From NCBI GenBank assembly GCA_016931225.1, contig JAFGFE010000009.1, positions 1 to 64,000 of the forward strand: DNA of 64,000 nt, in the 5' to 3' direction. Under the pieces are notes generated by a model, which searched no databases, was not told the DNA's origin, and worked only from the letters and a program-made list of their open reading frames with translations. The stretch comes from Candidatus Zymogenaceae bacterium (GTDB taxonomy: Bacteria; Desulfobacterota; Zymogenia; Zymogenales; Zymogenaceae). The translations under genes and the position numbers were made by a program. Below are positions 1 to 64,000 of the stretch, in pieces (position 1 is the stretch's first letter; each line of letters begins with the position of its first letter).

Positions 1-81
1 GGGAAGGGGAGAGCGAAGGGAAGGGGAGAGCGAAGGGAAGGGGAGAGCGAAGGGAAGGGGAGAGCGAAGGGAAGGGAAAGG
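1..81. repeat. 17-bp tandem repeat at window edge
   Basis: Four exact head-to-tail copies of the unit GGGAAGGGGAGAGCGAA occupy 1-17, 18-34, 35-51 and 52-68, followed by a decayed partial copy to 81. The array starts at base 1 and so probably continues outside the window. The unit is not a multiple of three and no convincing gene lies in it. The G-rich strand has repeated runs of three and four G, so it could fold as a G-quadruplex or slip during replication. Function unknown. Confidence 0.9.
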
Positions 82-368
82 ATGGGGGATCGCTCGTGGT
101 TGGGTTGGATGGTGAGGGGCGGGAGTGCGGGTGATCGAGTTTTTGAGGGACGGGATGTGTCCGGTGTTTCTCTTTCCACCGCCGGATCGGCGGGCGAAGC
201 GTTAAAAATGAATACGAGACAAACGAAACCGGAGCGGCGTTGCAAACGCAATGTCTTTCCGGTTTTTTACATGGATGCTTGCAACATATTGCCTCAGATA
301 CGCTTTCATGATACAAGGATACTTGCGAAACTGTGAGAAGGTATCCAAGCGGGATTTAAGGATTACAT

Positions 369-1763
369 ATGCCGAATACGCTGCAGAAGAAAATGTTTCA
401 TGAAATGGAGCAAAAAGATATTTTCAGACAGGCTCAATCCTACGCCTTCGACTATGCCGATGCCGTCCGCGGGCGCACGGTCTTTCCAACGCCCGACGCA
501 CTGGCCGGTTTGAACGAGTTCGTCGAACCGCTTCCCGAATCTCCGGGAGACGCCGCTTTGATAATTGAGATACTGAATCGATACGGAACGCCGGCAAGCG
601 TTGCACAGACGGGCGGCAGGTATTTCGGTTTCGTCAACGGAGGCGTGATCCCCGCCTCTCTCGCGGCGCGATGGCTGTCGGATTTCTGGGACCAGAACAC
701 CGCACTCTCTGTCATGTCGCCCGTCGCCTCGAAGCTCGAGGAAGTATGCGAATCGTGGCTGAGAGAGCTCTTTAGTCTCCCCACGGAGAGTGTCGCCGGA
801 TTTGTCAGCGGCACCTCGTCGGCCATATTCTGCGGCCTGGCGGCTGCGCGGTATCGGATCTTTCTAAACAACGGCTGGGACATCAATACGAAGGGATTTT
901 ACGGCGCACCGAGGCTCAGGGTTGTCGCCGGGCGCCAGGCTCACGGATCGGTGATCAAAGGGATCGCCCTCCTTGGCTTCGGCACGGACAATATTGAATG
1001 GGTCGAGACCGATGCACAGGGGAGGATGATACCGTTCGAAATTCCCGAGCTTGATGAAAGCACGATACTGATACTGCAGGCCGGTAATGTGAGCTCGGGG
1101 GCGTTCGATCCGTTTGATGAAATTTGTGAAAAAGCGAGTTCGGTGAAAGCGTGGGTTCACATCGACGGCGCGTTCGGTCTCTGGGCGGCGGCATCGGATA
1201 GGTTGAGCCATCTGACCAAGGGGATGGAAAAGGCGGATTCATTTTCCGTGGACGGACATAAAACACTCAACACGCCGTATGACAGCGGTATTGTGCTGTG
1301 CAGCGATAGAGACGCCTTGACGCACTCGCTGCACGCATCGGGGTCCTATATCGCGTACAGTGAAAACAGGGACGGGATGCTCTACACGCAGGAGATGTCC
1401 AGGCGGGCGAGGGTGGTTGAGCTGTGGGCGGCCCTGAAATATCTTGGAAGAGAGGGTGTCGACGAGCTTGTATTCGGTCTTCACAGCAGGGCGCTGCAGA
1501 TGGCAAAGGAGTTGAAAGCCGAAGATTTTCAGATTTTAAATGATGTGGTTTTTAACCAGGTGCTTGTGTCATGTGACAACGATGCCGTTACCGAACAGAC
1601 AATGCGGTATATTCAGGAGTCGGGTGAATGCTGGGTAGGCGGAGCCGTGTGGGACGGCAAAAAGGTTATCCGAATAAGTGTCTGTTCATGGGCGACTACC
1701 GAGGATGATATTACCCGCTCGGTTGGAGCGTTTGTCGCGGCACGAAAAAAAGCTGTTCAGTAA
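369..1763 (+). CDS. PLP-dependent decarboxylase (group II-like)
   Basis: A 464-residue pyridoxal-phosphate enzyme of the group II amino-acid decarboxylase type (glutamate/tyrosine/aspartate decarboxylase relatives), probably cytosolic. The Schiff-base lysine is in DGHKTLN (Lys about 298). The upstream motif HIDGAFGLWA supplies the aspartate that normally contacts the pyridine nitrogen, and FVSGTSSA is a cofactor phosphate-binding loop. Length matches the family. The ATG at 369 has only a weak ribosome site; ATGs a few codons downstream are possible. It is followed after 43 bp by an Asp/Glu-type racemase, so an acidic amino acid substrate is plausible, but the sequence does not fix the substrate. 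A bifunctional or aminotransferase-like activity cannot be excluded. Confidence 0.85.
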   Translation: MPNTLQKKMFHEMEQKDIFRQAQSYAFDYADAVRGRTVFPTPDALAGLNEFVEPLPESPGDAALIIEILNRYGTPASVAQTGGRYFGFVNGGVIPASLAARWLSDFWDQNTALSVMSPVASKLEEVCESWLRELFSLPTESVAGFVSGTSSAIFCGLAAARYRIFLNNGWDINTKGFYGAPRLRVVAGRQAHGSVIKGIALLGFGTDNIEWVETDAQGRMIPFEIPELDESTILILQAGNVSSGAFDPFDEICEKASSVKAWVHIDGAFGLWAAASDRLSHLTKGMEKADSFSVDGHKTLNTPYDSGIVLCSDRDALTHSLHASGSYIAYSENRDGMLYTQEMSRRARVVELWAALKYLGREGVDELVFGLHSRALQMAKELKAEDFQILNDVVFNQVLVSCDNDAVTEQTMRYIQESGECWVGGAVWDGKKVIRISVCSWATTEDDITRSVGAFVAARKKAVQ

Positions 1764-1806
1764 TGATGCACATGATATAGAATCCGATATGGGAAAGGAG
1801 GAAGCC

Positions 1807-2502
1807 ATGCACAAGACCATCGGCATACTGGGAGGATTGTCTCCCGAGTCGACGGTGGTGTACTACGAGACCATCGTCACAGAATACCGCGATCGGTTCG
1901 GGGATCAGCACTATCCTGAAATCATCATGTACAGCGTGGATTTCGACGAATATACCGAATGGTTCGTCGCCGGGAAGTGGGAAGATGCGGGGAGGAACAT
2001 GGCCGAGAAATTCGAGCACATGCGTGCCGCCGGGGCGGATTTCGGCCTCATCGCCTCAAACACACCCCACCGGGCGTTGGATACGATCACGGCGAATACG
2101 ACGCTTCCGATCCTCTCCATCGTCGCGGTAACGGCCGATGCGGTGAAGAAGGCGAAGGTGAAGACGGTGGGGTTATTGGGAACGCGCTTTACCATGCAGG
2201 AGGAATTCTATCGCCGGGGACTGGAGGACGCGGGGATTGCTGCGCTGATACCCGAGGGGGAGGATCTCGACCGGGTGCATGAGATCATCTACACGGAGCT
2301 GGTGAGACACATCATTACCGACGAAAGCCGTACCGAATACCTTCACATCATCGATCGCCTCATCGAGCGGGGAGCCGGGGGAATCATCCTTGGTTGTACC
2401 GAGATACCACTCCTGATAAAGCCGGGAGATCTTTCCGTCCCGGTGTTCGACACCACCGCCATCCACGCCGAGGCGGCGCTGGAGAGGGCGGTAAAAAAAT
2501 AA
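1807..2502 (+). CDS. Aspartate/glutamate racemase family protein
   Basis: A 231-residue member of the Asp/Glu/hydantoin racemase superfamily, closest by eye to the YgeA type. The N-terminus KTIGILGGLSPEST is typical. Two half-sites carry the acid/base residues: SNTPH (Ser84 in the first catalytic position) and GCTEIP (Cys197 in the second). The family usually has Cys or Thr at the first position, so Ser84 is a notable substitution that should change specificity or activity. The start at 1807 is chosen for the strong ribosome site AAAGGAGG at 1795-1802; an in-frame ATG at 1789 lies upstream of that site. It lies 43 bp after the PLP decarboxylase in the same direction, probably one transcript. 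It could supply or remove the enantiomer that the decarboxylase uses (inference). Confidence 0.88.
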   Translation: MHKTIGILGGLSPESTVVYYETIVTEYRDRFGDQHYPEIIMYSVDFDEYTEWFVAGKWEDAGRNMAEKFEHMRAAGADFGLIASNTPHRALDTITANTTLPILSIVAVTADAVKKAKVKTVGLLGTRFTMQEEFYRRGLEDAGIAALIPEGEDLDRVHEIIYTELVRHIITDESRTEYLHIIDRLIERGAGGIILGCTEIPLLIKPGDLSVPVFDTTAIHAEAALERAVKK

Positions 2503-2525
2503 TAGGGAAAATTAAATAAAATTGC

Positions 2526-2555
2526 TTGACAATTGATATTTACGCTTGGTAAGTT
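2526..2555 (+). promoter_or_regulatory. Possible sigma70 promoter
   Basis: TTGACA at 2526-2531 is followed after 18 bp by TAAGTT at 2550-2555, in an AT-rich stretch just after the racemase gene. The -10 box is weak. If active it would transcribe the otherwise empty stretch up to the hairpin at 2958-2990 or read on into the thiolase-like gene. Confidence 0.35.
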
Positions 2556-2957
2556 AATATTGAAATATATTTTAATATGCAATAGTAGTTTGGCTCAAGG
2601 GTGAAAAAAAGAGGAGAAGGAATATCGGAATCCAAGCGGAGCAGTTACAGAGGAGACGTCGGAACACCATATCATTCCCGCCGATATGGAGCATGCCGGT
2701 CACATCTCTGTTCGGTGCGTGTATGACAGAGACATGAGATACAGTGAGGCACGCCACAGTTTCTTCTTATGTATCGCCCGGAGCTGTAGACCTTCACATT
2801 AAAAAAATGAGGAGCCTTTTATCGTTTGAAAGACCGATTCATCGCCCCCCTCAATTTGATAACACCTTCAAGAACGAGACAACAGTCGACCAGGCGTGGA
2901 AGACGTTGGGGCTTTTCCGGAGGAAAAAGTAGCGTCACCGTTCAGAACGGACGATGT

Positions 2958-2990
2958 ACGGGGGGCGGCCCATAATGGGCCGCCCCCCGT
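2958..2990. terminator. Perfect 15-bp hairpin, terminator-like
   Basis: Arms 2958-2972 and 2976-2990 pair perfectly over 15 bp (ACGGGGGGCGGCCCA and its complement) around a three-base loop TAA. There is no clean T-run after it on either strand, so intrinsic termination is likely but not textbook. It separates the racemase side from the thiolase-like gene. Confidence 0.6.
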
Positions 2991-3111
2991 TGTATTCAGC
3001 ACGGAAAAAAAGCCCGATGACCGCATAGTCGGATGAAGGAGAAAACGCGTATTTCGAAAGACATGTTGCGGTTCTATTTCACGTGGAATAACACAGACTA
3101 AGGAGGATGCG

Positions 3112-4248
3112 ATGGAAAAGGTTGGCGTAGTCGGAGTGGGACAGACCACATTTGAGCGGTGTAAAGAGGATACCTTCGATGAGCTGGTTTTTGAAGTAGT
3201 GACGAAGGCACTCGCCGATGCCGGCGGAGAGATCGGCGATATCGACAACGTCATCACCGTCTCTAACGACTTCTGGGACGGCAGGGACGTTTCGTGCATG
3301 GCTGTCCAGGACGCCGCGGGAGGTTGGGACAAGGACATCTCCACCGTGGAGGGTGACGCCACGTTTGGCGTGCTCTACGGCATGATACGGGCCATGTCCG
3401 ACGCCTACGAGACAACCCTGATCGTAAGCCACATCAAAGGATCCGAGGGGGTGATGAACCTGATCACCAACGCGATGTTCGATCCGATCTATCAGCGTTC
3501 ACTGGGCATCGACGCCACATCATCCGCGGCGCTCCAGGCCCGGATGTATATGGAGAAGGCAAAGGCGACCCAGGAGGATGTCGCCCTTGTCTCGGTGAAG
3601 AATCATAAAAACGCCATGAACAATCCCTACGCCCAGCTTCCGATGGAGATCAGTGTTGCCGACGTGATGAAGTCGAAGATGCTTGCCGATCCCCTGAAGG
3701 TGTTGGATTGCTCGCCCATCAGCGACGGCGCAGCTGCGGTGATTCTGGCCACGGAGAAGGGCGCCAAGCGATTCAAGAAGAGCCCGGTCTGGATCAGGGG
3801 CGTGGGGCATATGTCCGACTCTTATACCCTGGGATACCGAGACCTGACGAACCCCCGGGCTCTGGATGCGGCGGCAAAAAAGGCCTACAAGATGGCCGGT
3901 GTCAAGAATCCCCTGAAGGACCTGGACGTGGTCGAGCTGTACGACGCCTATTCATACATGGAGCCGCTGTGGTATGAGGGGTTGGGTCTTGCAAAGGAGG
4001 GCAAGGGTGTGGAGCTGTTGAAGTCAGGCAGCACCGCCATGGACGGTGAGCTTCCGGTCAACCCGTCGGGCGGTGTCATCTCGGCCCACCCGGTTATCGT
4101 GGCGGGCATGGTCCGGGTCATCGAGTCTGTTCTGCAGCTCCGGGGGGAGGCGAAGAAGCGTCAGGTAAAGGGCGCCAAGACCGCCCTGGCCCACGGCATC
4201 AACGGCGCCTGCGGTCAGTCTCACTGCGTGTTTGTCATGGGCGTGTAG
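3112..4248 (+). CDS. Thiolase-like protein lacking the usual nucleophilic Cys
   Basis: A 378-residue protein of the SCP2/archaeal-type thiolase fold. The N-terminus EKVGVVGVGQTTF, the middle SPISDGAAAVILA, the loop VNPSGGVISAHP and the C-terminal HGINGACGQSHC are thiolase landmarks, and the C-terminal cysteine (about 367) is present. Where catalytic thiolases have the acyl-accepting cysteine (NACASG-like loop), this protein reads VEGDATFG (about 79-86), with no cysteine. It may be a non-catalytic partner of another thiolase or DUF35 protein, or use different chemistry. No DUF35 gene or partner subunit lies next to it. The start has a strong AGGAGG site. A hairpin terminator follows at 4351. 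Function is not assigned beyond the fold. Confidence 0.85.
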   Translation: MEKVGVVGVGQTTFERCKEDTFDELVFEVVTKALADAGGEIGDIDNVITVSNDFWDGRDVSCMAVQDAAGGWDKDISTVEGDATFGVLYGMIRAMSDAYETTLIVSHIKGSEGVMNLITNAMFDPIYQRSLGIDATSSAALQARMYMEKAKATQEDVALVSVKNHKNAMNNPYAQLPMEISVADVMKSKMLADPLKVLDCSPISDGAAAVILATEKGAKRFKKSPVWIRGVGHMSDSYTLGYRDLTNPRALDAAAKKAYKMAGVKNPLKDLDVVELYDAYSYMEPLWYEGLGLAKEGKGVELLKSGSTAMDGELPVNPSGGVISAHPVIVAGMVRVIESVLQLRGEAKKRQVKGAKTALAHGINGACGQSHCVFVMGV

Positions 4249-4350
4249 GGGTAGCCGAGGCTGAAGGGGGGCGCCGCTTCCCATAGGGTGGGTGATACTA
4301 CTGTCAGTTTATTATATATATATGTTTAATAGACGTCATTGTAGGCGGGT

Positions 4351-4387
4351 GGCGGTGTCCCCATTTAATCGGGATACCGCCTTTTTT
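4351..4387 (+). terminator. Rho-independent terminator
   Basis: Arms GGCGGTGTCCC (4351-4361) and GGGATACCGCC (4371-4381) pair with one G-U, followed by six T (4382-4387). It ends the thiolase-like transcript and insulates the AT-rich AIPR gene. Confidence 0.85.
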
Positions 4388-4498
4388 AACATCGGAAGAG
4401 TTCTCAATCGAACCCCCCCTCCACGTCGGCCCCGCCCGCTAGTCGTCCGCTGCGATGGGTGGCCTGGGATGTGATAAAGATGATTACGTATAAATTCC

Positions 4499-4526
4499 TT
4501 GACATTTGACATTTATATCCTATAAG
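4499..4526 (+). promoter_or_regulatory. Sigma70 promoter of the AIPR gene
   Basis: TTGACA (4499-4504), 16-bp spacer, TATAAG (4521-4526), within a strongly AT-rich stretch 56 bp before the ATG at 4582. The gene therefore has its own transcription start, downstream of the terminator at 4351. Confidence 0.75.
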
Positions 4527-4581
4527 TATATTTGTGAAAATTCTATTGATGTATAGTGAAAAATAGTAAATAGGGAAAATT

Positions 4582-6558
4582 ATGATAGACAAGATATTAG
4601 AAGCTTATCTTGACAATTTCAAGGAGGATTATAATTTGAGCGGGTTGGAAATCCCGGTCGCGTTTGAGCATTTTGTTAACCATTGTATTATAACAAAAGA
4701 TTATCCAGGGAATTATGATTTTGAAGAAATCGCGGTAGGGGGCACACATGATATATCGATAGATGGTTTGGCAATAATGGTAAATGATCATCTCGTGTTT
4801 TCAGAAGAAGACATAGACTATTTTAAAGATGAATTCAATAGATTTGATATAAAATTCATTTTTATACAATCAAAACTAGGTAGGAAGTTCGAAAGCTCAG
4901 AAATGGGACAATTTCTATATGGTGTAAAGTGTTTTTTTGAAGATGAGTCGAGTAGTAATGAGAATGTTGAAATAGGAAAACGAAGGGAATTGAAAGACTA
5001 TATTTATAAGAATGCAATTCACATGGACAAACCACCGGAATGTTTATTATATTACGTTACAACTGGAAAATGGGTGGATGAGCAAGTTCTTATAGACAGG
5101 ATTAAAAGGGGGGTGCAGGATCTTAAATCAACTAAACTTTTTCAAGAAGATGAAGTAAAATTTATTCCAATAGATGCTGAGAAATTAAGTAAAATTTATC
5201 GTGAGTTGAATCTTAAGGTTAAAGAAGAAGTACTTTTTGAGAAACATACTACTTTACCGGAAATGGATAAGGTAGAGGTTGCATATATTGGTATTTTACC
5301 TGCAAAAGAATATCTGAAATTGATTTGTGATAAGGAGGGATCATTACAGCGATCGATATTTTATGATAATGTGAGAGATTTTCAAGGACGTAATCATGTA
5401 AATAAAGAAATTGAAGAAACCTTAAGGGATGGTACACAAAATGATAAATTTGCATTATTGAATAATGGAATTACTATTGTTGCTAAATCCATCAATCCAG
5501 TAGGGGATAGATTCACCATAAAGGATTATCAGGTAGTAAACGGCTGTCAAACGAGTCATATTCTTTATAATAACAAGGATATTATAAATGAGAAAATTTA
5601 TATACCAGTCAAATTAGTTGTCACAGATGATCCTGATGTGACGAATGAAGTAATCAAGGCAACAAATCGGCAAACTGAGGTAAGGCTTGAAGCGTTTGAG
5701 TCTTTGAAAGAGTTTCAAAAGAAGCTTGAGGAATTCTATAATACTTTTGGAAAAGATAAAAAGCCTAGATTATATTATGAAAGAAGATCTAAGCAATATG
5801 GTCAATTGAAGATCCCTAAAAAATACATTGTAACCTTAACCACACAAGTAAAAAGTTTTTTAGCAATGTTCTTAAATGAACCACACAGTACACATAAATA
5901 TTATGGTGAGCTGATAAGATCAAATCAAAACAAATTATTTCTTGATAATCACTCATTATATCCATATTATATTAGCAGCTACACACTTATCACATTAGAA
6001 AGTTTTTTTAGCGACAAAGCCATTGACAATAATTATAAAAAATTTAAATATCAAATGATAATGTTGTTTAGGTTCAAAACTGAACCTTTTATTGTACCTC
6101 ACCTGAATAATTTAAATAAAATCGACAAATATTGTGATCAAATCCTAAAAACACTTTTTGATAGAAAGAAAACATTGAAAATATTTAAAGAGACTACTTC
6201 AATAATTGATGAAGTGTTGCAGAAAAAGAAAATAACTAAGAAAATAACTGTAAAAAAGGCTTCCAGGCTTAAGGCATTTACAAACGAATTAATAGAGTAT
6301 TGTCTCGGCGATGATGAATATTCCTCTGAGAAGATATTGCCAGCAACAGTTGACAGAGTAAGTGGAACAGTAAAGAACTATAGTGATATTAAAGGTCATG
6401 GATTTATTGAAACAGATACAAACAAAAACGTGTATGTTCATTCAAGCGATTTAGAGAAGTCAGGAATAGAAGGATTGGTTAAAGGACAAAAAGTTATATT
6501 TACTATAGTAAAAAATGACAGAGGGTATAGAGCGATAGATTTATCTATGGTACAATAA
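4582..6558 (+). CDS. AIPR-family protein with nuclease-like N-terminus and cold-shock domain
   Basis: A 658-residue protein. Residues about 290-500 carry the AIPR (abortive infection phage resistance) signature: FALLNNGITIVA, VVNGCQTSHIL and EVIKATNRQTEV. Upstream, GTHDISIDG (Asp57/Asp61) followed by FIFIQSK (Gln96-Ser-Lys98) matches the D...(E/Q)xK pattern of PD-(D/E)XK nucleases, as in Mrr-type enzymes. Residues about 594-658 form a cold-shock domain with KGHGFI (RNP1-like, 604-609) and VYVHSSD (RNP2-like, 617-623), which should bind RNA or single-stranded DNA. A role in phage defence is known for some AIPR proteins and inferred here. The gene is far more AT-rich than its neighbours and sits alone between a terminator and the convergent lut operon, which suggests transfer. 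The ribosome site is weak (AGGGAAA). No toxin, methylase or antitoxin partner is adjacent. Confidence 0.88.
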   Translation: MIDKILEAYLDNFKEDYNLSGLEIPVAFEHFVNHCIITKDYPGNYDFEEIAVGGTHDISIDGLAIMVNDHLVFSEEDIDYFKDEFNRFDIKFIFIQSKLGRKFESSEMGQFLYGVKCFFEDESSSNENVEIGKRRELKDYIYKNAIHMDKPPECLLYYVTTGKWVDEQVLIDRIKRGVQDLKSTKLFQEDEVKFIPIDAEKLSKIYRELNLKVKEEVLFEKHTTLPEMDKVEVAYIGILPAKEYLKLICDKEGSLQRSIFYDNVRDFQGRNHVNKEIEETLRDGTQNDKFALLNNGITIVAKSINPVGDRFTIKDYQVVNGCQTSHILYNNKDIINEKIYIPVKLVVTDDPDVTNEVIKATNRQTEVRLEAFESLKEFQKKLEEFYNTFGKDKKPRLYYERRSKQYGQLKIPKKYIVTLTTQVKSFLAMFLNEPHSTHKYYGELIRSNQNKLFLDNHSLYPYYISSYTLITLESFFSDKAIDNNYKKFKYQMIMLFRFKTEPFIVPHLNNLNKIDKYCDQILKTLFDRKKTLKIFKETTSIIDEVLQKKKITKKITVKKASRLKAFTNELIEYCLGDDEYSSEKILPATVDRVSGTVKNYSDIKGHGFIETDTNKNVYVHSSDLEKSGIEGLVKGQKVIFTIVKNDRGYRAIDLSMVQ

Positions 6559-6624
6559 CTAAAAACATTTTAATAATTTGTAATGGAAATCGCCCCGTAT
6601 GGGACGGTCTTAAAAATCGATTAT

Positions 6625-6651
6625 CTCACTCTATTCCGTGAGGCCCTTTTT
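6625..6651 (+). terminator. Weak hairpin with T-run after the AIPR gene
   Basis: CTCAC (6625-6629) and GTGAG (6638-6642) can pair over 5 bp, followed by GCCC and five T (6647-6651). It is the only terminator-like element between the AIPR gene and the convergent lutC. Weak stem, so low confidence. Confidence 0.3.
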
Positions 6652-6673
6652 GGCCCCCCCTTTCAGCTCCCCC

Positions 6674-7333
6674 TCACTCCACAATCACCACCGCCAGCTT
6701 TCCCGGGCCATGGATGCCCCGGACGGGGGTGAGGGCGATGTCCGCCGTCATGCTGGGGCCGGTGACAAGGCTCATGGCCCGAGGAGAGTGGCCGTCCGCC
6801 GCCATGCGCTCGAAAAGCGCCTCGGTATGGGGAAGCATGTTCTTCGCCTCCAGGACGGCCACGTGGATGAACGGGACCAGGGAGGTGAGCCTTCCTTTGC
6901 TTTCTCCGAAGATCATCGCCAGGGTGCCGGTTTCTGCAATCCCATATTGCGCCGTAGTCACGCCCGCGTCGCACGTGATGCACGCCTCCCGGTGGGCGGC
7001 GGCGTCGATGGGGCCGGAGGTGACATCCAGCTTCGCCGTCTTCAGCGCCTCCGGTATGCCCAGGGAGGCCAGCGGCTCCTCGTCCGCTACCAAGACGCTT
7101 TTCGCCCCCAGCTCATTCAGGGCTTCAACAACAGCGGCCGCTGCCTCCTTTTTTCCGGACGCCCGCTTGAGGATGCCGGTGGTGAGGGCCAGCTTTTCGC
7201 CGAAGGAGGCGATCATCGTCTCCGGGTCCGGGAAGGAGGGGGTAACCGGGATTCTTTCTTTCGGCTCTATGGCTCTGGACGGGGCGGATCTGAGTCTTTT
7301 CAGTATTGAATCGCGGATCGATGTGTCTGTCAT
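6674..7333 (-). CDS. lutC: LutC-like LUD-domain protein
   Basis: A 219-residue LUD-domain (LutC/YkgG) protein, the smallest part of the three-gene lactate-utilisation complex that oxidises lactate to pyruvate in the cytosol. Typical segments are CDAGVTTAQYGIAETGT and the C-terminal IHGPGKLAVVIVE. Start codon overlaps the stop of lutB by 4 bp (ATGA arrangement) and has an AAAGGAG ribosome site. The order on the minus strand is lutA-lutB-lutC, with both junctions overlapping, so the genes are translationally coupled. LutC is the least characterised subunit; its exact role is not known. Confidence 0.9.
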   Translation of the reverse strand: MTDTSIRDSILKRLRSAPSRAIEPKERIPVTPSFPDPETMIASFGEKLALTTGILKRASGKKEAAAAVVEALNELGAKSVLVADEEPLASLGIPEALKTAKLDVTSGPIDAAAHREACITCDAGVTTAQYGIAETGTLAMIFGESKGRLTSLVPFIHVAVLEAKNMLPHTEALFERMAADGHSPRAMSLVTGPSMTADIALTPVRGIHGPGKLAVVIVE

Positions 7334-8787
7334 GTTGTGCTCCTTTCCTCGCCGTCCGTTTTTCTCTCGACGGCATCCCGCCAGTGATCCCGGAAGGTTT
7401 TGCTCGGCGGCTCGGGCAGGTCCCGTACTTCAGTGAATCCCCGGCCGGGCTCCGGAAGCCGTGTAAGCTTTCCGTTGGACACGAAGGGCTTGATCGCCAG
7501 GCGAAAGAGGCGGCTCCCCAGCCGGTAGCGGCCGTTGCCTTTCAACCCCCATGACCATATGGACATGATCAGGCGTTCTGTGAGGGGCGGTTTTTTCCCG
7601 CCGAAGGTTTTGTCTCCAAACGCCCGTCGCTCCCGATGCTTTAGAAGCAGCTTCGGGTGGTCGATGCCTGCGGGACAGACCGATTTGCAGGTGCCGCAGA
7701 GTGACGTGGCGAAATAGAGGTCCTTTGCCCGGTCTTCACCCACCAGCAGCGGATTGAGCACCGCCCCGATGGGGCCGGAATAGACCCAGCCGTAGGCATA
7801 GCCCCCCACCTTCGTCCACACGGGACACGAATTCAGGCACGACCCGCACTTGATGCACTGGAGGACCTCCCGGAATTCCGGGTCCGCGTAGATCTTCGAC
7901 CGGCCGCCGTCCACGATGACGAGAAACACCTCCTCGGGACCGTCGATGTCATCGGGCCGCTTTGGGCCGTTGATGAGCGAGATATAGCTGGAGATGGCTT
8001 GGCCGGTGCAGCTTCGGGTCAGGAGCCTGAGCATATGGAGGGCGTCGTTCATGGTCGGGACGACCTTCTCAATCCCCATGACCGCCACGTGGGTTTTCGG
8101 TGCGGAGGTGGAATAGCGGATGTTCCCCTCGTTTTCCACCAGGACGATCGTCCCGGTCTCGGCCACCGCCATATTCACCCCGGTGATCCCCATCTGGGCC
8201 GAGAGAAACTTATGTCGTAAAAAATCTCTCGCCTGCATGGTCAGCTCGTTCAGGTCCATGGTCCGCTCGACGCCCATCACCTTCACGAAGAGATCGGCGA
8301 TCTCATCGGTTGTGATGTTCACCGCGGGCCCCACGATGTGGAAGGGGGTGCGCTTCGCCTGCTGGACGATGAACTCCCCCAGGTCCGTCTCGAAGGTGTC
8401 GATGCCGGAGGCAATCAGCTCCGCGTTCAGCCCCATTTCTTCCGTGAGCATCGATTTTCCCTTGGTGATCATATTCACGCCCCGCTCTTTCGCGAGCTTC
8501 AGGACGATTTCTTTCGCGTCGTCATAGTCTTCGGCCCACAGCACCGTCACGCCGTTTTTCGTGATATTTTCCTCGAATTGGGCGAGGAGCTCCGGCATCC
8601 GGGCGATGGCGTTCGTACGGATGGCGGCCCCGGTATCCAGGGCGGCCCGGGCGTCCGGCAGCGTGGACATGGCGTAGTCCCTCAGACCCTTGAACAGCAC
8701 CGGGAGCCGGGAGAGCACCTCCCGCTGGGACTCGTTGGCCAGGCCCTCTTTTGCTTTTTCTACGAATCGTTCCGTTTCTATCTTCAT
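7330..8787 (-). CDS. lutB: LutB-like iron-sulfur LUD protein
   Basis: A 485-residue protein joining an N-terminal LUD domain (VAETGTIVLVENEGN around the middle) to two [4Fe-4S] clusters, CIKCGSCLNSCPVW and CGTCKSVCPAGI, and a C-terminal tail. This is the architecture of LutB (YkgF), the electron-carrying subunit of the LutABC lactate oxidation complex. Length is normal for the family. A very strong AAAGGAGG ribosome site precedes the ATG, and both ends overlap neighbours by 4 bp. The electron acceptor is not evident; the FixCX-like pair at 10952-12906 is a nearby candidate but is divergent and unproven. Confidence 0.92.
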   Translation of the reverse strand: MKIETERFVEKAKEGLANESQREVLSRLPVLFKGLRDYAMSTLPDARAALDTGAAIRTNAIARMPELLAQFEENITKNGVTVLWAEDYDDAKEIVLKLAKERGVNMITKGKSMLTEEMGLNAELIASGIDTFETDLGEFIVQQAKRTPFHIVGPAVNITTDEIADLFVKVMGVERTMDLNELTMQARDFLRHKFLSAQMGITGVNMAVAETGTIVLVENEGNIRYSTSAPKTHVAVMGIEKVVPTMNDALHMLRLLTRSCTGQAISSYISLINGPKRPDDIDGPEEVFLVIVDGGRSKIYADPEFREVLQCIKCGSCLNSCPVWTKVGGYAYGWVYSGPIGAVLNPLLVGEDRAKDLYFATSLCGTCKSVCPAGIDHPKLLLKHRERRAFGDKTFGGKKPPLTERLIMSIWSWGLKGNGRYRLGSRLFRLAIKPFVSNGKLTRLPEPGRGFTEVRDLPEPPSKTFRDHWRDAVERKTDGEERSTT

Positions 8788-9542
8788 GACGCCGCCTCCT
8801 TTCCCATCGTACCGCTCTCTGTGGCCAGGACCTGGGCCAGGTGCAGCACCTTCAGGGGGAGACCCTGTTTTTCGACGTATCCCCGTATATTCAGAATACA
8901 GCCCGGCTCTGCCAGTACCAGGTACTCGGCGCCGGTGGCCACGGCCTTATTGACCTTGTCCTCCACCATGGCGCCGGATATCTCCGGATAGTTGGCGGAG
9001 AACTCGCCGCCGAATCCGCAGCAGACATCCATGTCGGGAAGAAAAAGCATCTGGGCCCCCGGCACCGCGTCCATCAGGGCGATCGGCTCGGCCATGATGC
9101 CCAGCCCCCTGACGATATGACAGGAGTGGTGATAGGCGACGCTGCCCGTAAAGCCGCTCCCTGTGTCGGTGACGCCCAGGACGTTGACGAGGTAGTCGGA
9201 CAGCTCGTACACCCGTCCCGCCAGCTCCAGGGCCTTCTTTTTGTATTCGCCCTCGAGAAGCTCGGGATAGTGTCGGGTGACCGTGTAGACGCATGAGCCG
9301 GAAGGGGCCACCACGGCGCTGTCTTTTGAGGCGTCGTAAAAGATGTCGATAAATCTTTGGGCAAGGGTCCGTGCCTTGTCGGTACGGCCGGCGTTTATCA
9401 TCGGCTGACCGCAGCAGGTCTGTCTCGGATCGTAAGACACAGAAACGCCCAGTCTCCGAAGGAGCCGGGCGGTATCGGTGCCGATATCGGGCAGAAATTG
9501 ATCGACAAGACAGGGGATGAAGAGCGCAACGTGTGTATTCAT
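8784..9542 (-). CDS. lutA: LutA-like CCG-domain protein
   Basis: A 252-residue protein with two cysteine-rich CCG domains of the GlpC/HdrB/LutA type: CCGQPMINAG in the first and HHSCHI ... DVCCGFGGEF in the second. These bind an iron-sulfur cluster. With lutB and lutC it forms the complex that oxidises L-lactate. It is the first gene of the minus-strand operon, preceded by a good promoter at 9579-9607. The ribosome site is poor compared with lutB and lutC. A GlcF or HdrB-like role is the alternative, but the complete A-B-C set makes LutABC the better call. Confidence 0.9.
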   Translation of the reverse strand: MNTHVALFIPCLVDQFLPDIGTDTARLLRRLGVSVSYDPRQTCCGQPMINAGRTDKARTLAQRFIDIFYDASKDSAVVAPSGSCVYTVTRHYPELLEGEYKKKALELAGRVYELSDYLVNVLGVTDTGSGFTGSVAYHHSCHIVRGLGIMAEPIALMDAVPGAQMLFLPDMDVCCGFGGEFSANYPEISGAMVEDKVNKAVATGAEYLVLAEPGCILNIRGYVEKQGLPLKVLHLAQVLATESGTMGKEAAS

Positions 9543-9578
9543 GGTGCATCCCGTGAGAAGTATTGAATTGTCATCATT

Positions 9579-9607
9579 ACAATAAAAAAAATATCACGAA
9601 AAGTCAA
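9579..9607 (-). promoter_or_regulatory. Promoter of lutABC
   Basis: On the minus strand TTGACT (plus coordinates 9602-9607), 17-bp spacer, TATTGT (9579-9584), about 37 bp before the lutA start. The region is AT-rich between two GC-rich genes. No operator palindrome was noticed. Confidence 0.65.
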
Positions 9608-9658
9608 GGGAATTCAGAAAAGCGATTTTAGGTAAAAAACGGAACAGATGAAGAGACA

Positions 9659-10462
9659 CTACATTCCCGTCGTTCTGGCGCGAAACATGGTGTAGATGAA
9701 CCAGGCGTAGTAATCGGATCGGTGATAGATACACCGATCCGAATCTGGATCGATGAGGGTTCGATAAAGAAGCCTATCCTGTTCTGAGAGGTCGTTGGGA
9801 TCGGTGCCCCACCGCATGAAAAACAGCGAGTCGAGGGCCCGCTCCTCCATGTCATTTTGGGGCGGATGGATTTCCCCCAGGAAGGAACGTACGAGGATAT
9901 CCTCAAGGCCCATCGTTTCAAGCCGCCCCTTCAATCGCAGAAAGTGAAGGGAGGGCGAAAGGCCGTCCCGAAAGGGCGCAATACCCTGGGCTGTTGTGTT
10001 CAGGTGCGCTTCCAGGACGGGATGGCCCGGCAGCAGCATTTGTGACGTCCACGCCGCCAGCGCCAGCATCCCGCCGGGTCTGACGACCCTGACGAGCTCG
10101 GTGATCATGTCGTGCGCGCTTTCCGGCATCATCCCGACGCAGTCGACGCTCACCGCCGAATCGATTGCGGCGTCGGAAAAGGGGAGCCGCATCAGGTTTC
10201 CCCGTATGTATGATGTGTTTTCCTTGTCAAGTCGGTTTCGGGCGCAGCGAAGTGAGTCGATGTCATAATCGACTCCGAGAACATATCCGTGTCGTCCGGC
10301 CGCGTGCGCCAGAAAGGACATATTGCTGCCGATGCCGCAGCCCGCGTCAAGACCGACGCCGCCCGGAGAAATCTCCAGTGAGTCGATCATCCGGCCCATG
10401 ACCTCTCCGCGGAAAAGATCGGTAAGCTCCAGCATCTCGATTTTCGTGTATGGTCTATTCAT
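9659..10462 (-). CDS. Class I SAM-dependent methyltransferase
   Basis: A 267-residue class I methyltransferase of the UbiE/arsenite-methylase-like group. Motif I is LDAGCGIGSNM (about 38-48), followed by the acidic end of strand 2 in VLGVDYD and a motif-III-like VRPGGMLALAAW. The C-terminal third is tyrosine- and arginine-rich and does not resemble a known substrate domain. It lies upstream of, and in the same direction as, lutABC, but 116 bp and a separate promoter lie between them. The substrate cannot be read from the sequence. Confidence is high for the fold, low for the function. Confidence 0.85.
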   Translation of the reverse strand: MNRPYTKIEMLELTDLFRGEVMGRMIDSLEISPGGVGLDAGCGIGSNMSFLAHAAGRHGYVLGVDYDIDSLRCARNRLDKENTSYIRGNLMRLPFSDAAIDSAVSVDCVGMMPESAHDMITELVRVVRPGGMLALAAWTSQMLLPGHPVLEAHLNTTAQGIAPFRDGLSPSLHFLRLKGRLETMGLEDILVRSFLGEIHPPQNDMEERALDSLFFMRWGTDPNDLSEQDRLLYRTLIDPDSDRCIYHRSDYYAWFIYTMFRARTTGM

Positions 10463-10951
10463 CTGTTTAGGATTGTAAAACCGGCAGCGCGGTTACCGCA
10501 CCGCATTCGTGCAGCCACACCTCTTTCCTGTGGGTGGAGCGAAGGCGTGCATGATTCCCGGATGCCCCGAGAGAATCCCGACGATGGGCGCATATTTCCC
10601 GTTCATCATGGACATCTCACAAATTTTGTAAAAAAAACATGCGTATCGTCGGCTCCTTGCCTCATTGAAACGATGATCATATCGGATGAGATCTTCCCCT
10701 GACGACGATGGTGCATTGTAGCAGAGAAGCTCGCGAACAATCCAGCAAAAAGGGCGGCGGTGGTCTGGGAAGCGGCGGGCTCGGAGTGAACGCCGGGGAC
10801 GGGAAAATCGATCACCATATATGATATCTCCTGAGTTATGGGGATGAAACCAAAACGATCGCTTTACACCTCTGGTTGATAATGATATGGTAAGCACCAT
10901 ATCTTATTTCTCTTATCTTGTGTTTTATCATTCAATGGGCTTTGTCATTCA
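10463..10951. other. 489-bp divergent intergenic region with inverted repeat
   Basis: Lies between the divergent methyltransferase and the FixC-like gene. The minus-strand frame 10606-10818 (70 codons) has a fair ribosome site (CAGGAG) but no protein features, and the longer 10493-10900 frame looks random. I would not call either. A perfect 8-bp inverted repeat GATATGGT (10884-10891)/ACCATATC (10896-10903) with a 4-base spacer lies about 50 bp before the FixC-like start and could be an operator. Confidence 0.5.
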
Positions 10952-12643
10952 ATGGACTGTACTCTACGGGAATCGTACGATGTGGTGGTGGTCGGCGCCG
11001 GATTCGGCGGAACGGCGGCGGCCCATCATACCGCCCGCCACGGGCTTTCTACCCTGGTGATCGAGCGCGCCGAGAACATCGGCGAAAAGATCATCTCCGG
11101 CCTGACCATACCGATCTACGGATTTCTTTTCGGTCCCGGCTTCATCAGGGACGGCACACCGCCCATAGAACGTCCGGTGGACGGCATCATCAACTACATC
11201 GTCACCGATATCGACCGGGAGGAAATCGTCATCGACGATACCCTTCGATTCCCGAAGCCTTTCGCCCCGATATTTTCCTTCGGGTATAACGCCTACTGCG
11301 CCGACTTCTGCCAGTGGCAGGCCGACGAGGCAGTCCGGGTGGGGGCGGAGGTCGTCACAAAAACGGTGGTGAGTGATCTTATTATCGAGGGCGGATCGGT
11401 TCGGGGAGTGGTGCTGGAGGACGGGAGGAACATTGCGGCGAAGATCGTCATCAACGCCGAGGGCTCCCAGGGGCTTCTGTCGGTAAAGGCGGGCATACGA
11501 AAAAAATATCCCCCCCGGGTCATCTCCCTGGCCGATACCTATGACTACACGATGAAAAAAGGGGATGTGGACCGGATCTTCGGCCACTCCATCCGGTTTT
11601 TGTGGGCCTGGGATGAACAGAACATGGCGCCCCCCCTCGGATACGGAAACGGGTTGATGGTCTGGCCCTACGGCGAGAGCCTGCACTTTATGCAGGATCA
11701 GTGCCTGGCGATGGACGACGGCACGGTGCAGAATCTGAAAAAGAGGTTCGAGACCTATCATAAAAACGTCGTCGAAAAGCTCCCCTGGTGGCGGGACGAT
11801 GTCGAGGCAAAGGCCGAGCTTCGGGCGCATACCTGGCAGTGTTTCGAGATATTCGTGGGGCTTGACGACGAACTTCGGGCGATGCCCCTTTCCACCGGCG
11901 GCATGCTCCTTGTGGGAGACGCGGGGGGGCTGGAGAGTACGGAACTGTGCGACGGGGTGCCCGCGGCCTGGTTCTCCGCGGAGATAGCGGGACGGGTGGC
12001 CCGGGAGGCGATTGAGGCCGGTGACGTATCGGAAGATTTCCTCTCCCGGTACGACCGGGAGATCAGGAATCACCCGATCATCGCCTGGTCCATCACCGCC
12101 CCTCATCGATATCTGCTCCGCAACGCCCAGCAAGATCATGATCTCGGTTCATTAAGGAAATATGTCCACGCGGGATGGGGCTTCGGAGCTTTGGCCCACA
12201 CCGTTTCTCCTCTTTTCCGGGTGTTTCTTTCCGCAATCAGGCAAGATCCCCGGGTGCTCACCTCATGGGTGCGGATGTTCTTCCGAAACTATCGTCACTG
12301 GCACCATTCGTATTCAGACGATGTCTCGAGTTGCGGGGACGAGGTGATCCGTCCGGGAGACCGGAGCGTTGGAGAATATATATTTATATTCCTGATGTGG
12401 TGGTCGGACCTCGTCTTAACGGTATTTTGGCCCGTTTTGTGGACGATGTCATACCTATTCGTCCCGTTTGCTTTCCTCATGAAGGCGATTGCGGGATTCA
12501 TGGTCTGGCTGTATGAGCCGCTGTACGTGCGCCTGCTCGGCCGGCTGGATACGAGCGCCGTCGGAATGACCGAGGCCCTTATCCGCTTTACCGTGAAAGC
12601 CCGTGCCGCCACCTTCGGGGCGAAAAAGAGGAGGGAGCCTTGA
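10952..12643 (+). CDS. FixC/ETF-QO-like FAD oxidoreductase with membrane tail
   Basis: A 563-residue geranylgeranyl-reductase/FixC/ETF-quinone-oxidoreductase type flavoprotein. The FAD-binding Rossmann motif is VVVVGAGFGGTAAA (about 10-23) with an acidic residue at the end of strand 2 (VIERAE). The second FAD motif is MLLVGDAGG (about 320-330). Residues about 470-530 are hydrophobic (IFIFLMWWSDLVLTVFWPVL and the following VPFAFLMKAIAGFMVWLYEP), which would anchor the protein to the membrane; classical FixC lacks such a tail. It overlaps a FixX-like ferredoxin, giving the usual FixC-FixX pair, so electrons probably pass through FAD and [4Fe-4S] to or from a membrane quinone. No fixA/fixB is nearby. 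No clear ribosome site. Confidence 0.85.
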   Translation: MDCTLRESYDVVVVGAGFGGTAAAHHTARHGLSTLVIERAENIGEKIISGLTIPIYGFLFGPGFIRDGTPPIERPVDGIINYIVTDIDREEIVIDDTLRFPKPFAPIFSFGYNAYCADFCQWQADEAVRVGAEVVTKTVVSDLIIEGGSVRGVVLEDGRNIAAKIVINAEGSQGLLSVKAGIRKKYPPRVISLADTYDYTMKKGDVDRIFGHSIRFLWAWDEQNMAPPLGYGNGLMVWPYGESLHFMQDQCLAMDDGTVQNLKKRFETYHKNVVEKLPWWRDDVEAKAELRAHTWQCFEIFVGLDDELRAMPLSTGGMLLVGDAGGLESTELCDGVPAAWFSAEIAGRVAREAIEAGDVSEDFLSRYDREIRNHPIIAWSITAPHRYLLRNAQQDHDLGSLRKYVHAGWGFGALAHTVSPLFRVFLSAIRQDPRVLTSWVRMFFRNYRHWHHSYSDDVSSCGDEVIRPGDRSVGEYIFIFLMWWSDLVLTVFWPVLWTMSYLFVPFAFLMKAIAGFMVWLYEPLYVRLLGRLDTSAVGMTEALIRFTVKARAATFGAKKRREP

Positions 12644-12906
12644 GGACCACGGATACATTTCCCGGTGTGCGCTGGGTGGGGGAACCGGAACTATTTATAC
12701 GGATTGATCCCAAAAAATGCACCGGCTGCGGGGGGTGCCTCAAGGTGTGTCTCGCCGGCTGCTTTGAGATCGTGGAAAAAACCGCCCGGGTCCGCTCCCT
12801 TGAATGGTGCATGGAATGTTCGGCGTGCTGGTATGTCTGCCCGCAGGACGCAGTGGAATTTTCATGGCCGAAGGGGGGAAGCGGATTTCATACCCGCTTC
12901 GGGTAA
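12640..12906 (+). CDS. FixX-like ferredoxin
   Basis: An 88-residue ferredoxin with CTGCGGCLKVC and CMECSACWYVCP, ending in AVEFSWP, the pattern of FixX and of the ETF-quinone oxidoreductase C-terminus. The start is TTG at 12640, overlapping the TGA of the FixC-like gene, with the purine-rich GAGGAGGGAG upstream; coupling is therefore tight. It should pass electrons between the FixC-like flavin and an acceptor. No ATG start is available before the first cysteine motif. Confidence 0.9.
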   Translation: MRTTDTFPGVRWVGEPELFIRIDPKKCTGCGGCLKVCLAGCFEIVEKTARVRSLEWCMECSACWYVCPQDAVEFSWPKGGSGFHTRFG

Positions 12907-12908
12907 TC

Positions 12909-14057
12909 GTGCGCACGGAGACGTTGAATACGAACGAGACGACGGTCGGTTCCGCCGTACATCTTGACAGAAGGCGGTTTCTGATCCGGGGACTTGCCCT
13001 CTCCGGCGGGGTGCTGGTCGATGCGGGGTCGTGTGGAGGATACATGAAGCGAGCGGATTTTCAGAATGCCCAGGAACAGGCGCGGCTCGCCGCGCGGGAA
13101 CTGTCGCTTGTGGAGATCGCCGAGGGGAGGCTGCACCATTACAACGGCCGGTTCGTCAATCCCATCGGCCTGGGCGGCGCGGTGGGAATTCCACGCCTCG
13201 TGAAGTGGCGGTTTTTTTCAAAAAACGAATTCAAGCAGTACTACGACCAGGAGCCGACCGTGGAGGTCTCGGTGGACTGGCGTCTGGTGATGATGGAGAA
13301 GAATCCGTCGATCACATTCATCCGCCACGCCATGCTCTTTATCCGCATCGGCGAAAAAAACCTCCTGGTGGACCCGGTCTTTTCCACCATCATCGGGGTG
13401 CACGACGATTTTTCGCCCCTGGCCTTTTCCCCCGCCGAGATGCCAAAACCCGACTGCGTGCTCATCACCCACGGTCACTTCGACCATTTGGATATAGCAT
13501 CCCTGTCTCTATTGAATGACGACACGCACGTCGTCAGTCCCCTGGGATATGATGATCTCTACGACCGGGCAGGTCTGAGAAATCGCACCCATCTGGACTG
13601 GTTCGAGTCATACCGCGATGGTGATGTGACGATCACCTTTCTCCCCTGCGACCACTGGACCATGCGAAACCCGATCGTCGGCCCGAATACCGGCCTGTGG
13701 GGGTCGTTCGTCATCGAATGCGACGGCGGGCCGACGTTGTATCTTTCCGGGGACACCGCCTATTTCGACCGCATCGGTGAAATCGGCGACATGTTCGATA
13801 TCGACCTGGCCGTTTTCAACCTGGGGGCCTATGAGCCCCGCTGGTTCATGTCCACCAGTCACATAAACCCGGAAGACACCGTGACGGCCTTCCGACAACT
13901 CGGGGCAAAACGATTGATGGTGGCGCACTGGGTGACGTTTCGCCTGGGGGATGAGCCGGTGCATTTTCCCCCGAAGAATATTCTCCGGGAGATGGAGCGG
14001 CAGGGATTGGAGGAGAGATTCGTATCCCTCAACCACGGCGAGAGCTATTTCTTTTGA
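12909..14057 (+). CDS. Exported metallo-beta-lactamase-fold hydrolase (NAPE-PLD/UlaG-like)
   Basis: A metallo-beta-lactamase-fold enzyme with the zinc motif THGHFDHLD, a later YLSGDTAYF and a C-terminal MVAHW. It most resembles NAPE-PLD/UlaG-type hydrolases (phosphodiester or lactone substrates), though the substrate is not readable. The N-terminus has twin arginines in DRRRFLIRG, then a hydrophobic run and AGSC at a lipobox position, so Tat export and lipid anchoring are likely. The start is uncertain: GTG 12909 just after the FixX stop keeps the whole signal, while ATG 13044 has a GGAGGA site but would remove it. I prefer 12909. Part of the FixCX-like run of genes. Confidence 0.8.
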   Translation: MRTETLNTNETTVGSAVHLDRRRFLIRGLALSGGVLVDAGSCGGYMKRADFQNAQEQARLAARELSLVEIAEGRLHHYNGRFVNPIGLGGAVGIPRLVKWRFFSKNEFKQYYDQEPTVEVSVDWRLVMMEKNPSITFIRHAMLFIRIGEKNLLVDPVFSTIIGVHDDFSPLAFSPAEMPKPDCVLITHGHFDHLDIASLSLLNDDTHVVSPLGYDDLYDRAGLRNRTHLDWFESYRDGDVTITFLPCDHWTMRNPIVGPNTGLWGSFVIECDGGPTLYLSGDTAYFDRIGEIGDMFDIDLAVFNLGAYEPRWFMSTSHINPEDTVTAFRQLGAKRLMVAHWVTFRLGDEPVHFPPKNILREMERQGLEERFVSLNHGESYFF

Positions 14058-14097
14058 CCGTAATTTACAATCGAAACGGAAAAAAGAGAGGTGACGG

Positions 14098-14640
14098 ATG
14101 AAACAGGTGCTGATCGTATATGCAACCCAGACCGGAAACACGAAAAAGCTGGCCGACGCAATCAACGGTGCCGCGAAGGAGCACGAGGTGACGATTATGC
14201 CCGTTGACGAGGCGGACCCGGCGAAGGCCGGGGAGTATGATGTTGTGTTCGTCGGCACCCCCATTCACGCCGGGGGACTCTCCGCCCAGGCGAAGGAGTT
14301 TCTCGAAGGCCTCCCGGAGGGGGGGGATGTGACGCTTGCGGGGTTCGTCACCCACTCGTCGTCCGCCTTCCGGCCGGAGGGCTTTCGTCGGGGGCTGGAG
14401 ACGTTTGATGAGGTCTCGAAAACCAAGAAGATCGACTGTCTGGGGGTGTTCGACTGCCAGGGAAAGCTCGCCCCGGAGCTTCACGATTTTGTCAAGCAGA
14501 ACCTGGGCGTATCGGACGAGGAGTTCGCACGGATAATGGCCGAGACGGACCCGCATCCCGACGATGCGGACCTGAAGGCGGCGGCCGAGTTTGCGGTAAT
14601 GATCCTCAACCAAGTCGGCAGGGGCCGACAGCCGTTATAG
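14098..14640 (+). CDS. Flavodoxin-domain protein
   Basis: A 180-residue flavodoxin-fold protein. The FMN phosphate loop is YATQTGNTKK (about 8-17), followed by VFVGTPIHAGG and a THSSSAFRP segment in place of the usual second loop. The extra ~35 residues after the fold are acidic and alanine-rich. It may carry electrons for the FixCX-like pair (inference from position only). The ribosome site GAGGTGA is good. The last 26 bases of the gene belong to the repeat element at 14615-14801, so the C-terminus has been remodelled by the repeat or the repeat derives from the gene. Confidence 0.85.
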   Translation: MKQVLIVYATQTGNTKKLADAINGAAKEHEVTIMPVDEADPAKAGEYDVVFVGTPIHAGGLSAQAKEFLEGLPEGGDVTLAGFVTHSSSAFRPEGFRRGLETFDEVSKTKKIDCLGVFDCQGKLAPELHDFVKQNLGVSDEEFARIMAETDPHPDDADLKAAAEFAVMILNQVGRGRQPL

Positions 14641-14801
14641 TGGTGGAGTGAGACGACTGGGGTGTGCCGACAGAGTCGGGTGCCATTATAGCGGTGGAGT
14701 GATGTGATTGGGGTGTGAATAAGCGAAGGGGGCGAAGGATACTATTGGGGAGAGGACAAGAGGTCCGCTTTTCCGCCTCATGTGCTTAAGTCCACCACTA
14801 T
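14615..14801 (+). repeat. Composite repeat, copy 1
   Basis: A 187-bp element beginning TCGGCAGGGGCCGACAG and containing ATAGTGGTGG (14637-14646), with its exact inverted partner CCACCACTAT at 14792-14801. The first 43 bases match copy 2 (14824-14866) with one mismatch. A degenerate internal version (from about 14667) repeats the CCGACAG...TATAG.GGTGGAGTGA pattern. The element overlaps the 3' end of the flavodoxin gene. Confidence 0.8.
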
Positions 14802-14823
14802 TGAGGAAGACAGCACTGCAGGA

Positions 14824-15028
14824 TCGGCAGGGGCCGACAGTCGTTATAGTGGTGGAGTGAGACGACATGAGTGCGCCGACAGGGTCGGCTGCCAAGATAG
14901 AGGTAGATTAAAGTGACTGAGGTGTTGAGGGGTGACGGTGGAGGTGTGGGGTGAGGAAGTCAAGGAGACCGGCAGGGTGAAGTCAGGAAATCCGAATTAC
15001 CGCCCCATGTGCTCCAGACCACCACTAT
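14824..15028 (+). repeat. Composite repeat, copy 2
   Basis: Second copy, about 205 bp. It starts with the same 43-base block, carries ATAGTGGTGG at 14846-14855 and ends with TGTGCT..AG.CCACCACTAT, the inverted partner being at 15019-15028. The middle parts of the two copies differ; the ends are conserved. The pair fills the gap between the flavodoxin and VOC genes. No gene is seen inside it. Confidence 0.8.
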
Positions 15029-15062
15029 CTGACATACCCATCGGATAAACAAGGAGTCTGTC

Positions 15063-15638
15063 ATGAAAAATATTCCGAAAAATGTGGCGAGGGTGCTCAG
15101 GCTCCCTCGGCTCAATCAACTGGGCATCGTGGTCAGAGACATGGACCGGGCGATCGAATACTTTTCCCGGACATTCGGGCTGGGACCATGGTTTCGGGCG
15201 GGCCTGGCGGACGAGGAGCATTACCGAGGCGGGACGGAGCGCGTCAGCTATGAACTCGATCTGGTAATGGCGTTTTCCGGGGGCGTCATGTTCGAGTTGA
15301 TCAGCCACCTGAAGGGGGATCGAAACCTCTACCTTGAGCATCTGGAGAAGCACGGGGAGGGGCTTCACCACCTCGGATTTTTTGTCAAGGATTTCGACCG
15401 GCGCATGGAGGCGGTTCGGGAGGCGGGTATCGGCGTGTTACAATCGGGCATCATCAAGAGCACCGGGAAGGGAGGGGGATCCGAGACGAAATACGCCTAT
15501 CTTGACACCGTCGAGACCGGGGGGATTATCTTCGAGTATATCCAGACGAAATTCGTGGGCATAACAATTAAGATGTCTCGACCCTGGTTCGAGATGGGGG
15601 CGCTGACCGGAGATCTGGAAAAAATCAGCATAAGATGA
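15063..15638 (+). CDS. VOC-family (glyoxalase/methylmalonyl-CoA epimerase-like) protein
   Basis: A 191-residue vicinal-oxygen-chelate protein with two beta-alpha-beta-beta-beta modules. Candidate metal ligands are Gln19 (LNQLGIVV), Glu in MFELISHL, His in GLHHLGFFV and Glu in IIFEYIQ. The first ligand is usually His; Gln there occurs in parts of the superfamily. Methylmalonyl-CoA epimerase is one possibility, but no mutase or carboxylase gene is near. Ribosome site AAGGAG lies before the ATG. A tRNA gene follows from its own promoter. Confidence 0.85.
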   Translation: MKNIPKNVARVLRLPRLNQLGIVVRDMDRAIEYFSRTFGLGPWFRAGLADEEHYRGGTERVSYELDLVMAFSGGVMFELISHLKGDRNLYLEHLEKHGEGLHHLGFFVKDFDRRMEAVREAGIGVLQSGIIKSTGKGGGSETKYAYLDTVETGGIIFEYIQTKFVGITIKMSRPWFEMGALTGDLEKISIR

Positions 15639-15669
15639 TATACTTATGCCGAAATGATGCAATTGGGTG

Positions 15670-15698
15670 TTGACAAGCGCGTCGGTAGGTGCTACAAA
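15670..15698 (+). promoter_or_regulatory. Promoter of tRNA-Ala
   Basis: TTGACA (15670-15675), 17-bp spacer, TACAAA (15693-15698), with the mature tRNA starting 15 bases later at 15714. Spacing fits a stable-RNA promoter. Confidence 0.75.
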
Positions 15699-15713
15699 GG
15701 GAATCCATTTTAT

Positions 15714-15789
15714 GGGGATGTAGCTCAGTTGGGAGAGCGCAGCGTTCGCAACGCTGAGGTCGTGGGTTCGAATCCCATCATCTCCACCA
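15714..15789 (+). tRNA. tRNA-Ala (anticodon CGC)
   Basis: A complete 76-base cloverleaf with encoded CCA. The acceptor stem GGGGATG/CATCTCC contains the G3-U70 pair that marks tRNA-Ala. The anticodon stem CAGCG/CGCTG encloses the loop TTCGCAA, giving anticodon CGC for GCG codons. T-arm GTGGGTTCGAATCCCAT is normal. Confidence 0.97.
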
Positions 15790-15948
15790 TGTTACAATCC
15801 GGCCGGTCGTCCGGCCGACATCCGGGGGCGGATACACTTCGTTGAGAAGGGTGAATCACCGTGGGCGGTTTATCGTCCTCTGAGGATTCATGTGAATCGG
15901 CGGTGAGTATCACGCCCCCCGTTATTTCCACACACAGCTTACTGCGCG

Positions 15949-15982
15949 AAAAAAATCGGGGACGACCAAATCGTCCCCGATT
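15949..15982 (-). terminator. Terminator of the acyl-CoA synthetase gene
   Basis: A perfect 12-bp stem, AATCGGGGACGA (15954-15965) with TCGTCCCCGATT (15971-15982), with a run of A on its plus-strand left side (15949-15955). That run reads as a T-run on the minus strand, so it ends the minus-strand gene at 16021. Confidence 0.85.
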
Positions 15983-16020
15983 GATTGAGTCATGCAATAA
16001 ACTCCCCGTCCGACTCCCCG

Positions 16021-17508
16021 CTACTCCTCGATTCCGTGACCCTTCAAAAACATGTGGTAATTATACATGGCGACCAGTGATTGCACCGCCTTTTCCGGTG
16101 TGGTGTATACCACCTCGGAGTAGCCGGCTTTTAATCTCAAGCTCGCGCGACGACGCCCGGAATAGAGCGAGACGTTGATGATCGGTTTTTTCAGCTGGTT
16201 CATCAGTTCGTTGAAGCGGGTCAGGATGTCCTGCTCGGTCTGCTGGTATCTCTCCTGGGTCTGTCTGACGTAATATTCGATATTGTCCATGTCCGACGCG
16301 GCGGCGGATGAGAGAAATGTTCGTACGCCGACGTTGGAGACGCCGATCATTCCCAGGCAGATGACCGCATCTACATTTTTGGACTCTGCCACTACCTGCA
16401 CCGCCTCGATGTATACGTCGGGGAGTATTTGGCCCACCAGGTCGATGGGATTGCTGCGGCTCCAGAAGGGCGGCAGCAGCTTGTCGAGCCGTTCGATCAC
16501 CGAGTTATCGAGGGTCGCCAGGCGCAGGCCCTGTTCCACCAGGGCGTCCGTGGTCAAAACGCCCCAGCCGCCGCCCAGGGTGACAATGCCCACCCTGTCT
16601 CCCTTCGGGAGCGGCAGGTTATCGAACGCCATGGAGAGGTCATATAGGTCCGACGCGCTTTTCGCCTCGATGATGCCGGACTGGCGAAACACGGAGGTCA
16701 TGACCGTGCTGTCCCCCGCCATGGAGCCGGTATGTGAATGGGCCGCCTTCCCTCCCGCGTCGGTACGGCCTCCCTTCAAGGCGATGATCGGTTTTTTCAG
16801 TGTCGCCTTTTTTGCGGCCTCGAGAAAGTGGATGCCGTCGTCCACGCCTTCCAGATAGAGCATGATCACCCGTGTGTCCTTGTCCTGGGCCAAGTAATCG
16901 ATATAATGCTCCTTGGCGACACAGGCCTCGTTTCCGGACCCCACCATTTTACTGATGCCCACACTATTGTTCTCCGCCCATTCCAGCATCTGGATCCCCA
17001 GGTTACCGCTCTGGGTGACGAACGAGATCGTGCCTTTTCTGGGGAACATGGGTGAGCCGACGGTGAAGAGTCTCTTTTGCGTGCAGAGAGCCCCCATCGT
17101 ATTGGGTCCCACCATGGGGATGCCGGCCTTGTTTACCATGTCCGTCAACTGTTCCTCAAGATTTTCACCCTCATCGCCGGTCTCCGAAAAGCCGGAGGTG
17201 ATAATCATCAGGCTTCTCACCTTTTTTTCTATGCACTCTTTGACCACGTCAAGGACGGCCGATGCGGGTGTGGCAACCACCGCCAGGTCCACCTTTCCGG
17301 GAACGTCGCCGATTTTTTTGTAGACGTTCCTGCCGAAAATCTTCTCCTCTTTTGGGTTAATGGGAAATACCTGTCCCATATATCCGCCGACGATGAGATG
17401 GGCGGTGATGAATGATCCCCATTTGTTGAAATTGTTGCTGGCCCCGATAATAGCCACCGATTCAGGATAAAAGATAGCATCGAGGTTGCTTTTGAAGTCC
17501 GTTTCCAT
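16021..17508 (-). CDS. ADP-forming acyl-CoA synthetase, alpha-type subunit
   Basis: A 495-residue protein with an N-terminal CoA-binding Rossmann domain (VAIIGASNNFNKWGS, about 18-32), then two succinyl-CoA-synthetase-like domains. The phosphohistidine loop is AAHSHTGSMAGD (about 257-268) and an SFVTQSGNLG turn is typical. The ATP-grasp beta domain is missing, so it must pair with a separate beta subunit, not in this window. The family makes acetate or another acid plus ATP from acyl-CoA, ADP and phosphate in fermentative anaerobes, or works in reverse. Strong CGGAGG ribosome site. It lies divergent to korDABC, whose product could be its substrate. Promoter and operator-like palindrome lie upstream. 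Confidence 0.88.
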   Translation of the reverse strand: METDFKSNLDAIFYPESVAIIGASNNFNKWGSFITAHLIVGGYMGQVFPINPKEEKIFGRNVYKKIGDVPGKVDLAVVATPASAVLDVVKECIEKKVRSLMIITSGFSETGDEGENLEEQLTDMVNKAGIPMVGPNTMGALCTQKRLFTVGSPMFPRKGTISFVTQSGNLGIQMLEWAENNSVGISKMVGSGNEACVAKEHYIDYLAQDKDTRVIMLYLEGVDDGIHFLEAAKKATLKKPIIALKGGRTDAGGKAAHSHTGSMAGDSTVMTSVFRQSGIIEAKSASDLYDLSMAFDNLPLPKGDRVGIVTLGGGWGVLTTDALVEQGLRLATLDNSVIERLDKLLPPFWSRSNPIDLVGQILPDVYIEAVQVVAESKNVDAVICLGMIGVSNVGVRTFLSSAAASDMDNIEYYVRQTQERYQQTEQDILTRFNELMNQLKKPIINVSLYSGRRRASLRLKAGYSEVVYTTPEKAVQSLVAMYNYHMFLKGHGIEE

Positions 17509-17559
17509 AATGTTTGCCTCCGAGTTGAATACTCCTTGGAAATTGCATAGGTGTCAATA

Positions 17560-17604
17560 GCAACATGTGTTGCCATTATAATACCCGGATACTATAAAGA
17601 GCAA
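17560..17604 (-). promoter_or_regulatory. Promoter with operator-like palindrome for the acyl-CoA synthetase gene
   Basis: On the minus strand, TTGCTC (plus 17599-17604), 18-bp spacer and a perfect TATAAT (17575-17580). Immediately downstream, where transcription should begin, lies the palindrome GCAACA-TG-TGTTGC (17560-17573), a good position for a repressor site. Confidence 0.6.
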
Positions 17605-17769
17605 GTAAAATTCTTCATTGAAGTGCTATACATTGAAATGCCCCCGCTGAATCATTCGCCGCCGTTCGATATACCCATGGGGCCGGACGTCTGTCCCTCT
17701 CGGAACACATCGATGGAGGGGAGGAGGGGGGCTGATGCGATGTCTTATCCATTGGAAAGGGAAAATAGC

Positions 17770-17799
17770 TTGACATTATTTTAAGCATTGCACTATAAT
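17770..17799 (+). promoter_or_regulatory. Promoter of korDABC
   Basis: TTGACA (17770-17775), 18-bp spacer, TATAAT (17794-17799), both full consensus, 28 bp before the ferredoxin start. It implies strong constitutive transcription unless a repressor intervenes. Confidence 0.8.
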
Positions 17800-17827
17800 A
17801 TACTATTTACACTGGGGAAATTGTAGC

Positions 17828-18052
17828 GTGAAAGCGATGATTGAAATCGACAGAGAGGTATGCAAGGGATGCCTCTACTGTGTTGAAACATGTCCCAAGC
17901 AGATGATAGTGATTGATGAGAAGCTTAACGCCAAGGGATATTACCCGGTACGATTTGACGATGGCGACAGGAATGAATGCACCGGATGCAGCATGTGCGC
18001 CGTCATATGTCCCGAGGCCGCCATCGAGGTATATCGTGAGTCAAAAAAGTAA
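17828..18052 (+). CDS. korD: 2-oxoacid:ferredoxin oxidoreductase delta subunit (ferredoxin)
   Basis: A 74-residue two-cluster ferredoxin with CKGCLYCVETCP and CTGCSMCAVICP. It heads the korDABC operon and should pass electrons from the thiamine-diphosphate enzyme to free ferredoxin. The start is GTG at 17828; an ATG at 17837 is an alternative that removes three residues. Its 3' end overlaps the next gene. Confidence 0.9.
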   Translation: MKAMIEIDREVCKGCLYCVETCPKQMIVIDEKLNAKGYYPVRFDDGDRNECTGCSMCAVICPEAAIEVYRESKK

Positions 18053-19118
18053 TTTGAAACTAATGCGCGGCAATACTGTTGTGGGTGAAGCCGCGGTACG
18101 GGCGGGGTGCACCTGTTACTTCGGGTATCCGATCACTCCCCAGAATCAGCTGCCCGAATACATGTCCCGGCGGCTGACAGAGGTGGAGGGCGGCATCTTC
18201 ATCCAGTCCGAAAGCGAACTGTCGGCGATAAATATGGTACTGGGAGCCAGCGTCGCCGGAGCCAGGGTTATGACGTCCTCATCCAGCCCGGGCATCAGCC
18301 TCAAGCAGGAAGGCATCTCGTTTCTGTGTGGGTGTGAGCTTCCGGCGGTGATCGTCAACATGGTACGCGGCGGGCCGGGGCTGGGAAATATCTCTCCCGC
18401 CCAGTCGGACTATTTCCAGGCGACCCGGGGCGGCGGACACGGCGATTATCGGGTTGTGGTACTGGCGCCGGCTTCATGCCAGGAAGTCGCCGACCTGACT
18501 ATGGAGGCGTTTGATATCGCAGATTATTATCGAAATCCGGTTTTGATCCTTGCCGACGGCATGCTGGGACAGATGATGGAGCCGGTGACGTTCGAAAATT
18601 ACTCTCCCCGAGAGATACCGGAAAAGGACTATATTCTCGACGGCGCCAAGAACAGGCCGTCCCGCATAAACCGTTCCCTTATCCTCAATCCCCAGATGAT
18701 GGAGGAACACAATTGGAAGCTGGTGCGCAAGTACAAGACCATCGAGCGTAACGAAACCAGGTATGAAGAATTCATGATGGACGATGCGAAGCTTGCGGTT
18801 GTGGCCTATGGAACGGCGGCGCGCATTGCAAAGGGGGCCGTCAAGCGGGCCAGGAGCGACGGGATGAGGGTGGGGCTCATTAGGCCGATTTCGCTGTGGC
18901 CGTTCCCTTCCGATATCATCCGAAAACGGGCGAGCAAAACGGATCTTTTTTTCGTCTTCGAGATGAGCACCGGCCAGATGGTCGATGACGTGCGCCTTGC
19001 CCTTGAGGGGCGATCGGAAGTCTACTTTCACGGAAGGCCCGGCGGGATTATTTCAACGCCGGTGGAGGTGCTGCGGATTATCTCAAGACAATATTACCAA
19101 AAGGAGTTGGGAAAGTGA
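18036..19118 (+). CDS. korA: 2-oxoacid:ferredoxin oxidoreductase alpha subunit
   Basis: About 360 residues, with the N-terminal pyrimidine-binding region GNTVVGEAAVRAGC followed by YFGYPITPQNQLPE, and NMVRGGPGLGNISPAQSDY in the middle, all typical of KorA/PorA subunits that oxidise 2-oxoacids to acyl-CoA with ferredoxin. The start is GTG 18036, preceded by GAGGT at proper spacing and overlapping korD by 17 bp; the ATG at 18063 is a weaker alternative. Substrate (2-oxoglutarate, 2-oxoisovalerate or indolepyruvate type) is not fixed by sequence alone. Confidence 0.93.
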   Translation: MSQKSNLKLMRGNTVVGEAAVRAGCTCYFGYPITPQNQLPEYMSRRLTEVEGGIFIQSESELSAINMVLGASVAGARVMTSSSSPGISLKQEGISFLCGCELPAVIVNMVRGGPGLGNISPAQSDYFQATRGGGHGDYRVVVLAPASCQEVADLTMEAFDIADYYRNPVLILADGMLGQMMEPVTFENYSPREIPEKDYILDGAKNRPSRINRSLILNPQMMEEHNWKLVRKYKTIERNETRYEEFMMDDAKLAVVAYGTAARIAKGAVKRARSDGMRVGLIRPISLWPFPSDIIRKRASKTDLFFVFEMSTGQMVDDVRLALEGRSEVYFHGRPGGIISTPVEVLRIISRQYYQKELGK

Positions 19119-19888
19119 AAAAGGTCTACGAACGCCCGAAGCTCCTCAAGGACGCCATCATGCACTATTGCCCCGGTTGTGGGCACAGCATCGTCACCAA
19201 GCTCATCGCCGAGGTCATCGAGGAGATGAACATGGCCGACCGAACGGTGTGCATACCCCCGGCGGGGTGCGCCGTGCTGACATATAATTATCTCGATGTC
19301 GATACAAGCGAAGCCGCCCACGGCAGGGCGTGCGCGGTGGCGACGGGCATCAAGCGGGTACTGCCGGACCGCCTGGTGTTTACCTATCAGGGAGACGGCG
19401 ACATGGCGGCCATCGGCACCGCCGAGACAATCCATGCCGCGAACCGGGGCGAATGCTTCACGACGATATTTATGAACAACGCTGTGTACGGTATGACCGG
19501 CGGACAGATGGCCCCCACCACCCTGGTGGGACAGAAAACGACGACCTCACCCTTCGGCCGCTCGGTTCAAAAAGAGGGGTCGCCCATACCCATCAGTGAA
19601 ATGATCGCCATCCTGAACGGTGCGGTCTACATCGAGCGCACCACCGTCACCTCGGTCGCCGCCGTACGAAACACAAAACGAGCCATCAAGAAAGCGTTTA
19701 CCGTCCAGATGGATAAACTCGGCTTCACGCTGGTGGAGGTGCTTTCGCCCTGTCCCACAAACTGGAAAATGACCCCCCTGAAGGCCTGCACGTGGATCGA
19801 AGAGGAAATGACAGGCACCTACCCCCTGGGAGTTTTGAAGGATGAAACGGCTGGGGCGCCGGGTCGGGAGGCAGCCAATGCAGATTAA
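19115..19888 (+). CDS. korB: 2-oxoacid:ferredoxin oxidoreductase beta subunit
   Basis: A 257-residue thiamine-diphosphate-binding subunit. HYCPGCGHSI near the N-terminus and the ThDP motif GDGDMAAIG ... FMNNAVYGMTGGQ are clear. The GTG start overlaps the korA stop by 4 bp and has an AAAGGAG site. The beta subunit carries the cofactor and the catalytic step. Overlaps korC by 11 bp. Confidence 0.95.
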   Translation: MKKVYERPKLLKDAIMHYCPGCGHSIVTKLIAEVIEEMNMADRTVCIPPAGCAVLTYNYLDVDTSEAAHGRACAVATGIKRVLPDRLVFTYQGDGDMAAIGTAETIHAANRGECFTTIFMNNAVYGMTGGQMAPTTLVGQKTTTSPFGRSVQKEGSPIPISEMIAILNGAVYIERTTVTSVAAVRNTKRAIKKAFTVQMDKLGFTLVEVLSPCPTNWKMTPLKACTWIEEEMTGTYPLGVLKDETAGAPGREAANAD

Positions 19889-20408
19889 GACGATTCTTTC
19901 GGGCTTCGGCGGCCAGGGTGTCTTGATGATGGGATATGCCTTTGCCGTGGCCGCCATGTGGGAAGACAAGCATGTCACCTACATGCCGTCATACGGCGCC
20001 GAGGTTCGCGGAGGTACGGCGAACTGCACCGTGGCGATTTCCAACGACGAGATCGCCTCTCCCATCGCGTCGTCGCCTGAGTTCATCGTGGTTATGAACA
20101 AGCCCTCTCTTAAGATGTTTCAGAATCGACTTCAACCCGGAGGAGTGCTTTTTATCAATTCCACGATGATAGACGAATCTCCGTCCCGGGGAGATATCGA
20201 ATTGGTAACCGTTGATGCCGGGAGAATTGCCGAAGATATTGGAGATATGCGAGCCGCGAACATGGTAATGCTGGGCTCGTTTGTTAAAAAAACCAACATG
20301 GTCAAGCTGAGCACGGTGATCGACAGTCTGGGTGAGATTTTTGACGGGAAGAAAAAGGTTGTGGAGGTAAACACGCAGGCGCTGGAGATCGGCTATAGCA
20401 GCGTATGA
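19878..20408 (+). CDS. korC: 2-oxoacid:ferredoxin oxidoreductase gamma subunit
   Basis: A 176-residue gamma subunit, recognised by SGFGGQGVLMMG at the N-terminus and YGAEVRGGTANC. The start at ATG 19878 has GGGAGG upstream and gives the standard N-terminus; the reading frame extends farther upstream, but that part lies inside korB. It completes the D-A-B-C order. Confidence 0.93.
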   Translation: MQIKTILSGFGGQGVLMMGYAFAVAAMWEDKHVTYMPSYGAEVRGGTANCTVAISNDEIASPIASSPEFIVVMNKPSLKMFQNRLQPGGVLFINSTMIDESPSRGDIELVTVDAGRIAEDIGDMRAANMVMLGSFVKKTNMVKLSTVIDSLGEIFDGKKKVVEVNTQALEIGYSSV

Positions 20409-20421
20409 GGTACATGCACGT

Positions 20422-20868
20422 ATGACAAATAATGAGATGCAAATCAAGCAGATTTCAGTGGTAGTGGAAAATGTACCGGGGAAGCTCTCGCGGCTTTCCA
20501 CCATTCTGGGGGGAGAGGGAATAAATATCCGGGCCATTTCCGTTGCGGATACGTCCGATCTGACCACCATCAGGATGATTGTGGACGATCCGGCCAAGGC
20601 AATTATGGTGATGGAAAGCAAGGGATATGAGGTGAGAAAGCGGGATGTCCTGGCGGTGGAGACGCCCGATCATCCGGGGGGACTCAACGCCGTGCTCAAG
20701 CATCTCAGCGATGCGGATGTCAATGTCCTGTATTTGTATCCGTATATCGGTCGTGTCGGGGACAATGCCATCCTGATCGTCGGCGTGGATAAGATCGATG
20801 ATGCCATCGATATCATGAAGAGAAACTGGGTGCCCCTGATTTCAGAGAAGAAACTTTCTACACTATAA
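20422..20868 (+). CDS. Tandem ACT-domain protein
   Basis: A 148-residue protein made of two ACT domains: QISVVVENVPGKLSRL (about 10-25) begins the first and a second begins near residue 75 (LAVETPDHPGGLNAVL). ACT domains bind amino acids, so this is probably a sensor rather than an enzyme. Its place directly after korC, 13 bp away, suggests that the oxidoreductase acts on amino-acid-derived 2-oxoacids and is governed by amino acid level (inference). Similar ACT proteins often lie beside branched-chain or aromatic 2-oxoacid oxidoreductases and phenylacetate-CoA ligases. Confidence 0.85.
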   Translation: MTNNEMQIKQISVVVENVPGKLSRLSTILGGEGINIRAISVADTSDLTTIRMIVDDPAKAIMVMESKGYEVRKRDVLAVETPDHPGGLNAVLKHLSDADVNVLYLYPYIGRVGDNAILIVGVDKIDDAIDIMKRNWVPLISEKKLSTL

Positions 20869-20956
20869 TGTGCTTCTTTATGCTATAATCAACCCGGTTT
20901 GCATCCGTGTATAGTGATTTACACTTAGGGGATGATACACATAGTTTGAGGGACAT

Positions 20957-21559
20957 ATGGATGTTATTGAACGGGTACGGGGACTCGTGACCGGGCCGGA
21001 GGCGCTTTTCGAGACTCTCAGGGAGAGCGATCGGCTCGAACAGGAGACTCTCATCTTTGTCTGTATCGCGGCTCTGATTCCGTTTTTTGCCTCGCTTTTC
21101 GGTCAGAGCATCGTGGGATACGGCATCGGACAGTGGGGGCGTTTTCGGCTTCCGTTCGGATACGCACTCCTTTCCGGAATCCTGCGGTATTTTCTTACCG
21201 TCGGTATGGTGTTTGCGGGCGGATGTATCATTATGTATATTGCACCCAAGTTCGACGCGACAGCAGATTACGGAAAAGCGCTGCTTTGCGCATCGTACGG
21301 ATATCTTCCGTTTTTTCTGGGGGGGATTTTCCTGTTCATTCCGGCGGCCAGCATTTTAACCTTTATTACGGCTTTAGGTGGAATATACATACTCTATCTG
21401 TCGCTTCCAATCGTAACGGGCAATCCCGAAGAGCGAACGGCCGTATATACGCTGACCGGCTCTCTCGCTCTGGCGCTCCTGTTGATAATCGTAATGATGA
21501 TTGTGGCTCGTATTAATTATGTGTTCATGGTAACGTCCATGGACAAGTTATTCCTGTAA
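20957..21559 (+). CDS. Yip1-family membrane protein
   Basis: A 200-residue integral membrane protein with about five hydrophobic segments, matching the bacterial Yip1 domain pattern: an amphipathic N-terminus (VIERVRGLVTGPEALFE), then helices with a central YGKALLCASYGYLPFFLGG. Function is unknown in bacteria. Two TATAAT-like boxes at about 20864 and 20884 lie upstream, but no good -35 was found. Confidence 0.7.
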   Translation: MDVIERVRGLVTGPEALFETLRESDRLEQETLIFVCIAALIPFFASLFGQSIVGYGIGQWGRFRLPFGYALLSGILRYFLTVGMVFAGGCIIMYIAPKFDATADYGKALLCASYGYLPFFLGGIFLFIPAASILTFITALGGIYILYLSLPIVTGNPEERTAVYTLTGSLALALLLIIVMMIVARINYVFMVTSMDKLFL

Positions 21560-21637
21560 TTAAATAATACCACCAGAGAAAGTTCGGTTTTCACCTCTGT
21601 TGAAAGTTTGGCCCTTGTTGCCGGTTGAAGGAACCTC

Positions 21638-22315
21638 ATGAGAAAGCTCTTGTCCTCTATCATCTATCCCGTGAACGGGAAACAACCGACGCTGAGATAT
21701 CTGATACTCTGTGCCGTGAATCTTATACCCATTGTGGGAACGATTGTGGCATGTGGGTATATATCCGAAAGCATGCGTATATCCATGAACGGTAAAAATG
21801 AGACGCCGCCCTGGGATCGGATACTCGACCTGGGCATCGGCGGCCTGAAGTTTCTTGGTGTCCTGGCGGTGTATGCCGTCACGTTTATGGTTCCCTTTCT
21901 CATCGCCTCTTTTTTTATCTTCGTCATTCGCACACCCTGGTCGGATTATGTCGGTTTTTTCTTTCTATTGATTACGGCCATATTGACGCTTACCTGGGCG
22001 TTTATTATTCCTATGGCCCTGTTTCATATGCATCGGGAGAACGGATCGTTTGGTTCCGTGCTTAACTATTCGCTGGTGTTGATTCGTATACGCGAAAACA
22101 TGACATCCTATATCGGTTTGACACTCATATTCTGGTTTTTTTGTTTGGTGGGAGCGGTCCTGTCGTTGTTCTTCATCACGCTGCCGTATGGGTTCCTGCT
22201 GGTGATTTTTCCGGTCATGTACCTGCTGTTGTTCGCCTCACGCCTCTTTGGGACCATGGGAATTCCGGATAATTCACATATTATCGGGTCGGACGGTGTT
22301 ACCGGGTACGAGTAA
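21638..22315 (+). CDS. DUF4013-type membrane protein
   Basis: A 225-residue membrane protein whose N-terminus NLIPIVGTIVACGYISESMR followed by PPWDRILDLGIGGLK is the signature of DUF4013. Five to six hydrophobic segments follow. Function unknown. Together with the Yip1-like gene just upstream it forms a pair of small membrane proteins between korABC and ffh; no operon link to either side is clear. ffh has its own promoter. Confidence 0.75.
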   Translation: MRKLLSSIIYPVNGKQPTLRYLILCAVNLIPIVGTIVACGYISESMRISMNGKNETPPWDRILDLGIGGLKFLGVLAVYAVTFMVPFLIASFFIFVIRTPWSDYVGFFFLLITAILTLTWAFIIPMALFHMHRENGSFGSVLNYSLVLIRIRENMTSYIGLTLIFWFFCLVGAVLSLFFITLPYGFLLVIFPVMYLLLFASRLFGTMGIPDNSHIIGSDGVTGYE

Positions 22316-22334
22316 GGATGATTGTAAACATTTC

Positions 22335-22363
22335 TTGACAAAAGAGTGTCAGTGATATATAAA
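22335..22363 (+). promoter_or_regulatory. Promoter of the ffh operon
   Basis: TTGACA (22335-22340), 17-bp spacer, TATAAA (22358-22363), 34 bp before the GTG of ffh. Near-consensus, as expected for a housekeeping operon. Confidence 0.8.
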
Positions 22364-22397
22364 AAACTTTACATATATGTAGTATAGATTTACTATC

Positions 22398-23729
22398 GTG
22401 TTTGAAACTATTTCAGATAAATTCGCCTCCATTTTTTCAAAGATACGGGGAACCGCCAAGCTTTCGGAGGAAAACATTTCCCAGGCGATTCGGGAGATTC
22501 GCATGGCGCTCCTGGAGGCGGACGTCAATTACAAGGTCGTCAAGGATTTTGTAGGTCACGTCAAGGAACGCTCGCTGGGCGAAGAGGTGACCGGCAGGAT
22601 CACGCCGGGCCAGCAGTTTATCAAGATCGTTCACGACGAAATGGTCGATCTTCTGGGTGGCACCGAGAAGGGCATAAGCCTTATCGGGGCGACTCCGGCC
22701 GTGGTGATGCTGTCGGGACTCATGGGCTCGGGCAAAACCACAACCGCCGGCAAGCTCGGCCATTACCTGAAAAAGGGCGGACGGAAAGTCCTGATGGTTG
22801 CCGCGGACACCCAGCGTCCGGCGGCCCGAGAACAATTGATGAGCCTGGGCGAGCGAATTGGAATAGACGTATACAGCACGAAGGAGGTCAGCGATCCGGT
22901 CAAGATATGTCAGGATGCCAGGAGCCATGCGGCGACGAACGGGTACGATGTGGTCATCCTGGATACGGCCGGCAGGCTCCATGTGGATCAGGAGCTGATG
23001 GATGAGCTGGTAACCATCAAGCGGGCGGTGAATCCGGGCGAAATTCTGCTGGTGGCGGACTCTATGTCCGGCCAGGATGCGGTAAACGCAGCGGAAGAGT
23101 TCAACGCGGCGCTGGATCTATCCGGTGTTGTGTTGACCAAGCTTGATGGCGACGCCCGGGGCGGGGCCGCCCTTTCCATCAAAGCGGTCACCGATCGGCC
23201 CATCAAGTTCGTGGGCGTTGGTGAAAAGCACGATGATTTTATCGCATTCGATCCTGCCCGTATGGCGGGAAGAATCCTGGGTATGGGTGATGTGGTATCA
23301 CTGGTGGAAAAGGCCCAGGAGGTTGTTGATGAAAAGAAGGCCCGGGAGCTGGAGAAGAAGCTCAGAAAGGGCGCCTTTTCCCTGGATGATTTCCTCGATC
23401 AAATCAAAAGCATCAAGAAGATGGGCTCCCTGGAGGGATTGATGGGAATGATTCCGGGAATGAAAGGCCTGCCGGGTGGAGTGAATTTCACCCAGGCCGA
23501 ATCCGAATTGAAGAAGATAGAGGCGATCATCAACTCCATGACAAAGAAGGAACGGGATAATCATACGATTATCAACGGAAGCCGCAGAAAGCGCATTGCC
23601 AGAGGAAGCGGTACGCGAGTTGAAGATGTCAACCGTTTGCTGAAACGATACAGTACCATGAAGAAGATGATGAAGAAAGTTTCAAAAGGTGGATTGAAAG
23701 GTATTTCCAGAGGAAACATACCATTTTAG
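22398..23729 (+). CDS. ffh: Signal recognition particle protein Ffh
   Basis: A 443-residue SRP54 GTPase that binds signal peptides and SRP RNA and delivers ribosomes to FtsY at the membrane. G1 is GLMGSGKTT (about 106-114), G3 is LDTAGR, G4 TKLD, followed by a methionine-rich M domain with the RNA-binding GSGTRVEDVNRLLKRY. Full length. The GTG start follows a near-consensus promoter. First gene of a translation-related operon; rpsP follows after 24 bp. Confidence 0.97.
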   Translation: MFETISDKFASIFSKIRGTAKLSEENISQAIREIRMALLEADVNYKVVKDFVGHVKERSLGEEVTGRITPGQQFIKIVHDEMVDLLGGTEKGISLIGATPAVVMLSGLMGSGKTTTAGKLGHYLKKGGRKVLMVAADTQRPAAREQLMSLGERIGIDVYSTKEVSDPVKICQDARSHAATNGYDVVILDTAGRLHVDQELMDELVTIKRAVNPGEILLVADSMSGQDAVNAAEEFNAALDLSGVVLTKLDGDARGGAALSIKAVTDRPIKFVGVGEKHDDFIAFDPARMAGRILGMGDVVSLVEKAQEVVDEKKARELEKKLRKGAFSLDDFLDQIKSIKKMGSLEGLMGMIPGMKGLPGGVNFTQAESELKKIEAIINSMTKKERDNHTIINGSRRKRIARGSGTRVEDVNRLLKRYSTMKKMMKKVSKGGLKGISRGNIPF

Positions 23730-23753
23730 AGATGCAAGGAGGTGAAGAGAATT

Positions 23754-24029
23754 ATGCCTGTTCGAATTAGACTGCAAAGGGCCGGAGCGAAGAAGAAACC
23801 GTTTTATCGAATTGTTGTAGTGGACAGTGAATCTCCGCGAGACGGCAGATTTCTTGAGATTGTTGGAACATATAATCCTTTGACGGATCCCGCACAAGTG
23901 ACGCTGAAAGAGGAAAGGATTCTTGAGTGGATGAAGAACGGGGCCAAGAGCAGCCATACCGTCAAACAGATTTTCAGGCGACATGGAATCACTCAAAACA
24001 GTATCAAAAACAATGATGCGGTTCAATAA
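23754..24029 (+). CDS. rpsP: 30S ribosomal protein S16
   Basis: A 91-residue S16 starting [19 protein letters not shown], followed by [14 protein letters not shown] and YNPLTDPAQ. The start at 23754 is fixed by AAGGAGG at 23736-23742; a GTG at 23742 overlaps that site and is unlikely. S16 helps assemble the 30S platform. Normal length with a slightly extended C-terminus. Confidence 0.97.
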
Positions 24030-24065
24030 AGCCTTAACAGCATATTTTTCGGGAGGTGGTGAGTC

Positions 24066-24296
24066 ATGAAAGAGCTCATTAAGTATATAGCTCAGGCCCT
24101 GGTTGATAATCCTGATGAGGTGCAGGTTACAGAGGTGGAGGGAGAACAGACATCGGTTATCGAGCTCAAGGTTGCCAAGGAAGATCTCGGTAAGGTTATT
24201 GGAAAGCAGGGAAGAACCGCTCGGGCGATGCGGACGATTCTTTCAGCGGCTTCGACGAAAGTGCGTAAGAGAGCTGTACTTGAGATAATTGAGTAA
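24066..24296 (+). CDS. khpA: KH-domain RNA-binding protein KhpA
   Basis: A 76-residue single KH domain (YlqC/KhpA family) with the RNA-binding loop VIGKQGR (G-x-x-G). It binds RNA and, in other bacteria, works with KhpB in cell-division and sRNA-related control. Position between rpsP and rimM is the conserved one. Ribosome site GGGAGGTGG. It ends one base before the rimM ATG. Confidence 0.95.
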
Positions 24297-24297
24297 G

Positions 24298-24822
24298 ATG
24301 GGCGAAGAGATTATCCTGGGGGAGATCGTTAAGCCCCACGGCATAAAGGGCGCGGTCAAGGTAAAGAGTCATGCCGAGTCACCCGAGATTTTTCTCGAAT
24401 CGTCACAACTCACGCTTCGGCACCAAGATGGAACCAGACGGGATATCACCGTCAACCGGGGCGGAGGCATGGGCAACCGGCTTATATTAAAACTTGACGG
24501 GATTGATACCCGGGAGGATGCAGAGGCATTGATCGGCTTTTCGATCGTTATCAACTCGGATGATCTGCCCGAAACCGAACAAGACGAGTATTATTGGCAT
24601 GATCTTATAGACATGGAGGTGCTGGACAGCAGAGGAAGACAGTACGGATATATCAAGAGGATTTTGCCGACCGGTTCCAACGATGTATATATCGCCATCG
24701 ACGACACAGGCAGAGAAACACTAATACCCGCAACACACGATGCGGTGTTGGATGTTTCAATTGCTCAGAAGAGGATGATCATCGATCCGACGGCGCTGTC
24801 GGATGACACCAATGCGAATTGA
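24298..24822 (+). CDS. rimM: Ribosome maturation factor RimM
   Basis: A 174-residue RimM needed for late 30S assembly, binding S19. The N-terminal domain begins IILGEIVKPHGIKGAVKV and the PRC-barrel domain begins at DEYYWHDLIDMEVLD. The start at ATG 24298 is preferred; a TTG at 24289 lies inside khpA. Its 3' end overlaps trmD. Confidence 0.95.
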   Translation: MGEEIILGEIVKPHGIKGAVKVKSHAESPEIFLESSQLTLRHQDGTRRDITVNRGGGMGNRLILKLDGIDTREDAEALIGFSIVINSDDLPETEQDEYYWHDLIDMEVLDSRGRQYGYIKRILPTGSNDVYIAIDDTGRETLIPATHDAVLDVSIAQKRMIIDPTALSDDTNAN

Positions 24823-25561
24823 TATTATCACTCTTTTTCCGGATTTTTTTGTATCCCCGCTGAAAACAGGCGTGCTGAAAAGAGCCATTGATGCGGGGAT
24901 TGTATATATACATGTTGTCGATATCAGGCGTTTTACCGTCACCAAACATCGTATCGCCGATGATTATCCCTTTGGGGGCGGTGCCGGCATGGTCATGAAG
25001 CCGGAGCCGATCATGCGGGCCATTAGGCATTTGGGGAAGGGCGGCCTTCGTCCACGGACCGTTCTTCTGACGCCCCAGGGACGTACCTTCGACCAAAAAA
25101 CGGCCCTTCGCCTTTCGAAATACTATCGTCTGGCTTTTTTATGCGGCAGGTACGAGGGTGTGGATGAACGGGTGGTAGCCCGATATGTGGACGAGGAAAT
25201 ATCCATCGGCGATTACATCCTCTCCGGGGGGGAAACGGCGGCACTGGTGGTTATCGAGGCGCTGGCGAGACTCCTTCCGGGCGTTGTGGGTAACACCGAG
25301 TCGGTAGATACGGATACGTTCTCGGGATCGTTCCTCAAATATCCACAGTATACCAGACCTCAGGAATATCTGGGTATGCCCGTGCCCGAGGTGCTGTTGA
25401 GCGGCAATCACAAGAGCATCGACGAGTGGAGAAAAAGAAGAGCCGCCGAGAGAACCATCGAGAGACGCCCGGATCTTCTTGATGACGATACCCTGACAGA
25501 CGAGGAAAAGAAAATCATCGCCCGCATTTCCCGCCGACCGGGGGGCGATACTAAGCGGTAA
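24812..25561 (+). CDS. trmD: tRNA (guanine-37-N1)-methyltransferase TrmD
   Basis: A SPOUT-class enzyme that methylates G37 of tRNAs using SAM, with its trefoil knot around FLCGRYEGVDERV and EISIGDYILSGGE. The N-terminus MRIDIITLFPDFF is standard, which favours ATG 24812 over ATG 24803; both overlap rimM. Length about 249 residues is normal. Followed by a non-coding gap with a new promoter. Confidence 0.96.
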   Translation: MRIDIITLFPDFFVSPLKTGVLKRAIDAGIVYIHVVDIRRFTVTKHRIADDYPFGGGAGMVMKPEPIMRAIRHLGKGGLRPRTVLLTPQGRTFDQKTALRLSKYYRLAFLCGRYEGVDERVVARYVDEEISIGDYILSGGETAALVVIEALARLLPGVVGNTESVDTDTFSGSFLKYPQYTRPQEYLGMPVPEVLLSGNHKSIDEWRKRRAAERTIERRPDLLDDDTLTDEEKKIIARISRRPGGDTKR

Positions 25562-25685
25562 TGAAAGGATGGGCGGACGTGGGATCGCTTGGAGGACGGC
25601 GTGCGGGGCATGTGAGGGTGATGTTCGTCTTATTACACGGTCAAAGCGGATATCGTTACGAACCTGAAATAATTTCATTGCGGGG

Positions 25686-25715
25686 TTGACAAAACCCTTA
25701 TAAATTTCATATATT
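25686..25715 (+). promoter_or_regulatory. Internal promoter before the methyltransferase-rplS genes
   Basis: TTGACA (25686-25691), 18-bp spacer, TATATT (25710-25715), 37 bp before the GTG at 25752. It would let the rplS part be expressed separately from the ffh promoter. Confidence 0.75.
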
Positions 25716-25751
25716 CTGATACGTACAGGTTTCGGGCGCTGGAGACATCGG

Positions 25752-26327
25752 GTGGGAGACCTCTATATCGGGCTGGTCCATTATCCGGTAAAAAACAAAC
25801 GGGGCGATATTGTCGCCTCGGCGGTTACGAACCTGGATATTCATGATATCGCCCGGATCGCCAAGACATACAACGTCGCGGGATTCTACATCATCCAGCC
25901 GATGCCGTCCCAAAAACGGCTTGTGGCATGGATCATCTCTCACTGGACCGAGGGGTACGGCGGCGAGTATAATCCGATCAGGGCCGAGGCCTTCGACCTC
26001 ATCAGTCTGGTCGATGCCATTGATGACGCGATCGCGGCGATCGGGGAGGAGGCGGGACGTCCTCCGCTGGTGGTCGGAACCTGGGCGGGCTATTCCGGGA
26101 CGGCCATCGATTACGAGAGGATGGGCGCCATTATTAAAAGCGGGGTGGAGCCTGTGCTGATACTGTTGGGCACCGGTTTCGGGATGGCCGACGAAGTGGA
26201 AGAGGTTTGTACGTATATTCTTGAGCCGATACACGGAAACGGCGGTTACAACCACCTCTCGGTGCGTGCCGCCGCAGCAATCATACTGGATAGACTCAGA
26301 GGAGTAACACAAACGGATCGAAGATGA
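25752..26327 (+). CDS. SPOUT-like RNA methyltransferase (Methyltrn_RNA_4 type)
   Basis: A 191-residue protein of the small putative RNA-methyltransferase family that sits between trmD and rplS in many deltaproteobacteria and related phyla. The N-terminus LYIGLVHYPVKNKRGDIVAS, the middle FYIIQP and the C-terminal LLGTGFGMADEV ... HGNGGYNHLSVRAA are characteristic, and the last part resembles a SPOUT SAM pocket. The RNA target is unknown. The GTG start fits the family N-terminus. Confidence 0.85.
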   Translation: MGDLYIGLVHYPVKNKRGDIVASAVTNLDIHDIARIAKTYNVAGFYIIQPMPSQKRLVAWIISHWTEGYGGEYNPIRAEAFDLISLVDAIDDAIAAIGEEAGRPPLVVGTWAGYSGTAIDYERMGAIIKSGVEPVLILLGTGFGMADEVEEVCTYILEPIHGNGGYNHLSVRAAAAIILDRLRGVTQTDRR

Positions 26328-26341
26328 CAAGGGAGTGACTG

Positions 26342-26689
26342 ATGAACACTATAGATATGATCGAAAAAGAGCACATGCGCACCGATATCCCCGATTTCAG
26401 GGCGGGCGATTCCGTGAAGGTTCATGTGAAAATCAAGGAGGGCGATAAAGAGCGCATCCAGGTTTTCGAAGGAACGGTCATCCGCAAGAGAAAGGGATAT
26501 GCTCGATCAAGTTTCACCGTCAGGAAGGTCTCCTACGGTGTGGGCGTCGAGCGGATATTTCCTCTGCATTCCCCCATTATCGAAAAGATAGAGGTAATGC
26601 AAAGGGGCCGGGTGCGTCGCGCAAAACTCTATTACCTGCGCAAGAGGAAAGGCAAAGCTGCCCGGATCAAGGAGTTGAGAAAATTCTAA
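26342..26689 (+). CDS. rplS: 50S ribosomal protein L19
   Basis: A 115-residue L19, full length, with [31 protein letters not shown] and the C-terminal [21 protein letters not shown]19 lies at the 30S-50S interface. The ribosome site AAGGGAG is 14 bp after the methyltransferase gene. Confidence 0.98.
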
Positions 26690-26717
26690 TTCCGGCCGTC
26701 AGCAGAGGGGAGAGATT

Positions 26718-28688
26718 ATGTTTCTGCTGGATATGGTCGTCTCCGGTGTGGGAAAATATGCCAAGGCCGTCAAGTTTACCTTTCATAAAGGGTATAATGT
26801 AATTCTTGGCGGAAACGAAAGCGGTAAGAGCAGTATCGCCCGAGCGCTCATGGCGGTTCTGTTTCCGGACGTCTATTCCGGGGACAAGGATTTCCTGAAC
26901 TGGCAGCTCGAGGGGGCATCCCGCTGTTATGCGACCATCCAGCAGGGCAACGAAGCCTATCGTCTCGTCAGGGACTATACCCAGGGGCTTTCCAACCTGT
27001 CACGGTATATCAAGGAACAAAAGACATTCGTGCTGGTGACGAAGGATCACAACGAGATCAACGATTTCATCACCGGCACGTTGAATATCCCCGACGAGGA
27101 AATCTATTCCCACATTTTTTTCTCCGATTTAAACGGACTTCCCTCCACCAATCCTTTTGGGGCCCAGGGTCTTGCCCCAAAGGCCGCACCGGCTAAAAAA
27201 GGTGAGGGCGAGGTCATCGATGAAGAGCTCGACGAGATGGACATCGCGGACGTCAGGGAGCGGCTCGATACCCTGCGGCAGGAAATGGTGCGGGCGCAGG
27301 AGATCGAAAAGCTCCAGATGTCCATGGACGACGAGCAGGCGAAGGTCTATGAGCTGCAGACCAAGGTACAGAAGGTCACCGGCATGGAGGAGGAGCTGGA
27401 AGGGCTGAACGATTTTATCGCGAAATTCGAGAGCATGGGGGACATGGAGGGGGTGATGGCTCGGATTCAGAAGTTCAGCGATACCGAACGACGCAAAGAG
27501 GTGAGCCTCGCCGAGGTGAAGAACCGAAGGGGCCAGGCGAACGCCGAGCTGACGACCGCTCCGGTTCCAAACATCAAGGACAACAAGTTCATCACGCCTG
27601 GATTGTCAATCGCCGGCGGCGGCATCTTGGTCGCGTTCATCCTCTGGAATATGTTTCTGGGCAGCGTCCTTGTGAATGATCTCGGCCTGGCTGTCGAAAC
27701 CGCGGAAAAGATCAGGCATGCCGTACAGTTTGCAATCGTGATCGGCCTGGGCGTTGCGGGATGGGGGGCGTGGCAGATCATCAGCGCCCGGGGCAATATC
27801 GGACGCCTCAACCGGATGATCGTCGACGCCGACGAGCAGATCGCCCAGATTAACTCCCGGTTCGCCGCGGAAGAGCGGGAGATAAAAGCTCTGATGACCA
27901 CCCTGGGCGCGGATAACATGGTCTCCATCAAGGAAAAGGTCAAGTCGTTCGAGCAGGCCAAGAGGAAGCGGCAGAAGCTGGCAACGGATATCGAGGCCGT
28001 CAAACAGGACGAGGAGTACCAGAGCCTGATGCGCCAGCAGGACGAAATAGACGTCAATATCGCCCGTATCCAGAAACAGCTGGAGGGCGCCGGCGCTCTC
28101 GGCTTTACCCCCCAGGAAATGAAGAGCGAGGTGAACCGGCTTGAGAAGTACCTGAAAAAGCGGGGCGTCATCGTCAGCGCCACCGGAGAAGGCGGGGGAA
28201 AAAAAGGCCCCTTCGGCGCCGGCAGGGTGGAGTCGAGGTTTCCCACCGATCACGTTGCGCGTTTTCTAGCCATTGCCACCGAGCTGGTGCAGAAGGGGAA
28301 AATGGACCCGCTCTCGGAGCTGCAGAAGATCTTCAACGAAAATATCAAGCTCCTCACAAACAACGGCTACGCCCGGGCCACGTTCAGCCAGGGAGGGGTA
28401 ATCAAGTTCTTCAAGGCGGACAGTCTGCTCCGGGTCAGTATGGACAGCATGTCCCCCGCCACAAAAGACAGCATGTATTTCGCCCTGAAATTCGCCATGA
28501 TAGAATCGATGCTCAGCCATATGGCCCTCCCCGTCGTTCTGGACGACCCGTTTGTGATGTTCGATGACGAGCGTCTGGCGGCGGCGGTAGCCATCATCAA
28601 GCGGATTTCCCAGAAGACCCAGGTGGTGCTCTTGACCTCCCGGCAGGGTGCGCTCAAGGGCGCGGACCGCTCCCTCAAGATCAAGTGA
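26718..28688 (+). CDS. Membrane-anchored SMC/YhaN-like ATPase
   Basis: A 656-residue ABC/SMC-like ATPase. Walker A is GGNESGKSS (31-39). Walker B is LPVVLDDPFVMFDDE (about 603-617), preceded by a signature-like SPATKDSMYFALK. Two long charged coiled-coil regions (about 165-270 and 365-470) flank two hydrophobic helices at about 290-315 and 334-355, which would tether the middle of the arm to the membrane as in YhaN. Neither an SbcD/YhaM-type nuclease nor another partner is adjacent. Position between rplS and rnhB, 28 bp after rplS and 3 bp before rnhB, puts it in the housekeeping transcript. A DNA-repair or chromosome role is inferred only. Confidence 0.8.
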   Translation: MFLLDMVVSGVGKYAKAVKFTFHKGYNVILGGNESGKSSIARALMAVLFPDVYSGDKDFLNWQLEGASRCYATIQQGNEAYRLVRDYTQGLSNLSRYIKEQKTFVLVTKDHNEINDFITGTLNIPDEEIYSHIFFSDLNGLPSTNPFGAQGLAPKAAPAKKGEGEVIDEELDEMDIADVRERLDTLRQEMVRAQEIEKLQMSMDDEQAKVYELQTKVQKVTGMEEELEGLNDFIAKFESMGDMEGVMARIQKFSDTERRKEVSLAEVKNRRGQANAELTTAPVPNIKDNKFITPGLSIAGGGILVAFILWNMFLGSVLVNDLGLAVETAEKIRHAVQFAIVIGLGVAGWGAWQIISARGNIGRLNRMIVDADEQIAQINSRFAAEEREIKALMTTLGADNMVSIKEKVKSFEQAKRKRQKLATDIEAVKQDEEYQSLMRQQDEIDVNIARIQKQLEGAGALGFTPQEMKSEVNRLEKYLKKRGVIVSATGEGGGKKGPFGAGRVESRFPTDHVARFLAIATELVQKGKMDPLSELQKIFNENIKLLTNNGYARATFSQGGVIKFFKADSLLRVSMDSMSPATKDSMYFALKFAMIESMLSHMALPVVLDDPFVMFDDERLAAAVAIIKRISQKTQVVLLTSRQGALKGADRSLKIK

Positions 28689-28691
28689 GTC

Positions 28692-29315
28692 ATGCTCACG
28701 GCCTACGACGATCAATTCTACTCCCATGCAATCACCCACCTTGCGGGCGTGGATGAAGCCGGCCGGGGTCCCCTGGCGGGGCCGGTGGTGGCCGCGGCTG
28801 TGGTTCTTCCCCACTCATGCCGCATCGAGGGCCTGAGGGACTCGAAGCAGCTTACGGAAAAAGCCCGGGAGCGCTACTACGCCGAGATAACGGAGCGGGC
28901 CCTGGCATGGTCCGTGGGCATGGTGACGCCGGAGAGAATCGACGCCGTGAACATCCTCCAGGCGTCCCTTATCGCCATGAAGGAGGCGGTGCTGATGCTC
29001 TCCCACCCCTTCGACCTGGTTCTGGTGGACGGCCGCTTTCCTATCCCCTTCTCGGAACGGGCGATTCTCCAGGAGGCTGTAATCCGGGGGGACGGGCTCT
29101 CGGCCCACATCGCCGCGGCGTCGGTGGTGGCGAAGGTCACCCGGGATCGGATCATGCGTACCTACCACGAAGAATATCCCCACTACAACTTCGCCCGGAA
29201 CAAGGGCTACCCCACACTGGAGCACCGCACGGCCCTCAAGCGCCACGGCCCCTGTCCCATCCACCGGCGGACCTTCTCCGGCGTCAGGGAGCTTGTCGAT
29301 GAAGATGAAGCCTGA
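28692..29315 (+). CDS. rnhB: Ribonuclease HII
   Basis: A 207-residue RNase HII that removes RNA from RNA-DNA hybrids and single ribonucleotides from DNA. GVDEAGRGPLAGPVVAAAVV carries the first catalytic Asp and Glu, and VLVDGRFPI and KVTRDR carry the others. The start directly follows the ATPase stop. The 3' end overlaps yraN by 17 bp. Confidence 0.97.
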   Translation: MLTAYDDQFYSHAITHLAGVDEAGRGPLAGPVVAAAVVLPHSCRIEGLRDSKQLTEKARERYYAEITERALAWSVGMVTPERIDAVNILQASLIAMKEAVLMLSHPFDLVLVDGRFPIPFSERAILQEAVIRGDGLSAHIAAASVVAKVTRDRIMRTYHEEYPHYNFARNKGYPTLEHRTALKRHGPCPIHRRTFSGVRELVDEDEA

Positions 29316-29670
29316 TCGGGCGGGACGGATCGGGGAGCGGTTCGCCCGGTGGCGGCTCCGGCTGATGGGATATCGGATTATCGAGACCAACTGCCGACTG
29401 CCCGGGGGGGAGCTGGACATCGTCGCGAAAGACGGGGACACCCTGGTGTTCGTGGAGGTCAAGACCGCCGCGTCGAGTGAATTCGGCCGGCCCGAGGAGT
29501 GGGTGGACGCGAGGAAGCAAAAGAGGCTGGGGCGACTGGCGACGGCCTACCTGGTACGGCAGGGGAATATGGACATCCCCTGCCGGTTCGACGTGGTGGC
29601 GGTGAGCCTTGAGGGAAAGCTCCCCCGAATCAGGGTGATCCGGAACGCTTTCGAGCTGGAGGGTGGGTGA
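29299..29670 (+). CDS. yraN: YraN/UPF0102 nuclease-like protein
   Basis: A 123-residue UPF0102 protein with a PD-(D/E)XK-type core: GGELDIVAKDGDTLVFVEVKT (positions about 36-56) contains the Glu, Asp and the E-V-K triad. It is nearly always beside rnhB. Function is not established, with nuclease or recombination roles proposed. GGAG at 29288-29291 favours ATG 29299 over nearby alternatives. Confidence 0.93.
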   Translation: MKMKPDRAGRIGERFARWRLRLMGYRIIETNCRLPGGELDIVAKDGDTLVFVEVKTAASSEFGRPEEWVDARKQKRLGRLATAYLVRQGNMDIPCRFDVVAVSLEGKLPRIRVIRNAFELEGG

Positions 29671-29772
29671 GGGGAGGACTCGGTCACATAATGTCTGAAA
29701 TTGCTATGGGGGAGACGCAGCAATAGAGGGTGAAAATTATGATACCTGTGAGGCGGAACCATAAAATCATAA

Positions 29773-29802
29773 TTGACAATAGTTAGCAGTGTGCGTTATA
29801 AA
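29773..29802 (+). promoter_or_regulatory. Promoter of the membrane-protein pair
   Basis: TTGACA (29773-29778), 18-bp spacer, TATAAA (29797-29802), 55 bp before the ATG at 29857. This shows that the frame upstream of 29857 is promoter, not coding. Confidence 0.75.
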
Positions 29803-29856
29803 TACAGAAAAATTTCTCCGATTAACTCATATAGTAATCGTGTGTTCCAATCCCTC

Positions 29857-30738
29857 ATGAAAAGAAAACCGATCCTCGCCTATATCCTCTCATCAGTCGC
29901 CATGGTGCTGGTGTGTTTTGCGTATTACAGGAGATACCTGGTCAATGCCCGGGAGACTCTTGACCTTTATTTTGGTATTCATTTCCACGGTTTAATTGTT
30001 GATAAAGCATATATATGGAAATCGGGTTTGGATTCTATTGGTATTCACGTCTCTTTGGTGATCATTCCCATCTTTTTTATACTCCTCTTGTGGGCCGTAC
30101 GGGGAAGACTCAAGGCGAACGTGCTTCTCACTGGACTGATGTTCTATCCTATAACGGCATTTTATGTTCATTCCAGATATATTATTCTCTTTGATGATGA
30201 TTTATGTGACCTCTTATTTCTAATTGCATTTTCACTCTCCGTTTTCTCGATCATTTTTTCTGTTATATCAATATATACCAATGAGCAGAAACTTCATGTT
30301 ACGAAACACGTCCCGAAGAGTATCTCTATCTCCTATTTTGTACTTGTTGTAATATCGCTTCTTGGGTATGTTACGCTCGGCCTGGTCAGTGATCGAGCAT
30401 TGAATTTCATTTGTTGGAGTTATAGGGGCGATTATTTCGCTTTCGTTCTCATCCTTGTGATTTTACTATTCTATTGCACAAAGGCTGTGTTGCGAAACGA
30501 CGAAAAGGGGTACATCACCCTGCCCATAGTAGTGACGGCGCTGACTATATCTATCACATCACCACTGGGGATTACGGCCCGTCTTTTCCAGTATGAACTC
30601 CCATTGGAAATTTTATATGAGTATTATATGGTGCATATGAAAACTGTTCCATGGATTATCCTTCTCTTCTCTCTTGTCTCCATTCTGTATCTGCTGTATT
30701 TATGCACTCGATTCGTCGAGGAAGGGCATGATGGATAA
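29857..30738 (+). CDS. Polytopic membrane protein, unrecognised
   Basis: About 293 residues with seven or eight hydrophobic segments and no motif I recognise. The N-terminus MKRKPILAYILSSVAMVLVC could be a signal anchor. Short charged loops (NARETLDLYF, KAVLRNDEKGY) separate the helices. Base composition is more AT-rich than the surrounding housekeeping genes. The start is set at ATG 29857 because the promoter occupies the bases upstream; ribosome site is weak. It overlaps the next gene by 11 bp, so the two are a unit. Enzyme or transporter roles cannot be judged. Confidence 0.7.
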   Translation: MKRKPILAYILSSVAMVLVCFAYYRRYLVNARETLDLYFGIHFHGLIVDKAYIWKSGLDSIGIHVSLVIIPIFFILLLWAVRGRLKANVLLTGLMFYPITAFYVHSRYIILFDDDLCDLLFLIAFSLSVFSIIFSVISIYTNEQKLHVTKHVPKSISISYFVLVVISLLGYVTLGLVSDRALNFICWSYRGDYFAFVLILVILLFYCTKAVLRNDEKGYITLPIVVTALTISITSPLGITARLFQYELPLEILYEYYMVHMKTVPWIILLFSLVSILYLLYLCTRFVEEGHDG

Positions 30739-31747
30739 TAACAGGAATGCATTCATATTAACCATGCTGGTATGCTTTTTTCTGGTACCGTTTCTCTACC
30801 TCTGGTCATCCTTTGACATCCCGAACAAGGGGCCGTTTGCTATTCTCTTTTTCCCGGCGAGTGGTAAATTGATTCATGAAAGAGGTGTACTCCTCGCTCT
30901 CCCTATTCTGATATGTACATGTTTTTTCGCGTATAGAGACAGCATGAGGGCCAACCTGGCAAGGATAGGTGTGTTGTGCTACTATTTTCATGCCGTATAC
31001 GCCATCATACCCCGTTTCCCACAAATACTGAAATTTTATGAAGAAAATCCTTTATTGAAGCTCTTTAAATTCAGTTTGCCTGGAATACTGTTTCTTATTC
31101 TTATCCTGTTTGCTCTGTATTACAGCATACGATCGATACCTCTCGATAAAATATCAACTGATTTATTTGAAAACGTTTCAAAGAAGTCAACAACGAGATT
31201 ATTGATTTTTGGAATCGTCACATTTTGCCTGCCGATGATTATTATCTTCTTCTGCCACGTTTCCGACATCGAGAGCCTGCTTTCTCTTAACAATTTCGTC
31301 TACCATTTTGTATATCTGAATGTGATGCATTTTGCCGGCAGGATGGCTTTACCTTTCAGTTTTCTTTCTCCTGAAATCAGATTCGGAGTGGTCGTGCCCC
31401 TCCTGGGGATCGCTGCTTATTTGCTTTCGAAAAACAGAGTGGCTGGATACCTGATGACTCCTATTCTATTGGTGAAGGAAGCGATTCCATTCCTCACGTT
31501 TTTTCATCCACAATATTATATGTGGTTTATGCGTCACTCTATCTTCGAAATGATACAGATAATTGCTGCGCACCTGGGAATTGGGAAAAATAAAGAAATA
31601 ATATCTTCTGATGCATTCTTAGATTATTTTACGAGGTTCTTTTCTATTGACCTTGGACATCTTCTTTTCATTATTTTTACCACCTGTTGTTTTATTTATT
31701 CCATCCTGTATCTGGCAAAGATGAAGGAAATAGATACAGCAAAATGA
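30728..31747 (+). CDS. Polytopic membrane protein, unrecognised (partner of the preceding gene)
   Basis: About 339 residues with around eight hydrophobic segments and no recognised motif. The ATG overlaps the end of the previous gene, preceded by GAGGAAGG. Hydrophobic segments such as LPGILFLILILFALYYSI and a long YYMWFMRHSIFEMIQII stretch suggest a multi-pass protein. AT-rich like its partner. The two may form a two-component membrane complex (inference). Confidence 0.68.
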   Translation: MMDNNRNAFILTMLVCFFLVPFLYLWSSFDIPNKGPFAILFFPASGKLIHERGVLLALPILICTCFFAYRDSMRANLARIGVLCYYFHAVYAIIPRFPQILKFYEENPLLKLFKFSLPGILFLILILFALYYSIRSIPLDKISTDLFENVSKKSTTRLLIFGIVTFCLPMIIIFFCHVSDIESLLSLNNFVYHFVYLNVMHFAGRMALPFSFLSPEIRFGVVVPLLGIAAYLLSKNRVAGYLMTPILLVKEAIPFLTFFHPQYYMWFMRHSIFEMIQIIAAHLGIGKNKEIISSDAFLDYFTRFFSIDLGHLLFIIFTTCCFIYSILYLAKMKEIDTAK

Positions 31748-31838
31748 CATGGATGGTTACATACAAGGTGGGGCGGGATGAAATCAAGGGAGACCGCCTG
31801 TAACTATCGTGCACGGTTGATAGACCATATGAGACTTC

Positions 31839-31866
31839 TTGACATTTACCGCTGAGACCATATAAT
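31839..31866 (+). promoter_or_regulatory. Consensus sigma70 promoter
   Basis: TTGACA (31839-31844), 16-bp spacer, TATAAT (31861-31866), both boxes perfect, 69 bp before the ATG at 31936. Confidence 0.8.
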
Positions 31867-31935
31867 TTTAATCATCTGGTACAAACCGAGAAAATCTAAA
31901 ACAAAGAGAACCGCTGAACGATAAGGGATAATCAC

Positions 31936-32955
31936 ATGAAACGACGAGTGGTGTTATTGTGTGCATTGGGCTGTGTTGTTGTCTGTTCGATCTTCCCGAG
32001 TGTCCCGGCGGGAGGATTTGAGGATACCATCGTTCTGGAGGACACGGGGGATGCGGAGATTATTGAGACCACGGTATTCAAGGGACATATCATAGATTTT
32101 TTGGTATCGAACTTTAGGACGATCGCTGCATTTGTCGCAATATTCAGTTTTCTTTTTGCGGTATATAACCATTTCATGTCCAAGAAGGATAAAGAGAGGG
32201 ATAGAAAATATTTCAAAGAGCATTTCGATTGGATAGAGAAGGAGATACAAAAGGATCTCTCACAGGATGAGATCGCCTCGCTGGAGGGGAGGCTGGAAGA
32301 GTTGAAAGAACAGATAGAGCAGGCGCCGAGGCTGGCGAAGATGGTGGTGCTGAAAGACAAATATAATTCTCTCATCGATGTATTGAATGAGAATTACGAA
32401 TCATTGCGGCTGGTGGAAAAGCAGATCACAGAGGCGGGCGGAACGGCCGAATTGGATGAGAATCTTCAGGAAGCCGTATCTTCAATCATCACTCCCCAAT
32501 ACGTCATTAAAAAACGGCTCTCGAATTTAAAAAATATTTTGATACTCACAACGGCGACGGCTGCAATCGCCGCATCGATTCTTCCCACAATACTGGAAAT
32601 CATCATATCATTGCCGTTTCTTGTGCTGAGTGGATATATTGTATTTCAAATGTCCCGGTTGTATTTCAGGGAAAACCTGGCGGCGCGGTTCGACGAAGAG
32701 GAGATGCACCGAATACGGCGGATGGTGGTGATATTTCTTTTGTTCTTCGCCGCATTTTTTACCGGTGTCATTATCGTCACGGTCATTCTTGAGAGGATGC
32801 TGCATGGCATGTGGGACATCGGCGGCGTGGTGGATATCGTCCTGGTGGCGTGTGCGGCCGTGATGTTCCTGATCTCATTCGGTCTCTTGAGACGATTCGG
32901 CACGTTGAGAAAAACAATAGACAATTCGTTTCTCAAAGAATTGATGGAGATATGA
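31936..32955 (+). CDS. Membrane protein with signal peptide and coiled coil, unrecognised
   Basis: A 339-residue protein. A signal peptide (MKRRVVLLCALGCVVV then VPAGG) is followed by a first transmembrane segment (about 53-75), then a charged helical stretch (KKDKERDRKYFKEHFDWIEK, LEGRLEELKEQIEQ) of about 100 residues likely to form a coiled coil. Four more hydrophobic segments fill the C-terminal half. It has its own consensus promoter. No domain recognised; stress or envelope function is guesswork. Confidence 0.7.
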   Translation: MKRRVVLLCALGCVVVCSIFPSVPAGGFEDTIVLEDTGDAEIIETTVFKGHIIDFLVSNFRTIAAFVAIFSFLFAVYNHFMSKKDKERDRKYFKEHFDWIEKEIQKDLSQDEIASLEGRLEELKEQIEQAPRLAKMVVLKDKYNSLIDVLNENYESLRLVEKQITEAGGTAELDENLQEAVSSIITPQYVIKKRLSNLKNILILTTATAAIAASILPTILEIIISLPFLVLSGYIVFQMSRLYFRENLAARFDEEEMHRIRRMVVIFLLFFAAFFTGVIIVTVILERMLHGMWDIGGVVDIVLVACAAVMFLISFGLLRRFGTLRKTIDNSFLKELMEI

Positions 32956-33165
32956 TCCGGGTGCGAGAAAAGGTTTTCACGAGAGAATTAGGATTTTTCT
33001 TGACCACGGAGTATACGGGATAGGACCGTACAGGTCTTGAGGGATTCGTGTCGATTGATGCGAAATCTACAGACGGCGGGCACCGCCTTCCCTGACGAAT
33101 CATCCCGACGCTGCACGAGTTTCAATCATACAGAAAAATATAAATAATCATTTCACCCCCGGGGC

Positions 33166-33621
33166 TCACATCTCCTCGTCCGAGATGACAAGGACGCCGT
33201 GGGACGCCAGCAGCGCCGCTGTCACCCCCATGCCCCGGGTCTCCTCGGGGCCGCTTCCTTTCTCCACCGTAATCCGGTGTGTGCCGCAGGAGGGGCTTTT
33301 TTCCTTCAGGATCGCCATCGTCGCTCCGGCGTTTTCGGCGTGGGCCAGCGCGGCGTGGGCTCCGGCTATGTATGCGGCGGTCCGGTCTGCGCCTTCCGAA
33401 TCCACCAGCACCGCAGAGCCGCCGATGACGTCTTGCCCGTCACCCCCCGTCAGCACGCACGGCGGCCTGGGGGTGGGAAGCCCCCCGGCCTCCTCGGGGC
33501 AGACGGCGATGTAGGTTTTCCCCTCGAGGAACGAGATGACCTTCGGCGAGGGTTTGGATTTCCCGTCGTAACGACAGGCCACGCCCAGAAGGCATGCGCT
33601 GACGAGGATGGGATCAGTCAC
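33166..33621 (-). CDS. DUF523 protein
   Basis: A 151-residue DUF523 (YbbK-like) protein. ILVSACLLGVACRYDGKSK and KEKSPSCGTHRI are the two cysteine-containing signature loops. Function unknown; a redox or metal role is possible. The GTG at 33621 overlaps the purN stop and gives the family N-terminus (TDPILVSACLLG). Translationally coupled to purN at the end of the purM-purN unit. Confidence 0.88.
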   Translation of the reverse strand: MTDPILVSACLLGVACRYDGKSKPSPKVISFLEGKTYIAVCPEEAGGLPTPRPPCVLTGGDGQDVIGGSAVLVDSEGADRTAAYIAGAHAALAHAENAGATMAILKEKSPSCGTHRITVEKGSGPEETRGMGVTAALLASHGVLVISDEEM

Positions 33622-34273
33622 CGAGAATCTCGGCGGGGGGGTTGATCGCGGCGAATTCCGCAGGTACCGCATCCCTGACGACGACCTTACGCCCGACTAT
33701 CCCCACCCGCCCCTGGGCAATATACTGGATGGCCTGGGGGTAGATGATGTGCTCCTGGGCCAGGATGCGCTTCTGGAGGGTGTCCTTGGTGTCGTCCGGC
33801 ATCACCGGCACTACCGCCTGGATGATGATCGGGCCGGTATCCACGCCGTCGTCCACGAAGTGGACGGTGCAGCCGGTGAACCTCACGCCGTAGTCGAAGG
33901 CGTCCTGCTGCCCCTGGGTGCCGGGAAACGACGGCAGCAGCGCCGGGTGGATGTTGATGATCTTCTGGGGATAGCGGCGCAAGAAATGGGGCGTGAGCAC
34001 CCGCATGAACCCGGCCAGGCATATCAGGTCCACCGGGCCGGAAGAAAGGGCGTCGATGATGGCGTTTTCGAAGTCCTCCCGTGTTGCGTAATCCCGGTGG
34101 TTCACCGCCACCGCCGGGATATTGTGGTTTTTCGCCCGGACCAGCCCGTAGGCGTCCGGCTCGTTGGAGAGGACGAGGGCGACCCTGGCGTCTATCGTGC
34201 CGTTTTCGGTGCCGTCGATGATGGACTGGAGGTTGGTGCCGCTGCCGGAAATGAAAACCGCGAGGTTGAGCAT
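33614..34273 (-). CDS. purN: Phosphoribosylglycinamide formyltransferase
   Basis: A 219-residue GART that transfers a formyl group from 10-formyl-THF to GAR, the third step of purine synthesis. FISGSGTNLQSII binds the phosphate, IINIHPALLPSFPG holds the catalytic Asn and His, and VDDGVDTGPIII the catalytic Asp. Full length. Downstream of purM by 20 bp on the minus strand. Confidence 0.97.
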   Translation of the reverse strand: MLNLAVFISGSGTNLQSIIDGTENGTIDARVALVLSNEPDAYGLVRAKNHNIPAVAVNHRDYATREDFENAIIDALSSGPVDLICLAGFMRVLTPHFLRRYPQKIINIHPALLPSFPGTQGQQDAFDYGVRFTGCTVHFVDDGVDTGPIIIQAVVPVMPDDTKDTLQKRILAQEHIIYPQAIQYIAQGRVGIVGRKVVVRDAVPAEFAAINPPAEILGD

Positions 34274-34293
34274 ATCGGAAAGCCTCCTGTTGC

Positions 34294-35331
34294 TTAGGGG
34301 GTCAGGATTACGTCCGGATCGTCGTCGGTCGGTGCGATCTCGCCGATGAGGACCGGTTTTTCCCCGGCCGTAGCAAGCGCCTCCATCGCCGCATCCTTTT
34401 TTTCCGCAGGGAGGATTACCGCCATGCCGATGCCGTTGTTGAAGGTGCGGAACATCTCCCGATGCTCGATCTTCCCCGCGTCCTTCAAAACCTGAAAGAT
34501 CGGGGGCGCCTCCCAGGTGTCCGTGCGTATTTCCGCCCGGACGCCCGGGGGGAGAAGCCGCCTGATGTTGTCGATCAGGCCGCCGCCGGTGATATGGGCC
34601 AGGGCCGAGACCTCTACGGTATCGGTGAGAACAGAAAGCGCCTTCACGTAGATGCGGGTCGGCGAAAGCAGCTCCTCCCCGGCGGTGCGGTTCATTCCGG
34701 GGAGGGTGTCATCGACTGTGAGTCCGAGGATGTCGAACACGACCTTTCGGGCCAGGGAATAGCCGTTGCTGTGAAGCCCCGACGAGCGAATCCCCACGAT
34801 GACGTCGCCGGGGGAAATCTTCGACCCGTCGATGATGCGCGGACGGTCCACCAGCCCCACGCCGAAGCCCGCCAGGTCGTATTTCCCGTCCGGGTAAAAG
34901 CCGGGCATCTCGGCGGTCTCCCCGCCGATCAGGGCGCATCCCGCCTCCCGGCAGCCCGCGGCGATGCCGGAGACCACATCTGCAAGCACCCCCTCGTCCA
35001 GCTTTCCGGTGGCGATGTAGTCCAGGAAAAAGAGCGGCACGGCCCCGGACACCGCGATGTCATTGACCACCATCGCCACAAGGTCGATGCCTACCGTGTC
35101 GTGCTTTCCGGTCATCTGGGCGATGAGGAGCTTCGTCCCCACGCCGTCGGTGGAGGAGACGAGGATCGGGTCCTTCATGCCGGAAAGGCCGGGCCGAAAG
35201 AAGCCCCCGAAGCCGCCGATATCCCCCACTACGCCGTCGGTTCTGGTGGATGCGATTTCCTTTTTGATTCTCTCGATAAACCGGTCCGCCGAGTCGATAT
35301 CGACGCCGGAGTCCTTGTAGGTAATGCCCAT
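34294..35331 (-). CDS. purM: Phosphoribosylformylglycinamidine cyclo-ligase
   Basis: A 345-residue AIR synthetase that closes the imidazole ring using ATP, the fifth step of purine synthesis. The start at 35331 gives the standard N-terminus GITYKDSGVDIDSADRFI; the frame stays open far upstream but that part is antisense to the next gene and promoter. Hallmarks are SSTDGVGTKLLIA, ALIGGETAEMPGFY and HITGGGLIDNI. Confidence 0.97.
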   Translation of the reverse strand: MGITYKDSGVDIDSADRFIERIKKEIASTRTDGVVGDIGGFGGFFRPGLSGMKDPILVSSTDGVGTKLLIAQMTGKHDTVGIDLVAMVVNDIAVSGAVPLFFLDYIATGKLDEGVLADVVSGIAAGCREAGCALIGGETAEMPGFYPDGKYDLAGFGVGLVDRPRIIDGSKISPGDVIVGIRSSGLHSNGYSLARKVVFDILGLTVDDTLPGMNRTAGEELLSPTRIYVKALSVLTDTVEVSALAHITGGGLIDNIRRLLPPGVRAEIRTDTWEAPPIFQVLKDAGKIEHREMFRTFNNGIGMAVILPAEKKDAAMEALATAGEKPVLIGEIAPTDDDPDVILTP

Positions 35332-35389
35332 GTGTCGTGACTGATTATTGTGTTGATAAAACCCGATGGTTCCCCTGAAACAACACCAG

Positions 35390-35418
35390 AGGATACCACG
35401 CGTCTTGTACTTTTTCAA
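35390..35418 (-). promoter_or_regulatory. Promoter of purM-purN-DUF523
   Basis: On the minus strand TTGAAA (plus 35413-35418), 17-bp spacer, TATCCT (35390-35395), giving a leader of about 50 bases before the purM start. Confidence 0.55.
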
Positions 35419-35523
35419 TCTCTTTTCACAAAAACCTCCCATGACCGTCTGAATCTCCCACAGCATTCCAACGTCGCACATGCGTTGATTCAGCAGGAGA
35501 GACGTTCCCCCGTGAAACTCCCG

Positions 35524-35552
35524 TTGCGAAGGTCGGTGATTGGTGATACAAT
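35524..35552 (+). promoter_or_regulatory. Promoter of the ornithine cyclodeaminase gene
   Basis: TTGCGA (35524-35529), 17-bp spacer, TACAAT (35547-35552). Transcription would begin near 35559, leaving an unusually long leader of about 160 bases before the ATG at 35722. Confidence 0.6.
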
Positions 35553-35599
35553 ACCGGATCGAGCGCATTGAGATAACTGTGCGTTTCTTCGCCCCTTTT

Positions 35600-35698
35600 C
35601 CGGGCCTCCCGGCGGCATTGCCGTGCGGTGTGGGGTATCCCACCGGGCCCGGACACAATCGTTTGTCATCACTCCCACAGTTACAGATCGGGGGTGAT
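35600..35698 (+). promoter_or_regulatory. Strongly folded leader, possible riboswitch or attenuator
   Basis: The leader can form a closing stem CCGGGCC (35600-35606)/GGCCCGG (35646-35652) enclosing two small hairpins, CGGC-ATT-GCCG and GTGGG-GTAT-CCCAC, that is, a three-way junction. It is followed by a 9-bp stem ATCACTCCC (35668-35676)/GGGGGTGAT (35690-35698), one G-U, 24 bases before the start codon. I do not recognise a known riboswitch consensus. Confidence 0.45.
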
Positions 35699-35721
35699 AT
35701 CTCAACGCATCGGAGCGGATC

Positions 35722-36936
35722 ATGCCTGAAAACGTCATAGAACTCGAGGGACATATCATCGACTCCCTCATCCTTCCCCGGGTGCTCACAGCCGTCATGG
35801 AGATGGGCGGGAATTTCGACGTCGAGACCTTCACCATGGGAAAGCGAAAGGACGAGACGAGCTTCGCCCGCATCCGCATACACGCCGAGGACGACGCCAC
35901 CCTCAACGGCATCCTGGAGGCGGTCCGGGATTTGGGGGCGGTGCTGGCGGACGTGGGCGAGGTTCGGTGGGAGGAGGCACCGGCGGACGGGGTCTTTCCC
36001 GAGGGGTTTTACTCCACGACAAACCTGAAGACGGAGCTGTACACGAACGGCGGGTGGCTGGAGGTGAAGTGGCCGGAGATGGACTGCGCCGTCAGGATAT
36101 CGGAAGACGGCAAGAGTGCTGAGACGGTCACCTTCTCCGGCGTAAAGAAGGGGGATCGCATCGTCGTGGGGCACCAGGGCGTCCGGGTGCACCCGCTGGA
36201 GCGGTCCCGGGAGCGGGAGCTGTTCGAGTTCATGAGCTCAGGGGTGTCTTCCGAAAAGCCGAAGGGACAGCTCATCGCCCGGATCGCGGACGAGATGAAG
36301 GAGCTGAAAAAGAAGGGCGGGAAGATTCTCGTGGTGGCGGGGCCGGCGGTGATCCACACCGGGGCGGGACCGTACCTCTCCCGGATGATAGCGGACGGCT
36401 TCGTGGATGTGCTGTTTGCCGGGAACGCCCTGGCGGTGCACGATATCGAGTATGCCCTCTTCGGCACGTCTTTGGGGATATATCTCGACCGGGGCGTCCC
36501 CGCCGCCGGGGGGCACGAGCACCACATCCGGGCCGTCAACGCCGTTCGCCGGGCCGGGGGCATCAAAAAGGCCGTTGAAACGGGGATTCTCACCTCAGGC
36601 GTGATGCACGCCGCCGTGACGGTCGGGATTCCCTTCGTCCTCGCTGGCTCCATTCGGGACGACGGCCCCCTGCCGGACGTCATCACCGATTCACAAGAGG
36701 CCCAGGAGGCCATGCGCGCGCACGCCCGGGGTGTGGACATGGCTCTGATGATCGCCACGACGCTGCACGCCGTTGCCACCGGGAACATGCTCCCGGCGTC
36801 CGTGCGGACGATCGCCGTGGATATCAACCCGGCGGTGGTCACAAAGCTGGGGGATCGGGGGTCGTTCCAGACCCTGGGACTCGTGACCGATACCGAGTCG
36901 TTTTTGCGGGAGCTGGCCTCCGGACTTTCGAAATAG
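35722..36936 (+). CDS. Archaeal-type ornithine cyclodeaminase (LOR/SDH family)
   Basis: A 404-residue member of the LOR/SDH conserved-domain family (TIGR00300 type), which includes the archaeal ornithine cyclodeaminase that makes proline from ornithine with NAD. The N-terminal LOR/SDH domain (VIELEGHIIDSLILPRVL, FDVETF) leads into an NAD-binding part with VVAGPAVIHTGAGPYLS, FAGNALAVHDIEYALFGTS and GGHEHHIRAVN. It is unrelated to the Mu-crystallin-type cyclodeaminase. A long folded leader and separate promoter suggest regulation by an arginine- or proline-related signal (inference). Followed by threonine aldolase. Confidence 0.88.
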   Translation: MPENVIELEGHIIDSLILPRVLTAVMEMGGNFDVETFTMGKRKDETSFARIRIHAEDDATLNGILEAVRDLGAVLADVGEVRWEEAPADGVFPEGFYSTTNLKTELYTNGGWLEVKWPEMDCAVRISEDGKSAETVTFSGVKKGDRIVVGHQGVRVHPLERSRERELFEFMSSGVSSEKPKGQLIARIADEMKELKKKGGKILVVAGPAVIHTGAGPYLSRMIADGFVDVLFAGNALAVHDIEYALFGTSLGIYLDRGVPAAGGHEHHIRAVNAVRRAGGIKKAVETGILTSGVMHAAVTVGIPFVLAGSIRDDGPLPDVITDSQEAQEAMRAHARGVDMALMIATTLHAVATGNMLPASVRTIAVDINPAVVTKLGDRGSFQTLGLVTDTESFLRELASGLSK

Positions 36937-36968
36937 GTTACTGATGATTTATACAGGAGCAACATCTC

Positions 36969-38000
36969 ATGATTGACTTGAGAAGCGATACCTTCACAAA
37001 GCCCACCGACGGCATGCGAAAGGCGATGTACGAGGCCGAAGTGGGCGACGACGTCTTTTTTGAGGATCCGACGGTCAACCGGCTCCAGGAGCGGGTGGCC
37101 GAGCTTTTAGGAAAGAAAAAGGCCATCTGGGTGGCGTCCGGCACCATGGGAAACCTCCTTTCTGTCAAGGCGCTGACCCTGCCGGGGGACGAGATCATCC
37201 TGGAGGCGGACAGCCATATCGTCTATTACGAGGGAGGCGGCACGGCGGTGCTCTGCGGCGTGCAGATGCGGATGATACCGGGCGAGCGGGGGGTGATAAC
37301 ACCGATGCAGGTGGAACACGCCGTCCGGGCCACCGGAAACGCCCACTTTCCCCGGACGTCGCTCGTCTGCATAGAAAACACCCACAACCGCATGAACGGC
37401 GCCATCCAGCCCTTGAGCGACATCGAGGGCATCAGGAAGGTCTGCGACGAGAAGGGGCTTTCGATGCACATGGACGGCGCGCGGCTCTTGAACGCGTCGG
37501 TGGCGTCGGGGATTGCGGCGTCCGAATACTCGAAGTATTTCGATACCGTGACCATCTGCTTTTCCAAGGGGCTGGGTGCGCCGATGGGATCGATGATAGC
37601 CGGAGACGAGGAGACGATTTCCACCGTCCACCGCTTTCGAAAGCTCGTGGGAGGCGGCCAGCGGCAGGTGGGGATTGTGGCGGCGGCGGCCCTCTATGCC
37701 CTGGATCATCACGTGGAACGGCTTGCCGAAGACCACGAAAACGCCCGCCTTTTGGCCCTGGCCCTGGCGGACATGCCGGGGGTGGCCATCGATCCTGACG
37801 ACATCGACACGAACATCGTCTATTTCGACGTCGCCGATACCGGCATGACCGCCCTTGACGTGGTGGTGGAGATGAACGAGAAAGGCGTGATGATGCTTCC
37901 CCTGGGGGAGATGAGCGTGCGGTGCGTCACCCACCTGGGGTTGGATAGGAAGGACATCGAGAAAGCCATACGCGCATTCTCCGAAGTATTCGGAAGGTAG
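36969..38000 (+). CDS. ltaE: Low-specificity L-threonine aldolase
   Basis: A 343-residue PLP enzyme that splits threonine or allo-threonine into glycine and acetaldehyde. MIDLRSDTFTKPTDGM is the family N-terminus, WVASGTMGNL binds phosphate, HMDGARLLNA supplies the Asp, and CFSKGLGAPMGSM holds the PLP lysine. Full length. It lies 32 bp after the cyclodeaminase and 6 bp before the next gene, so the three are probably one transcript for amino acid breakdown. Confidence 0.94.
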   Translation: MIDLRSDTFTKPTDGMRKAMYEAEVGDDVFFEDPTVNRLQERVAELLGKKKAIWVASGTMGNLLSVKALTLPGDEIILEADSHIVYYEGGGTAVLCGVQMRMIPGERGVITPMQVEHAVRATGNAHFPRTSLVCIENTHNRMNGAIQPLSDIEGIRKVCDEKGLSMHMDGARLLNASVASGIAASEYSKYFDTVTICFSKGLGAPMGSMIAGDEETISTVHRFRKLVGGGQRQVGIVAAAALYALDHHVERLAEDHENARLLALALADMPGVAIDPDDIDTNIVYFDVADTGMTALDVVVEMNEKGVMMLPLGEMSVRCVTHLGLDRKDIEKAIRAFSEVFGR

Positions 38001-38006
38001 GCATCC

Positions 38007-38996
38007 ATGATCACTCTGAACGACACCACCGCCTACCACCGGGGCGATCAGGCCAGCCTGGGGTGGGAGCAGACCATCTCGGAAAGCCTGAAGGATACAT
38101 CTTCCCCCTACATGACGGCCCTGAAAAACAGGTACGCCTATTCAGACGTCATCGTGGAGTTGCTTGAGAGTAAAGGCGTTTTGAAACAAGGCGCCCGCAT
38201 CCTGGAGGTGGGGGGCGGCTACGGGTCGCTCGCCCGGGGAATACTGGAGCGGCGGGGGGACGTCTCCGTCACCCTGCTGGACATCAGCCCGTCCTTCCAG
38301 GAGCGGCAAAGGGAGGCGCTTTCCTCATTCGGCGACCGCGTGGAATTCATACTGGCGGATATCTTCGACGTGCTGGAAAAGGCGCACGGGAGGAGGGGGC
38401 TTGGGGGAGCCTTCGACATCGTGGTGGCCAACGAGATCGTGGGGGACTTCCCGGCGCTTCTCGACGTGGACCGTGACCTGCTTATGACCTACCTGGAGGA
38501 CGACGATTCCAGAGAGAAGGTACGGGGCGACCGGCGGACGCTGATGGATGAGGCGGTTGATTACATCTCGAGCCTCGACCTGTTGCTTGACGACATCCCG
38601 GAGAAAATCAACCTGCCGATCGGGGCGGTGCGGTTTGTCCGGGAGGTGTTTCGCCTCGCGCCGGTGCTGTTTCTGGCGGAGCATTCCTCGGACTATGACA
38701 TACCCGAAGCCTACCGGGGGCTCTTCCGGGAGGAGCGTCCCCACCGCTGGCCGAGAGAGGTCCTTCTCTTCGGCCACACCGAGGTAGCCGTGGCGTTCAG
38801 GCATCTGAAACGGGCGATCCAGAACGAGGGGGGAAACGTCATCGGGGGGAGCCTGATGGAGCTTCTCAACGTCAGGAACGACGACGGCATTCGGGGGATA
38901 CTCCTCTCCGGCTCCATCGCCACTGAGACCCACGAGCTGTTGTGCGAGTTCATCAATCACGTGAAGGAGTACCAGTGGGTGCTGGCGAGGGGGTGA
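38007..38996 (+). CDS. SAM-dependent methyltransferase-like protein
   Basis: A 329-residue protein with a class I methyltransferase core: ILEVGGGYGSLARG (motif I, about 65-78), an acidic residue after strand 2 (VTLLDISP) and FDIVVANEIVGDFP. It has an unusually long C-terminal half (about 150 residues) with no recognised domain. Its start is 6 bp after threonine aldolase, so it is probably cotranscribed, but the substrate is unknown. Confidence 0.75.
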   Translation: MITLNDTTAYHRGDQASLGWEQTISESLKDTSSPYMTALKNRYAYSDVIVELLESKGVLKQGARILEVGGGYGSLARGILERRGDVSVTLLDISPSFQERQREALSSFGDRVEFILADIFDVLEKAHGRRGLGGAFDIVVANEIVGDFPALLDVDRDLLMTYLEDDDSREKVRGDRRTLMDEAVDYISSLDLLLDDIPEKINLPIGAVRFVREVFRLAPVLFLAEHSSDYDIPEAYRGLFREERPHRWPREVLLFGHTEVAVAFRHLKRAIQNEGGNVIGGSLMELLNVRNDDGIRGILLSGSIATETHELLCEFINHVKEYQWVLARG

Positions 38997-39153
38997 GGGA
39001 GAGAAGCGTGTGTTTGAAAGTAAGGAGCTTTAAAAAACCGGTATGAATTTGTAAATCTAATAATTACTTGTTCTTCAATAAAAAAAATGGTATCGTATGC
39101 CTGAGAAATAAAAGATCGTAATATTGTCCATCAGTAATAATAGAGTAAAAAGA

Positions 39154-40917
39154 ATGAGTAAGTGTGATTATAGAACGGAATATCTGGATCTAAGTACAGG
39201 AAACCAAAAAAAATATGAGTGTCCTCATTCGAACTTGATAATTAAAGATATTGATGGCAAACACCGTTGTATTTTTCATGCCCAAGACGAGAAAAAAGAT
39301 ATTGAAATTTTTAAAAAAGAATTTGAAAAACTTTACGAATCAGGAAAACACAATTTTGTCGGGTTTATTTTTCCAGAGGGATTCAGTTTTCAACAACTTA
39401 AAAAGCAAGAGGAGTCGCTGGTTTTTGAAAATGCAGAATTTGCTTTTGCAGAATTCCAATGCAAGGCTGATTTTTCTGGTGTTCAGTTTAAAGGCATAAT
39501 AGGAACTAGCTTTTGTTTAGCTGAATTTTTAAATAATGCTGATTTTAGTTATGCACATTTTTTAGGTAAAGGTAAGGTTAGTTTTTTTGGAGCACATTTC
39601 AAAGGCAAGGGAGTAACCACTTTTATCTCGACGCATTTCTTATGTGAAGGAGGGACAGACTTTTCGAGTGCTGTATTCGAAGAAAAGTGGGGGACGCTTT
39701 TTGATTTTGCGGAATTTGAAGGAAATGGGGTAATAGACTTCAGTCATGCAATATTTTCCAGCAAGGTGAGGACCAGTTTAGTTAATGCTCAATTCTCCAG
39801 TAGAGGGGGAGTAAACTTCAGAGGAGCATATTTTGACGGTAAAGGATATGTTGATTTTTCTCATGCACACTTCTTCGGCGGGGGAATTGTAAATTTCTCA
39901 GGGGTGCACTTTATTGTTGAGGGTGGAATTAACTTTATTGATACGAAATTCTATAATAATTTGTCTGCAAATTTTTCTAGAGCAAGGTTTTCCAGTGAGG
40001 AGGGTATAAACTTTAGTGGAGCACATTTCAAAAGTGAGAAAGGAACCGACTTTAAAGAAGCTTATTTCTCAGGTAAAGGTAAAACTGATTTTAGTAGTGC
40101 GATTATTTTAACTATAAATTTCGAAGGTACAACATTCGAAAAAACAACTGATTTTCAAGACAGTAGATCAGTTTTTCTGGGTTTTCGTAATACATATTTT
40201 GAACAGAATTTACTTCTTCGGGGAAGTTATCTTAATGAAATTTATTTTAATGAAATAGATATCAGCAATATTTATTTGGGTGGAAAGTTCGGGGGTGAAT
40301 ATAAACCATTTGCTCCTAAGAAAACCCGAGATAAAATACATTTTAACGACCTACGCATATTTATTTCACTCGGGTTAAGCGAAGACTTCCGACCAATAGG
40401 GCCAGCCCTTTCTTCTCATAAGAAGGCAGACAAGGAAGGTGGAAAAGACAACTGGTTGCAGGCTCAAAAAGACTATCTCGTTATAAAAGAGTGGTTTAGA
40501 TTGTTGGCGGATTATGAAGCCGAAGATGAAATGCTATATTGGGCAAGAAGATGCGAAGCAAAAACAAAAAAATTTCTTGGCAAATGTTGGTTTTGTATTT
40601 TAAAAAATATTCTTGGATTTGGGATAAGATTTAAACCAGTGATAATAAGCATAATAAGTGTAATACTTCTTTCTGCATTATTATACTTTTTTGCTGGATT
40701 AATGGGACTTCTTAACTACGATAGCTGTGAACCGGTTAACTTTATTGATAGATTAGTCAATTCTCTTTACCTGAGTTTCATTACATATACTACAGTAGGG
40801 TTTGGAGACATCTCTCCTTTAGATGGTTTCAGGTTTGTTACAATGTTCGAGGGCATTTTCGGTGTAATCCTGAATGCATGGTTGGTTGCCATGTTAGCCA
40901 GAAGGTTATTCAGGTAA
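39154..40917 (+). CDS. Potassium-channel-like protein with 13-residue beta-solenoid repeats
   Basis: A 587-residue protein. The N-terminus has CPH and CIFH pairs (KYECPHSN, HRCIFHA) that could bind metal. Residues 129 to about 323 are 15 tandem units of exactly 13 residues, pattern x-(D/N)-F-S-x-A-x-F-x-x-x-G-x, related to pentapeptide repeats but with Phe spacing of 5 then 8. The C-terminus has two hydrophobic helices around a pore loop containing the selectivity filter TTVGFGD, typical of a two-TM potassium channel. The gene is clearly more AT-rich than the genes around it, suggesting transfer. The start at ATG 39154 has a weak purine-rich site; a TTG at 39124 is poorer. Ligand and role unknown. 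Confidence 0.85.
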   Translation: MSKCDYRTEYLDLSTGNQKKYECPHSNLIIKDIDGKHRCIFHAQDEKKDIEIFKKEFEKLYESGKHNFVGFIFPEGFSFQQLKKQEESLVFENAEFAFAEFQCKADFSGVQFKGIIGTSFCLAEFLNNADFSYAHFLGKGKVSFFGAHFKGKGVTTFISTHFLCEGGTDFSSAVFEEKWGTLFDFAEFEGNGVIDFSHAIFSSKVRTSLVNAQFSSRGGVNFRGAYFDGKGYVDFSHAHFFGGGIVNFSGVHFIVEGGINFIDTKFYNNLSANFSRARFSSEEGINFSGAHFKSEKGTDFKEAYFSGKGKTDFSSAIILTINFEGTTFEKTTDFQDSRSVFLGFRNTYFEQNLLLRGSYLNEIYFNEIDISNIYLGGKFGGEYKPFAPKKTRDKIHFNDLRIFISLGLSEDFRPIGPALSSHKKADKEGGKDNWLQAQKDYLVIKEWFRLLADYEAEDEMLYWARRCEAKTKKFLGKCWFCILKNILGFGIRFKPVIISIISVILLSALLYFFAGLMGLLNYDSCEPVNFIDRLVNSLYLSFITYTTVGFGDISPLDGFRFVTMFEGIFGVILNAWLVAMLARRLFR

Positions 40918-41011
40918 TATGAAGTAATAGTCATCACTCTTGCACTCATTCTGTTAGACCGATTCAATACCTGGTGAAAAGATAGAATATTAGGTAGATT
41001 CCAAAGGGATC

Positions 41012-41076
41012 AACTGTTCCCAAAAGTCCCACCCATTAAAAAATCGAGCAATAAAGACTTTTCCCGAGGAACAGTT
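41012..41076. repeat. Long interrupted inverted repeat
   Basis: AACTGTTCC (41012-41020) plus AAAAGTC (41022-41028) pair with GACTTTT (41056-41062) plus GGAACAGTT (41068-41076), 16 paired bases with an asymmetric internal loop and a 27-base terminal loop. It lies in the AT-rich gap just after the channel gene. No T-run follows, so it may be a relic of a mobile element or a weak terminator. Confidence 0.65.
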
Positions 41077-41144
41077 TACGGTATGATATCGCCTGTATAT
41101 CAAATAACCAATGAGTATATAGACAGCAGGACGCGGAGGGGCAT

Positions 41145-41834
41145 ATGAGCGCGAAGAGAAAAGCCGTCATCCTTGTGTTTCTTTCCTTCTCTCTATTGAC
41201 TTTTTCATCCTGTTTTCAGGGACCGTCGGCGATGGAGGGGCGGGGGTGGGCCTCCATGGACATGGGGGAATTTGAAGAGGCGGTCGGGTTTTTCGACACC
41301 GCGATCGAGAAATGGTCCGAGGACAAATATGACTACTGCCCGCCGTACTGCGGCAAGGCGATCGCGTATACATACCTGGGAAGGTGGGAGGAGGTCATCC
41401 CGGTGTGTGACGAGCTCATCTCTATGGAATGCGGGATGCTGTTCGGGTGGCCCAAGACGATCGACGCCTGGCCGTACATCAGGAAAGGCATCGCGCATCT
41501 CAACCTCGGTGATCTCGACGCGGCCATGGCCGATTTCGACGCCGCCCTCGGTGTTCCCACCGCCACGGATATTGAGCGGTACGAGGCCCACGTGGGGAGG
41601 GGACACGTCCTCTTTGAGACCGGGGAGTACGAAGCGTGCGTGAAAGAGCTTTCGCTGGCCGTCGCCGTCGGCTTCCCGTTTGAAACCATCATCAACAAGC
41701 AGGACTACACCTATTACTGCTACTATTATGAGAAGGACGCCTATATCCTGAGGGGCGAGGCGTTCGAAAAAATGGGGATGAAAGACGAGGCGATGGACGA
41801 CTACAAAAGGGCGGGAGAAACGGGGACGCAGTAG
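41145..41834 (+). CDS. TPR-repeat lipoprotein
   Basis: A 229-residue lipoprotein. The N-terminal hydrophobic run ends in the lipobox LTFSSC (Cys about 23). The mature part has TPR-like helical pairs: MEGRGWASMDMGEFEEAVGF, GKAIAYTYLGRWEEVIPVCD, RKGIAHLNLGDLDAAMADFD and GRGHVLFETGEYEACVKEL. It likely acts as a periplasmic scaffold. Ribosome site GGAGGGG is strong. No specific partner is evident. Confidence 0.85.
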   Translation: MSAKRKAVILVFLSFSLLTFSSCFQGPSAMEGRGWASMDMGEFEEAVGFFDTAIEKWSEDKYDYCPPYCGKAIAYTYLGRWEEVIPVCDELISMECGMLFGWPKTIDAWPYIRKGIAHLNLGDLDAAMADFDAALGVPTATDIERYEAHVGRGHVLFETGEYEACVKELSLAVAVGFPFETIINKQDYTYYCYYYEKDAYILRGEAFEKMGMKDEAMDDYKRAGETGTQ

Positions 41835-41959
41835 GCGGCCGTGGAGGGACCGGGCGGCGTTTCAGCCGCCTGTGCGTGAAGGGGAAGGGTCTCTATCGTT
41901 TCCGATATCTTCGGGCGGTACCGGCGGAATGCGGGTGAATGAACACGGTGAAGCACACC

Positions 41960-42125
41960 GATCAATCCCACCGCCGCCGGGACGAGTAGATCGCCCGGAT
42001 AAACCGCGTCATCGACTATATATAAAAAGAGCATGTAGATACAGAACTCACCCTGAAAACGCCTTCCGACGCGGCCGATTTCTCGCGCTTTCATTGCCAC
42101 CGGAATGTCCGCGCCGTCATGGGGG
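41960..42125 (+). pseudogene. Decayed N-terminal fragment of an AraC-type regulator
   Basis: This stretch matches the start of the intact AraC gene at 44833-44997 base for base over long runs (for example the words around ATCGCCCGGAT, CGCGTCATCGACTATAT, ACTCACCCTGAA and CTTTCAT). In frame it would read IARINRVIDYI and DTELTL with stops (TAG at about 41987 and TAA at about 42022) and small shifts. Only the first DNA-binding helices are kept. It is the remnant of a second copy about 2.9 kb upstream of the intact one. The rest of the gap 41835-42389 holds no gene. Confidence 0.85.
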
Positions 42126-42389
42126 AATTCCCCATCCCGCATACACGGAGATGATCATCTCTCCACCCACGGCGCCGGATGCACCCCGCCGGGCGGCCGC
42201 CGCCGGTGTCTCTCTCCATCACCGAAAAAGGGATTCGCGGCGTCCTGTTTCTATTGTACTGCTCCTCCTTTTCTGCTATTTTGAGCGAAACGATGCTGAA
42301 AAGCGGCGGAGAAGGCGCTCTTCTCATTACATCCCATTACAGGCCGAACCCGTTCCCCACCCTCAAAACCGGGTGATTGAGTCGACGTC

Positions 42390-44390
42390 ATGGAAATACC
42401 CCTCTTCAATGACATATTAATTATCTTCGGCATATCGATCGCCGTCCTCTTCATCTGCCACAGGTTGAGAATTCCGTATATCCTCGGATACCTCGTGACG
42501 GGCGCGCTGATAGGCCCCTTCGCCCTGGGGCTCATTTCCAGCTACAGGGAAGTGAAGATGCTCTCCGAGATCGGCATCGTCCTGCTCCTGTTCAGCCTCG
42601 GGATCGAGTTCTCCATGAAGAACCTCCTGAGGATCGGGAAGAACACCGTCATCGGGGGGACCCTCCAGGTCGTATCGACGATTCTCGTCGTCTGTGTCGT
42701 TTTTCTTTTCATGGGCACGCCCGTAAACGAATCGGTCTTTCTGGGGTTCCTCGCTGCACTCAGCAGCACCGCCATCGTGCTCAAGATACTCCAGGACAAG
42801 GCGGAGCTCGAAACCCCCAACGGACAGTTGTCGGTCGGTATCCTGATATTCCAGGATATCGTCATCGTGCTGATGATCCTGATCGTTCCGTTGCTGGCGG
42901 GCACGGAACAAAATATCACGCGCGCCCTGTTGATATTCGCCGCCAAATCGATCGGCGTCATCCTGTTCATCCTTTTCGGCGGGCAGTGGATCATCAACCG
43001 CCTCCTGTATTATGTGACGCGAACACAGAGCAAGGAGCTGTTCTTCCTCGTCAATATCGTCATCTGTTTTTCCATCGCCTGGCTGACGTACACCTTCGGG
43101 CTGTCCCTCGCCTTCGGGGCCTTCCTTGCCGGGTTGGTCATCTCGAATTCCGAGTACAGTCAGCAGGTGCTCAATGACGTGCTCCCGTTTCGCGTCATCT
43201 TTTCGAGCTTCTTTTTCATCTCGATCGGGATGATGCTTGATGTCAGCTATTTTCTGAATCATTCGATTCTCGTGCTCACGGCGTTCGCGTCTATCGTGGT
43301 GATCAAGATACTGCTGATAAGCGCGTCCATCCTGATTCTGGGCTATCCACTGCGGGTGGCGCTGCTCGTGGGGTTCACGATCTGTCAGGTAGGCGAGTTT
43401 TCGTTTCTTCTTCTTGATATCGGCGGCGGTTACAACCTGATACCGGACGGGGTGTACCAACTGTTTCTTAACGTGGCGATCCTGACCATGTTTGCGACCC
43501 CGTTCTTCATGAACATCGCGCCGGTGACGTCCGATGTGCTGGAGAAACTCCGCATACCGAAAGCGTTTCGAGAGGGCCTCTACGGCTCGATGCCGATTGA
43601 TTCGGGACTGAAGGTCCCGCAATTGAGGGACCATGTCATTGTCATCGGGTTCGGGATAAACGGCAGGAACGTCGCGCGCTCGTCCAAGGCGCAGGGGATA
43701 CCGTATCTGATCGTGGAGATGAATCCCGACACGGTCCGAAGCGAACAGAAAGAAGGGGAGCCCATTCTCTATGGTGACGCGACCCAGGAGGCGGTGTTAC
43801 GAAGGGCGGGGATCGAACGGGCAAAAGTGCTTGTGTGCGTGATTTACGATCCCGCCGCCACAAGAAGAATCATAGCCATGAGCAGGTCGTTGAATAAAAA
43901 CGTTCACATTATCGCCCGAACCAGATTTATCAGCGAGATGGTTCCACTGCATGAACTCGGCGCCGACGAGGTCATCCCTGAGGAATTCGAAACGTCGATA
44001 GAAATTTTTTCCCGCGTACTCAACCGATTCGACATCCCGGATTATGAAATAGACCGGATGGTCGATGAGATCAGGACGAATGGATACCGGTTCTATCGCT
44101 CCCTATTCGGCAAGGAAGGTCGGTTTGCCGATAACGCGAAATGTATTCCGGGAAGCGCCATTTGCGTGTATGATATCGGAGAGAGGTCGGGACTCATTGA
44201 GAGAACGTTGAATGAGATAAAACCGATACGGAACCACGATATTGATGTCCTGATGATACGGAGGGGAGATAGGAGGATAATGGAGCCCGACGGCGACACG
44301 TTACTCGAAAAGGGTGACAGGCTCATACTTCAGGGGTCCGCGGAGTCTGTATCGAAAATAGGAGCCGTCCTTGAGGACGATTCCGATTAA
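42390..44390 (+). CDS. CPA2 cation:proton antiporter with RCK domains
   Basis: A 666-residue KefB/YbaL-like antiporter. The first ~385 residues form about 12 membrane helices (RIPYILGYLVTGALIGP at the N-terminus, SSTAIVLKIL and VGEFSFLLL landmarks of the exchanger). From about 410, HVIVIGFGINGRNVAR starts a TrkA-N nucleotide-binding domain (YGDATQEAVLRRAGI) and a TrkA-C domain ends the protein. It should exchange potassium or sodium for protons, gated by nucleotide or redox ligands. It is transcribed with the zinc-ribbon gene that follows. Confidence 0.92.
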   Translation: MEIPLFNDILIIFGISIAVLFICHRLRIPYILGYLVTGALIGPFALGLISSYREVKMLSEIGIVLLLFSLGIEFSMKNLLRIGKNTVIGGTLQVVSTILVVCVVFLFMGTPVNESVFLGFLAALSSTAIVLKILQDKAELETPNGQLSVGILIFQDIVIVLMILIVPLLAGTEQNITRALLIFAAKSIGVILFILFGGQWIINRLLYYVTRTQSKELFFLVNIVICFSIAWLTYTFGLSLAFGAFLAGLVISNSEYSQQVLNDVLPFRVIFSSFFFISIGMMLDVSYFLNHSILVLTAFASIVVIKILLISASILILGYPLRVALLVGFTICQVGEFSFLLLDIGGGYNLIPDGVYQLFLNVAILTMFATPFFMNIAPVTSDVLEKLRIPKAFREGLYGSMPIDSGLKVPQLRDHVIVIGFGINGRNVARSSKAQGIPYLIVEMNPDTVRSEQKEGEPILYGDATQEAVLRRAGIERAKVLVCVIYDPAATRRIIAMSRSLNKNVHIIARTRFISEMVPLHELGADEVIPEEFETSIEIFSRVLNRFDIPDYEIDRMVDEIRTNGYRFYRSLFGKEGRFADNAKCIPGSAICVYDIGERSGLIERTLNEIKPIRNHDIDVLMIRRGDRRIMEPDGDTLLEKGDRLILQGSAESVSKIGAVLEDDSD

Positions 44391-44407
44391 CCGTATGGAG
44401 AGGGGAA

Positions 44408-44596
44408 ATGGGACTGCTTTACAGCATTATAATCGATCTCTTATTTTCGAAAACGAAAACATGTCCTCACTGCAAAAAAGAACAGAGAATTTCCATTCAC
44501 GAATCGAAACCCTATGTGAAGTGTAGTTACTGCGGCAGACTCATTCCTCTGGTGAAGGAGCCGAAGATCGACGGCGATAATGATACTTCCGGTTGA
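44408..44596 (+). CDS. Small zinc-ribbon protein
   Basis: A 62-residue protein with a hydrophobic N-terminus (GLLYSIIIDLLF) and a zinc ribbon formed by CPHC (19-22) and CSYC (39-42). It starts 18 bp after the antiporter stop with a GGAGAGGGG ribosome site, so it is very likely translated and may accompany the antiporter. Function unknown. Confidence 0.75.
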   Translation: MGLLYSIIIDLLFSKTKTCPHCKKEQRISIHESKPYVKCSYCGRLIPLVKEPKIDGDNDTSG

Positions 44597-44826
44597 TGTC
44601 CAGGCGGATCGTATGACGTCTGAATGACACGTATTCCAAATCCACACAGAGATGCTTCATGAGGCGGGAGGTTTCAAGATCCCTTCAAGGTATGCGGGAG
44701 AGGGGGGTATTGTCTCTCTTTTCCTCTTGAACCGGGATCGGCACGCAGGGGACAAGACGGGACTTTTGGAGACGGTGGGTGGGTGACGTATCACATACCA
44801 TCCCGATGAATACAGGATCGAGATAG

Positions 44827-45810
44827 ATGGACGATCAATCGCGCTACCACCGGGATGAGTACATCGCCCGGATTAACCGCGTCATCGACTATATCGAAAA
44901 ACATATAGACACGGAACTCACCCTGAAGAAGCTTTCCGACGTCGCTAATTTTTCGAGCTTTCATTTCCACCGGATTTTCCGCGCCCTGGTGGGTGAAACC
45001 CTCAATGCCTACATCCGGCGGGTAAGGATCGAGCGGGCGGCAAGCCAGCTCATCCATAATCCCGGAAAGACCATCACCGAGATCGCCCTGGACTGCGGCT
45101 TTTCCGGGTCGGCGTCCTTCGCCCGGGCCTTCAGGGAATATTACGGCATGAGCGCCAGCGAGTGGCGTTTGATCGGGAATCTGGAAAACAGCAAGAACGG
45201 TATACAGGATCGCAAGAATCGCAAAACGAAAAGCAAGCTCGGTAACGATATGAAGATAACCTCCGGGTATGGTGGGGTGTATTCACACACCAACACATGG
45301 AGGATTAAGATGCAAAACAGAAAAGACGTCACCATCGAGGTGAAGAACATGCCGGAGTTTCACGTCGCGTATGTCCGCCACATCGGTCCCTACGCGGGAA
45401 ACCCCGAGCTGTTCGAGGGCCTCTTTGCGAAGCTGATGGCCTGGGCGGGCCCCCGGGACCTGCTGCAGTTCCCCGAAACCCGGGTGATCTGTGCATATCA
45501 CGATGATCCCGAGATCACCGAGGAGGAAAAGCTCCGGACGAGCGCGTGCATCACCGTTCCGAAGGACACCCCCGTCGACGGGGAGGTGGGGTATATGACC
45601 ATCCCCGGCGGCAAATTCGCCGTCGGGCGGTTCGAGCTCGCTCAGGACGAATACGAGGATGCGTGGAAGCTGGTCTTCGGTGCGTGGCTTCCGGAAAGCG
45701 GCTATCAGCCGGATGACCGCCTCTTCTACGAGCTCTATCACAACGACCCGAAGGATCACCCGGAAAACAAGTGCGTCGTTGATATCTGCGTGCCGATCAG
45801 GCCCCTGTAA
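44827..45810 (+). CDS. AraC-family regulator with GyrI-like effector domain
   Basis: A 327-residue transcription regulator. An N-terminal AraC DNA-binding region holds both helix-turn-helices (KKLSDVANFSSFHFHRIF and IALDCGFSGSASFARAFRE). A long linker of about 55 charged residues (140-155 are Lys/Arg-rich) leads to a C-terminal GyrI-like small-molecule-binding domain (EVKNMPEFHVAYVRHIGPY ... YMTIPGGKFAVGRFE). Similar proteins sense toxic cations or drugs. Its target genes are not evident; the antiporter upstream is a candidate (inference). A decayed copy lies at 41960. Terminator at 45826. Confidence 0.93.
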   Translation: MDDQSRYHRDEYIARINRVIDYIEKHIDTELTLKKLSDVANFSSFHFHRIFRALVGETLNAYIRRVRIERAASQLIHNPGKTITEIALDCGFSGSASFARAFREYYGMSASEWRLIGNLENSKNGIQDRKNRKTKSKLGNDMKITSGYGGVYSHTNTWRIKMQNRKDVTIEVKNMPEFHVAYVRHIGPYAGNPELFEGLFAKLMAWAGPRDLLQFPETRVICAYHDDPEITEEEKLRTSACITVPKDTPVDGEVGYMTIPGGKFAVGRFELAQDEYEDAWKLVFGAWLPESGYQPDDRLFYELYHNDPKDHPENKCVVDICVPIRPL

Positions 45811-45825
45811 TCGGATTTGAAAAAA

Positions 45826-45865
45826 CGGCCGCGCCCCATAAATAGGGGTTCGGTCGTTTTTTTTT
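45826..45865 (+). terminator. Terminator after the AraC gene
   Basis: CGGCCGCGCCCC (45826-45837) pairs with GGGGTTCGGTCG (45845-45856) with one mismatch and G-U pairs, followed by nine T (45857-45865). Core GGCCGCGCC recurs in the two terminators after the paralogous outer membrane genes. Confidence 0.85.
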
Positions 45866-45892
45866 GCATTTGTCTTTAAAGAATATTATACT
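45863..45892 (+). promoter_or_regulatory. Promoter of the first outer-membrane barrel gene
   Basis: TTTGCA (45863-45868), 18-bp spacer, TATACT (45887-45892), starting within the T-run of the terminator. The same arrangement occurs before the second paralogue at 47814-47843, which supports it. Confidence 0.55.
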
Positions 45893-45999
45893 GCAGCCAC
45901 TTTGTCCTAGAGAGACTCGGTCTAGATTTCTTTCCACGGAAAGAAGAGTTACTCGGCCATGTGTAGTAAAGCATAGTCAAGTGAAAGCGGAGATCAAAG

Positions 46000-47721
46000 A
46001 TGAAAAAAGCAAAACTGATTTTGTCGGCGACGGCACTTCTCCTGGTGCTTCTTCCAATCATGGTGAATGCCCAGGATTTCAACTCTTTCGGAGATACCAG
46101 TTACTACAACGCCCCCAAGGCGCTGCTCCGAACGGATGCGTCCCTCTGGGATCAGGATTTCAGGGACAACCCGGCACTCCTCGATCCGGGATCCGACCTG
46201 GAGTTAATTATGGACGCCTTTTACACCGGGAGCACCACGGACGTCTCGGTGGATTTCAATCTCGGGTCGACTGTAAATATTCTCTATTATGGGTATCTGG
46301 ACACGGACTATCGGATACACAATACGGGAACCGATATCGGATTTATAAAGAAGCTCAATGACCGATCGAGCCTCGGCTTTATTTTCAACTACAGCTGGGA
46401 GGGGCTCGACGGGGACGGATCGTTCTCACAGTTTTTGGACACTACCCCTGTGGGTGGTGTGTTAAATTACATGCACGGTGAATTGGATGCCGGCATGATC
46501 TCAAACACCTTCGGATTGTCGGTACTCTACGACATCGATTACTCCGAGGACTTCTCCCTGGGGGCGGGCATCGGTTATGCCTATATCAACAATCAGATCG
46601 ACTATGATATGTCCGGGAGCGGGCTGCTGCCGGTTGCCGGGCCTGAAAACCTGTCGGTAGAGAGGGAGATGACCTTCGACTATCACCGCATCTCTCCCGT
46701 TTTCGGGATGTCCATACGACCGATCGATCCGCTGGTCATCAATTCATCTCTCTCCACAAACATCTACCTGGGGAGTGTCGAAAAGATATCGAACCTTTTC
46801 GATGATGTGTCCACTGTAGCACTTCCCGGCGCGTTTCCAACGACGACCTTTACGGAAAAACTCAATTCGAACGACGTCCTTGTCCTGGACCTCTCCTTCA
46901 AGACCGACGGTGAATATGAGATCATCCCGGACAAGCTCTCCCTCCCGTTCTTTTTCAACGTCACGTACGGTATGGCACGCTGGGGTGTGGATGGAGCGGT
47001 GAGCGGTTACTTTGTTCCGGGAGTAAATTATTCCTCCTTCCAGGGGCCGGGGACCATAGAATACGGCAACAAAACCGTTAACTGGACCGTTGCACTGGGC
47101 GGCGGTGTTGACTACACCGTCGGGGGCTTTGATCTCTCCGCCCTTGTTGGATACAGCCATCTGGATCTCAAAAACTCCTTCTTTATGGACAATTATGTTG
47201 TGTCCGCCGTTTCAATCCCCGGCTATCCCGCCGGCAGCACTGTCGGAGGTTTGACGGGTTTATCCCAGAGGCTCGAGGAGTCCTGGGACGTCGTCTCTTT
47301 TGAGCTCGGGATATCACGGGAGTTCTCGGAGAAGCTCTCTGCGGATGTCAGCGCCAGGTACGATATCGGATGGGGACATGTAGTCGCGGATATGTGGTAC
47401 ACGTCTCCCTATGATTATGCGGCTGGCGGGGGGGCCACCGGCGGATCGTTTGAAATGAGCCTGAGCGACAGGGAGGTCACCCATACGCTGACCCTCTCAA
47501 CATACCTCGCCTACAGCCCCATAGAGAATCTCAACCTCTCTTTTCAGGGCATGGTCGGGATACCCCTGAGCGGGATCAATTACAACCTGGGCGGAAATAT
47601 CGCCGGAACGGGAACACCCGCTACATCATGGCGTATTCTTTTCGGCGGTCCCTCGTCGATGGATATAAATTATAGGGGATGGGACTACGGCGGCATGTTC
47701 AACATCGAGTACGCATTTTAG
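46000..47721 (+). CDS. Outer-membrane beta-barrel protein, paralogue 1
   Basis: A 573-residue secreted protein with a signal peptide (KKAKLILSATALLLVLLPIMVNA). The mature part has alternating polar and hydrophobic beta-strand patterns (LGFIFNYSWEG, FSLGAGIGYAYINN, YTVGGFDLSALVGYSHLDL) and ends in phenylalanine (FNIEYAF), the C-terminal signature of outer membrane barrels. A FadL-like or general outer-membrane transport role is possible. It is a close paralogue of the gene at 47936, with matching order of motifs along the whole length. Confidence 0.85.
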   Translation: MKKAKLILSATALLLVLLPIMVNAQDFNSFGDTSYYNAPKALLRTDASLWDQDFRDNPALLDPGSDLELIMDAFYTGSTTDVSVDFNLGSTVNILYYGYLDTDYRIHNTGTDIGFIKKLNDRSSLGFIFNYSWEGLDGDGSFSQFLDTTPVGGVLNYMHGELDAGMISNTFGLSVLYDIDYSEDFSLGAGIGYAYINNQIDYDMSGSGLLPVAGPENLSVEREMTFDYHRISPVFGMSIRPIDPLVINSSLSTNIYLGSVEKISNLFDDVSTVALPGAFPTTTFTEKLNSNDVLVLDLSFKTDGEYEIIPDKLSLPFFFNVTYGMARWGVDGAVSGYFVPGVNYSSFQGPGTIEYGNKTVNWTVALGGGVDYTVGGFDLSALVGYSHLDLKNSFFMDNYVVSAVSIPGYPAGSTVGGLTGLSQRLEESWDVVSFELGISREFSEKLSADVSARYDIGWGHVVADMWYTSPYDYAAGGGATGGSFEMSLSDREVTHTLTLSTYLAYSPIENLNLSFQGMVGIPLSGINYNLGGNIAGTGTPATSWRILFGGPSSMDINYRGWDYGGMFNIEYAF

Positions 47722-47780
47722 ATTTATCAAACAAAATATATGAACCGATCATACTGATGTAATCGGTTCGACGAAAACGG

Positions 47781-47816
47781 CCGCGCCCCGTGAATGGGGT
47801 GCGGGAGTTTTTTTTT
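47781..47816 (+). terminator. Terminator after barrel paralogue 1
   Basis: CCGCGCCCC (47781-47789) pairs with GGGGTGCGG (47796-47804), then T-run 47808-47816. Shares its core with the terminators at 45826 and 49687. Confidence 0.85.
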
Positions 47817-47843
47817 GCTTTTCTGTGTGAAGATCATTGTACT
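47814..47843 (+). promoter_or_regulatory. Promoter of barrel paralogue 2
   Basis: TTTGCT (47814-47819), 18-bp spacer, TGTACT (47838-47843), positioned within the T-run exactly as in the first copy (45863-45892). Parallel conservation supports a real promoter. Confidence 0.5.
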
Positions 47844-47935
47844 GCGATTTCCTTACACCGAAGGAATTCGATCTGGACTGTTCTTCAATTAAGAAAAGCT
47901 GTATTGCTTCGTTTTGAAAAGTGGAGGCTTGAAAA

Positions 47936-49633
47936 GTGAAAAGGGTAACGCTGGTTTTAGTAACGGCGGCATTTCTTCCGATGTTTCTTCCAATCATGGT
48001 TCATGCCCAGGATTTCTTCTCCGCAGGGGAAACCGGTTTCTACAACGCCCCCAAGGCGCTGATTCGGACCGATGCGTCGCTGTGGGACCAGGATTTTAAA
48101 CACAACCCTGCGCTCCTCGATCCGAAATCCGACCTGGAATTCATCATGGATTCATACTACACCGGGAGCACCTCGGACGTCTCAGTGGACTTCAATTTCG
48201 GGTCACCGTTGGGTCTCCTCTATTACGGATTCATGGACGCGGAGTATCGGATAGACAATACAGGCGCCGATATCGGGTTCATGAAGAGGCTGAATGACAG
48301 ATCGAGCCTCGGTCTTGTGTTCAGCTACAGCCGGGAGGAGTTCGACGGGGACGGATCATTTGCACAGTTCTTTGACTTTGGCCCCCTTGGTGGTTTTGAT
48401 TACTTGTACGGCACACTGGATGCCGGTATGAGCTCCAACACCTTCGCCCTGACGGCGCTCTACGATATCGACCTTTCCGGGGACCTGTCACTGGGGGCGG
48501 GCATCAGTTATGCCTATATCAACAATAAGATGGAGTACGATATATCCGGAAGCGGGCTGTTAACGCTTTTTTCCAGACCTGAAAACGTATCGATCGATAA
48601 GGAGATGACCTTCGACTATCACCGCATCTCTCCCGTCTTCGGGATGTCCGTCCGGCCGGTCGACCCCCTGGTCATCAACGCATCCCTCACCGCCGGCATC
48701 TACCTGGGGAGTGTCGAGCGGGTATCGAACCTGTTCGATGATTATCCGACTTTAGTAATTCCGACGTCAACCTATACGGAAAAACTCGATTCGAACGACC
48801 TCCTTGTCCTGGACGTCGCCTTCAGGACCGACGGTGCATACGAGATCATCCCGGAGAGGCTCTCCCTCCCGTTCTTTTTCGATTGCACGTACGGTACCGC
48901 GCGGTGGAGTGTCGATGGGGCGGCAAGCGGGTACTTTCACCCGGCTATATATTACGCCCCATTCCAGGGGCCGGGGACCATCGAGTACGGCAATACCACC
49001 GAGCACTGGAGTGTTTCTGTGGGCGGCGGCGTGGACTATACCGTCGGGGGGTTCGACCTCTCCGCCCTCATCGGATACAGCCATCTGGATTTGAAAAACT
49101 CCTTTGAGATGGATAATTATGTCGTTTCCTCCGTTGTGCTTGCTGGAGGAGGCCCCCTGAGAGGCTTGACGGCGTTCAGTCAGGACATTGAGGAGACCTG
49201 GGACGTATTTTCCTTTGAGCTCGGGGCATCCCGGGAGTTCTCGGAGAAGCTCTCGGCGGACGTCTGCGCCCGGTACGATATCGGATGGGGGCAGATGGAC
49301 CTGGAGACGTGGTACACATCCCCCTTTGATTTTACACCGGTTGGGGGATTTCCCGGCAGTTCGATTGAGATGGACCTCAGTGACAGGGAGGTCGCGCATA
49401 CCCTCACCCTTTCGGCGTACCTCGCCTACAGCCCCGTGGAGTATCTCAATCTTTCCTTTCAGGGCATGGTCGGGATACCCCTGAGCGAAATCAATTACAC
49501 CCTGGGCGGGGATGCCGCCGGGGGGGTGTTCGGATCATCGTGGCGGTATGCTCTCGGCGGCCCCTCGTCGATGGATATGCACTACCGGGGCTGGGATTAC
49601 GGCGGGATGTTCAATATTGAGTATGCATTTTAA
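47936..49633 (+). CDS. Outer-membrane beta-barrel protein, paralogue 2
   Basis: A 565-residue paralogue of the preceding gene: similar signal peptide, nearly identical segment order (FYNAPKALIRTDASLWDQDF, SLGLVFSYSREEFDG, YTVGGFDLSALIGYSHLDL) and the same C-terminal FNIEYAF. Differences concentrate in loops between strands, as expected for surface-exposed regions. The start is GTG 47936, preceded by GGAGG. Recent tandem duplication is inferred from the similarity and the repeated terminator-promoter linker. Confidence 0.85.
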   Translation: MKRVTLVLVTAAFLPMFLPIMVHAQDFFSAGETGFYNAPKALIRTDASLWDQDFKHNPALLDPKSDLEFIMDSYYTGSTSDVSVDFNFGSPLGLLYYGFMDAEYRIDNTGADIGFMKRLNDRSSLGLVFSYSREEFDGDGSFAQFFDFGPLGGFDYLYGTLDAGMSSNTFALTALYDIDLSGDLSLGAGISYAYINNKMEYDISGSGLLTLFSRPENVSIDKEMTFDYHRISPVFGMSVRPVDPLVINASLTAGIYLGSVERVSNLFDDYPTLVIPTSTYTEKLDSNDLLVLDVAFRTDGAYEIIPERLSLPFFFDCTYGTARWSVDGAASGYFHPAIYYAPFQGPGTIEYGNTTEHWSVSVGGGVDYTVGGFDLSALIGYSHLDLKNSFEMDNYVVSSVVLAGGGPLRGLTAFSQDIEETWDVFSFELGASREFSEKLSADVCARYDIGWGQMDLETWYTSPFDFTPVGGFPGSSIEMDLSDREVAHTLTLSAYLAYSPVEYLNLSFQGMVGIPLSEINYTLGGDAAGGVFGSSWRYALGGPSSMDMHYRGWDYGGMFNIEYAF

Positions 49634-49686
49634 GGTGATATAATCCGTGTGAACCGATCAGGCCATTATGATCGCGTTTAAAAGGG

Positions 49687-49714
49687 GGCCGCGCCTCAAT
49701 ATCGGGGTGCGGCC
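49687..49714 (+). terminator. Hairpin after barrel paralogue 2
   Basis: GGCCGCGCCTC (49687-49697) pairs with GGGGTGCGGCC (49704-49714) with G-U pairs. The T-tail is poor (GATTATTTTC). Same core as the two terminators upstream. Confidence 0.65.
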
Positions 49715-49863
49715 GGATTATTTTCATAAAAAAGACGCCGATACGGGGTGACATTTCACCGGATTGTTGTTATCGTAATACTATATGATTTGAGTTGAGA
49801 AACGTGCCTTCGCCCGAAACCGGACGAAATAGTGCTTCTCGGAATGAAAGGACATCGCACACC

Positions 49864-50538
49864 ATGTCACCCAAACCTCCCGTAACTCCGAAGCCCGCCG
49901 CCACAGTGGTGCTGGTGCGGGAGGGGGAGGAGGGCCGAGAGGTCTTTCTAACCCGGCGGCCCGAGACAATGAGCTTTCTGGGCGGATTTGTGGTCTTCCC
50001 CGGCGGGCGGGTGGATGTCGTCGACCATACGGATATGGTCTTCGAGCGTATCACGGGTCTTGAGGATATCCCGCCCCTGCCGTTATCCGACTACGGCGAC
50101 GTCCCCATCGATCCCCGTTCCTTTTACCCTGCGGCGATCAGGGAGCTGTTCGAGGAGGCGGGGGTGCTGCTTTTGGAGGATTCCGGCGGCAATCCGGTCT
50201 CCCCGGAGGTGGCGGAGCGCTTCCGGAGCCTCCTCCCGGTCTCATCCAAGCGATTCTACGAGCTGGTAGCGGAGCACAACCTCTACCTTCCGGCCCATAG
50301 GTTTGAGTTCGTCCAGCTCTTCGTTACCCCGGAGTTCTCACCCCAGCGGTTCTATACCGTCTTTTTAAAGACGATGCTCCCCGAGGGGCAGCGGGCGGGC
50401 ATCGAAAACAGAGAGGTGACCGAGTCATTCTGGATATCCCCCGACGACGCCCTCGATGAGAAGAGCCGGGGCGTATTCAAGATGATCCTTCCAACCGTCA
50501 TGGCCCTGGAGGCGGTGGGGGACGGCGCGGCTTTGTAG
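49864..50538 (+). CDS. NUDIX hydrolase (NUDT7/19-like)
   Basis: About 224 residues, NUDIX superfamily of nucleoside-diphosphate hydrolases. The NUDIX box is split by an insertion of about 35 residues: GGFVVFPGGRVD and then AAIRELFEEAGVLL, as in the CoA-diphosphatase-like NUDT7/NUDT19 group. Substrate is therefore possibly CoA or a related pyrophosphate. The start is uncertain; ATG 49864 gives a normal N-terminus, while a TTG at 49795 would add a non-conserved extension. Confidence 0.85.
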   Translation: MSPKPPVTPKPAATVVLVREGEEGREVFLTRRPETMSFLGGFVVFPGGRVDVVDHTDMVFERITGLEDIPPLPLSDYGDVPIDPRSFYPAAIRELFEEAGVLLLEDSGGNPVSPEVAERFRSLLPVSSKRFYELVAEHNLYLPAHRFEFVQLFVTPEFSPQRFYTVFLKTMLPEGQRAGIENREVTESFWISPDDALDEKSRGVFKMILPTVMALEAVGDGAAL

Positions 50539-50539
50539 A

Positions 50540-50586
50540 TTGACAAGGAAGATCGTCTGTGATAGGGTATGCGGAATTCGCATACC
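50540..50586 (+). promoter_or_regulatory. Promoter with 21-bp operator-like palindrome
   Basis: TTGACA (50540-50545), 17-bp spacer, weak -10 TAGGGT (50563-50568). Overlapping and just after it lies GGTATGCG (50566-50573), spacer GAATT, CGCATACC (50579-50586), a perfect 8-bp inverted repeat. A repressor bound there would block the start of the methyltransferase gene. Confidence 0.5.
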
Positions 50587-50609
50587 AGATATCCTGATGG
50601 AGACATACC

Positions 50610-51407
50610 ATGTTGATTGTAGCGGAACGCATCAACGCCACCAGAAAGCGCATCCGGGAGGCCCTGGAAAACAAGGACGCCGCCCTGATCGCCGAGGAGG
50701 CGAAAAACCAGCTCGAGGCCGGGGCGGGCATTATCGACGTGAACGCCGGCGCCCACCCGGACCGGGAGGTGGAGGACATGACGTGGATGCTGGATGTGGT
50801 GCAGGACGCCGTGGACGCCCCCATCGCCCTGGACAGCTCCAGCAGTGAGGTCATCCTCAAGAATATCGACAAAGTCAAACAAACCCCGATGATCAACTCG
50901 GTGACGTTGGAGACCAAGAAATTCGAGGAGATGAAGGCGGTTATCGAGGCACGGGAGGCGGACATCGTGGCCCTGTGCATGGACGATAAGGGCCTCCCGA
51001 AAAACACCGATGAGGCCTACGACAACGCCGAGCGGATGCTTGCAGCCCTGGAAAAGCTGGGGGTGAAACGGGAGCGGATATACTTCGACCCCCTCATCCA
51101 GGCGGTCAGCGCCGAGCAGGACAAGGGAATCATCGCCCTGGAAACCATTCGGCGCATCCATGCAAATCTCGAGGGCGTCAATACCATATGCGGCCTCTCC
51201 AACATCTCCTTCGGCCTGCCCGAGCGGTTCCTGGTCAACCGGACCTTCATGGCGCTTGCCATCGGCGCCGGCCTGACCGCCGCCATCGTGGACCCGCTGG
51301 ACGATAAGCTGATGACCGCCGTGATCGTCTCTGAGATGCTCGTGGGAAAGGACGACTACTGCAAAAACTATATGACCGCCTACCGGAAAAAGCGCATCGT
51401 TCCCTGA
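50610..51407 (+). CDS. Pterin-dependent corrinoid methyltransferase (AcsE/MtvA-like)
   Basis: A 265-residue TIM-barrel enzyme of the methyltetrahydrofolate:corrinoid methyltransferase family, which moves methyl groups between tetrahydrofolate and a corrinoid protein. Signatures are IIDVNAGAHPDREVEDM, LDSSSSEV, INSVTLE and CGLSNISFGLP, including the Asp/Asn residues that bind the pterin. Length is standard. It has its own promoter and a clean terminator, so it is monocistronic. Together with the genes at 51730 and 53185 it completes a methyl-transfer set. Confidence 0.93.
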   Translation: MLIVAERINATRKRIREALENKDAALIAEEAKNQLEAGAGIIDVNAGAHPDREVEDMTWMLDVVQDAVDAPIALDSSSSEVILKNIDKVKQTPMINSVTLETKKFEEMKAVIEAREADIVALCMDDKGLPKNTDEAYDNAERMLAALEKLGVKRERIYFDPLIQAVSAEQDKGIIALETIRRIHANLEGVNTICGLSNISFGLPERFLVNRTFMALAIGAGLTAAIVDPLDDKLMTAVIVSEMLVGKDDYCKNYMTAYRKKRIVP

Positions 51408-51434
51408 TCGGCGCCACACAAATAGCATGAAGGA

Positions 51435-51467
51435 GGGAGGCGTCCCAAAAGACGCCTCCCTTTTTTT
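51435..51467 (+). terminator. Rho-independent terminator
   Basis: GGGAGGCGTC (51435-51444) pairs perfectly with GACGCCTCCC (51451-51460), followed by seven T (51461-51467). Confidence 0.93.
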
Positions 51468-51599
51468 GTTTGGACGGGTCACGGGATCTCAGCCGGGGGC
51501 GGCGGTGTATCACTGTTTTAAAATAGGTGGGGTCGATATATCGATATTAATTCACCACAAAAAAGATCATTTTATTTTGCCGCGGGGCGGAGTTGTCCC

Positions 51600-51628
51600 T
51601 TGACTTACAGGATCGTCGATTCTAACAT
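51600..51628 (+). promoter_or_regulatory. Promoter of the UroD-like methyltransferase gene
   Basis: TTGACT (51600-51605), 17-bp spacer, TAACAT (51623-51628), 101 bp before the ATG at 51730. The gap 51408-51729 holds nothing else but the preceding terminator. Confidence 0.6.
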
Positions 51629-51729
51629 AGAAGATATCATCGCGTTGTGCTCTTCGTATTACGGGGGCACCGAACGCGGCTTGACTGCAGCACCCTTTAG
51701 ATCTCATCTTTTTATCGTGAGGTGACGTC

Positions 51730-52830
51730 ATGAACTCGTGGGAACGCGTAGAAAAAACCATCAATCTCCAGGAGCCGGATCACGTACCGGTGGGACCCTT
51801 CATGATCTGGCACCACGCCGACGTGGCAAAGGTGAGCTACTACGATTACTGCTGGGATATTAAAACCTTTTTCGAGGCGAGCAAAAAATCGTATGAGTTC
51901 TATGACCAGGGGTTCGACGTGATGAACCTGGCACCGATGCTGCTGGCCCATTCCAACATCAACCCGGTCCTCTATTCCGCCCTCTACTTCGACTGGCGCT
52001 TCCCGAAAGACTCCATCCCCCAGTTTTTCGAGAAAACCCAGGGGGATGAAACCCTCTATGACGACATCATGAATAAGGGTTTTTCGGTCCTGCGCACCTT
52101 CGAGCGGGTGGGGGTGGGGAGGGTCGTGAAGAACCTCACCATCGACGTCGTGAAGTACATGAGGGCCATGGGGAAGGTCAAAGAGACCTGGGATGTGGTC
52201 CCCTTCGGGGATATGGTCTCCTACACTCCCGCGGAGATCATGCTGTTCGCCCGTGCCAACAAGGGCTTCGTCGACCTGAAAAAACGCCCCGAGCGGCTCA
52301 TCGAGCTCAACGAAAGATATACCGGAGACTTCGTCAAACGAACCATCCAGCTTGCCAAAATGCTGAAAGCGAAATATATCTTCATGCCGTCCCTCAAGTT
52401 CTCCGCGAGCTTCGTCAATCCGAAGATATTCGAAAAGATCCAGTGGCCCTGGTACAAACAAATGGCCGAAAGCTACACCGATGCGGGCTTCATCGTCCTG
52501 CTTCATCTGGACGGGGATTGGGCGCCGCTTCTGGATCACTTCACCGAGCTGACCCCGAAACGCTACGTGATGGAGCTGGACGTGACCGACATGAAAAAGG
52601 CCAAGGAGGTTGTGGGAAAGACCCTGTGCATCAAGGGGATGGTGAAACCCCTGACCCTGGCTCAGGGAACGCCCCAGGATATAGAGCGGGAGTGCAAGGG
52701 CTTCATCGACGATTGCGCCGCCGGGGGTGGATTTATCCTCAGCTCCGGGTGCGAGGCGCCGCCCAATACGAGACCTGAGAATCTCAGGATGATGATCAAC
52801 TGCGCCCGGGAATACGGCAGATATCGATAA
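51730..52830 (+). CDS. UroD-like corrinoid methyltransferase
   Basis: A 366-residue protein of the uroporphyrinogen-decarboxylase fold, in the branch used by MtaA/MtbA and O-demethylase methyltransferases rather than haem synthesis. Candidate zinc-site residues are His in LLHLDGDWAP and Cys in LSSGCEAPPNT. The N-terminus NSWERVEKTINLQEPDHVPV is typical. It probably transfers a methyl group from a methoxy or methylated substrate to a corrinoid protein, or from corrinoid to a thiol. The partner corrinoid protein lies at 53185. Confidence 0.85.
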   Translation: MNSWERVEKTINLQEPDHVPVGPFMIWHHADVAKVSYYDYCWDIKTFFEASKKSYEFYDQGFDVMNLAPMLLAHSNINPVLYSALYFDWRFPKDSIPQFFEKTQGDETLYDDIMNKGFSVLRTFERVGVGRVVKNLTIDVVKYMRAMGKVKETWDVVPFGDMVSYTPAEIMLFARANKGFVDLKKRPERLIELNERYTGDFVKRTIQLAKMLKAKYIFMPSLKFSASFVNPKIFEKIQWPWYKQMAESYTDAGFIVLLHLDGDWAPLLDHFTELTPKRYVMELDVTDMKKAKEVVGKTLCIKGMVKPLTLAQGTPQDIERECKGFIDDCAAGGGFILSSGCEAPPNTRPENLRMMINCAREYGRYR

Positions 52831-53184
52831 TCCGACGGAGTGCAGCACCGCTCCTCGACTATCGGCGGCGTTTCGAGCTTTTCCCGCATACCGCGATGCG
52901 AAGCCGAAACGAACGGAGTACGGTGAGATATTTTATCGCCCGGATCACCTGTGGGGGCGGGCGACGGACCGACATGGTATTCGTCACAGCTTCAACCGGA
53001 AAAAATCACCGCCTCATCCCGTGATGCGGCGGCGCCTGGGAGCTGAGGATTTTTTATTTCACGTCGACCGGTTTTATGTTATGATACGCAGGACTCGGCT
53101 TTCAGAATCGTCCTCGCGTATCGGAGCCGATGAACCGTAGAGCGAAAACAATCACACAATTAATCCATACGAAGGAGAGCGGTC
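52831..53184. other. 354-bp gap
   Basis: No gene seen. AT-poor with scattered short inverted repeats; a run TTTTTTATTT at 53050-53059 and TATGTTATGATAC near 53075 could be promoter-like, but no good -35 was found. No cobalamin riboswitch box was recognised, despite the corrinoid genes around it. Confidence 0.5.
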
Positions 53185-53823
53185 ATGAGCGAGACTCTGC
53201 TGAAAGTGAAAGAAGCCATTGTTGAACTCGACCTGGATACGATTCAGGATGCGGTGAAGGCCTGCCTGGATGCGGGAGTTGCTCCCTGGGAAATCATCAA
53301 GGAGGGTATGGGTGACGGGATGGTGGTTGTGGGCGAGCGTTTTGAAAGCGGCGAGTATTTTCTCGCGGACCTGATTCTCGCCGGAGAGATAATGAAGGAC
53401 GGCATGCAGATACTCGAGGAAAAGATGGACGCGTCGACGATGGGCAAGAAGGGCACGGTCGTTCTGGCCACGGTCAAGGGAGACATACACGATATCGGCA
53501 AGAACATCGTCGGTGTGATGCTCTCAGCGGCGGATTTCAAGGTGATCGATCTGGGTGTCGACGTTACCGAGACGGACATCGTAAACGCGGTCAAGGAAAA
53601 CCAGGCCACGGCCGTGGGCCTGTCTGTGCTTTTGACCACCATGATCGGCAGCATCAGGGATGTGGTGGATGCGCTGTCCGAGGCGGGACTGCGGGACAAG
53701 GTCAAAATCGCCATCGGAGGCGCATGTACGTCTCAAAAACTGGCAGATGAGATGAAGGTGGACGCCTTCGGTGAGGACGCCGTGAAGGCGGTGAAGATTT
53801 TCGAGAATCTGGTGGCGGCCTGA
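53185..53823 (+). CDS. Corrinoid (B12-binding) protein
   Basis: A 212-residue methyl-carrier protein. The N-terminal helical cap runs about 1-85; the B12-binding domain has the base-off motif DIHDIGKNIV (His coordinates cobalt), VIDLGVD, SVLLTTM and the glycine-rich GGACTSQKL. This is the MtmC/MtbC/MtvC type. It should shuttle the methyl group between the UroD-like enzyme and the pterin methyltransferase. No reductive activator (RACE) gene is present in the window. Good AAGGAG ribosome site; 16 bp before the next gene. Confidence 0.95.
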   Translation: MSETLLKVKEAIVELDLDTIQDAVKACLDAGVAPWEIIKEGMGDGMVVVGERFESGEYFLADLILAGEIMKDGMQILEEKMDASTMGKKGTVVLATVKGDIHDIGKNIVGVMLSAADFKVIDLGVDVTETDIVNAVKENQATAVGLSVLLTTMIGSIRDVVDALSEAGLRDKVKIAIGGACTSQKLADEMKVDAFGEDAVKAVKIFENLVAA

Positions 53824-53839
53824 CGAGGATACCGTACAT

Positions 53840-55750
53840 ATGACGGCATTACGCTATTACCATAAAAAGGGCGCCTCGGCGCCCTTTCCCGTTTCCGTGG
53901 AAGAAGAAGCGGGGAAGAAGGTGTATCACTTCGCCGACGGATCGACGGTGACAGACACCGTTCGGGAGGTATCCGACGGCATCGACGAGATCACCCGCCG
54001 GTGGGACATTAAGGGACGGGGAAGGTACCGGCTGTTCTTCGAGCACGACACCGGGAGGTTCTTCGACGACTGGATCGTCCCCGCAGTACTGTACCGGGAG
54101 AACAGGGACGGCACGGGCCATTTCCCCCGGGGGGGGATCGATTCCGGCTGGGAGTTTCGCGAGGACCGGATGGGAATTCCCGGGGCGTTCTTCGCCGTGT
54201 CGGAAACAGACGTTGCGGGCGTCTTCGTGGAGCCGGCGGTGGGTCCCCGACATATCACCTCGGGGGGCATACGAAAAAGTGATGGGGGGCATGTACTCTT
54301 TGCCGCGCTTCCCGCCGTCGAAAGCCCCAAACGTTACATCGCCAAGGGCTTTCTGGGGCTGGCGTACGGGAGGAAAAAACCCCGGTACGTTCATTCCGAT
54401 GGAACGCTGACGTATGAGCGAAAGTTTTATCTCTACCGGGGCGACCGCCTCGATTATTACCGGGTGTTCCGGGCCGCCGCAATCGCCTTCGGTCCGAAGG
54501 CGATTGCGATCACAGAGGAAGCACTCACCGAGCAGATCGAGCTGAGGAGGAGACACCTTTCCGACTATCTCTATTATGAGAAGGGAGACATTTTTGGCAT
54601 CCGCCGGGGTAGGAACAACGGCTTTCTGCTCCAGAGGACCATTTACGACGTGGTCGGGGGTGGATTCCTCGAAAAGGGTATCCAGGGGGCGTATCTTCTG
54701 CATCGCCTGGGCGAGGAGGAGAAGGCGAAGAAAATCGCCGACTTTCTCCTGGAGGGAAGGCTTGAAAACGGGCTGGCCTGGGTCTGCTATCACCTCAGAC
54801 AGAAAAAATGGGGCGGGGCGTTCCTGGCGTTTCCCCGCTATTTGACCGAAAAGGTCCCCTTGAGGCCCCTGGGAGAGATGGGCGTTCACTACCTGAAGCT
54901 CTATCGCCTGACAGAAAACAAGGAGTATCTCGACTATGTCGCCGCCGCCGCGCGAATATTGATGGACAATCAGAAGGATGACGGAAACTTCGGCAGGGTG
55001 GTGAACCTTGACGGCTCGATCTTCGACGATCGGGGCACAAACGGCGCGTATATCGCCTGGATGCTCCTCGACCTCTTCGAGGTGACCGGCGAAGGATCGT
55101 ACAAGGAGAGCGCATTGAGGTCGGTGGAATATTATATAAAGAAGGTGGTGGAGGAGGGCGAATACCTGGCCGACGCCCTGGACAGCGACTGCATCGACAA
55201 AGAGGGGGGCGTTATTGTCCTGAAGCTCCTGCTCAGGACGTATGAAGTCACCGGGGATCGGAGGTATATCGAGGCGGCGGTGTCCGTGGCCGATTATGTG
55301 CTGCACTGGGTATGGAGTTATGATGCGGCCTTCGATCCAAAAACGCCTCTGGGAAGGGAGAAGGTATCCACGTTCGCGATGACGTCGGTGTCGGTGGCCC
55401 ACCATCATTTGGATTTTTACGGTGCGGAGATCGGCGTTGATCTTCTGAAGCTGGATATATACCTGGGAGAGGATCGGTATCGGTTTATCGCCCTGCCGAT
55501 GATATCGTGCTGTTTCCAGCTCTTGAACGGATTTCAGGGCAGAAAGAATCTCCAGTTATCCGACATCGAGGGGTGGCAGCCGGAACAGCTCAACCAGACG
55601 GACTGGGATATGCTGCATCCTTTGGTTCGCGGCGGCAGGGGGACTTACAAGGTGCTTATCGCCTGGAATCAGGTATTGGTGCTGGGCGCCCTGGTTGAGC
55701 TTCGTGATCTGTTGAAAGAAGGCAAACTGAGCCTCTCGGAGACAGATTGA
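53840..55750 (+). CDS. Large alpha-toroid protein, function unknown
   Basis: A 636-residue cytosolic protein without signal peptide. The N-terminal ~220 residues are beta-rich, and about 280-600 contain helix-pair repeats with aromatic pockets (NGFLLQRTIYDVVGGG, EMGVHYLKLYRLTENKEYL, VLKLLLRTYEVTGDRRYIEA) that resemble an (alpha/alpha)6 barrel as in glycoside hydrolases and epimerases. No catalytic signature is certain. It follows the corrinoid gene by 16 bp and may be cotranscribed, but a link to methyl transfer is not evident. Confidence 0.65.
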   Translation: MTALRYYHKKGASAPFPVSVEEEAGKKVYHFADGSTVTDTVREVSDGIDEITRRWDIKGRGRYRLFFEHDTGRFFDDWIVPAVLYRENRDGTGHFPRGGIDSGWEFREDRMGIPGAFFAVSETDVAGVFVEPAVGPRHITSGGIRKSDGGHVLFAALPAVESPKRYIAKGFLGLAYGRKKPRYVHSDGTLTYERKFYLYRGDRLDYYRVFRAAAIAFGPKAIAITEEALTEQIELRRRHLSDYLYYEKGDIFGIRRGRNNGFLLQRTIYDVVGGGFLEKGIQGAYLLHRLGEEEKAKKIADFLLEGRLENGLAWVCYHLRQKKWGGAFLAFPRYLTEKVPLRPLGEMGVHYLKLYRLTENKEYLDYVAAAARILMDNQKDDGNFGRVVNLDGSIFDDRGTNGAYIAWMLLDLFEVTGEGSYKESALRSVEYYIKKVVEEGEYLADALDSDCIDKEGGVIVLKLLLRTYEVTGDRRYIEAAVSVADYVLHWVWSYDAAFDPKTPLGREKVSTFAMTSVSVAHHHLDFYGAEIGVDLLKLDIYLGEDRYRFIALPMISCCFQLLNGFQGRKNLQLSDIEGWQPEQLNQTDWDMLHPLVRGGRGTYKVLIAWNQVLVLGALVELRDLLKEGKLSLSETD

Positions 55751-55832
55751 CGGTGTGAGACGGACAGCCCGGAGGGAGGAGGGAGGAAAGATCCCCGGAC
55801 CGCGTATTGTTCTCAGGAGACGATGGGGCGTT

Positions 55833-57236
55833 TCAGTGCATGATGTCGACGACCACCCTGTGCGGGTCCGACAGGGTGAAGATGCGGTAATCCCGGGGAG
55901 TTTCGAGGTCCATCACGACCCGGACCGTTTCGGAGTTGTACTGGGACCAGCGTATGGCGTGAACAAACCCATCGTCGATATCGATGGGGCCGGTGCGATC
56001 GAGGGACAGTTCCGCACCGAAGACGTCGATGTATATCCGGGGCGGCAGGCCCCGGTCGCTGTTTTCGGGCAGCCTGGAATCAAAAAAAGCGGCGGCATTG
56101 TCGGTATCCAGAACGATGCGGGTGTGGTCGGTGTCGGTGAAATACCGGATGCCGGTGACCACGGTCGTCGACGCCAAGGGTGCTGCGGGTGTCAACATGC
56201 GGGTTCCTCCATTGTCTTCCTGATATTTTGAATATAACGAATCCACCGGGCTCGACGGACTCTCCGGACGGGAATCTTCGGGCACCGGAGGTACGGTTGT
56301 CGGTTGGGGAAGCCCGTCGGTATACACCGGTGACGCGGCGTCATACACCCGTTCGTCGTTATCGTGTGTGGAGCCGATATCCTCCACTTCCGACAGGGCG
56401 GACACGGGCAAAAGGAGCGGCTCAGGGTTTTCCTCTTCCGGGGGCGAGCCTTCCGATTCCAGAGATCCGATGCCGAAGGATTCCTCGGCATCGTTCGTCG
56501 GTATCGACGTTTCGGCGGCGATGACCGGTTCAGGGGAGGACGGTGCTTCCGTGACCGTTTCGGTTTCCGTCGGTGCCGGCTCGGTTTCTTCGGGAACGAT
56601 GGTTTCGGGAACGATCGTCTCCTCGGCGATGATGGTCTCTATCGGATCGACGGGCGTGTTTTCATCGTTCGGATTCGGGATATCAGTGTCCGCCGGTTCC
56701 TCGGTCTTCCTGTTCTTCCTTTTCTCTCTTCTGGATTCCTTTTTGGACGGCTCCTTTGTCTCTTCGACTTCCGTGGTTTCGGTTTCCTCCGGAATCAACA
56801 GCCCCGCCAGGTTCGTCTCGGGGGTCACCCGAACAAGACAGTTATTCGTGCGAAGATCGTCTATCTCTAAAAGTTTTGTTCGGGATTCATCCGCAAGCTC
56901 ATGATCGGGATAATCCGCAATGACCCGCCGAAAGGCCTTTTCCGCTTTCAGCAGCTCTCCCAGGGTGATGGAGTAGGTAAACATCTCCATGTACAGCTCG
57001 CCCTGGCGAAAAATCGCAAGCGGCGCCTCTGGAGAGTCCGGATGATCATCCACGACTTCCTCGAAAGATGCAATGACCTGGGTCCACAGGGATTTCGTGG
57101 ATGAGCGCTTTTCGGATTTCAGCAGTGCCTGGTATTCCGCCTCGGCCGAGACCAGGTCGTCGGCGGCTGAACCGGCAAACGCCGTCGGGGCGATGAACAG
57201 TATAATCACCATCGCCCATGTGAAGCATCTGTTCAT
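55833..57236 (-). CDS. AMIN-domain protein lacking the amidase domain
   Basis: A 467-residue secreted protein. The signal peptide (NRCFTWAMVIILFIAPTAFA) is followed by helical TPR-like repeats (about 30-130), then a long linker rich in Thr, Glu and Pro (about 150-340) with a Lys/Arg patch, and finally an AMIN domain at the C-terminus (VVTGIRYFTDTDHTRIVLD ... YRIFTLSDPHRVVVDI). The N-terminus and AMIN match deltaproteobacterial N-acetylmuramoyl-L-alanine amidases, but the protein ends right after AMIN, with no amidase_3 domain. The 82 bp to the convergent gene leave no room for one. Confidence 0.8.
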   Translation of the reverse strand: MNRCFTWAMVIILFIAPTAFAGSAADDLVSAEAEYQALLKSEKRSSTKSLWTQVIASFEEVVDDHPDSPEAPLAIFRQGELYMEMFTYSITLGELLKAEKAFRRVIADYPDHELADESRTKLLEIDDLRTNNCLVRVTPETNLAGLLIPEETETTEVEETKEPSKKESRREKRKNRKTEEPADTDIPNPNDENTPVDPIETIIAEETIVPETIVPEETEPAPTETETVTEAPSSPEPVIAAETSIPTNDAEESFGIGSLESEGSPPEEENPEPLLLPVSALSEVEDIGSTHDNDERVYDAASPVYTDGLPQPTTVPPVPEDSRPESPSSPVDSLYSKYQEDNGGTRMLTPAAPLASTTVVTGIRYFTDTDHTRIVLDTDNAAAFFDSRLPENSDRGLPPRIYIDVFGAELSLDRTGPIDIDDGFVHAIRWSQYNSETVRVVMDLETPRDYRIFTLSDPHRVVVDIMH

Positions 57237-57306
57237 ACTTTGAATTCTATATAATATATCTTAAATATGATGAAAATATCATATAATTATATATAATTAC
57301 GTATCA

Positions 57307-57335
57307 TATATAATATAATTTATCAAATTTGTCAA
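57307..57335 (-). promoter_or_regulatory. Promoter of the AMIN gene
   Basis: On the minus strand TTGACA (plus 57330-57335), 17-bp spacer, TATATA (57307-57312), inside a very AT-rich stretch (about 57240-57340). The leader is roughly 65 bases. Confidence 0.6.
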
Positions 57336-57354
57336 GGCAATAATACAATTCCTC

Positions 57355-57384
57355 TTGATTTTAACAGAGCCGATATGGTACCAT
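57355..57384 (+). promoter_or_regulatory. Promoter with palindrome, upstream of uspA
   Basis: TTGATT (57355-57360), 18-bp spacer, TACCAT (57379-57384). The -10 is embedded in the perfect palindrome ATGGTACCAT (57375-57384). About 107 bp before the ATG at 57491. Confidence 0.45.
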
Positions 57385-57490
57385 GCGATGACGGAGTATC
57401 GGAGCGAATGGTCCTTCCACGCATTGTTTTCACTGTTTCTCAATGTATTATGGAAATCTCACAGAAGGCCTCAGGAGGTGAATAGTTTGT

Positions 57491-57931
57491 ATGGATATTA
57501 AAAGAATTCTCGTACCGATTGACATCGCCTATTCTTCAGAATTGCTTGCGGAGTACGCTCGAACGGTCGCGGAAAAATTCGGGGCGGAGCTTATCGTGAT
57601 GTATGTGGCCCGGGATGTTGAGGATCTCGGGAGCCTTCAGATACCTCATATATCCATAGAGAAAATCGAAGAGGAAGTCATCAATGCCGCTCACAAGAAG
57701 CTCACTTCTTTTTGCGAAACATATTTCGCCGGGAACGTAAAATATGAGGTTGTAATACGCACAGGAAACGCCTATCGGGAAATCAGCGCCATCATTCCCG
57801 AACTGAACATAGATCTTGTGATTATGGGGGCCCACAGCACGGAAGGCATTGACCGTTTTTTCTTCGGCAGCACGGCGGAGCGGGTTCTCCGGGGTGCGAT
57901 TTGTCCGGTTTTGACCGTAAAGCTCATCTGA
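57491..57931 (+). CDS. Universal stress protein UspA family
   Basis: A 146-residue Usp domain with the ATP-binding loop GAHSTEGIDRFFFGSTAERV (G-2x-G-9x-G-S/T type, about 116-135) and the N-terminal KRILVPIDIAYSSELL. Such proteins bind ATP and respond to energy or stress signals. Ribosome site AGGAGG lies 5 to 12 bases upstream. PiT follows closely and may share the transcript. Confidence 0.93.
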   Translation: MDIKRILVPIDIAYSSELLAEYARTVAEKFGAELIVMYVARDVEDLGSLQIPHISIEKIEEEVINAAHKKLTSFCETYFAGNVKYEVVIRTGNAYREISAIIPELNIDLVIMGAHSTEGIDRFFFGSTAERVLRGAICPVLTVKLI

Positions 57932-57982
57932 CCACCGCATAGAGGGAGGGGACGCGTTATAGAATCGGTATTTCTGGTCCTG

Positions 57983-59014
57983 GTGCTGGCCGTTGTCGTC
58001 ACAGCCCTGGTCTTTGAGTTCACCTGCGGTTTTAACGATTCAGGCGGGATTGTGGCCACGATGGTATATACCGGGGCCATGGGAGTCAGGACGGCGCTGA
58101 TTCTGGCCGCCTTTTTCGAATTCATCGGTGCGGTGTTTTTGGGAACCGCCGTGGCCGCGACGTTCACTACCGGCATCGTCAGGGCCGGCGATATCGATGT
58201 GCTGGTGGTGTTTTCGGCCCTTCTCGGGGCGTTGGTGTGGAATATAACCGCGGCTCTCCGGGGAATTCCCTCCAGCTCCACACATGCACTGATCGGCGGA
58301 ATACTGGGGGCGGTGCTGATATCCGCCGGATACGACGCGATCCGCTGGTTCAAGATAGCCCAGGTGTTGCTGGTGCTGATCATGTCTCCGATTATCGGGC
58401 TTTTGGGAGGGTTTTTGCTGACCCGGCTTTCGTATTTGCTGTTCGGCCGGGTTTCACCGATGAGGGTGAGGAAGCTGTTTCTGCGTACGCAGGTTTTCAG
58501 CTCCGCCGCGCTGGCGCTGAGCCACGGCACAAACGACGCCCAGAAGACAATGGGAATTATCACCCTGACCCTTGTGATTCTCTATCCCTTGTCTCCGGAG
58601 GTGGTGGGACTGTTCTACAGGGGGGGCGGCGAGTTCTATGTGCCGCTGTGGGTCAAGGTGAGCTGCGCCGGGGCCATCGCCCTGGGGGTGCTGATCGGCG
58701 GGTCGCGCATCATGAAAACCCTGGGGGGGAGCATCTATAAGGTGCGCGCGGTACACGGATTCTCGGCCCAGGCATCGTCGGCGTCGGTCATATACGCCTC
58801 GGCGCTGCTCGGATTCCCGGTGAGCACCACCCAGGTGATATCATCCTCCATCGTGGGAGCGGGCACCGCCCAGAGGGTGAGCGCCGTTCGGTGGAACGTC
58901 GTATGGAACATTATCGCCACCTGGTTGATTACGATTCCCGCCACGACGGCGATAGGCGGTGTGATATATTTTTTACTTCATTATACTTTTGTGACACGAT
59001 ATGGGCTTTTTTGA
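57983..59014 (+). CDS. pit: PiT-family inorganic phosphate transporter
   Basis: About 343 residues, ten or so membrane helices, with duplicated PiT signatures FEFTCGFNDSGGIVA, IPSSSTHALIGG, SHGTNDAQKTMGII and GFPVSTTQVISSSIVG. It imports phosphate (or metal phosphate) with a proton or sodium. The start is problematic: the frame is open back to 57932 but contains no ATG, GTG or TTG before GTG 57983, whereas a strong ribosome site AGAGGGAGGGG ends at 57951, which would suit an AUA codon at 57959. GTG 57983 shortens the first helix. A DUF47 gene two genes on supports phosphate transport. Confidence 0.9.
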   Translation: MLAVVVTALVFEFTCGFNDSGGIVATMVYTGAMGVRTALILAAFFEFIGAVFLGTAVAATFTTGIVRAGDIDVLVVFSALLGALVWNITAALRGIPSSSTHALIGGILGAVLISAGYDAIRWFKIAQVLLVLIMSPIIGLLGGFLLTRLSYLLFGRVSPMRVRKLFLRTQVFSSAALALSHGTNDAQKTMGIITLTLVILYPLSPEVVGLFYRGGGEFYVPLWVKVSCAGAIALGVLIGGSRIMKTLGGSIYKVRAVHGFSAQASSASVIYASALLGFPVSTTQVISSSIVGAGTAQRVSAVRWNVVWNIIATWLITIPATTAIGGVIYFLLHYTFVTRYGLF

Positions 59015-59174
59015 AACATATATTTCGTGGTACAGATATTTCTCAAATATGGGAATATAAAAATAATTTGATGTGATCACCGACAATGTAACGGAATGGG
59101 TTGATCGGGGGGTATGGAGACGATGCATCGTTGTTTGCAGCATGTGGGGAAATGTAGCGGAGGGGAGGATTAGA

Positions 59175-59651
59175 GTGTTAAGACAGACAATTATTTTCAT
59201 AACTATCCTCTCCAGTATTTTTATTGCTATGATTGTGCATGCGGCGGAAAACAAGGAAAATGTTTTTATCACGACACAATGTTATGAAGCCGTAAAGATC
59301 GGCGACTCAAAAACAGAGATACTCTGGGAGGTGCGGGTATTCAACAACAACGATCACGCGGTAACGGTTGTTCTGGAAGCGTGCTTTTATTGCAGAACCG
59401 GCCGTGGAAATTCAATAATGGATAAAGACACCTCAGTGATCACATTGGCGCCGAAAGAGGCGAAAACCCAAAGCCAGACATTTTGTGCAAGTGGATTGTT
59501 GAGAGACGCCGTTGATTCTTCGATGCCGGTGGACCTCGTTGTGGAAATCATAGAGGTTGATTTTGAATTGGAAGAAAAGGAAGACATATCGGGAAATACA
59601 CTGTCGTTTGAGATCGTGGAAAGGTCGTTTGTCAGTATTTTTGAAAATTGA
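59175..59651 (+). CDS. Secreted protein, unrecognised
   Basis: A 158-residue protein with a signal peptide (LRQTIIFITILSSIFIAMIVHA). The mature part has beta-rich stretches (KTEILWEVRVFNNNDHAVTV) and three cysteines (ACFYC and FCASG) and looks like a small beta-sandwich of the periplasm. The GTG start at 59175 has GGGGAGGA at 59162-59169. It lies between PiT and DUF47. Function not recognised. Confidence 0.7.
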   Translation: MLRQTIIFITILSSIFIAMIVHAAENKENVFITTQCYEAVKIGDSKTEILWEVRVFNNNDHAVTVVLEACFYCRTGRGNSIMDKDTSVITLAPKEAKTQSQTFCASGLLRDAVDSSMPVDLVVEIIEVDFELEEKEDISGNTLSFEIVERSFVSIFEN

Positions 59652-59758
59652 AACATGTGAAAGAGACATGGAAATCTGGAGCGTAAGCAGAATCAAGAGA
59701 AATCCAGATAGTTGCTGTTATAAATATACATGTATAAATAGAAATTTTGGAATGATCC

Positions 59759-60361
59759 ATGGGCTTTTTTAAGAAGAAACCGGACTTTTTTTTGTTGCTC
59801 CTCGATCAGGCGGAGAAGGCCAAGAAGGGGCTGGAGGCGCTGAGGGAGTTTGCGGAACACCCGTGCGAGGGGTGCGCCAATCGGGTCAAGCAGTTGGAGA
59901 GGGAGGGGGATGAAATCAGGCGGATCCTCATCGAGGAGCTGAACCACACCTTCGCCACGCCCATCGACCGGGAGGACATTTTCCAGCTTTCCCGCGCCCT
60001 GGATGACGTGCTCGACTATGCGAACTCCACCGTCATCGAGCTGGATATCTATCATGTCGAGGCCGATGACCACATCAAGCTGATGATCAGTATCATGATC
60101 AAGGCCGCCGAGGAGCTGGTTCTCTCCATCAAGCACCTGCAGAACTACCCGAAGATCGCCAACGACCACGCCGTGAAGGCCAAAAAGAACGAAAACTACA
60201 TGGAGAATGCGTATCGGCAGGCCCTGTCGGACCTCTTCAAGGGGGAGGACCCGGTTTACATGCTCAAGATGCGGGAGATTTTTCGTCACCTCTCAAACTG
60301 TGCGGACCGGGGCGACGAGGCGGCGAACATTATCCTGAGCATTGTCATGAAGACGACCTAG
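59759..60361 (+). CDS. DUF47/PhoU-like protein
   Basis: A 200-residue all-helical protein of the DUF47 (PhoU-like) family, often found next to PiT transporters and thought to modulate phosphate uptake. LEREGDEIRRILIEELN and PIDREDIFQLSRALDDVLD are the two metal-binding helix regions. It lies two genes after pit, which fits. TTGCTG at 59712-59717 and TATAAA at 59733-59738 form a possible promoter. Confidence 0.9.
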   Translation: MGFFKKKPDFFLLLLDQAEKAKKGLEALREFAEHPCEGCANRVKQLEREGDEIRRILIEELNHTFATPIDREDIFQLSRALDDVLDYANSTVIELDIYHVEADDHIKLMISIMIKAAEELVLSIKHLQNYPKIANDHAVKAKKNENYMENAYRQALSDLFKGEDPVYMLKMREIFRHLSNCADRGDEAANIILSIVMKTT

Positions 60362-60433
60362 AAAGGTCGGACAGGGGGATTCCTGTCTCATAATGAATCC
60401 AAGCGTTCACTCTGTTCATAAAGGATGTATGAG

Positions 60434-61258
60434 ATGAAAGAGATCTTTACCCAGTGGAAGTACACAAAGATGGTGGTGCTGACGGCGTTGACGGCGGCCA
60501 TTTATGTTGCGGTGATGATTCCGTTCAAGATCGCCACCATCATTCCCGGTTTCACGGAGATCAGGCCGGGCGTCGTGGTGCCGGTGGTATTCGGGATGTT
60601 CTTCGGTCCCGCGGGGGCATGGGGCGCCGCCATCGGCAACCTCATCGGTGACATATTCGGCGGCATGCTCACGATCATTTCTCCCTATGGATTTGTGGGG
60701 AATTTTCTGCTCGGGTTTATGGGCTACAAGCTCATGGAGAAGTGGGGGTGGCTTAAGGGAGGTGAGGGCTCCTACGGCGTCATCGGCGATGACGGCGCAT
60801 TCAAGAAGGTCCTCCAGTTTCTTCTGATCGTCGTTCTCTCCAGCTCCGCGTGTTCTCTGGTGATTTCCTGGGGGATGGATATTCATAAGGTCTTTCCCTT
60901 TGCGGTGTTCGCCTCCATCGTCTTTTTCAATAATATCCTGATGCCGGCGATCCTGGGCGTCGTATTGATCGGTCTGCTTGCCCGGCGCCTGAACCGCTGG
61001 GACCTGGTATGGGTGGACATCATGGATGAGAAGGACCGGTCCGTATCCCGGTTCCCCAAACTGGGGGGGGCGCTGATGTGGATCGGCGCCGTCGGCGGCC
61101 TGGTGCTCTGTTTCATCGTTTCGGTGGGCATCTATAACGCCGATTTCCTGGTGACGGAAAACCTCGTGCCGGGACAGATGGAGGGACTCGGAGGGACGGG
61201 TGTGCCGATCATCGGACTGATCGCCCTGGTGATTATTCTTATCGGCGCGATGTTGTAG
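60434..61258 (+). CDS. ECF transporter substrate-binding (S) component
   Basis: A 274-residue membrane protein, larger than usual S components (about 180-200 residues). The core has alanine- and glycine-rich helices (VVLTALTAAIYVAVMIPFK, VVFGMFFGPAGAWGAAIGN), as in QueT- and riboflavin-type S proteins, followed by an extra charged region (about 190-215, WVDIMDEKDRSVSR) and two further helices. It binds a vitamin or similar small molecule; which one is not visible. The start at 60434 is best placed relative to AAGG at 60421; ATG 60425 is an alternative. Operon with ecfA-ecfT. Confidence 0.8.
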   Translation: MKEIFTQWKYTKMVVLTALTAAIYVAVMIPFKIATIIPGFTEIRPGVVVPVVFGMFFGPAGAWGAAIGNLIGDIFGGMLTIISPYGFVGNFLLGFMGYKLMEKWGWLKGGEGSYGVIGDDGAFKKVLQFLLIVVLSSSACSLVISWGMDIHKVFPFAVFASIVFFNNILMPAILGVVLIGLLARRLNRWDLVWVDIMDEKDRSVSRFPKLGGALMWIGAVGGLVLCFIVSVGIYNADFLVTENLVPGQMEGLGGTGVPIIGLIALVIILIGAML

Positions 61259-61265
61259 GGGCTTC

Positions 61266-62984
61266 GTGAACGGATCACCCGCAGTCAAAACACGGAGTCT
61301 CGGATTTCGCTACCGCCGGGCCGAAAAAGAGGCGCTTTCTGATATCAACCTGGAGGTGGAGACGGGCCAACTTGTGGGGGTGGTGGGGCGAAGCGGCGCG
61401 GGAAAGTCGACCCTCATGGCGGCGGTCGGCTCGTTCATCCCGCATCTGATACGGGGTGGGATGGAAGGCTCAGTCGAGATCTTCGGCTCGAGGACGGATG
61501 TGCGCCCTCCGGGAGAATTCGCCGGGATTCTCGGGATGGTGTTTCAGGATTTTGAGACGCAGATATTTTCATCCCGGGTCGATATAGAGGCGGCGTTCGG
61601 GCCGGAAAACCTCGGGCTCTCCCGTCAGGAGATCGTAAGACGGGTGAAAGACTCCCTGGCCTTCACCGGACTGGAATCGAAGGCGAATCGCGTGCCCGCG
61701 ACCCTCTCCGGTGGAGAGAAACAGCGACTGGCGGTGGCGTCGGTGCTCTCCATGGAGCCCCGGCTTTTTATCTTCGACGAGCCGACCACCGACCTCGATC
61801 CCCAGGGGGCGGACGAGATGCTGGAGCTGGTGAGGCGACTGGGGGATGAGCGGGGGAGCACGGCGATTATGGCTACCCACGACACCGACCGATTGGTCGG
61901 TGCGGACCGGGTGGTGGTGCTGGAGAACGGTCGGGTGGCGGCGGTCGGGTCTCCCGGAGATATCCTGACGGACCAATCCCTCATCGACGCCCACCGGCTC
62001 AGGCCGCTTCCCCACCTCGCCTGCCTTGCCCCGCTCCTGTCGGGTCCGGTCCCTCTGGTCGAAGCGGAAGCGATCGATCTTGCCCGGGAGAGGGGCTTGT
62101 GCTTTGTGCCGGAGCGTATATCCGACATCGAACAAAAAGACACCGAGAAAGCTTCCCGAACGGGGCCTCCCATCATAGAGTTTTCCGATGTGTCGTTCGG
62201 GTATCAGGGGGCCCCACAACGCCTCTTTGAAAAGCTTTCCTGTGATATTCATCCGGGAGAGTGCGTCGCCGTCATCGGCTCCAACGGCGGCGGCAAGACG
62301 ACGCTGGCATGTCATATGAACGGCTTGATCGTTCCGGATTCGGGGGAGGTAAGGGTTGACGGGACGAGTCTCACGAGGCGGACTCCCCGGGAACTGTCCG
62401 AGCTTGTGGGATTTGTTCACCAAAATCCCGATCGCATGATATTCTCCGAGACGGTGTATGACGAGGCGGCGTTCGGATTGAAGATCCGGGGAATGGAGGA
62501 GAAGGAGATACGCCGTCGGGTCGAGGAGGTCCTCGACGTGGTGGGCCTGGGGGACCGCATCGAGGAGGATCCGTTTATGCTGACAAAAGGAGAGCGCCAG
62601 CGGCTGGCGGTGGCATCGATCCTGTCGGTGGGCCCACGCATTCTGATACTCGACGAGCCGACCACCGGCCTCGACTACGGTGAGATCAACGACATGATGG
62701 AGGTGGTCACGGCGCTCAATAGATCGGGACACACAATCGTCATTATCACCCATAATATGGACGTCGTGGCGCGATATGCGAAACGGGTGCTGCTGTTTTC
62801 CGAGGGGCGCATTATGGCCGACGGCACCCCTCGGGATGTGTTCTGTCAAGACGAGCTGCTCTGCCGTGCGGGTATCGTCCCGCCCCGGGAAATCGAGCTG
62901 GGTCGTGTCTTCGGATTTCCGACACTCACCGCCGAGGAGTTTCTCTTTCTCACAGGCGCGTCGGGGGAGGCGGCGAATGTCTGA
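61266..62984 (+). CDS. ecfA: ECF transporter fused ATPases (A-A')
   Basis: A 572-residue fusion of two ABC ATPase domains that power the ECF vitamin transporter. First domain: Walker A GRSGAGKS, signature LSGGEKQR, Walker B LFIFDEPTTDLD. Second domain (from about 305): Walker A GSNGGGKTT, a non-canonical signature LTKGERQR, Walker B ILILDEPTTGLD. The GTG start is 7 bp after the S gene. Overlaps ecfT by 8 bp. Energises S and T components for uptake. Confidence 0.93.
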   Translation: MNGSPAVKTRSLGFRYRRAEKEALSDINLEVETGQLVGVVGRSGAGKSTLMAAVGSFIPHLIRGGMEGSVEIFGSRTDVRPPGEFAGILGMVFQDFETQIFSSRVDIEAAFGPENLGLSRQEIVRRVKDSLAFTGLESKANRVPATLSGGEKQRLAVASVLSMEPRLFIFDEPTTDLDPQGADEMLELVRRLGDERGSTAIMATHDTDRLVGADRVVVLENGRVAAVGSPGDILTDQSLIDAHRLRPLPHLACLAPLLSGPVPLVEAEAIDLARERGLCFVPERISDIEQKDTEKASRTGPPIIEFSDVSFGYQGAPQRLFEKLSCDIHPGECVAVIGSNGGGKTTLACHMNGLIVPDSGEVRVDGTSLTRRTPRELSELVGFVHQNPDRMIFSETVYDEAAFGLKIRGMEEKEIRRRVEEVLDVVGLGDRIEEDPFMLTKGERQRLAVASILSVGPRILILDEPTTGLDYGEINDMMEVVTALNRSGHTIVIITHNMDVVARYAKRVLLFSEGRIMADGTPRDVFCQDELLCRAGIVPPREIELGRVFGFPTLTAEEFLFLTGASGEAANV

Positions 62985-63762
62985 AATCGCCCGTACCCGG
63001 AGCGGGAACGGTCTGGACCCGAGGACGAACCTGGCGGTTCTGGTGGGGTCCTTTGCCGTCCTGGTGATGCTTTGGGATATATGGTGGCTGGCGGTAGCCG
63101 CAGTCTGTGTGCTCCTTTTCGGCCTCGTCTCCGGGGTGACATCGGTCATTCTCAGGTTCTGGCTCATTCCCCTCGTCGTCGCGATGTTCTCGATGGTGAT
63201 CTGGTCTATTTTTCTGGTGGGGGATACGGTCTTGCTTGGGATTTTCAGCATGGAGGGGATGCTCTACGGCGTGGCCAACGCCATAAAGCTCGACACTATG
63301 ATTTTTGCGGGACTTTTTTATGTGGCGCTGGTGACACCGGACGAGCTGACGGTCAGCCTCCGGCGGCTGGGCGTCCCGTATCGTCTCGGCTTTTCGCTGT
63401 CGTACGCCATGCGCCTGTTCCCATTCATCATGGAGGAGGCCCGCCAGATCGCCCGGATTCAGAAGAGTCGGGGACTGGACCTCGGAGCCGGAACGTTTCG
63501 GGAGCGGGCGGGGAAATATATCCCGCTGCTTACGCCTATATTCCTGACAACCATCAGAAACACCAACAACGTATCCATGGCGTTAGAGTCCCGGGGATTC
63601 AGCGCCAAAAAGAAAGGCGACGCCTACCTTGAGTTGAAGATGGCCCCCCGCGACTGGCTTGTGCTCCTGGCGGTCGTCATCCTTACGGCATGCGCCGTGT
63701 ATCTTCACGTGACGGGCGGGTCGTCCTTCGACGGGATCGTCGTCCCCAGGTGGGGGGGGTAG
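62977..63762 (+). CDS. ecfT: ECF transporter T component
   Basis: A 261-residue EcfT membrane protein. Four to five helices lie in the N-terminal half, and the coupling region LRRLGVPYRLGFSLSYAMRL ... RGLDLGAG ... MALESRGF carries the Ala-Arg-Gly motifs that contact the ATPases. The start at ATG 62977 overlaps ecfA and has GGGGAGG at 62964-62970. It links S and A components; with ecfS and ecfA it forms a complete ECF module. Confidence 0.92.
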   Translation: MSEIARTRSGNGLDPRTNLAVLVGSFAVLVMLWDIWWLAVAAVCVLLFGLVSGVTSVILRFWLIPLVVAMFSMVIWSIFLVGDTVLLGIFSMEGMLYGVANAIKLDTMIFAGLFYVALVTPDELTVSLRRLGVPYRLGFSLSYAMRLFPFIMEEARQIARIQKSRGLDLGAGTFRERAGKYIPLLTPIFLTTIRNTNNVSMALESRGFSAKKKGDAYLELKMAPRDWLVLLAVVILTACAVYLHVTGGSSFDGIVVPRWGG

Positions 63763-63765
63763 GGC

Positions 63766-64000
63766 ATGTCCATAAAGAGAAAAGAGGAGGTCGGTGCCCC
63801 CCCCCGAAGCGTCGGGCGTGCGGTATTGAGGCCCATGTCGGTCACGGACCTCCAGCAGGTCATCCGTATCGAGCACACATCGTTTCCGACCCCATGGACC
63901 CTGGAGCTGTTTGTACGGGAGCTGTCCTTGAAATTTTCCCACAACTTCGTCCTCGATCTTTTGGGGATGGTGATCGGCTACATCAACTTCTGGATTGTGG
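63766..64000 (+). CDS. rimI: RimI-like ribosomal-protein alanine acetyltransferase, partial
   Basis: Starts at ATG 63766, three bases after the ecfT stop, and runs off the window edge after 78 codons. The visible part (RPMSVTDLQQVIRIEHTSFP, TPWTLELFVREL, LLGMVIGYINFWIV) matches the N-terminal half of a GNAT N-acetyltransferase of the RimI type, which acetylates the N-terminal alanine of S18. A run of C within it could cause slippage. Downstream half not visible. Confidence 0.75.
   Translation, partial: MSIKRKEEVGAPPRSVGRAVLRPMSVTDLQQVIRIEHTSFPTPWTLELFVRELSLKFSHNFVLDLLGMVIGYINFWIV

Follow-up and report, generated by a model that had tools for sequence, protein, structure and literature searches.

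The stretch of DNA analysed here (64,000 nucleotides; the window from now on) carries a gene of the AbiU family whose product ends in a cold-shock domain (CSD), and this gene will be referred to as the AbiU-CSD gene (Table 1). It begins with ATG and its frame is intact, without internal stops. Its GC content is 0.37-0.38 compared with 0.50-0.63 for most of the window, in agreement with the first-pass annotation, which had described an isolated, AT-rich gene. A thiolase-like gene ends upstream at 4248, and a convergent LUD (LutC-like) gene, running from 7333 to 6674 and belonging to a lactate-utilisation operon, lies downstream. There is no candidate partner ORF between 4248 and 6674. Only 2 PADLOC models are hit by 49 further genes of the window, and the AbiU-CSD gene is located outside any defence island. 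The nearest genome containing Lut genes (G001) does not have the thiolase side, and therefore, it does not provide a clean pre-insertion site for an empty-site comparison. The gene had also been credited with its own promoter. A TTGACA-16 nt-TATAAG arrangement is plausible when read by eye, but a consensus promoter scan did not pick up this motif at 4499, and chance matches to the promoter consensus are common because the surrounding sequence is AT-rich.

Table 1. Coordinates in the window of the AbiU-CSD gene, its candidate promoter and the domains of its product.
Feature	Positions	Strand	Basis
Candidate promoter, TTGACA-16-TATAAG	4499..4526	+	Read by eye from the sequence
AbiU-CSD gene, 658 aa, stop included	4582..6558	+	ORF, Pfam, PADLOC
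N-terminal domain, likely Mrr-like (PD-(D/E)XK type), residues 1-222	4582..5247	+	Conservation, Mrr_cat profile comparison, permutations, model
AIPR core, residues 260-525	5359..6156	+	PF10592, 152 bits (cut-off 25), E 3.8e-44
C-terminal cold-shock domain, residues 594-655	6361..6546	+	PF00313, 50 bits (cut-off 27), E 2.7e-13

Two other regions of the window are AT-rich. The gene at 39124-40917 (region GC 0.35) encodes repeated FSGAHF-type (pentapeptide-like) units and a C-terminal segment that contains TVGFGD, a sequence resembling that of potassium channels, and is flanked by ordinary genes on either side. An island at 29773-32955 (GC about 0.40) encodes two adjoining multi-pass membrane proteins, with a third helical membrane protein downstream of the pair.

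The AbiU-CSD protein matches the PADLOC AbiU model (PDLC02357) over residues 3-559 (profile positions 3-528 of 537) with an E value of 6.7e-132, and thus, it is a member of a catalogued family. The link between AIPR proteins and abortive infection that had been given for this gene is supported by this assignment, and the AIPR core reported in the first-pass annotation scores far above the Pfam cut-off. Phage-encoded relatives are represented by PHROG 1841 (phage 'Abi alpha-like'), which also covers this part of the protein. Relatives that do not have a CSD are found on plasmids of Photobacterium, Synechocystis (pSYSX), E. coli, Providencia, Caballeronia, and Lactococcus, as well as in the phages Fels-2 and Thyatira (a mycobacteriophage). 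They are lone genes, often adjoining integrases, recombinases or transposases, and therefore, standing alone is ordinary for the AbiU family. The AbiU gene of pSYSX (L050, 4001-6887) is interrupted by an IS4 element. The genome of the window carries a second AIPR/AbiU-like gene (G000 contig C14, 31679-33091; L001, L045, L239) that is apparently shortened at its N-terminus; its extended match contains one in-frame TGA.

Within the AIPR core, residues N263, R265, N294, N295, G296, T298, Q317, N320, G321, Q323, N362, Q364, R401, and R402 are invariant in an alignment of 76 sequences, suggesting a binding or catalytic site. AIPR proteins have been proposed to be linked to DndB (PMC3506569). The AIPR core can be aligned in register with DGQHR at VNGCQ/DGQH and ATNRQ, with a score within the range of permuted controls, and the comparison of the AIPR-core profile with the DndB, DGQHR, and ParB profiles gave nothing significant; therefore, we do not rely on the DndB/DGQHR link. 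Searches of PDB sequences with the N-terminal and AIPR-core profiles did not find any relative. To our knowledge, no mechanism has been established for AbiU/AIPR proteins.

The N-terminal domain had been proposed to contain a nuclease-like motif consisting of Asp57/Asp61, Gln96, and Lys98. The QxK part of this motif stands, since D61 and Q96 are invariant in 76 relatives and K98 is conserved in at least 90% of them, as are F28 and E29. D57 is common and not invariant, and E29 had been overlooked, so that the motif is better written as E29, D61, Q96, and K98. A profile of this region was compared with a profile built from the Mrr catalytic domains of related genomes (Mrr_cat), resulting in the alignment of the FE, GxxDxxIDG, and QxK motifs (P 1.1e-4, probability 56%). 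This alignment scored 32.8, whereas the best of 200 comparisons with permuted columns of the Mrr profile scored 22.1 and the reversed profile 14.5, and the negative controls (AIPR core against Mrr and N-terminus against DndB) gave probabilities below 1%. The AlphaFold2 model of residues 1-222 has a pLDDT of 93.9 and places E29 on a helix, with one strand beginning after D61 and another ending in Q96-x-K98. This order of helix and strands is that expected of PD-(D/E)XK folds.

When the N-terminal model was compared with the PDB by Foldseek, none of the matches was significant, and the PD-(D/E)XK-type structures in the list, 2bhn (rank 28, E 0.47) and 6xl1 (rank 41, E 0.72), ranked below unrelated matches to EF-Tu. 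For this reason we consider it likely, and not firmer, that the N-terminal domain is a nuclease of the Mrr or PD-(D/E)XK type; of the nuclease-like N-terminus annotated originally, the profile alignment and the confident model are in favor, but the fold search remained below significance. A review published in 2012 assigned an N-terminal HEPN RNase domain to AIPR proteins (PMC3506569). In the AbiU-CSD branch, the conserved residues appear to fit an Mrr-like nuclease better than HEPN.

The full-length structure model (pLDDT 91.3) includes a confidently modelled CSD, and Foldseek aligned this part with the structures of CspA, CspB, and YB-1, several of them with bound RNA or ssDNA (TM 0.86 to CspA, normalized by target length). 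Thus, the structure prediction confirms a true CSD fold. The annotated RNP1 (KGHGFI) and RNP2 (VYVH) motifs are both recognisable, but four of the stacking positions of Bacillus subtilis CspB are replaced (W8 by N, F15 by H, F30 by S, and F38 by I), while Y9, F17, Y27, and H29 are kept. Judging by these residues, the nucleic-acid-binding face of the window CSD is partly eroded, and its binding to nucleic acids may therefore be weak. Among 24 fused proteins, the window copy is the one that departs most from the stacking positions of CspB. All 24 have an aromatic or identical residue at the positions of F9, F27, and H29, those of F15 and F17 are kept in 23 of 24, and that of W8 is aromatic in 20 of 24.

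These other fused proteins came from two scans. A single-protein query of the genome contigs gave no match, and an alignment of AbiU cores retrieved 541 relatives, of which the best 80 were taken; a scan of viral contigs yielded 51 loci. A cold-shock profile detected an in-frame C-terminal CSD in 22 loci of these best 80 and in one viral contig, where the gene lies close to an edge and none of the other genes tested matches a PHROG. The possibility that the fusion is unique to the genome of the window was thus rejected, given 23 further fused proteins. At least 24 proteins, including that of the window, carry the fusion. According to record titles and the tree output, the 23 others cover about twelve phyla: Myxococcota, Nitrospirota, Nitrospinota, Acidobacteriota, Planctomycetota, Chloroflexota, Bacteroidota, Ignavibacteriota, Pseudomonadota, Verrucomicrobiota, Spirochaetota, and Thermodesulfobacteriota. 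Pfam confirmed the CSD in the 7 fused copies scanned out of 7 (L059, L062, L065, L068, L091, L122, and L138), and the whole fused proteins share 37-55% identity with the window protein. Because relatives were sampled by their similarity to the window protein, these counts do not give the frequency of the fusion across the AbiU family. At the loci of the unfused relatives, no CSD encoded by a gene of its own was found.

In the AbiU tree, the fused proteins group strongly within a single region, interspersed with cyanobacterial and other unfused lines. A single gain of the CSD was neither demonstrated nor rejected (AU p 0.365), but the best and bootstrap trees need 2-3 changes. The AbiU protein of an Oscillospiraceae bacterium (L113), a distant member on a long branch adjoining the fused region, has an S1 RNA-binding domain (7681-7971) where the window gene has the CSD. 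A Pfam scan of only the tail places this domain above the cut-off, and a scan of the complete protein leaves it slightly below; the tail does not match the CSD profile, and no second case of an S1-type fusion appeared in the viral contigs. On a Phocaeicola plasmid (L056, 5783-6037), the AbiU protein has a long tail with a weak CSD likeness (6.2 bits), a score that none of 200 shuffled tails equalled. Taken together, both tails suggest that an OB-fold at the C-terminus has been gained more than once, the sequence comparison supporting such a gain for the S1 domain and being only suggestive for the CSD-like tail.

The surroundings of the fused copies differ from those of the window gene. Their 108 nearest neighbours match 174 PADLOC models, a figure that exceeds the number of defence genes because many of these models overlap and whose control is one window (49 genes) instead of matched genomes. 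Several fused copies adjoin type I and III restriction genes, ThsB (Thoeris), AbiEi/AbiEii or PDC-S68, and Pfam reported integrases and relaxases among the neighbours. In one locus (L058), a DNA methyltransferase gene (4612-5967) ends about 33 bp upstream of the fused gene, and both possibly form one operon encoding a restriction-modification-like pair. No conserved partner was found in 32 loci taken from the fused group and from its unfused sister lines, in agreement with the annotated absence of a partner gene. Besides AbiU, a single protein family reaches 5 of these 32 loci, probably the integrases reported by Pfam. AbiU relatives sit on plasmids, in prophages, and next to integrases.

The family, the domain composition, the conservation of the motifs, and the recurrence of the fusion are established by these observations. 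From them we infer, as the reading that we prefer, that AbiU-CSD may be a single-gene abortive-infection effector, made of a nuclease, an AIPR core, and an OB-fold that gates or directs it in response to RNA or ssDNA, a reading for which we find belief and doubt evenly balanced. The C-terminal OB-fold would bring the protein to RNA or ssDNA exposed in phage infection, the AIPR core would couple this binding to cutting, and the N-terminal domain would cut nucleic acid using a metal ion. As a result, phage expression would stop or the infected cell would die.

The CSD might instead be a regulator or stabiliser of an AbiU-type defence protein, for example by binding its own mRNA or nascent transcripts so that little protein is made, leaving the AIPR core to read the trigger. 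Most AbiU relatives, which are presumably functional, do without a CSD, as do some lines inside the fused region, and the eroded binding face of the window copy would also be consistent with such a role. Against this explanation, almost every other fused copy retains the aromatic and RNP positions, and a distant relative has an S1 domain in place of the CSD, which indicates that the conserved role is to bind nucleic acid. These two observations do not separate sensing from autoregulation, and on balance we regard a purely regulatory CSD as unlikely. It could also be argued that the N-terminal domain, although related to nucleases, is catalytically dead or only binds, and that the AIPR core is the effector, given that the densest set of invariant polar residues lies in this core and that no significant fold match to nucleases was obtained. 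A conservation of 90-100% for D61, Q96, and K98 in 76 diverse proteins is nevertheless unusual for a dead site, making this second alternative quite improbable. Equally improbable is that the window gene is a housekeeping or degenerate gene, i.e., an AT-rich acquired AbiU copy that is decaying and inactive, a view that agrees with the loss of CSD stacking residues and the location outside a defence island, but is at odds with an unbroken frame of 658 codons and with the retention of all the other family-invariant residues.

Returning to the single-gene effector, a wider version of this proposal would include all the AbiU-OB proteins, with a CSD, an S1 domain or perhaps a divergent CSD-like tail, as immune nucleases encoded by single genes. 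Their C-terminal OB-fold would be exchangeable, would have been acquired repeatedly within the AbiU family, and would gate the Mrr-like nuclease by reading RNA or ssDNA. We put it forward tentatively, and consider it rather unlikely to hold in this full extent. AbiU/AIPR proteins are widespread on plasmids, in prophages, and beside other defence genes, and a branch with a built-in RNA/ssDNA-binding domain provides a direct hypothesis for what they recognise. Moreover, the fused and unfused relatives are a natural material for testing the role of the C-terminal tail.

The first-pass annotation had named no described AIPR-CSD defence protein, and our search of the open literature (subscription papers and preprints lying outside it) likewise returned no description of an AbiU/AIPR-CSD fusion, whether in defence or not. 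Thus, the family is known, and as far as we have searched its combination with a CSD was not found to be described previously. AbiU1 of Lactococcus lactis and the PADLOC AbiU model resemble the window protein in the N-terminal and AIPR part (residues 3-559) and in the invariant motifs. Unlike the window locus, the lactococcal system has a second gene, abiU2 (PMC3985639), and the window protein adds the C-terminal CSD. The Mrr-type restriction endonuclease domain (PF04471) has the FE, GxxDxxID, and QxK motifs arranged in the order of the window protein; however, only about 54 columns align, there is no significant structural match, and the rest of the protein differs. The CSD resembles that of the effector of type V retrons (Se72; PADLOC CSD_V, NCBIfam NF038236), but it reaches 46 bits against an NCBIfam cut-off of 82. 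Type V retrons have an msr-msd RNA and a reverse transcriptase next to the CSD gene; Rfam gave no match in 2500-9600 of the window, and no reverse transcriptase was recognised in the neighbouring ORFs, which read as metabolic genes.

Other defence systems also contain this type of domain. CoCoNuT type IV restriction systems (PMC11090510) join PD-(D/E)xK nuclease modules with CSD-like OB-folds, although they are multi-gene GTPase systems with McrB/McrC homologues, none of which is present at the window locus. The PfkA kinase of the KKP system (PMC11341870) is a defence protein that bears a C-terminal CSD, but it is the kinase of a three-gene system and not a nuclease. Since S1 and CSD are, in addition, counted with the domains that conflict systems direct at nucleic acids (PMC7159879), the theme to which the AbiU-CSD fusion belongs is a known one.
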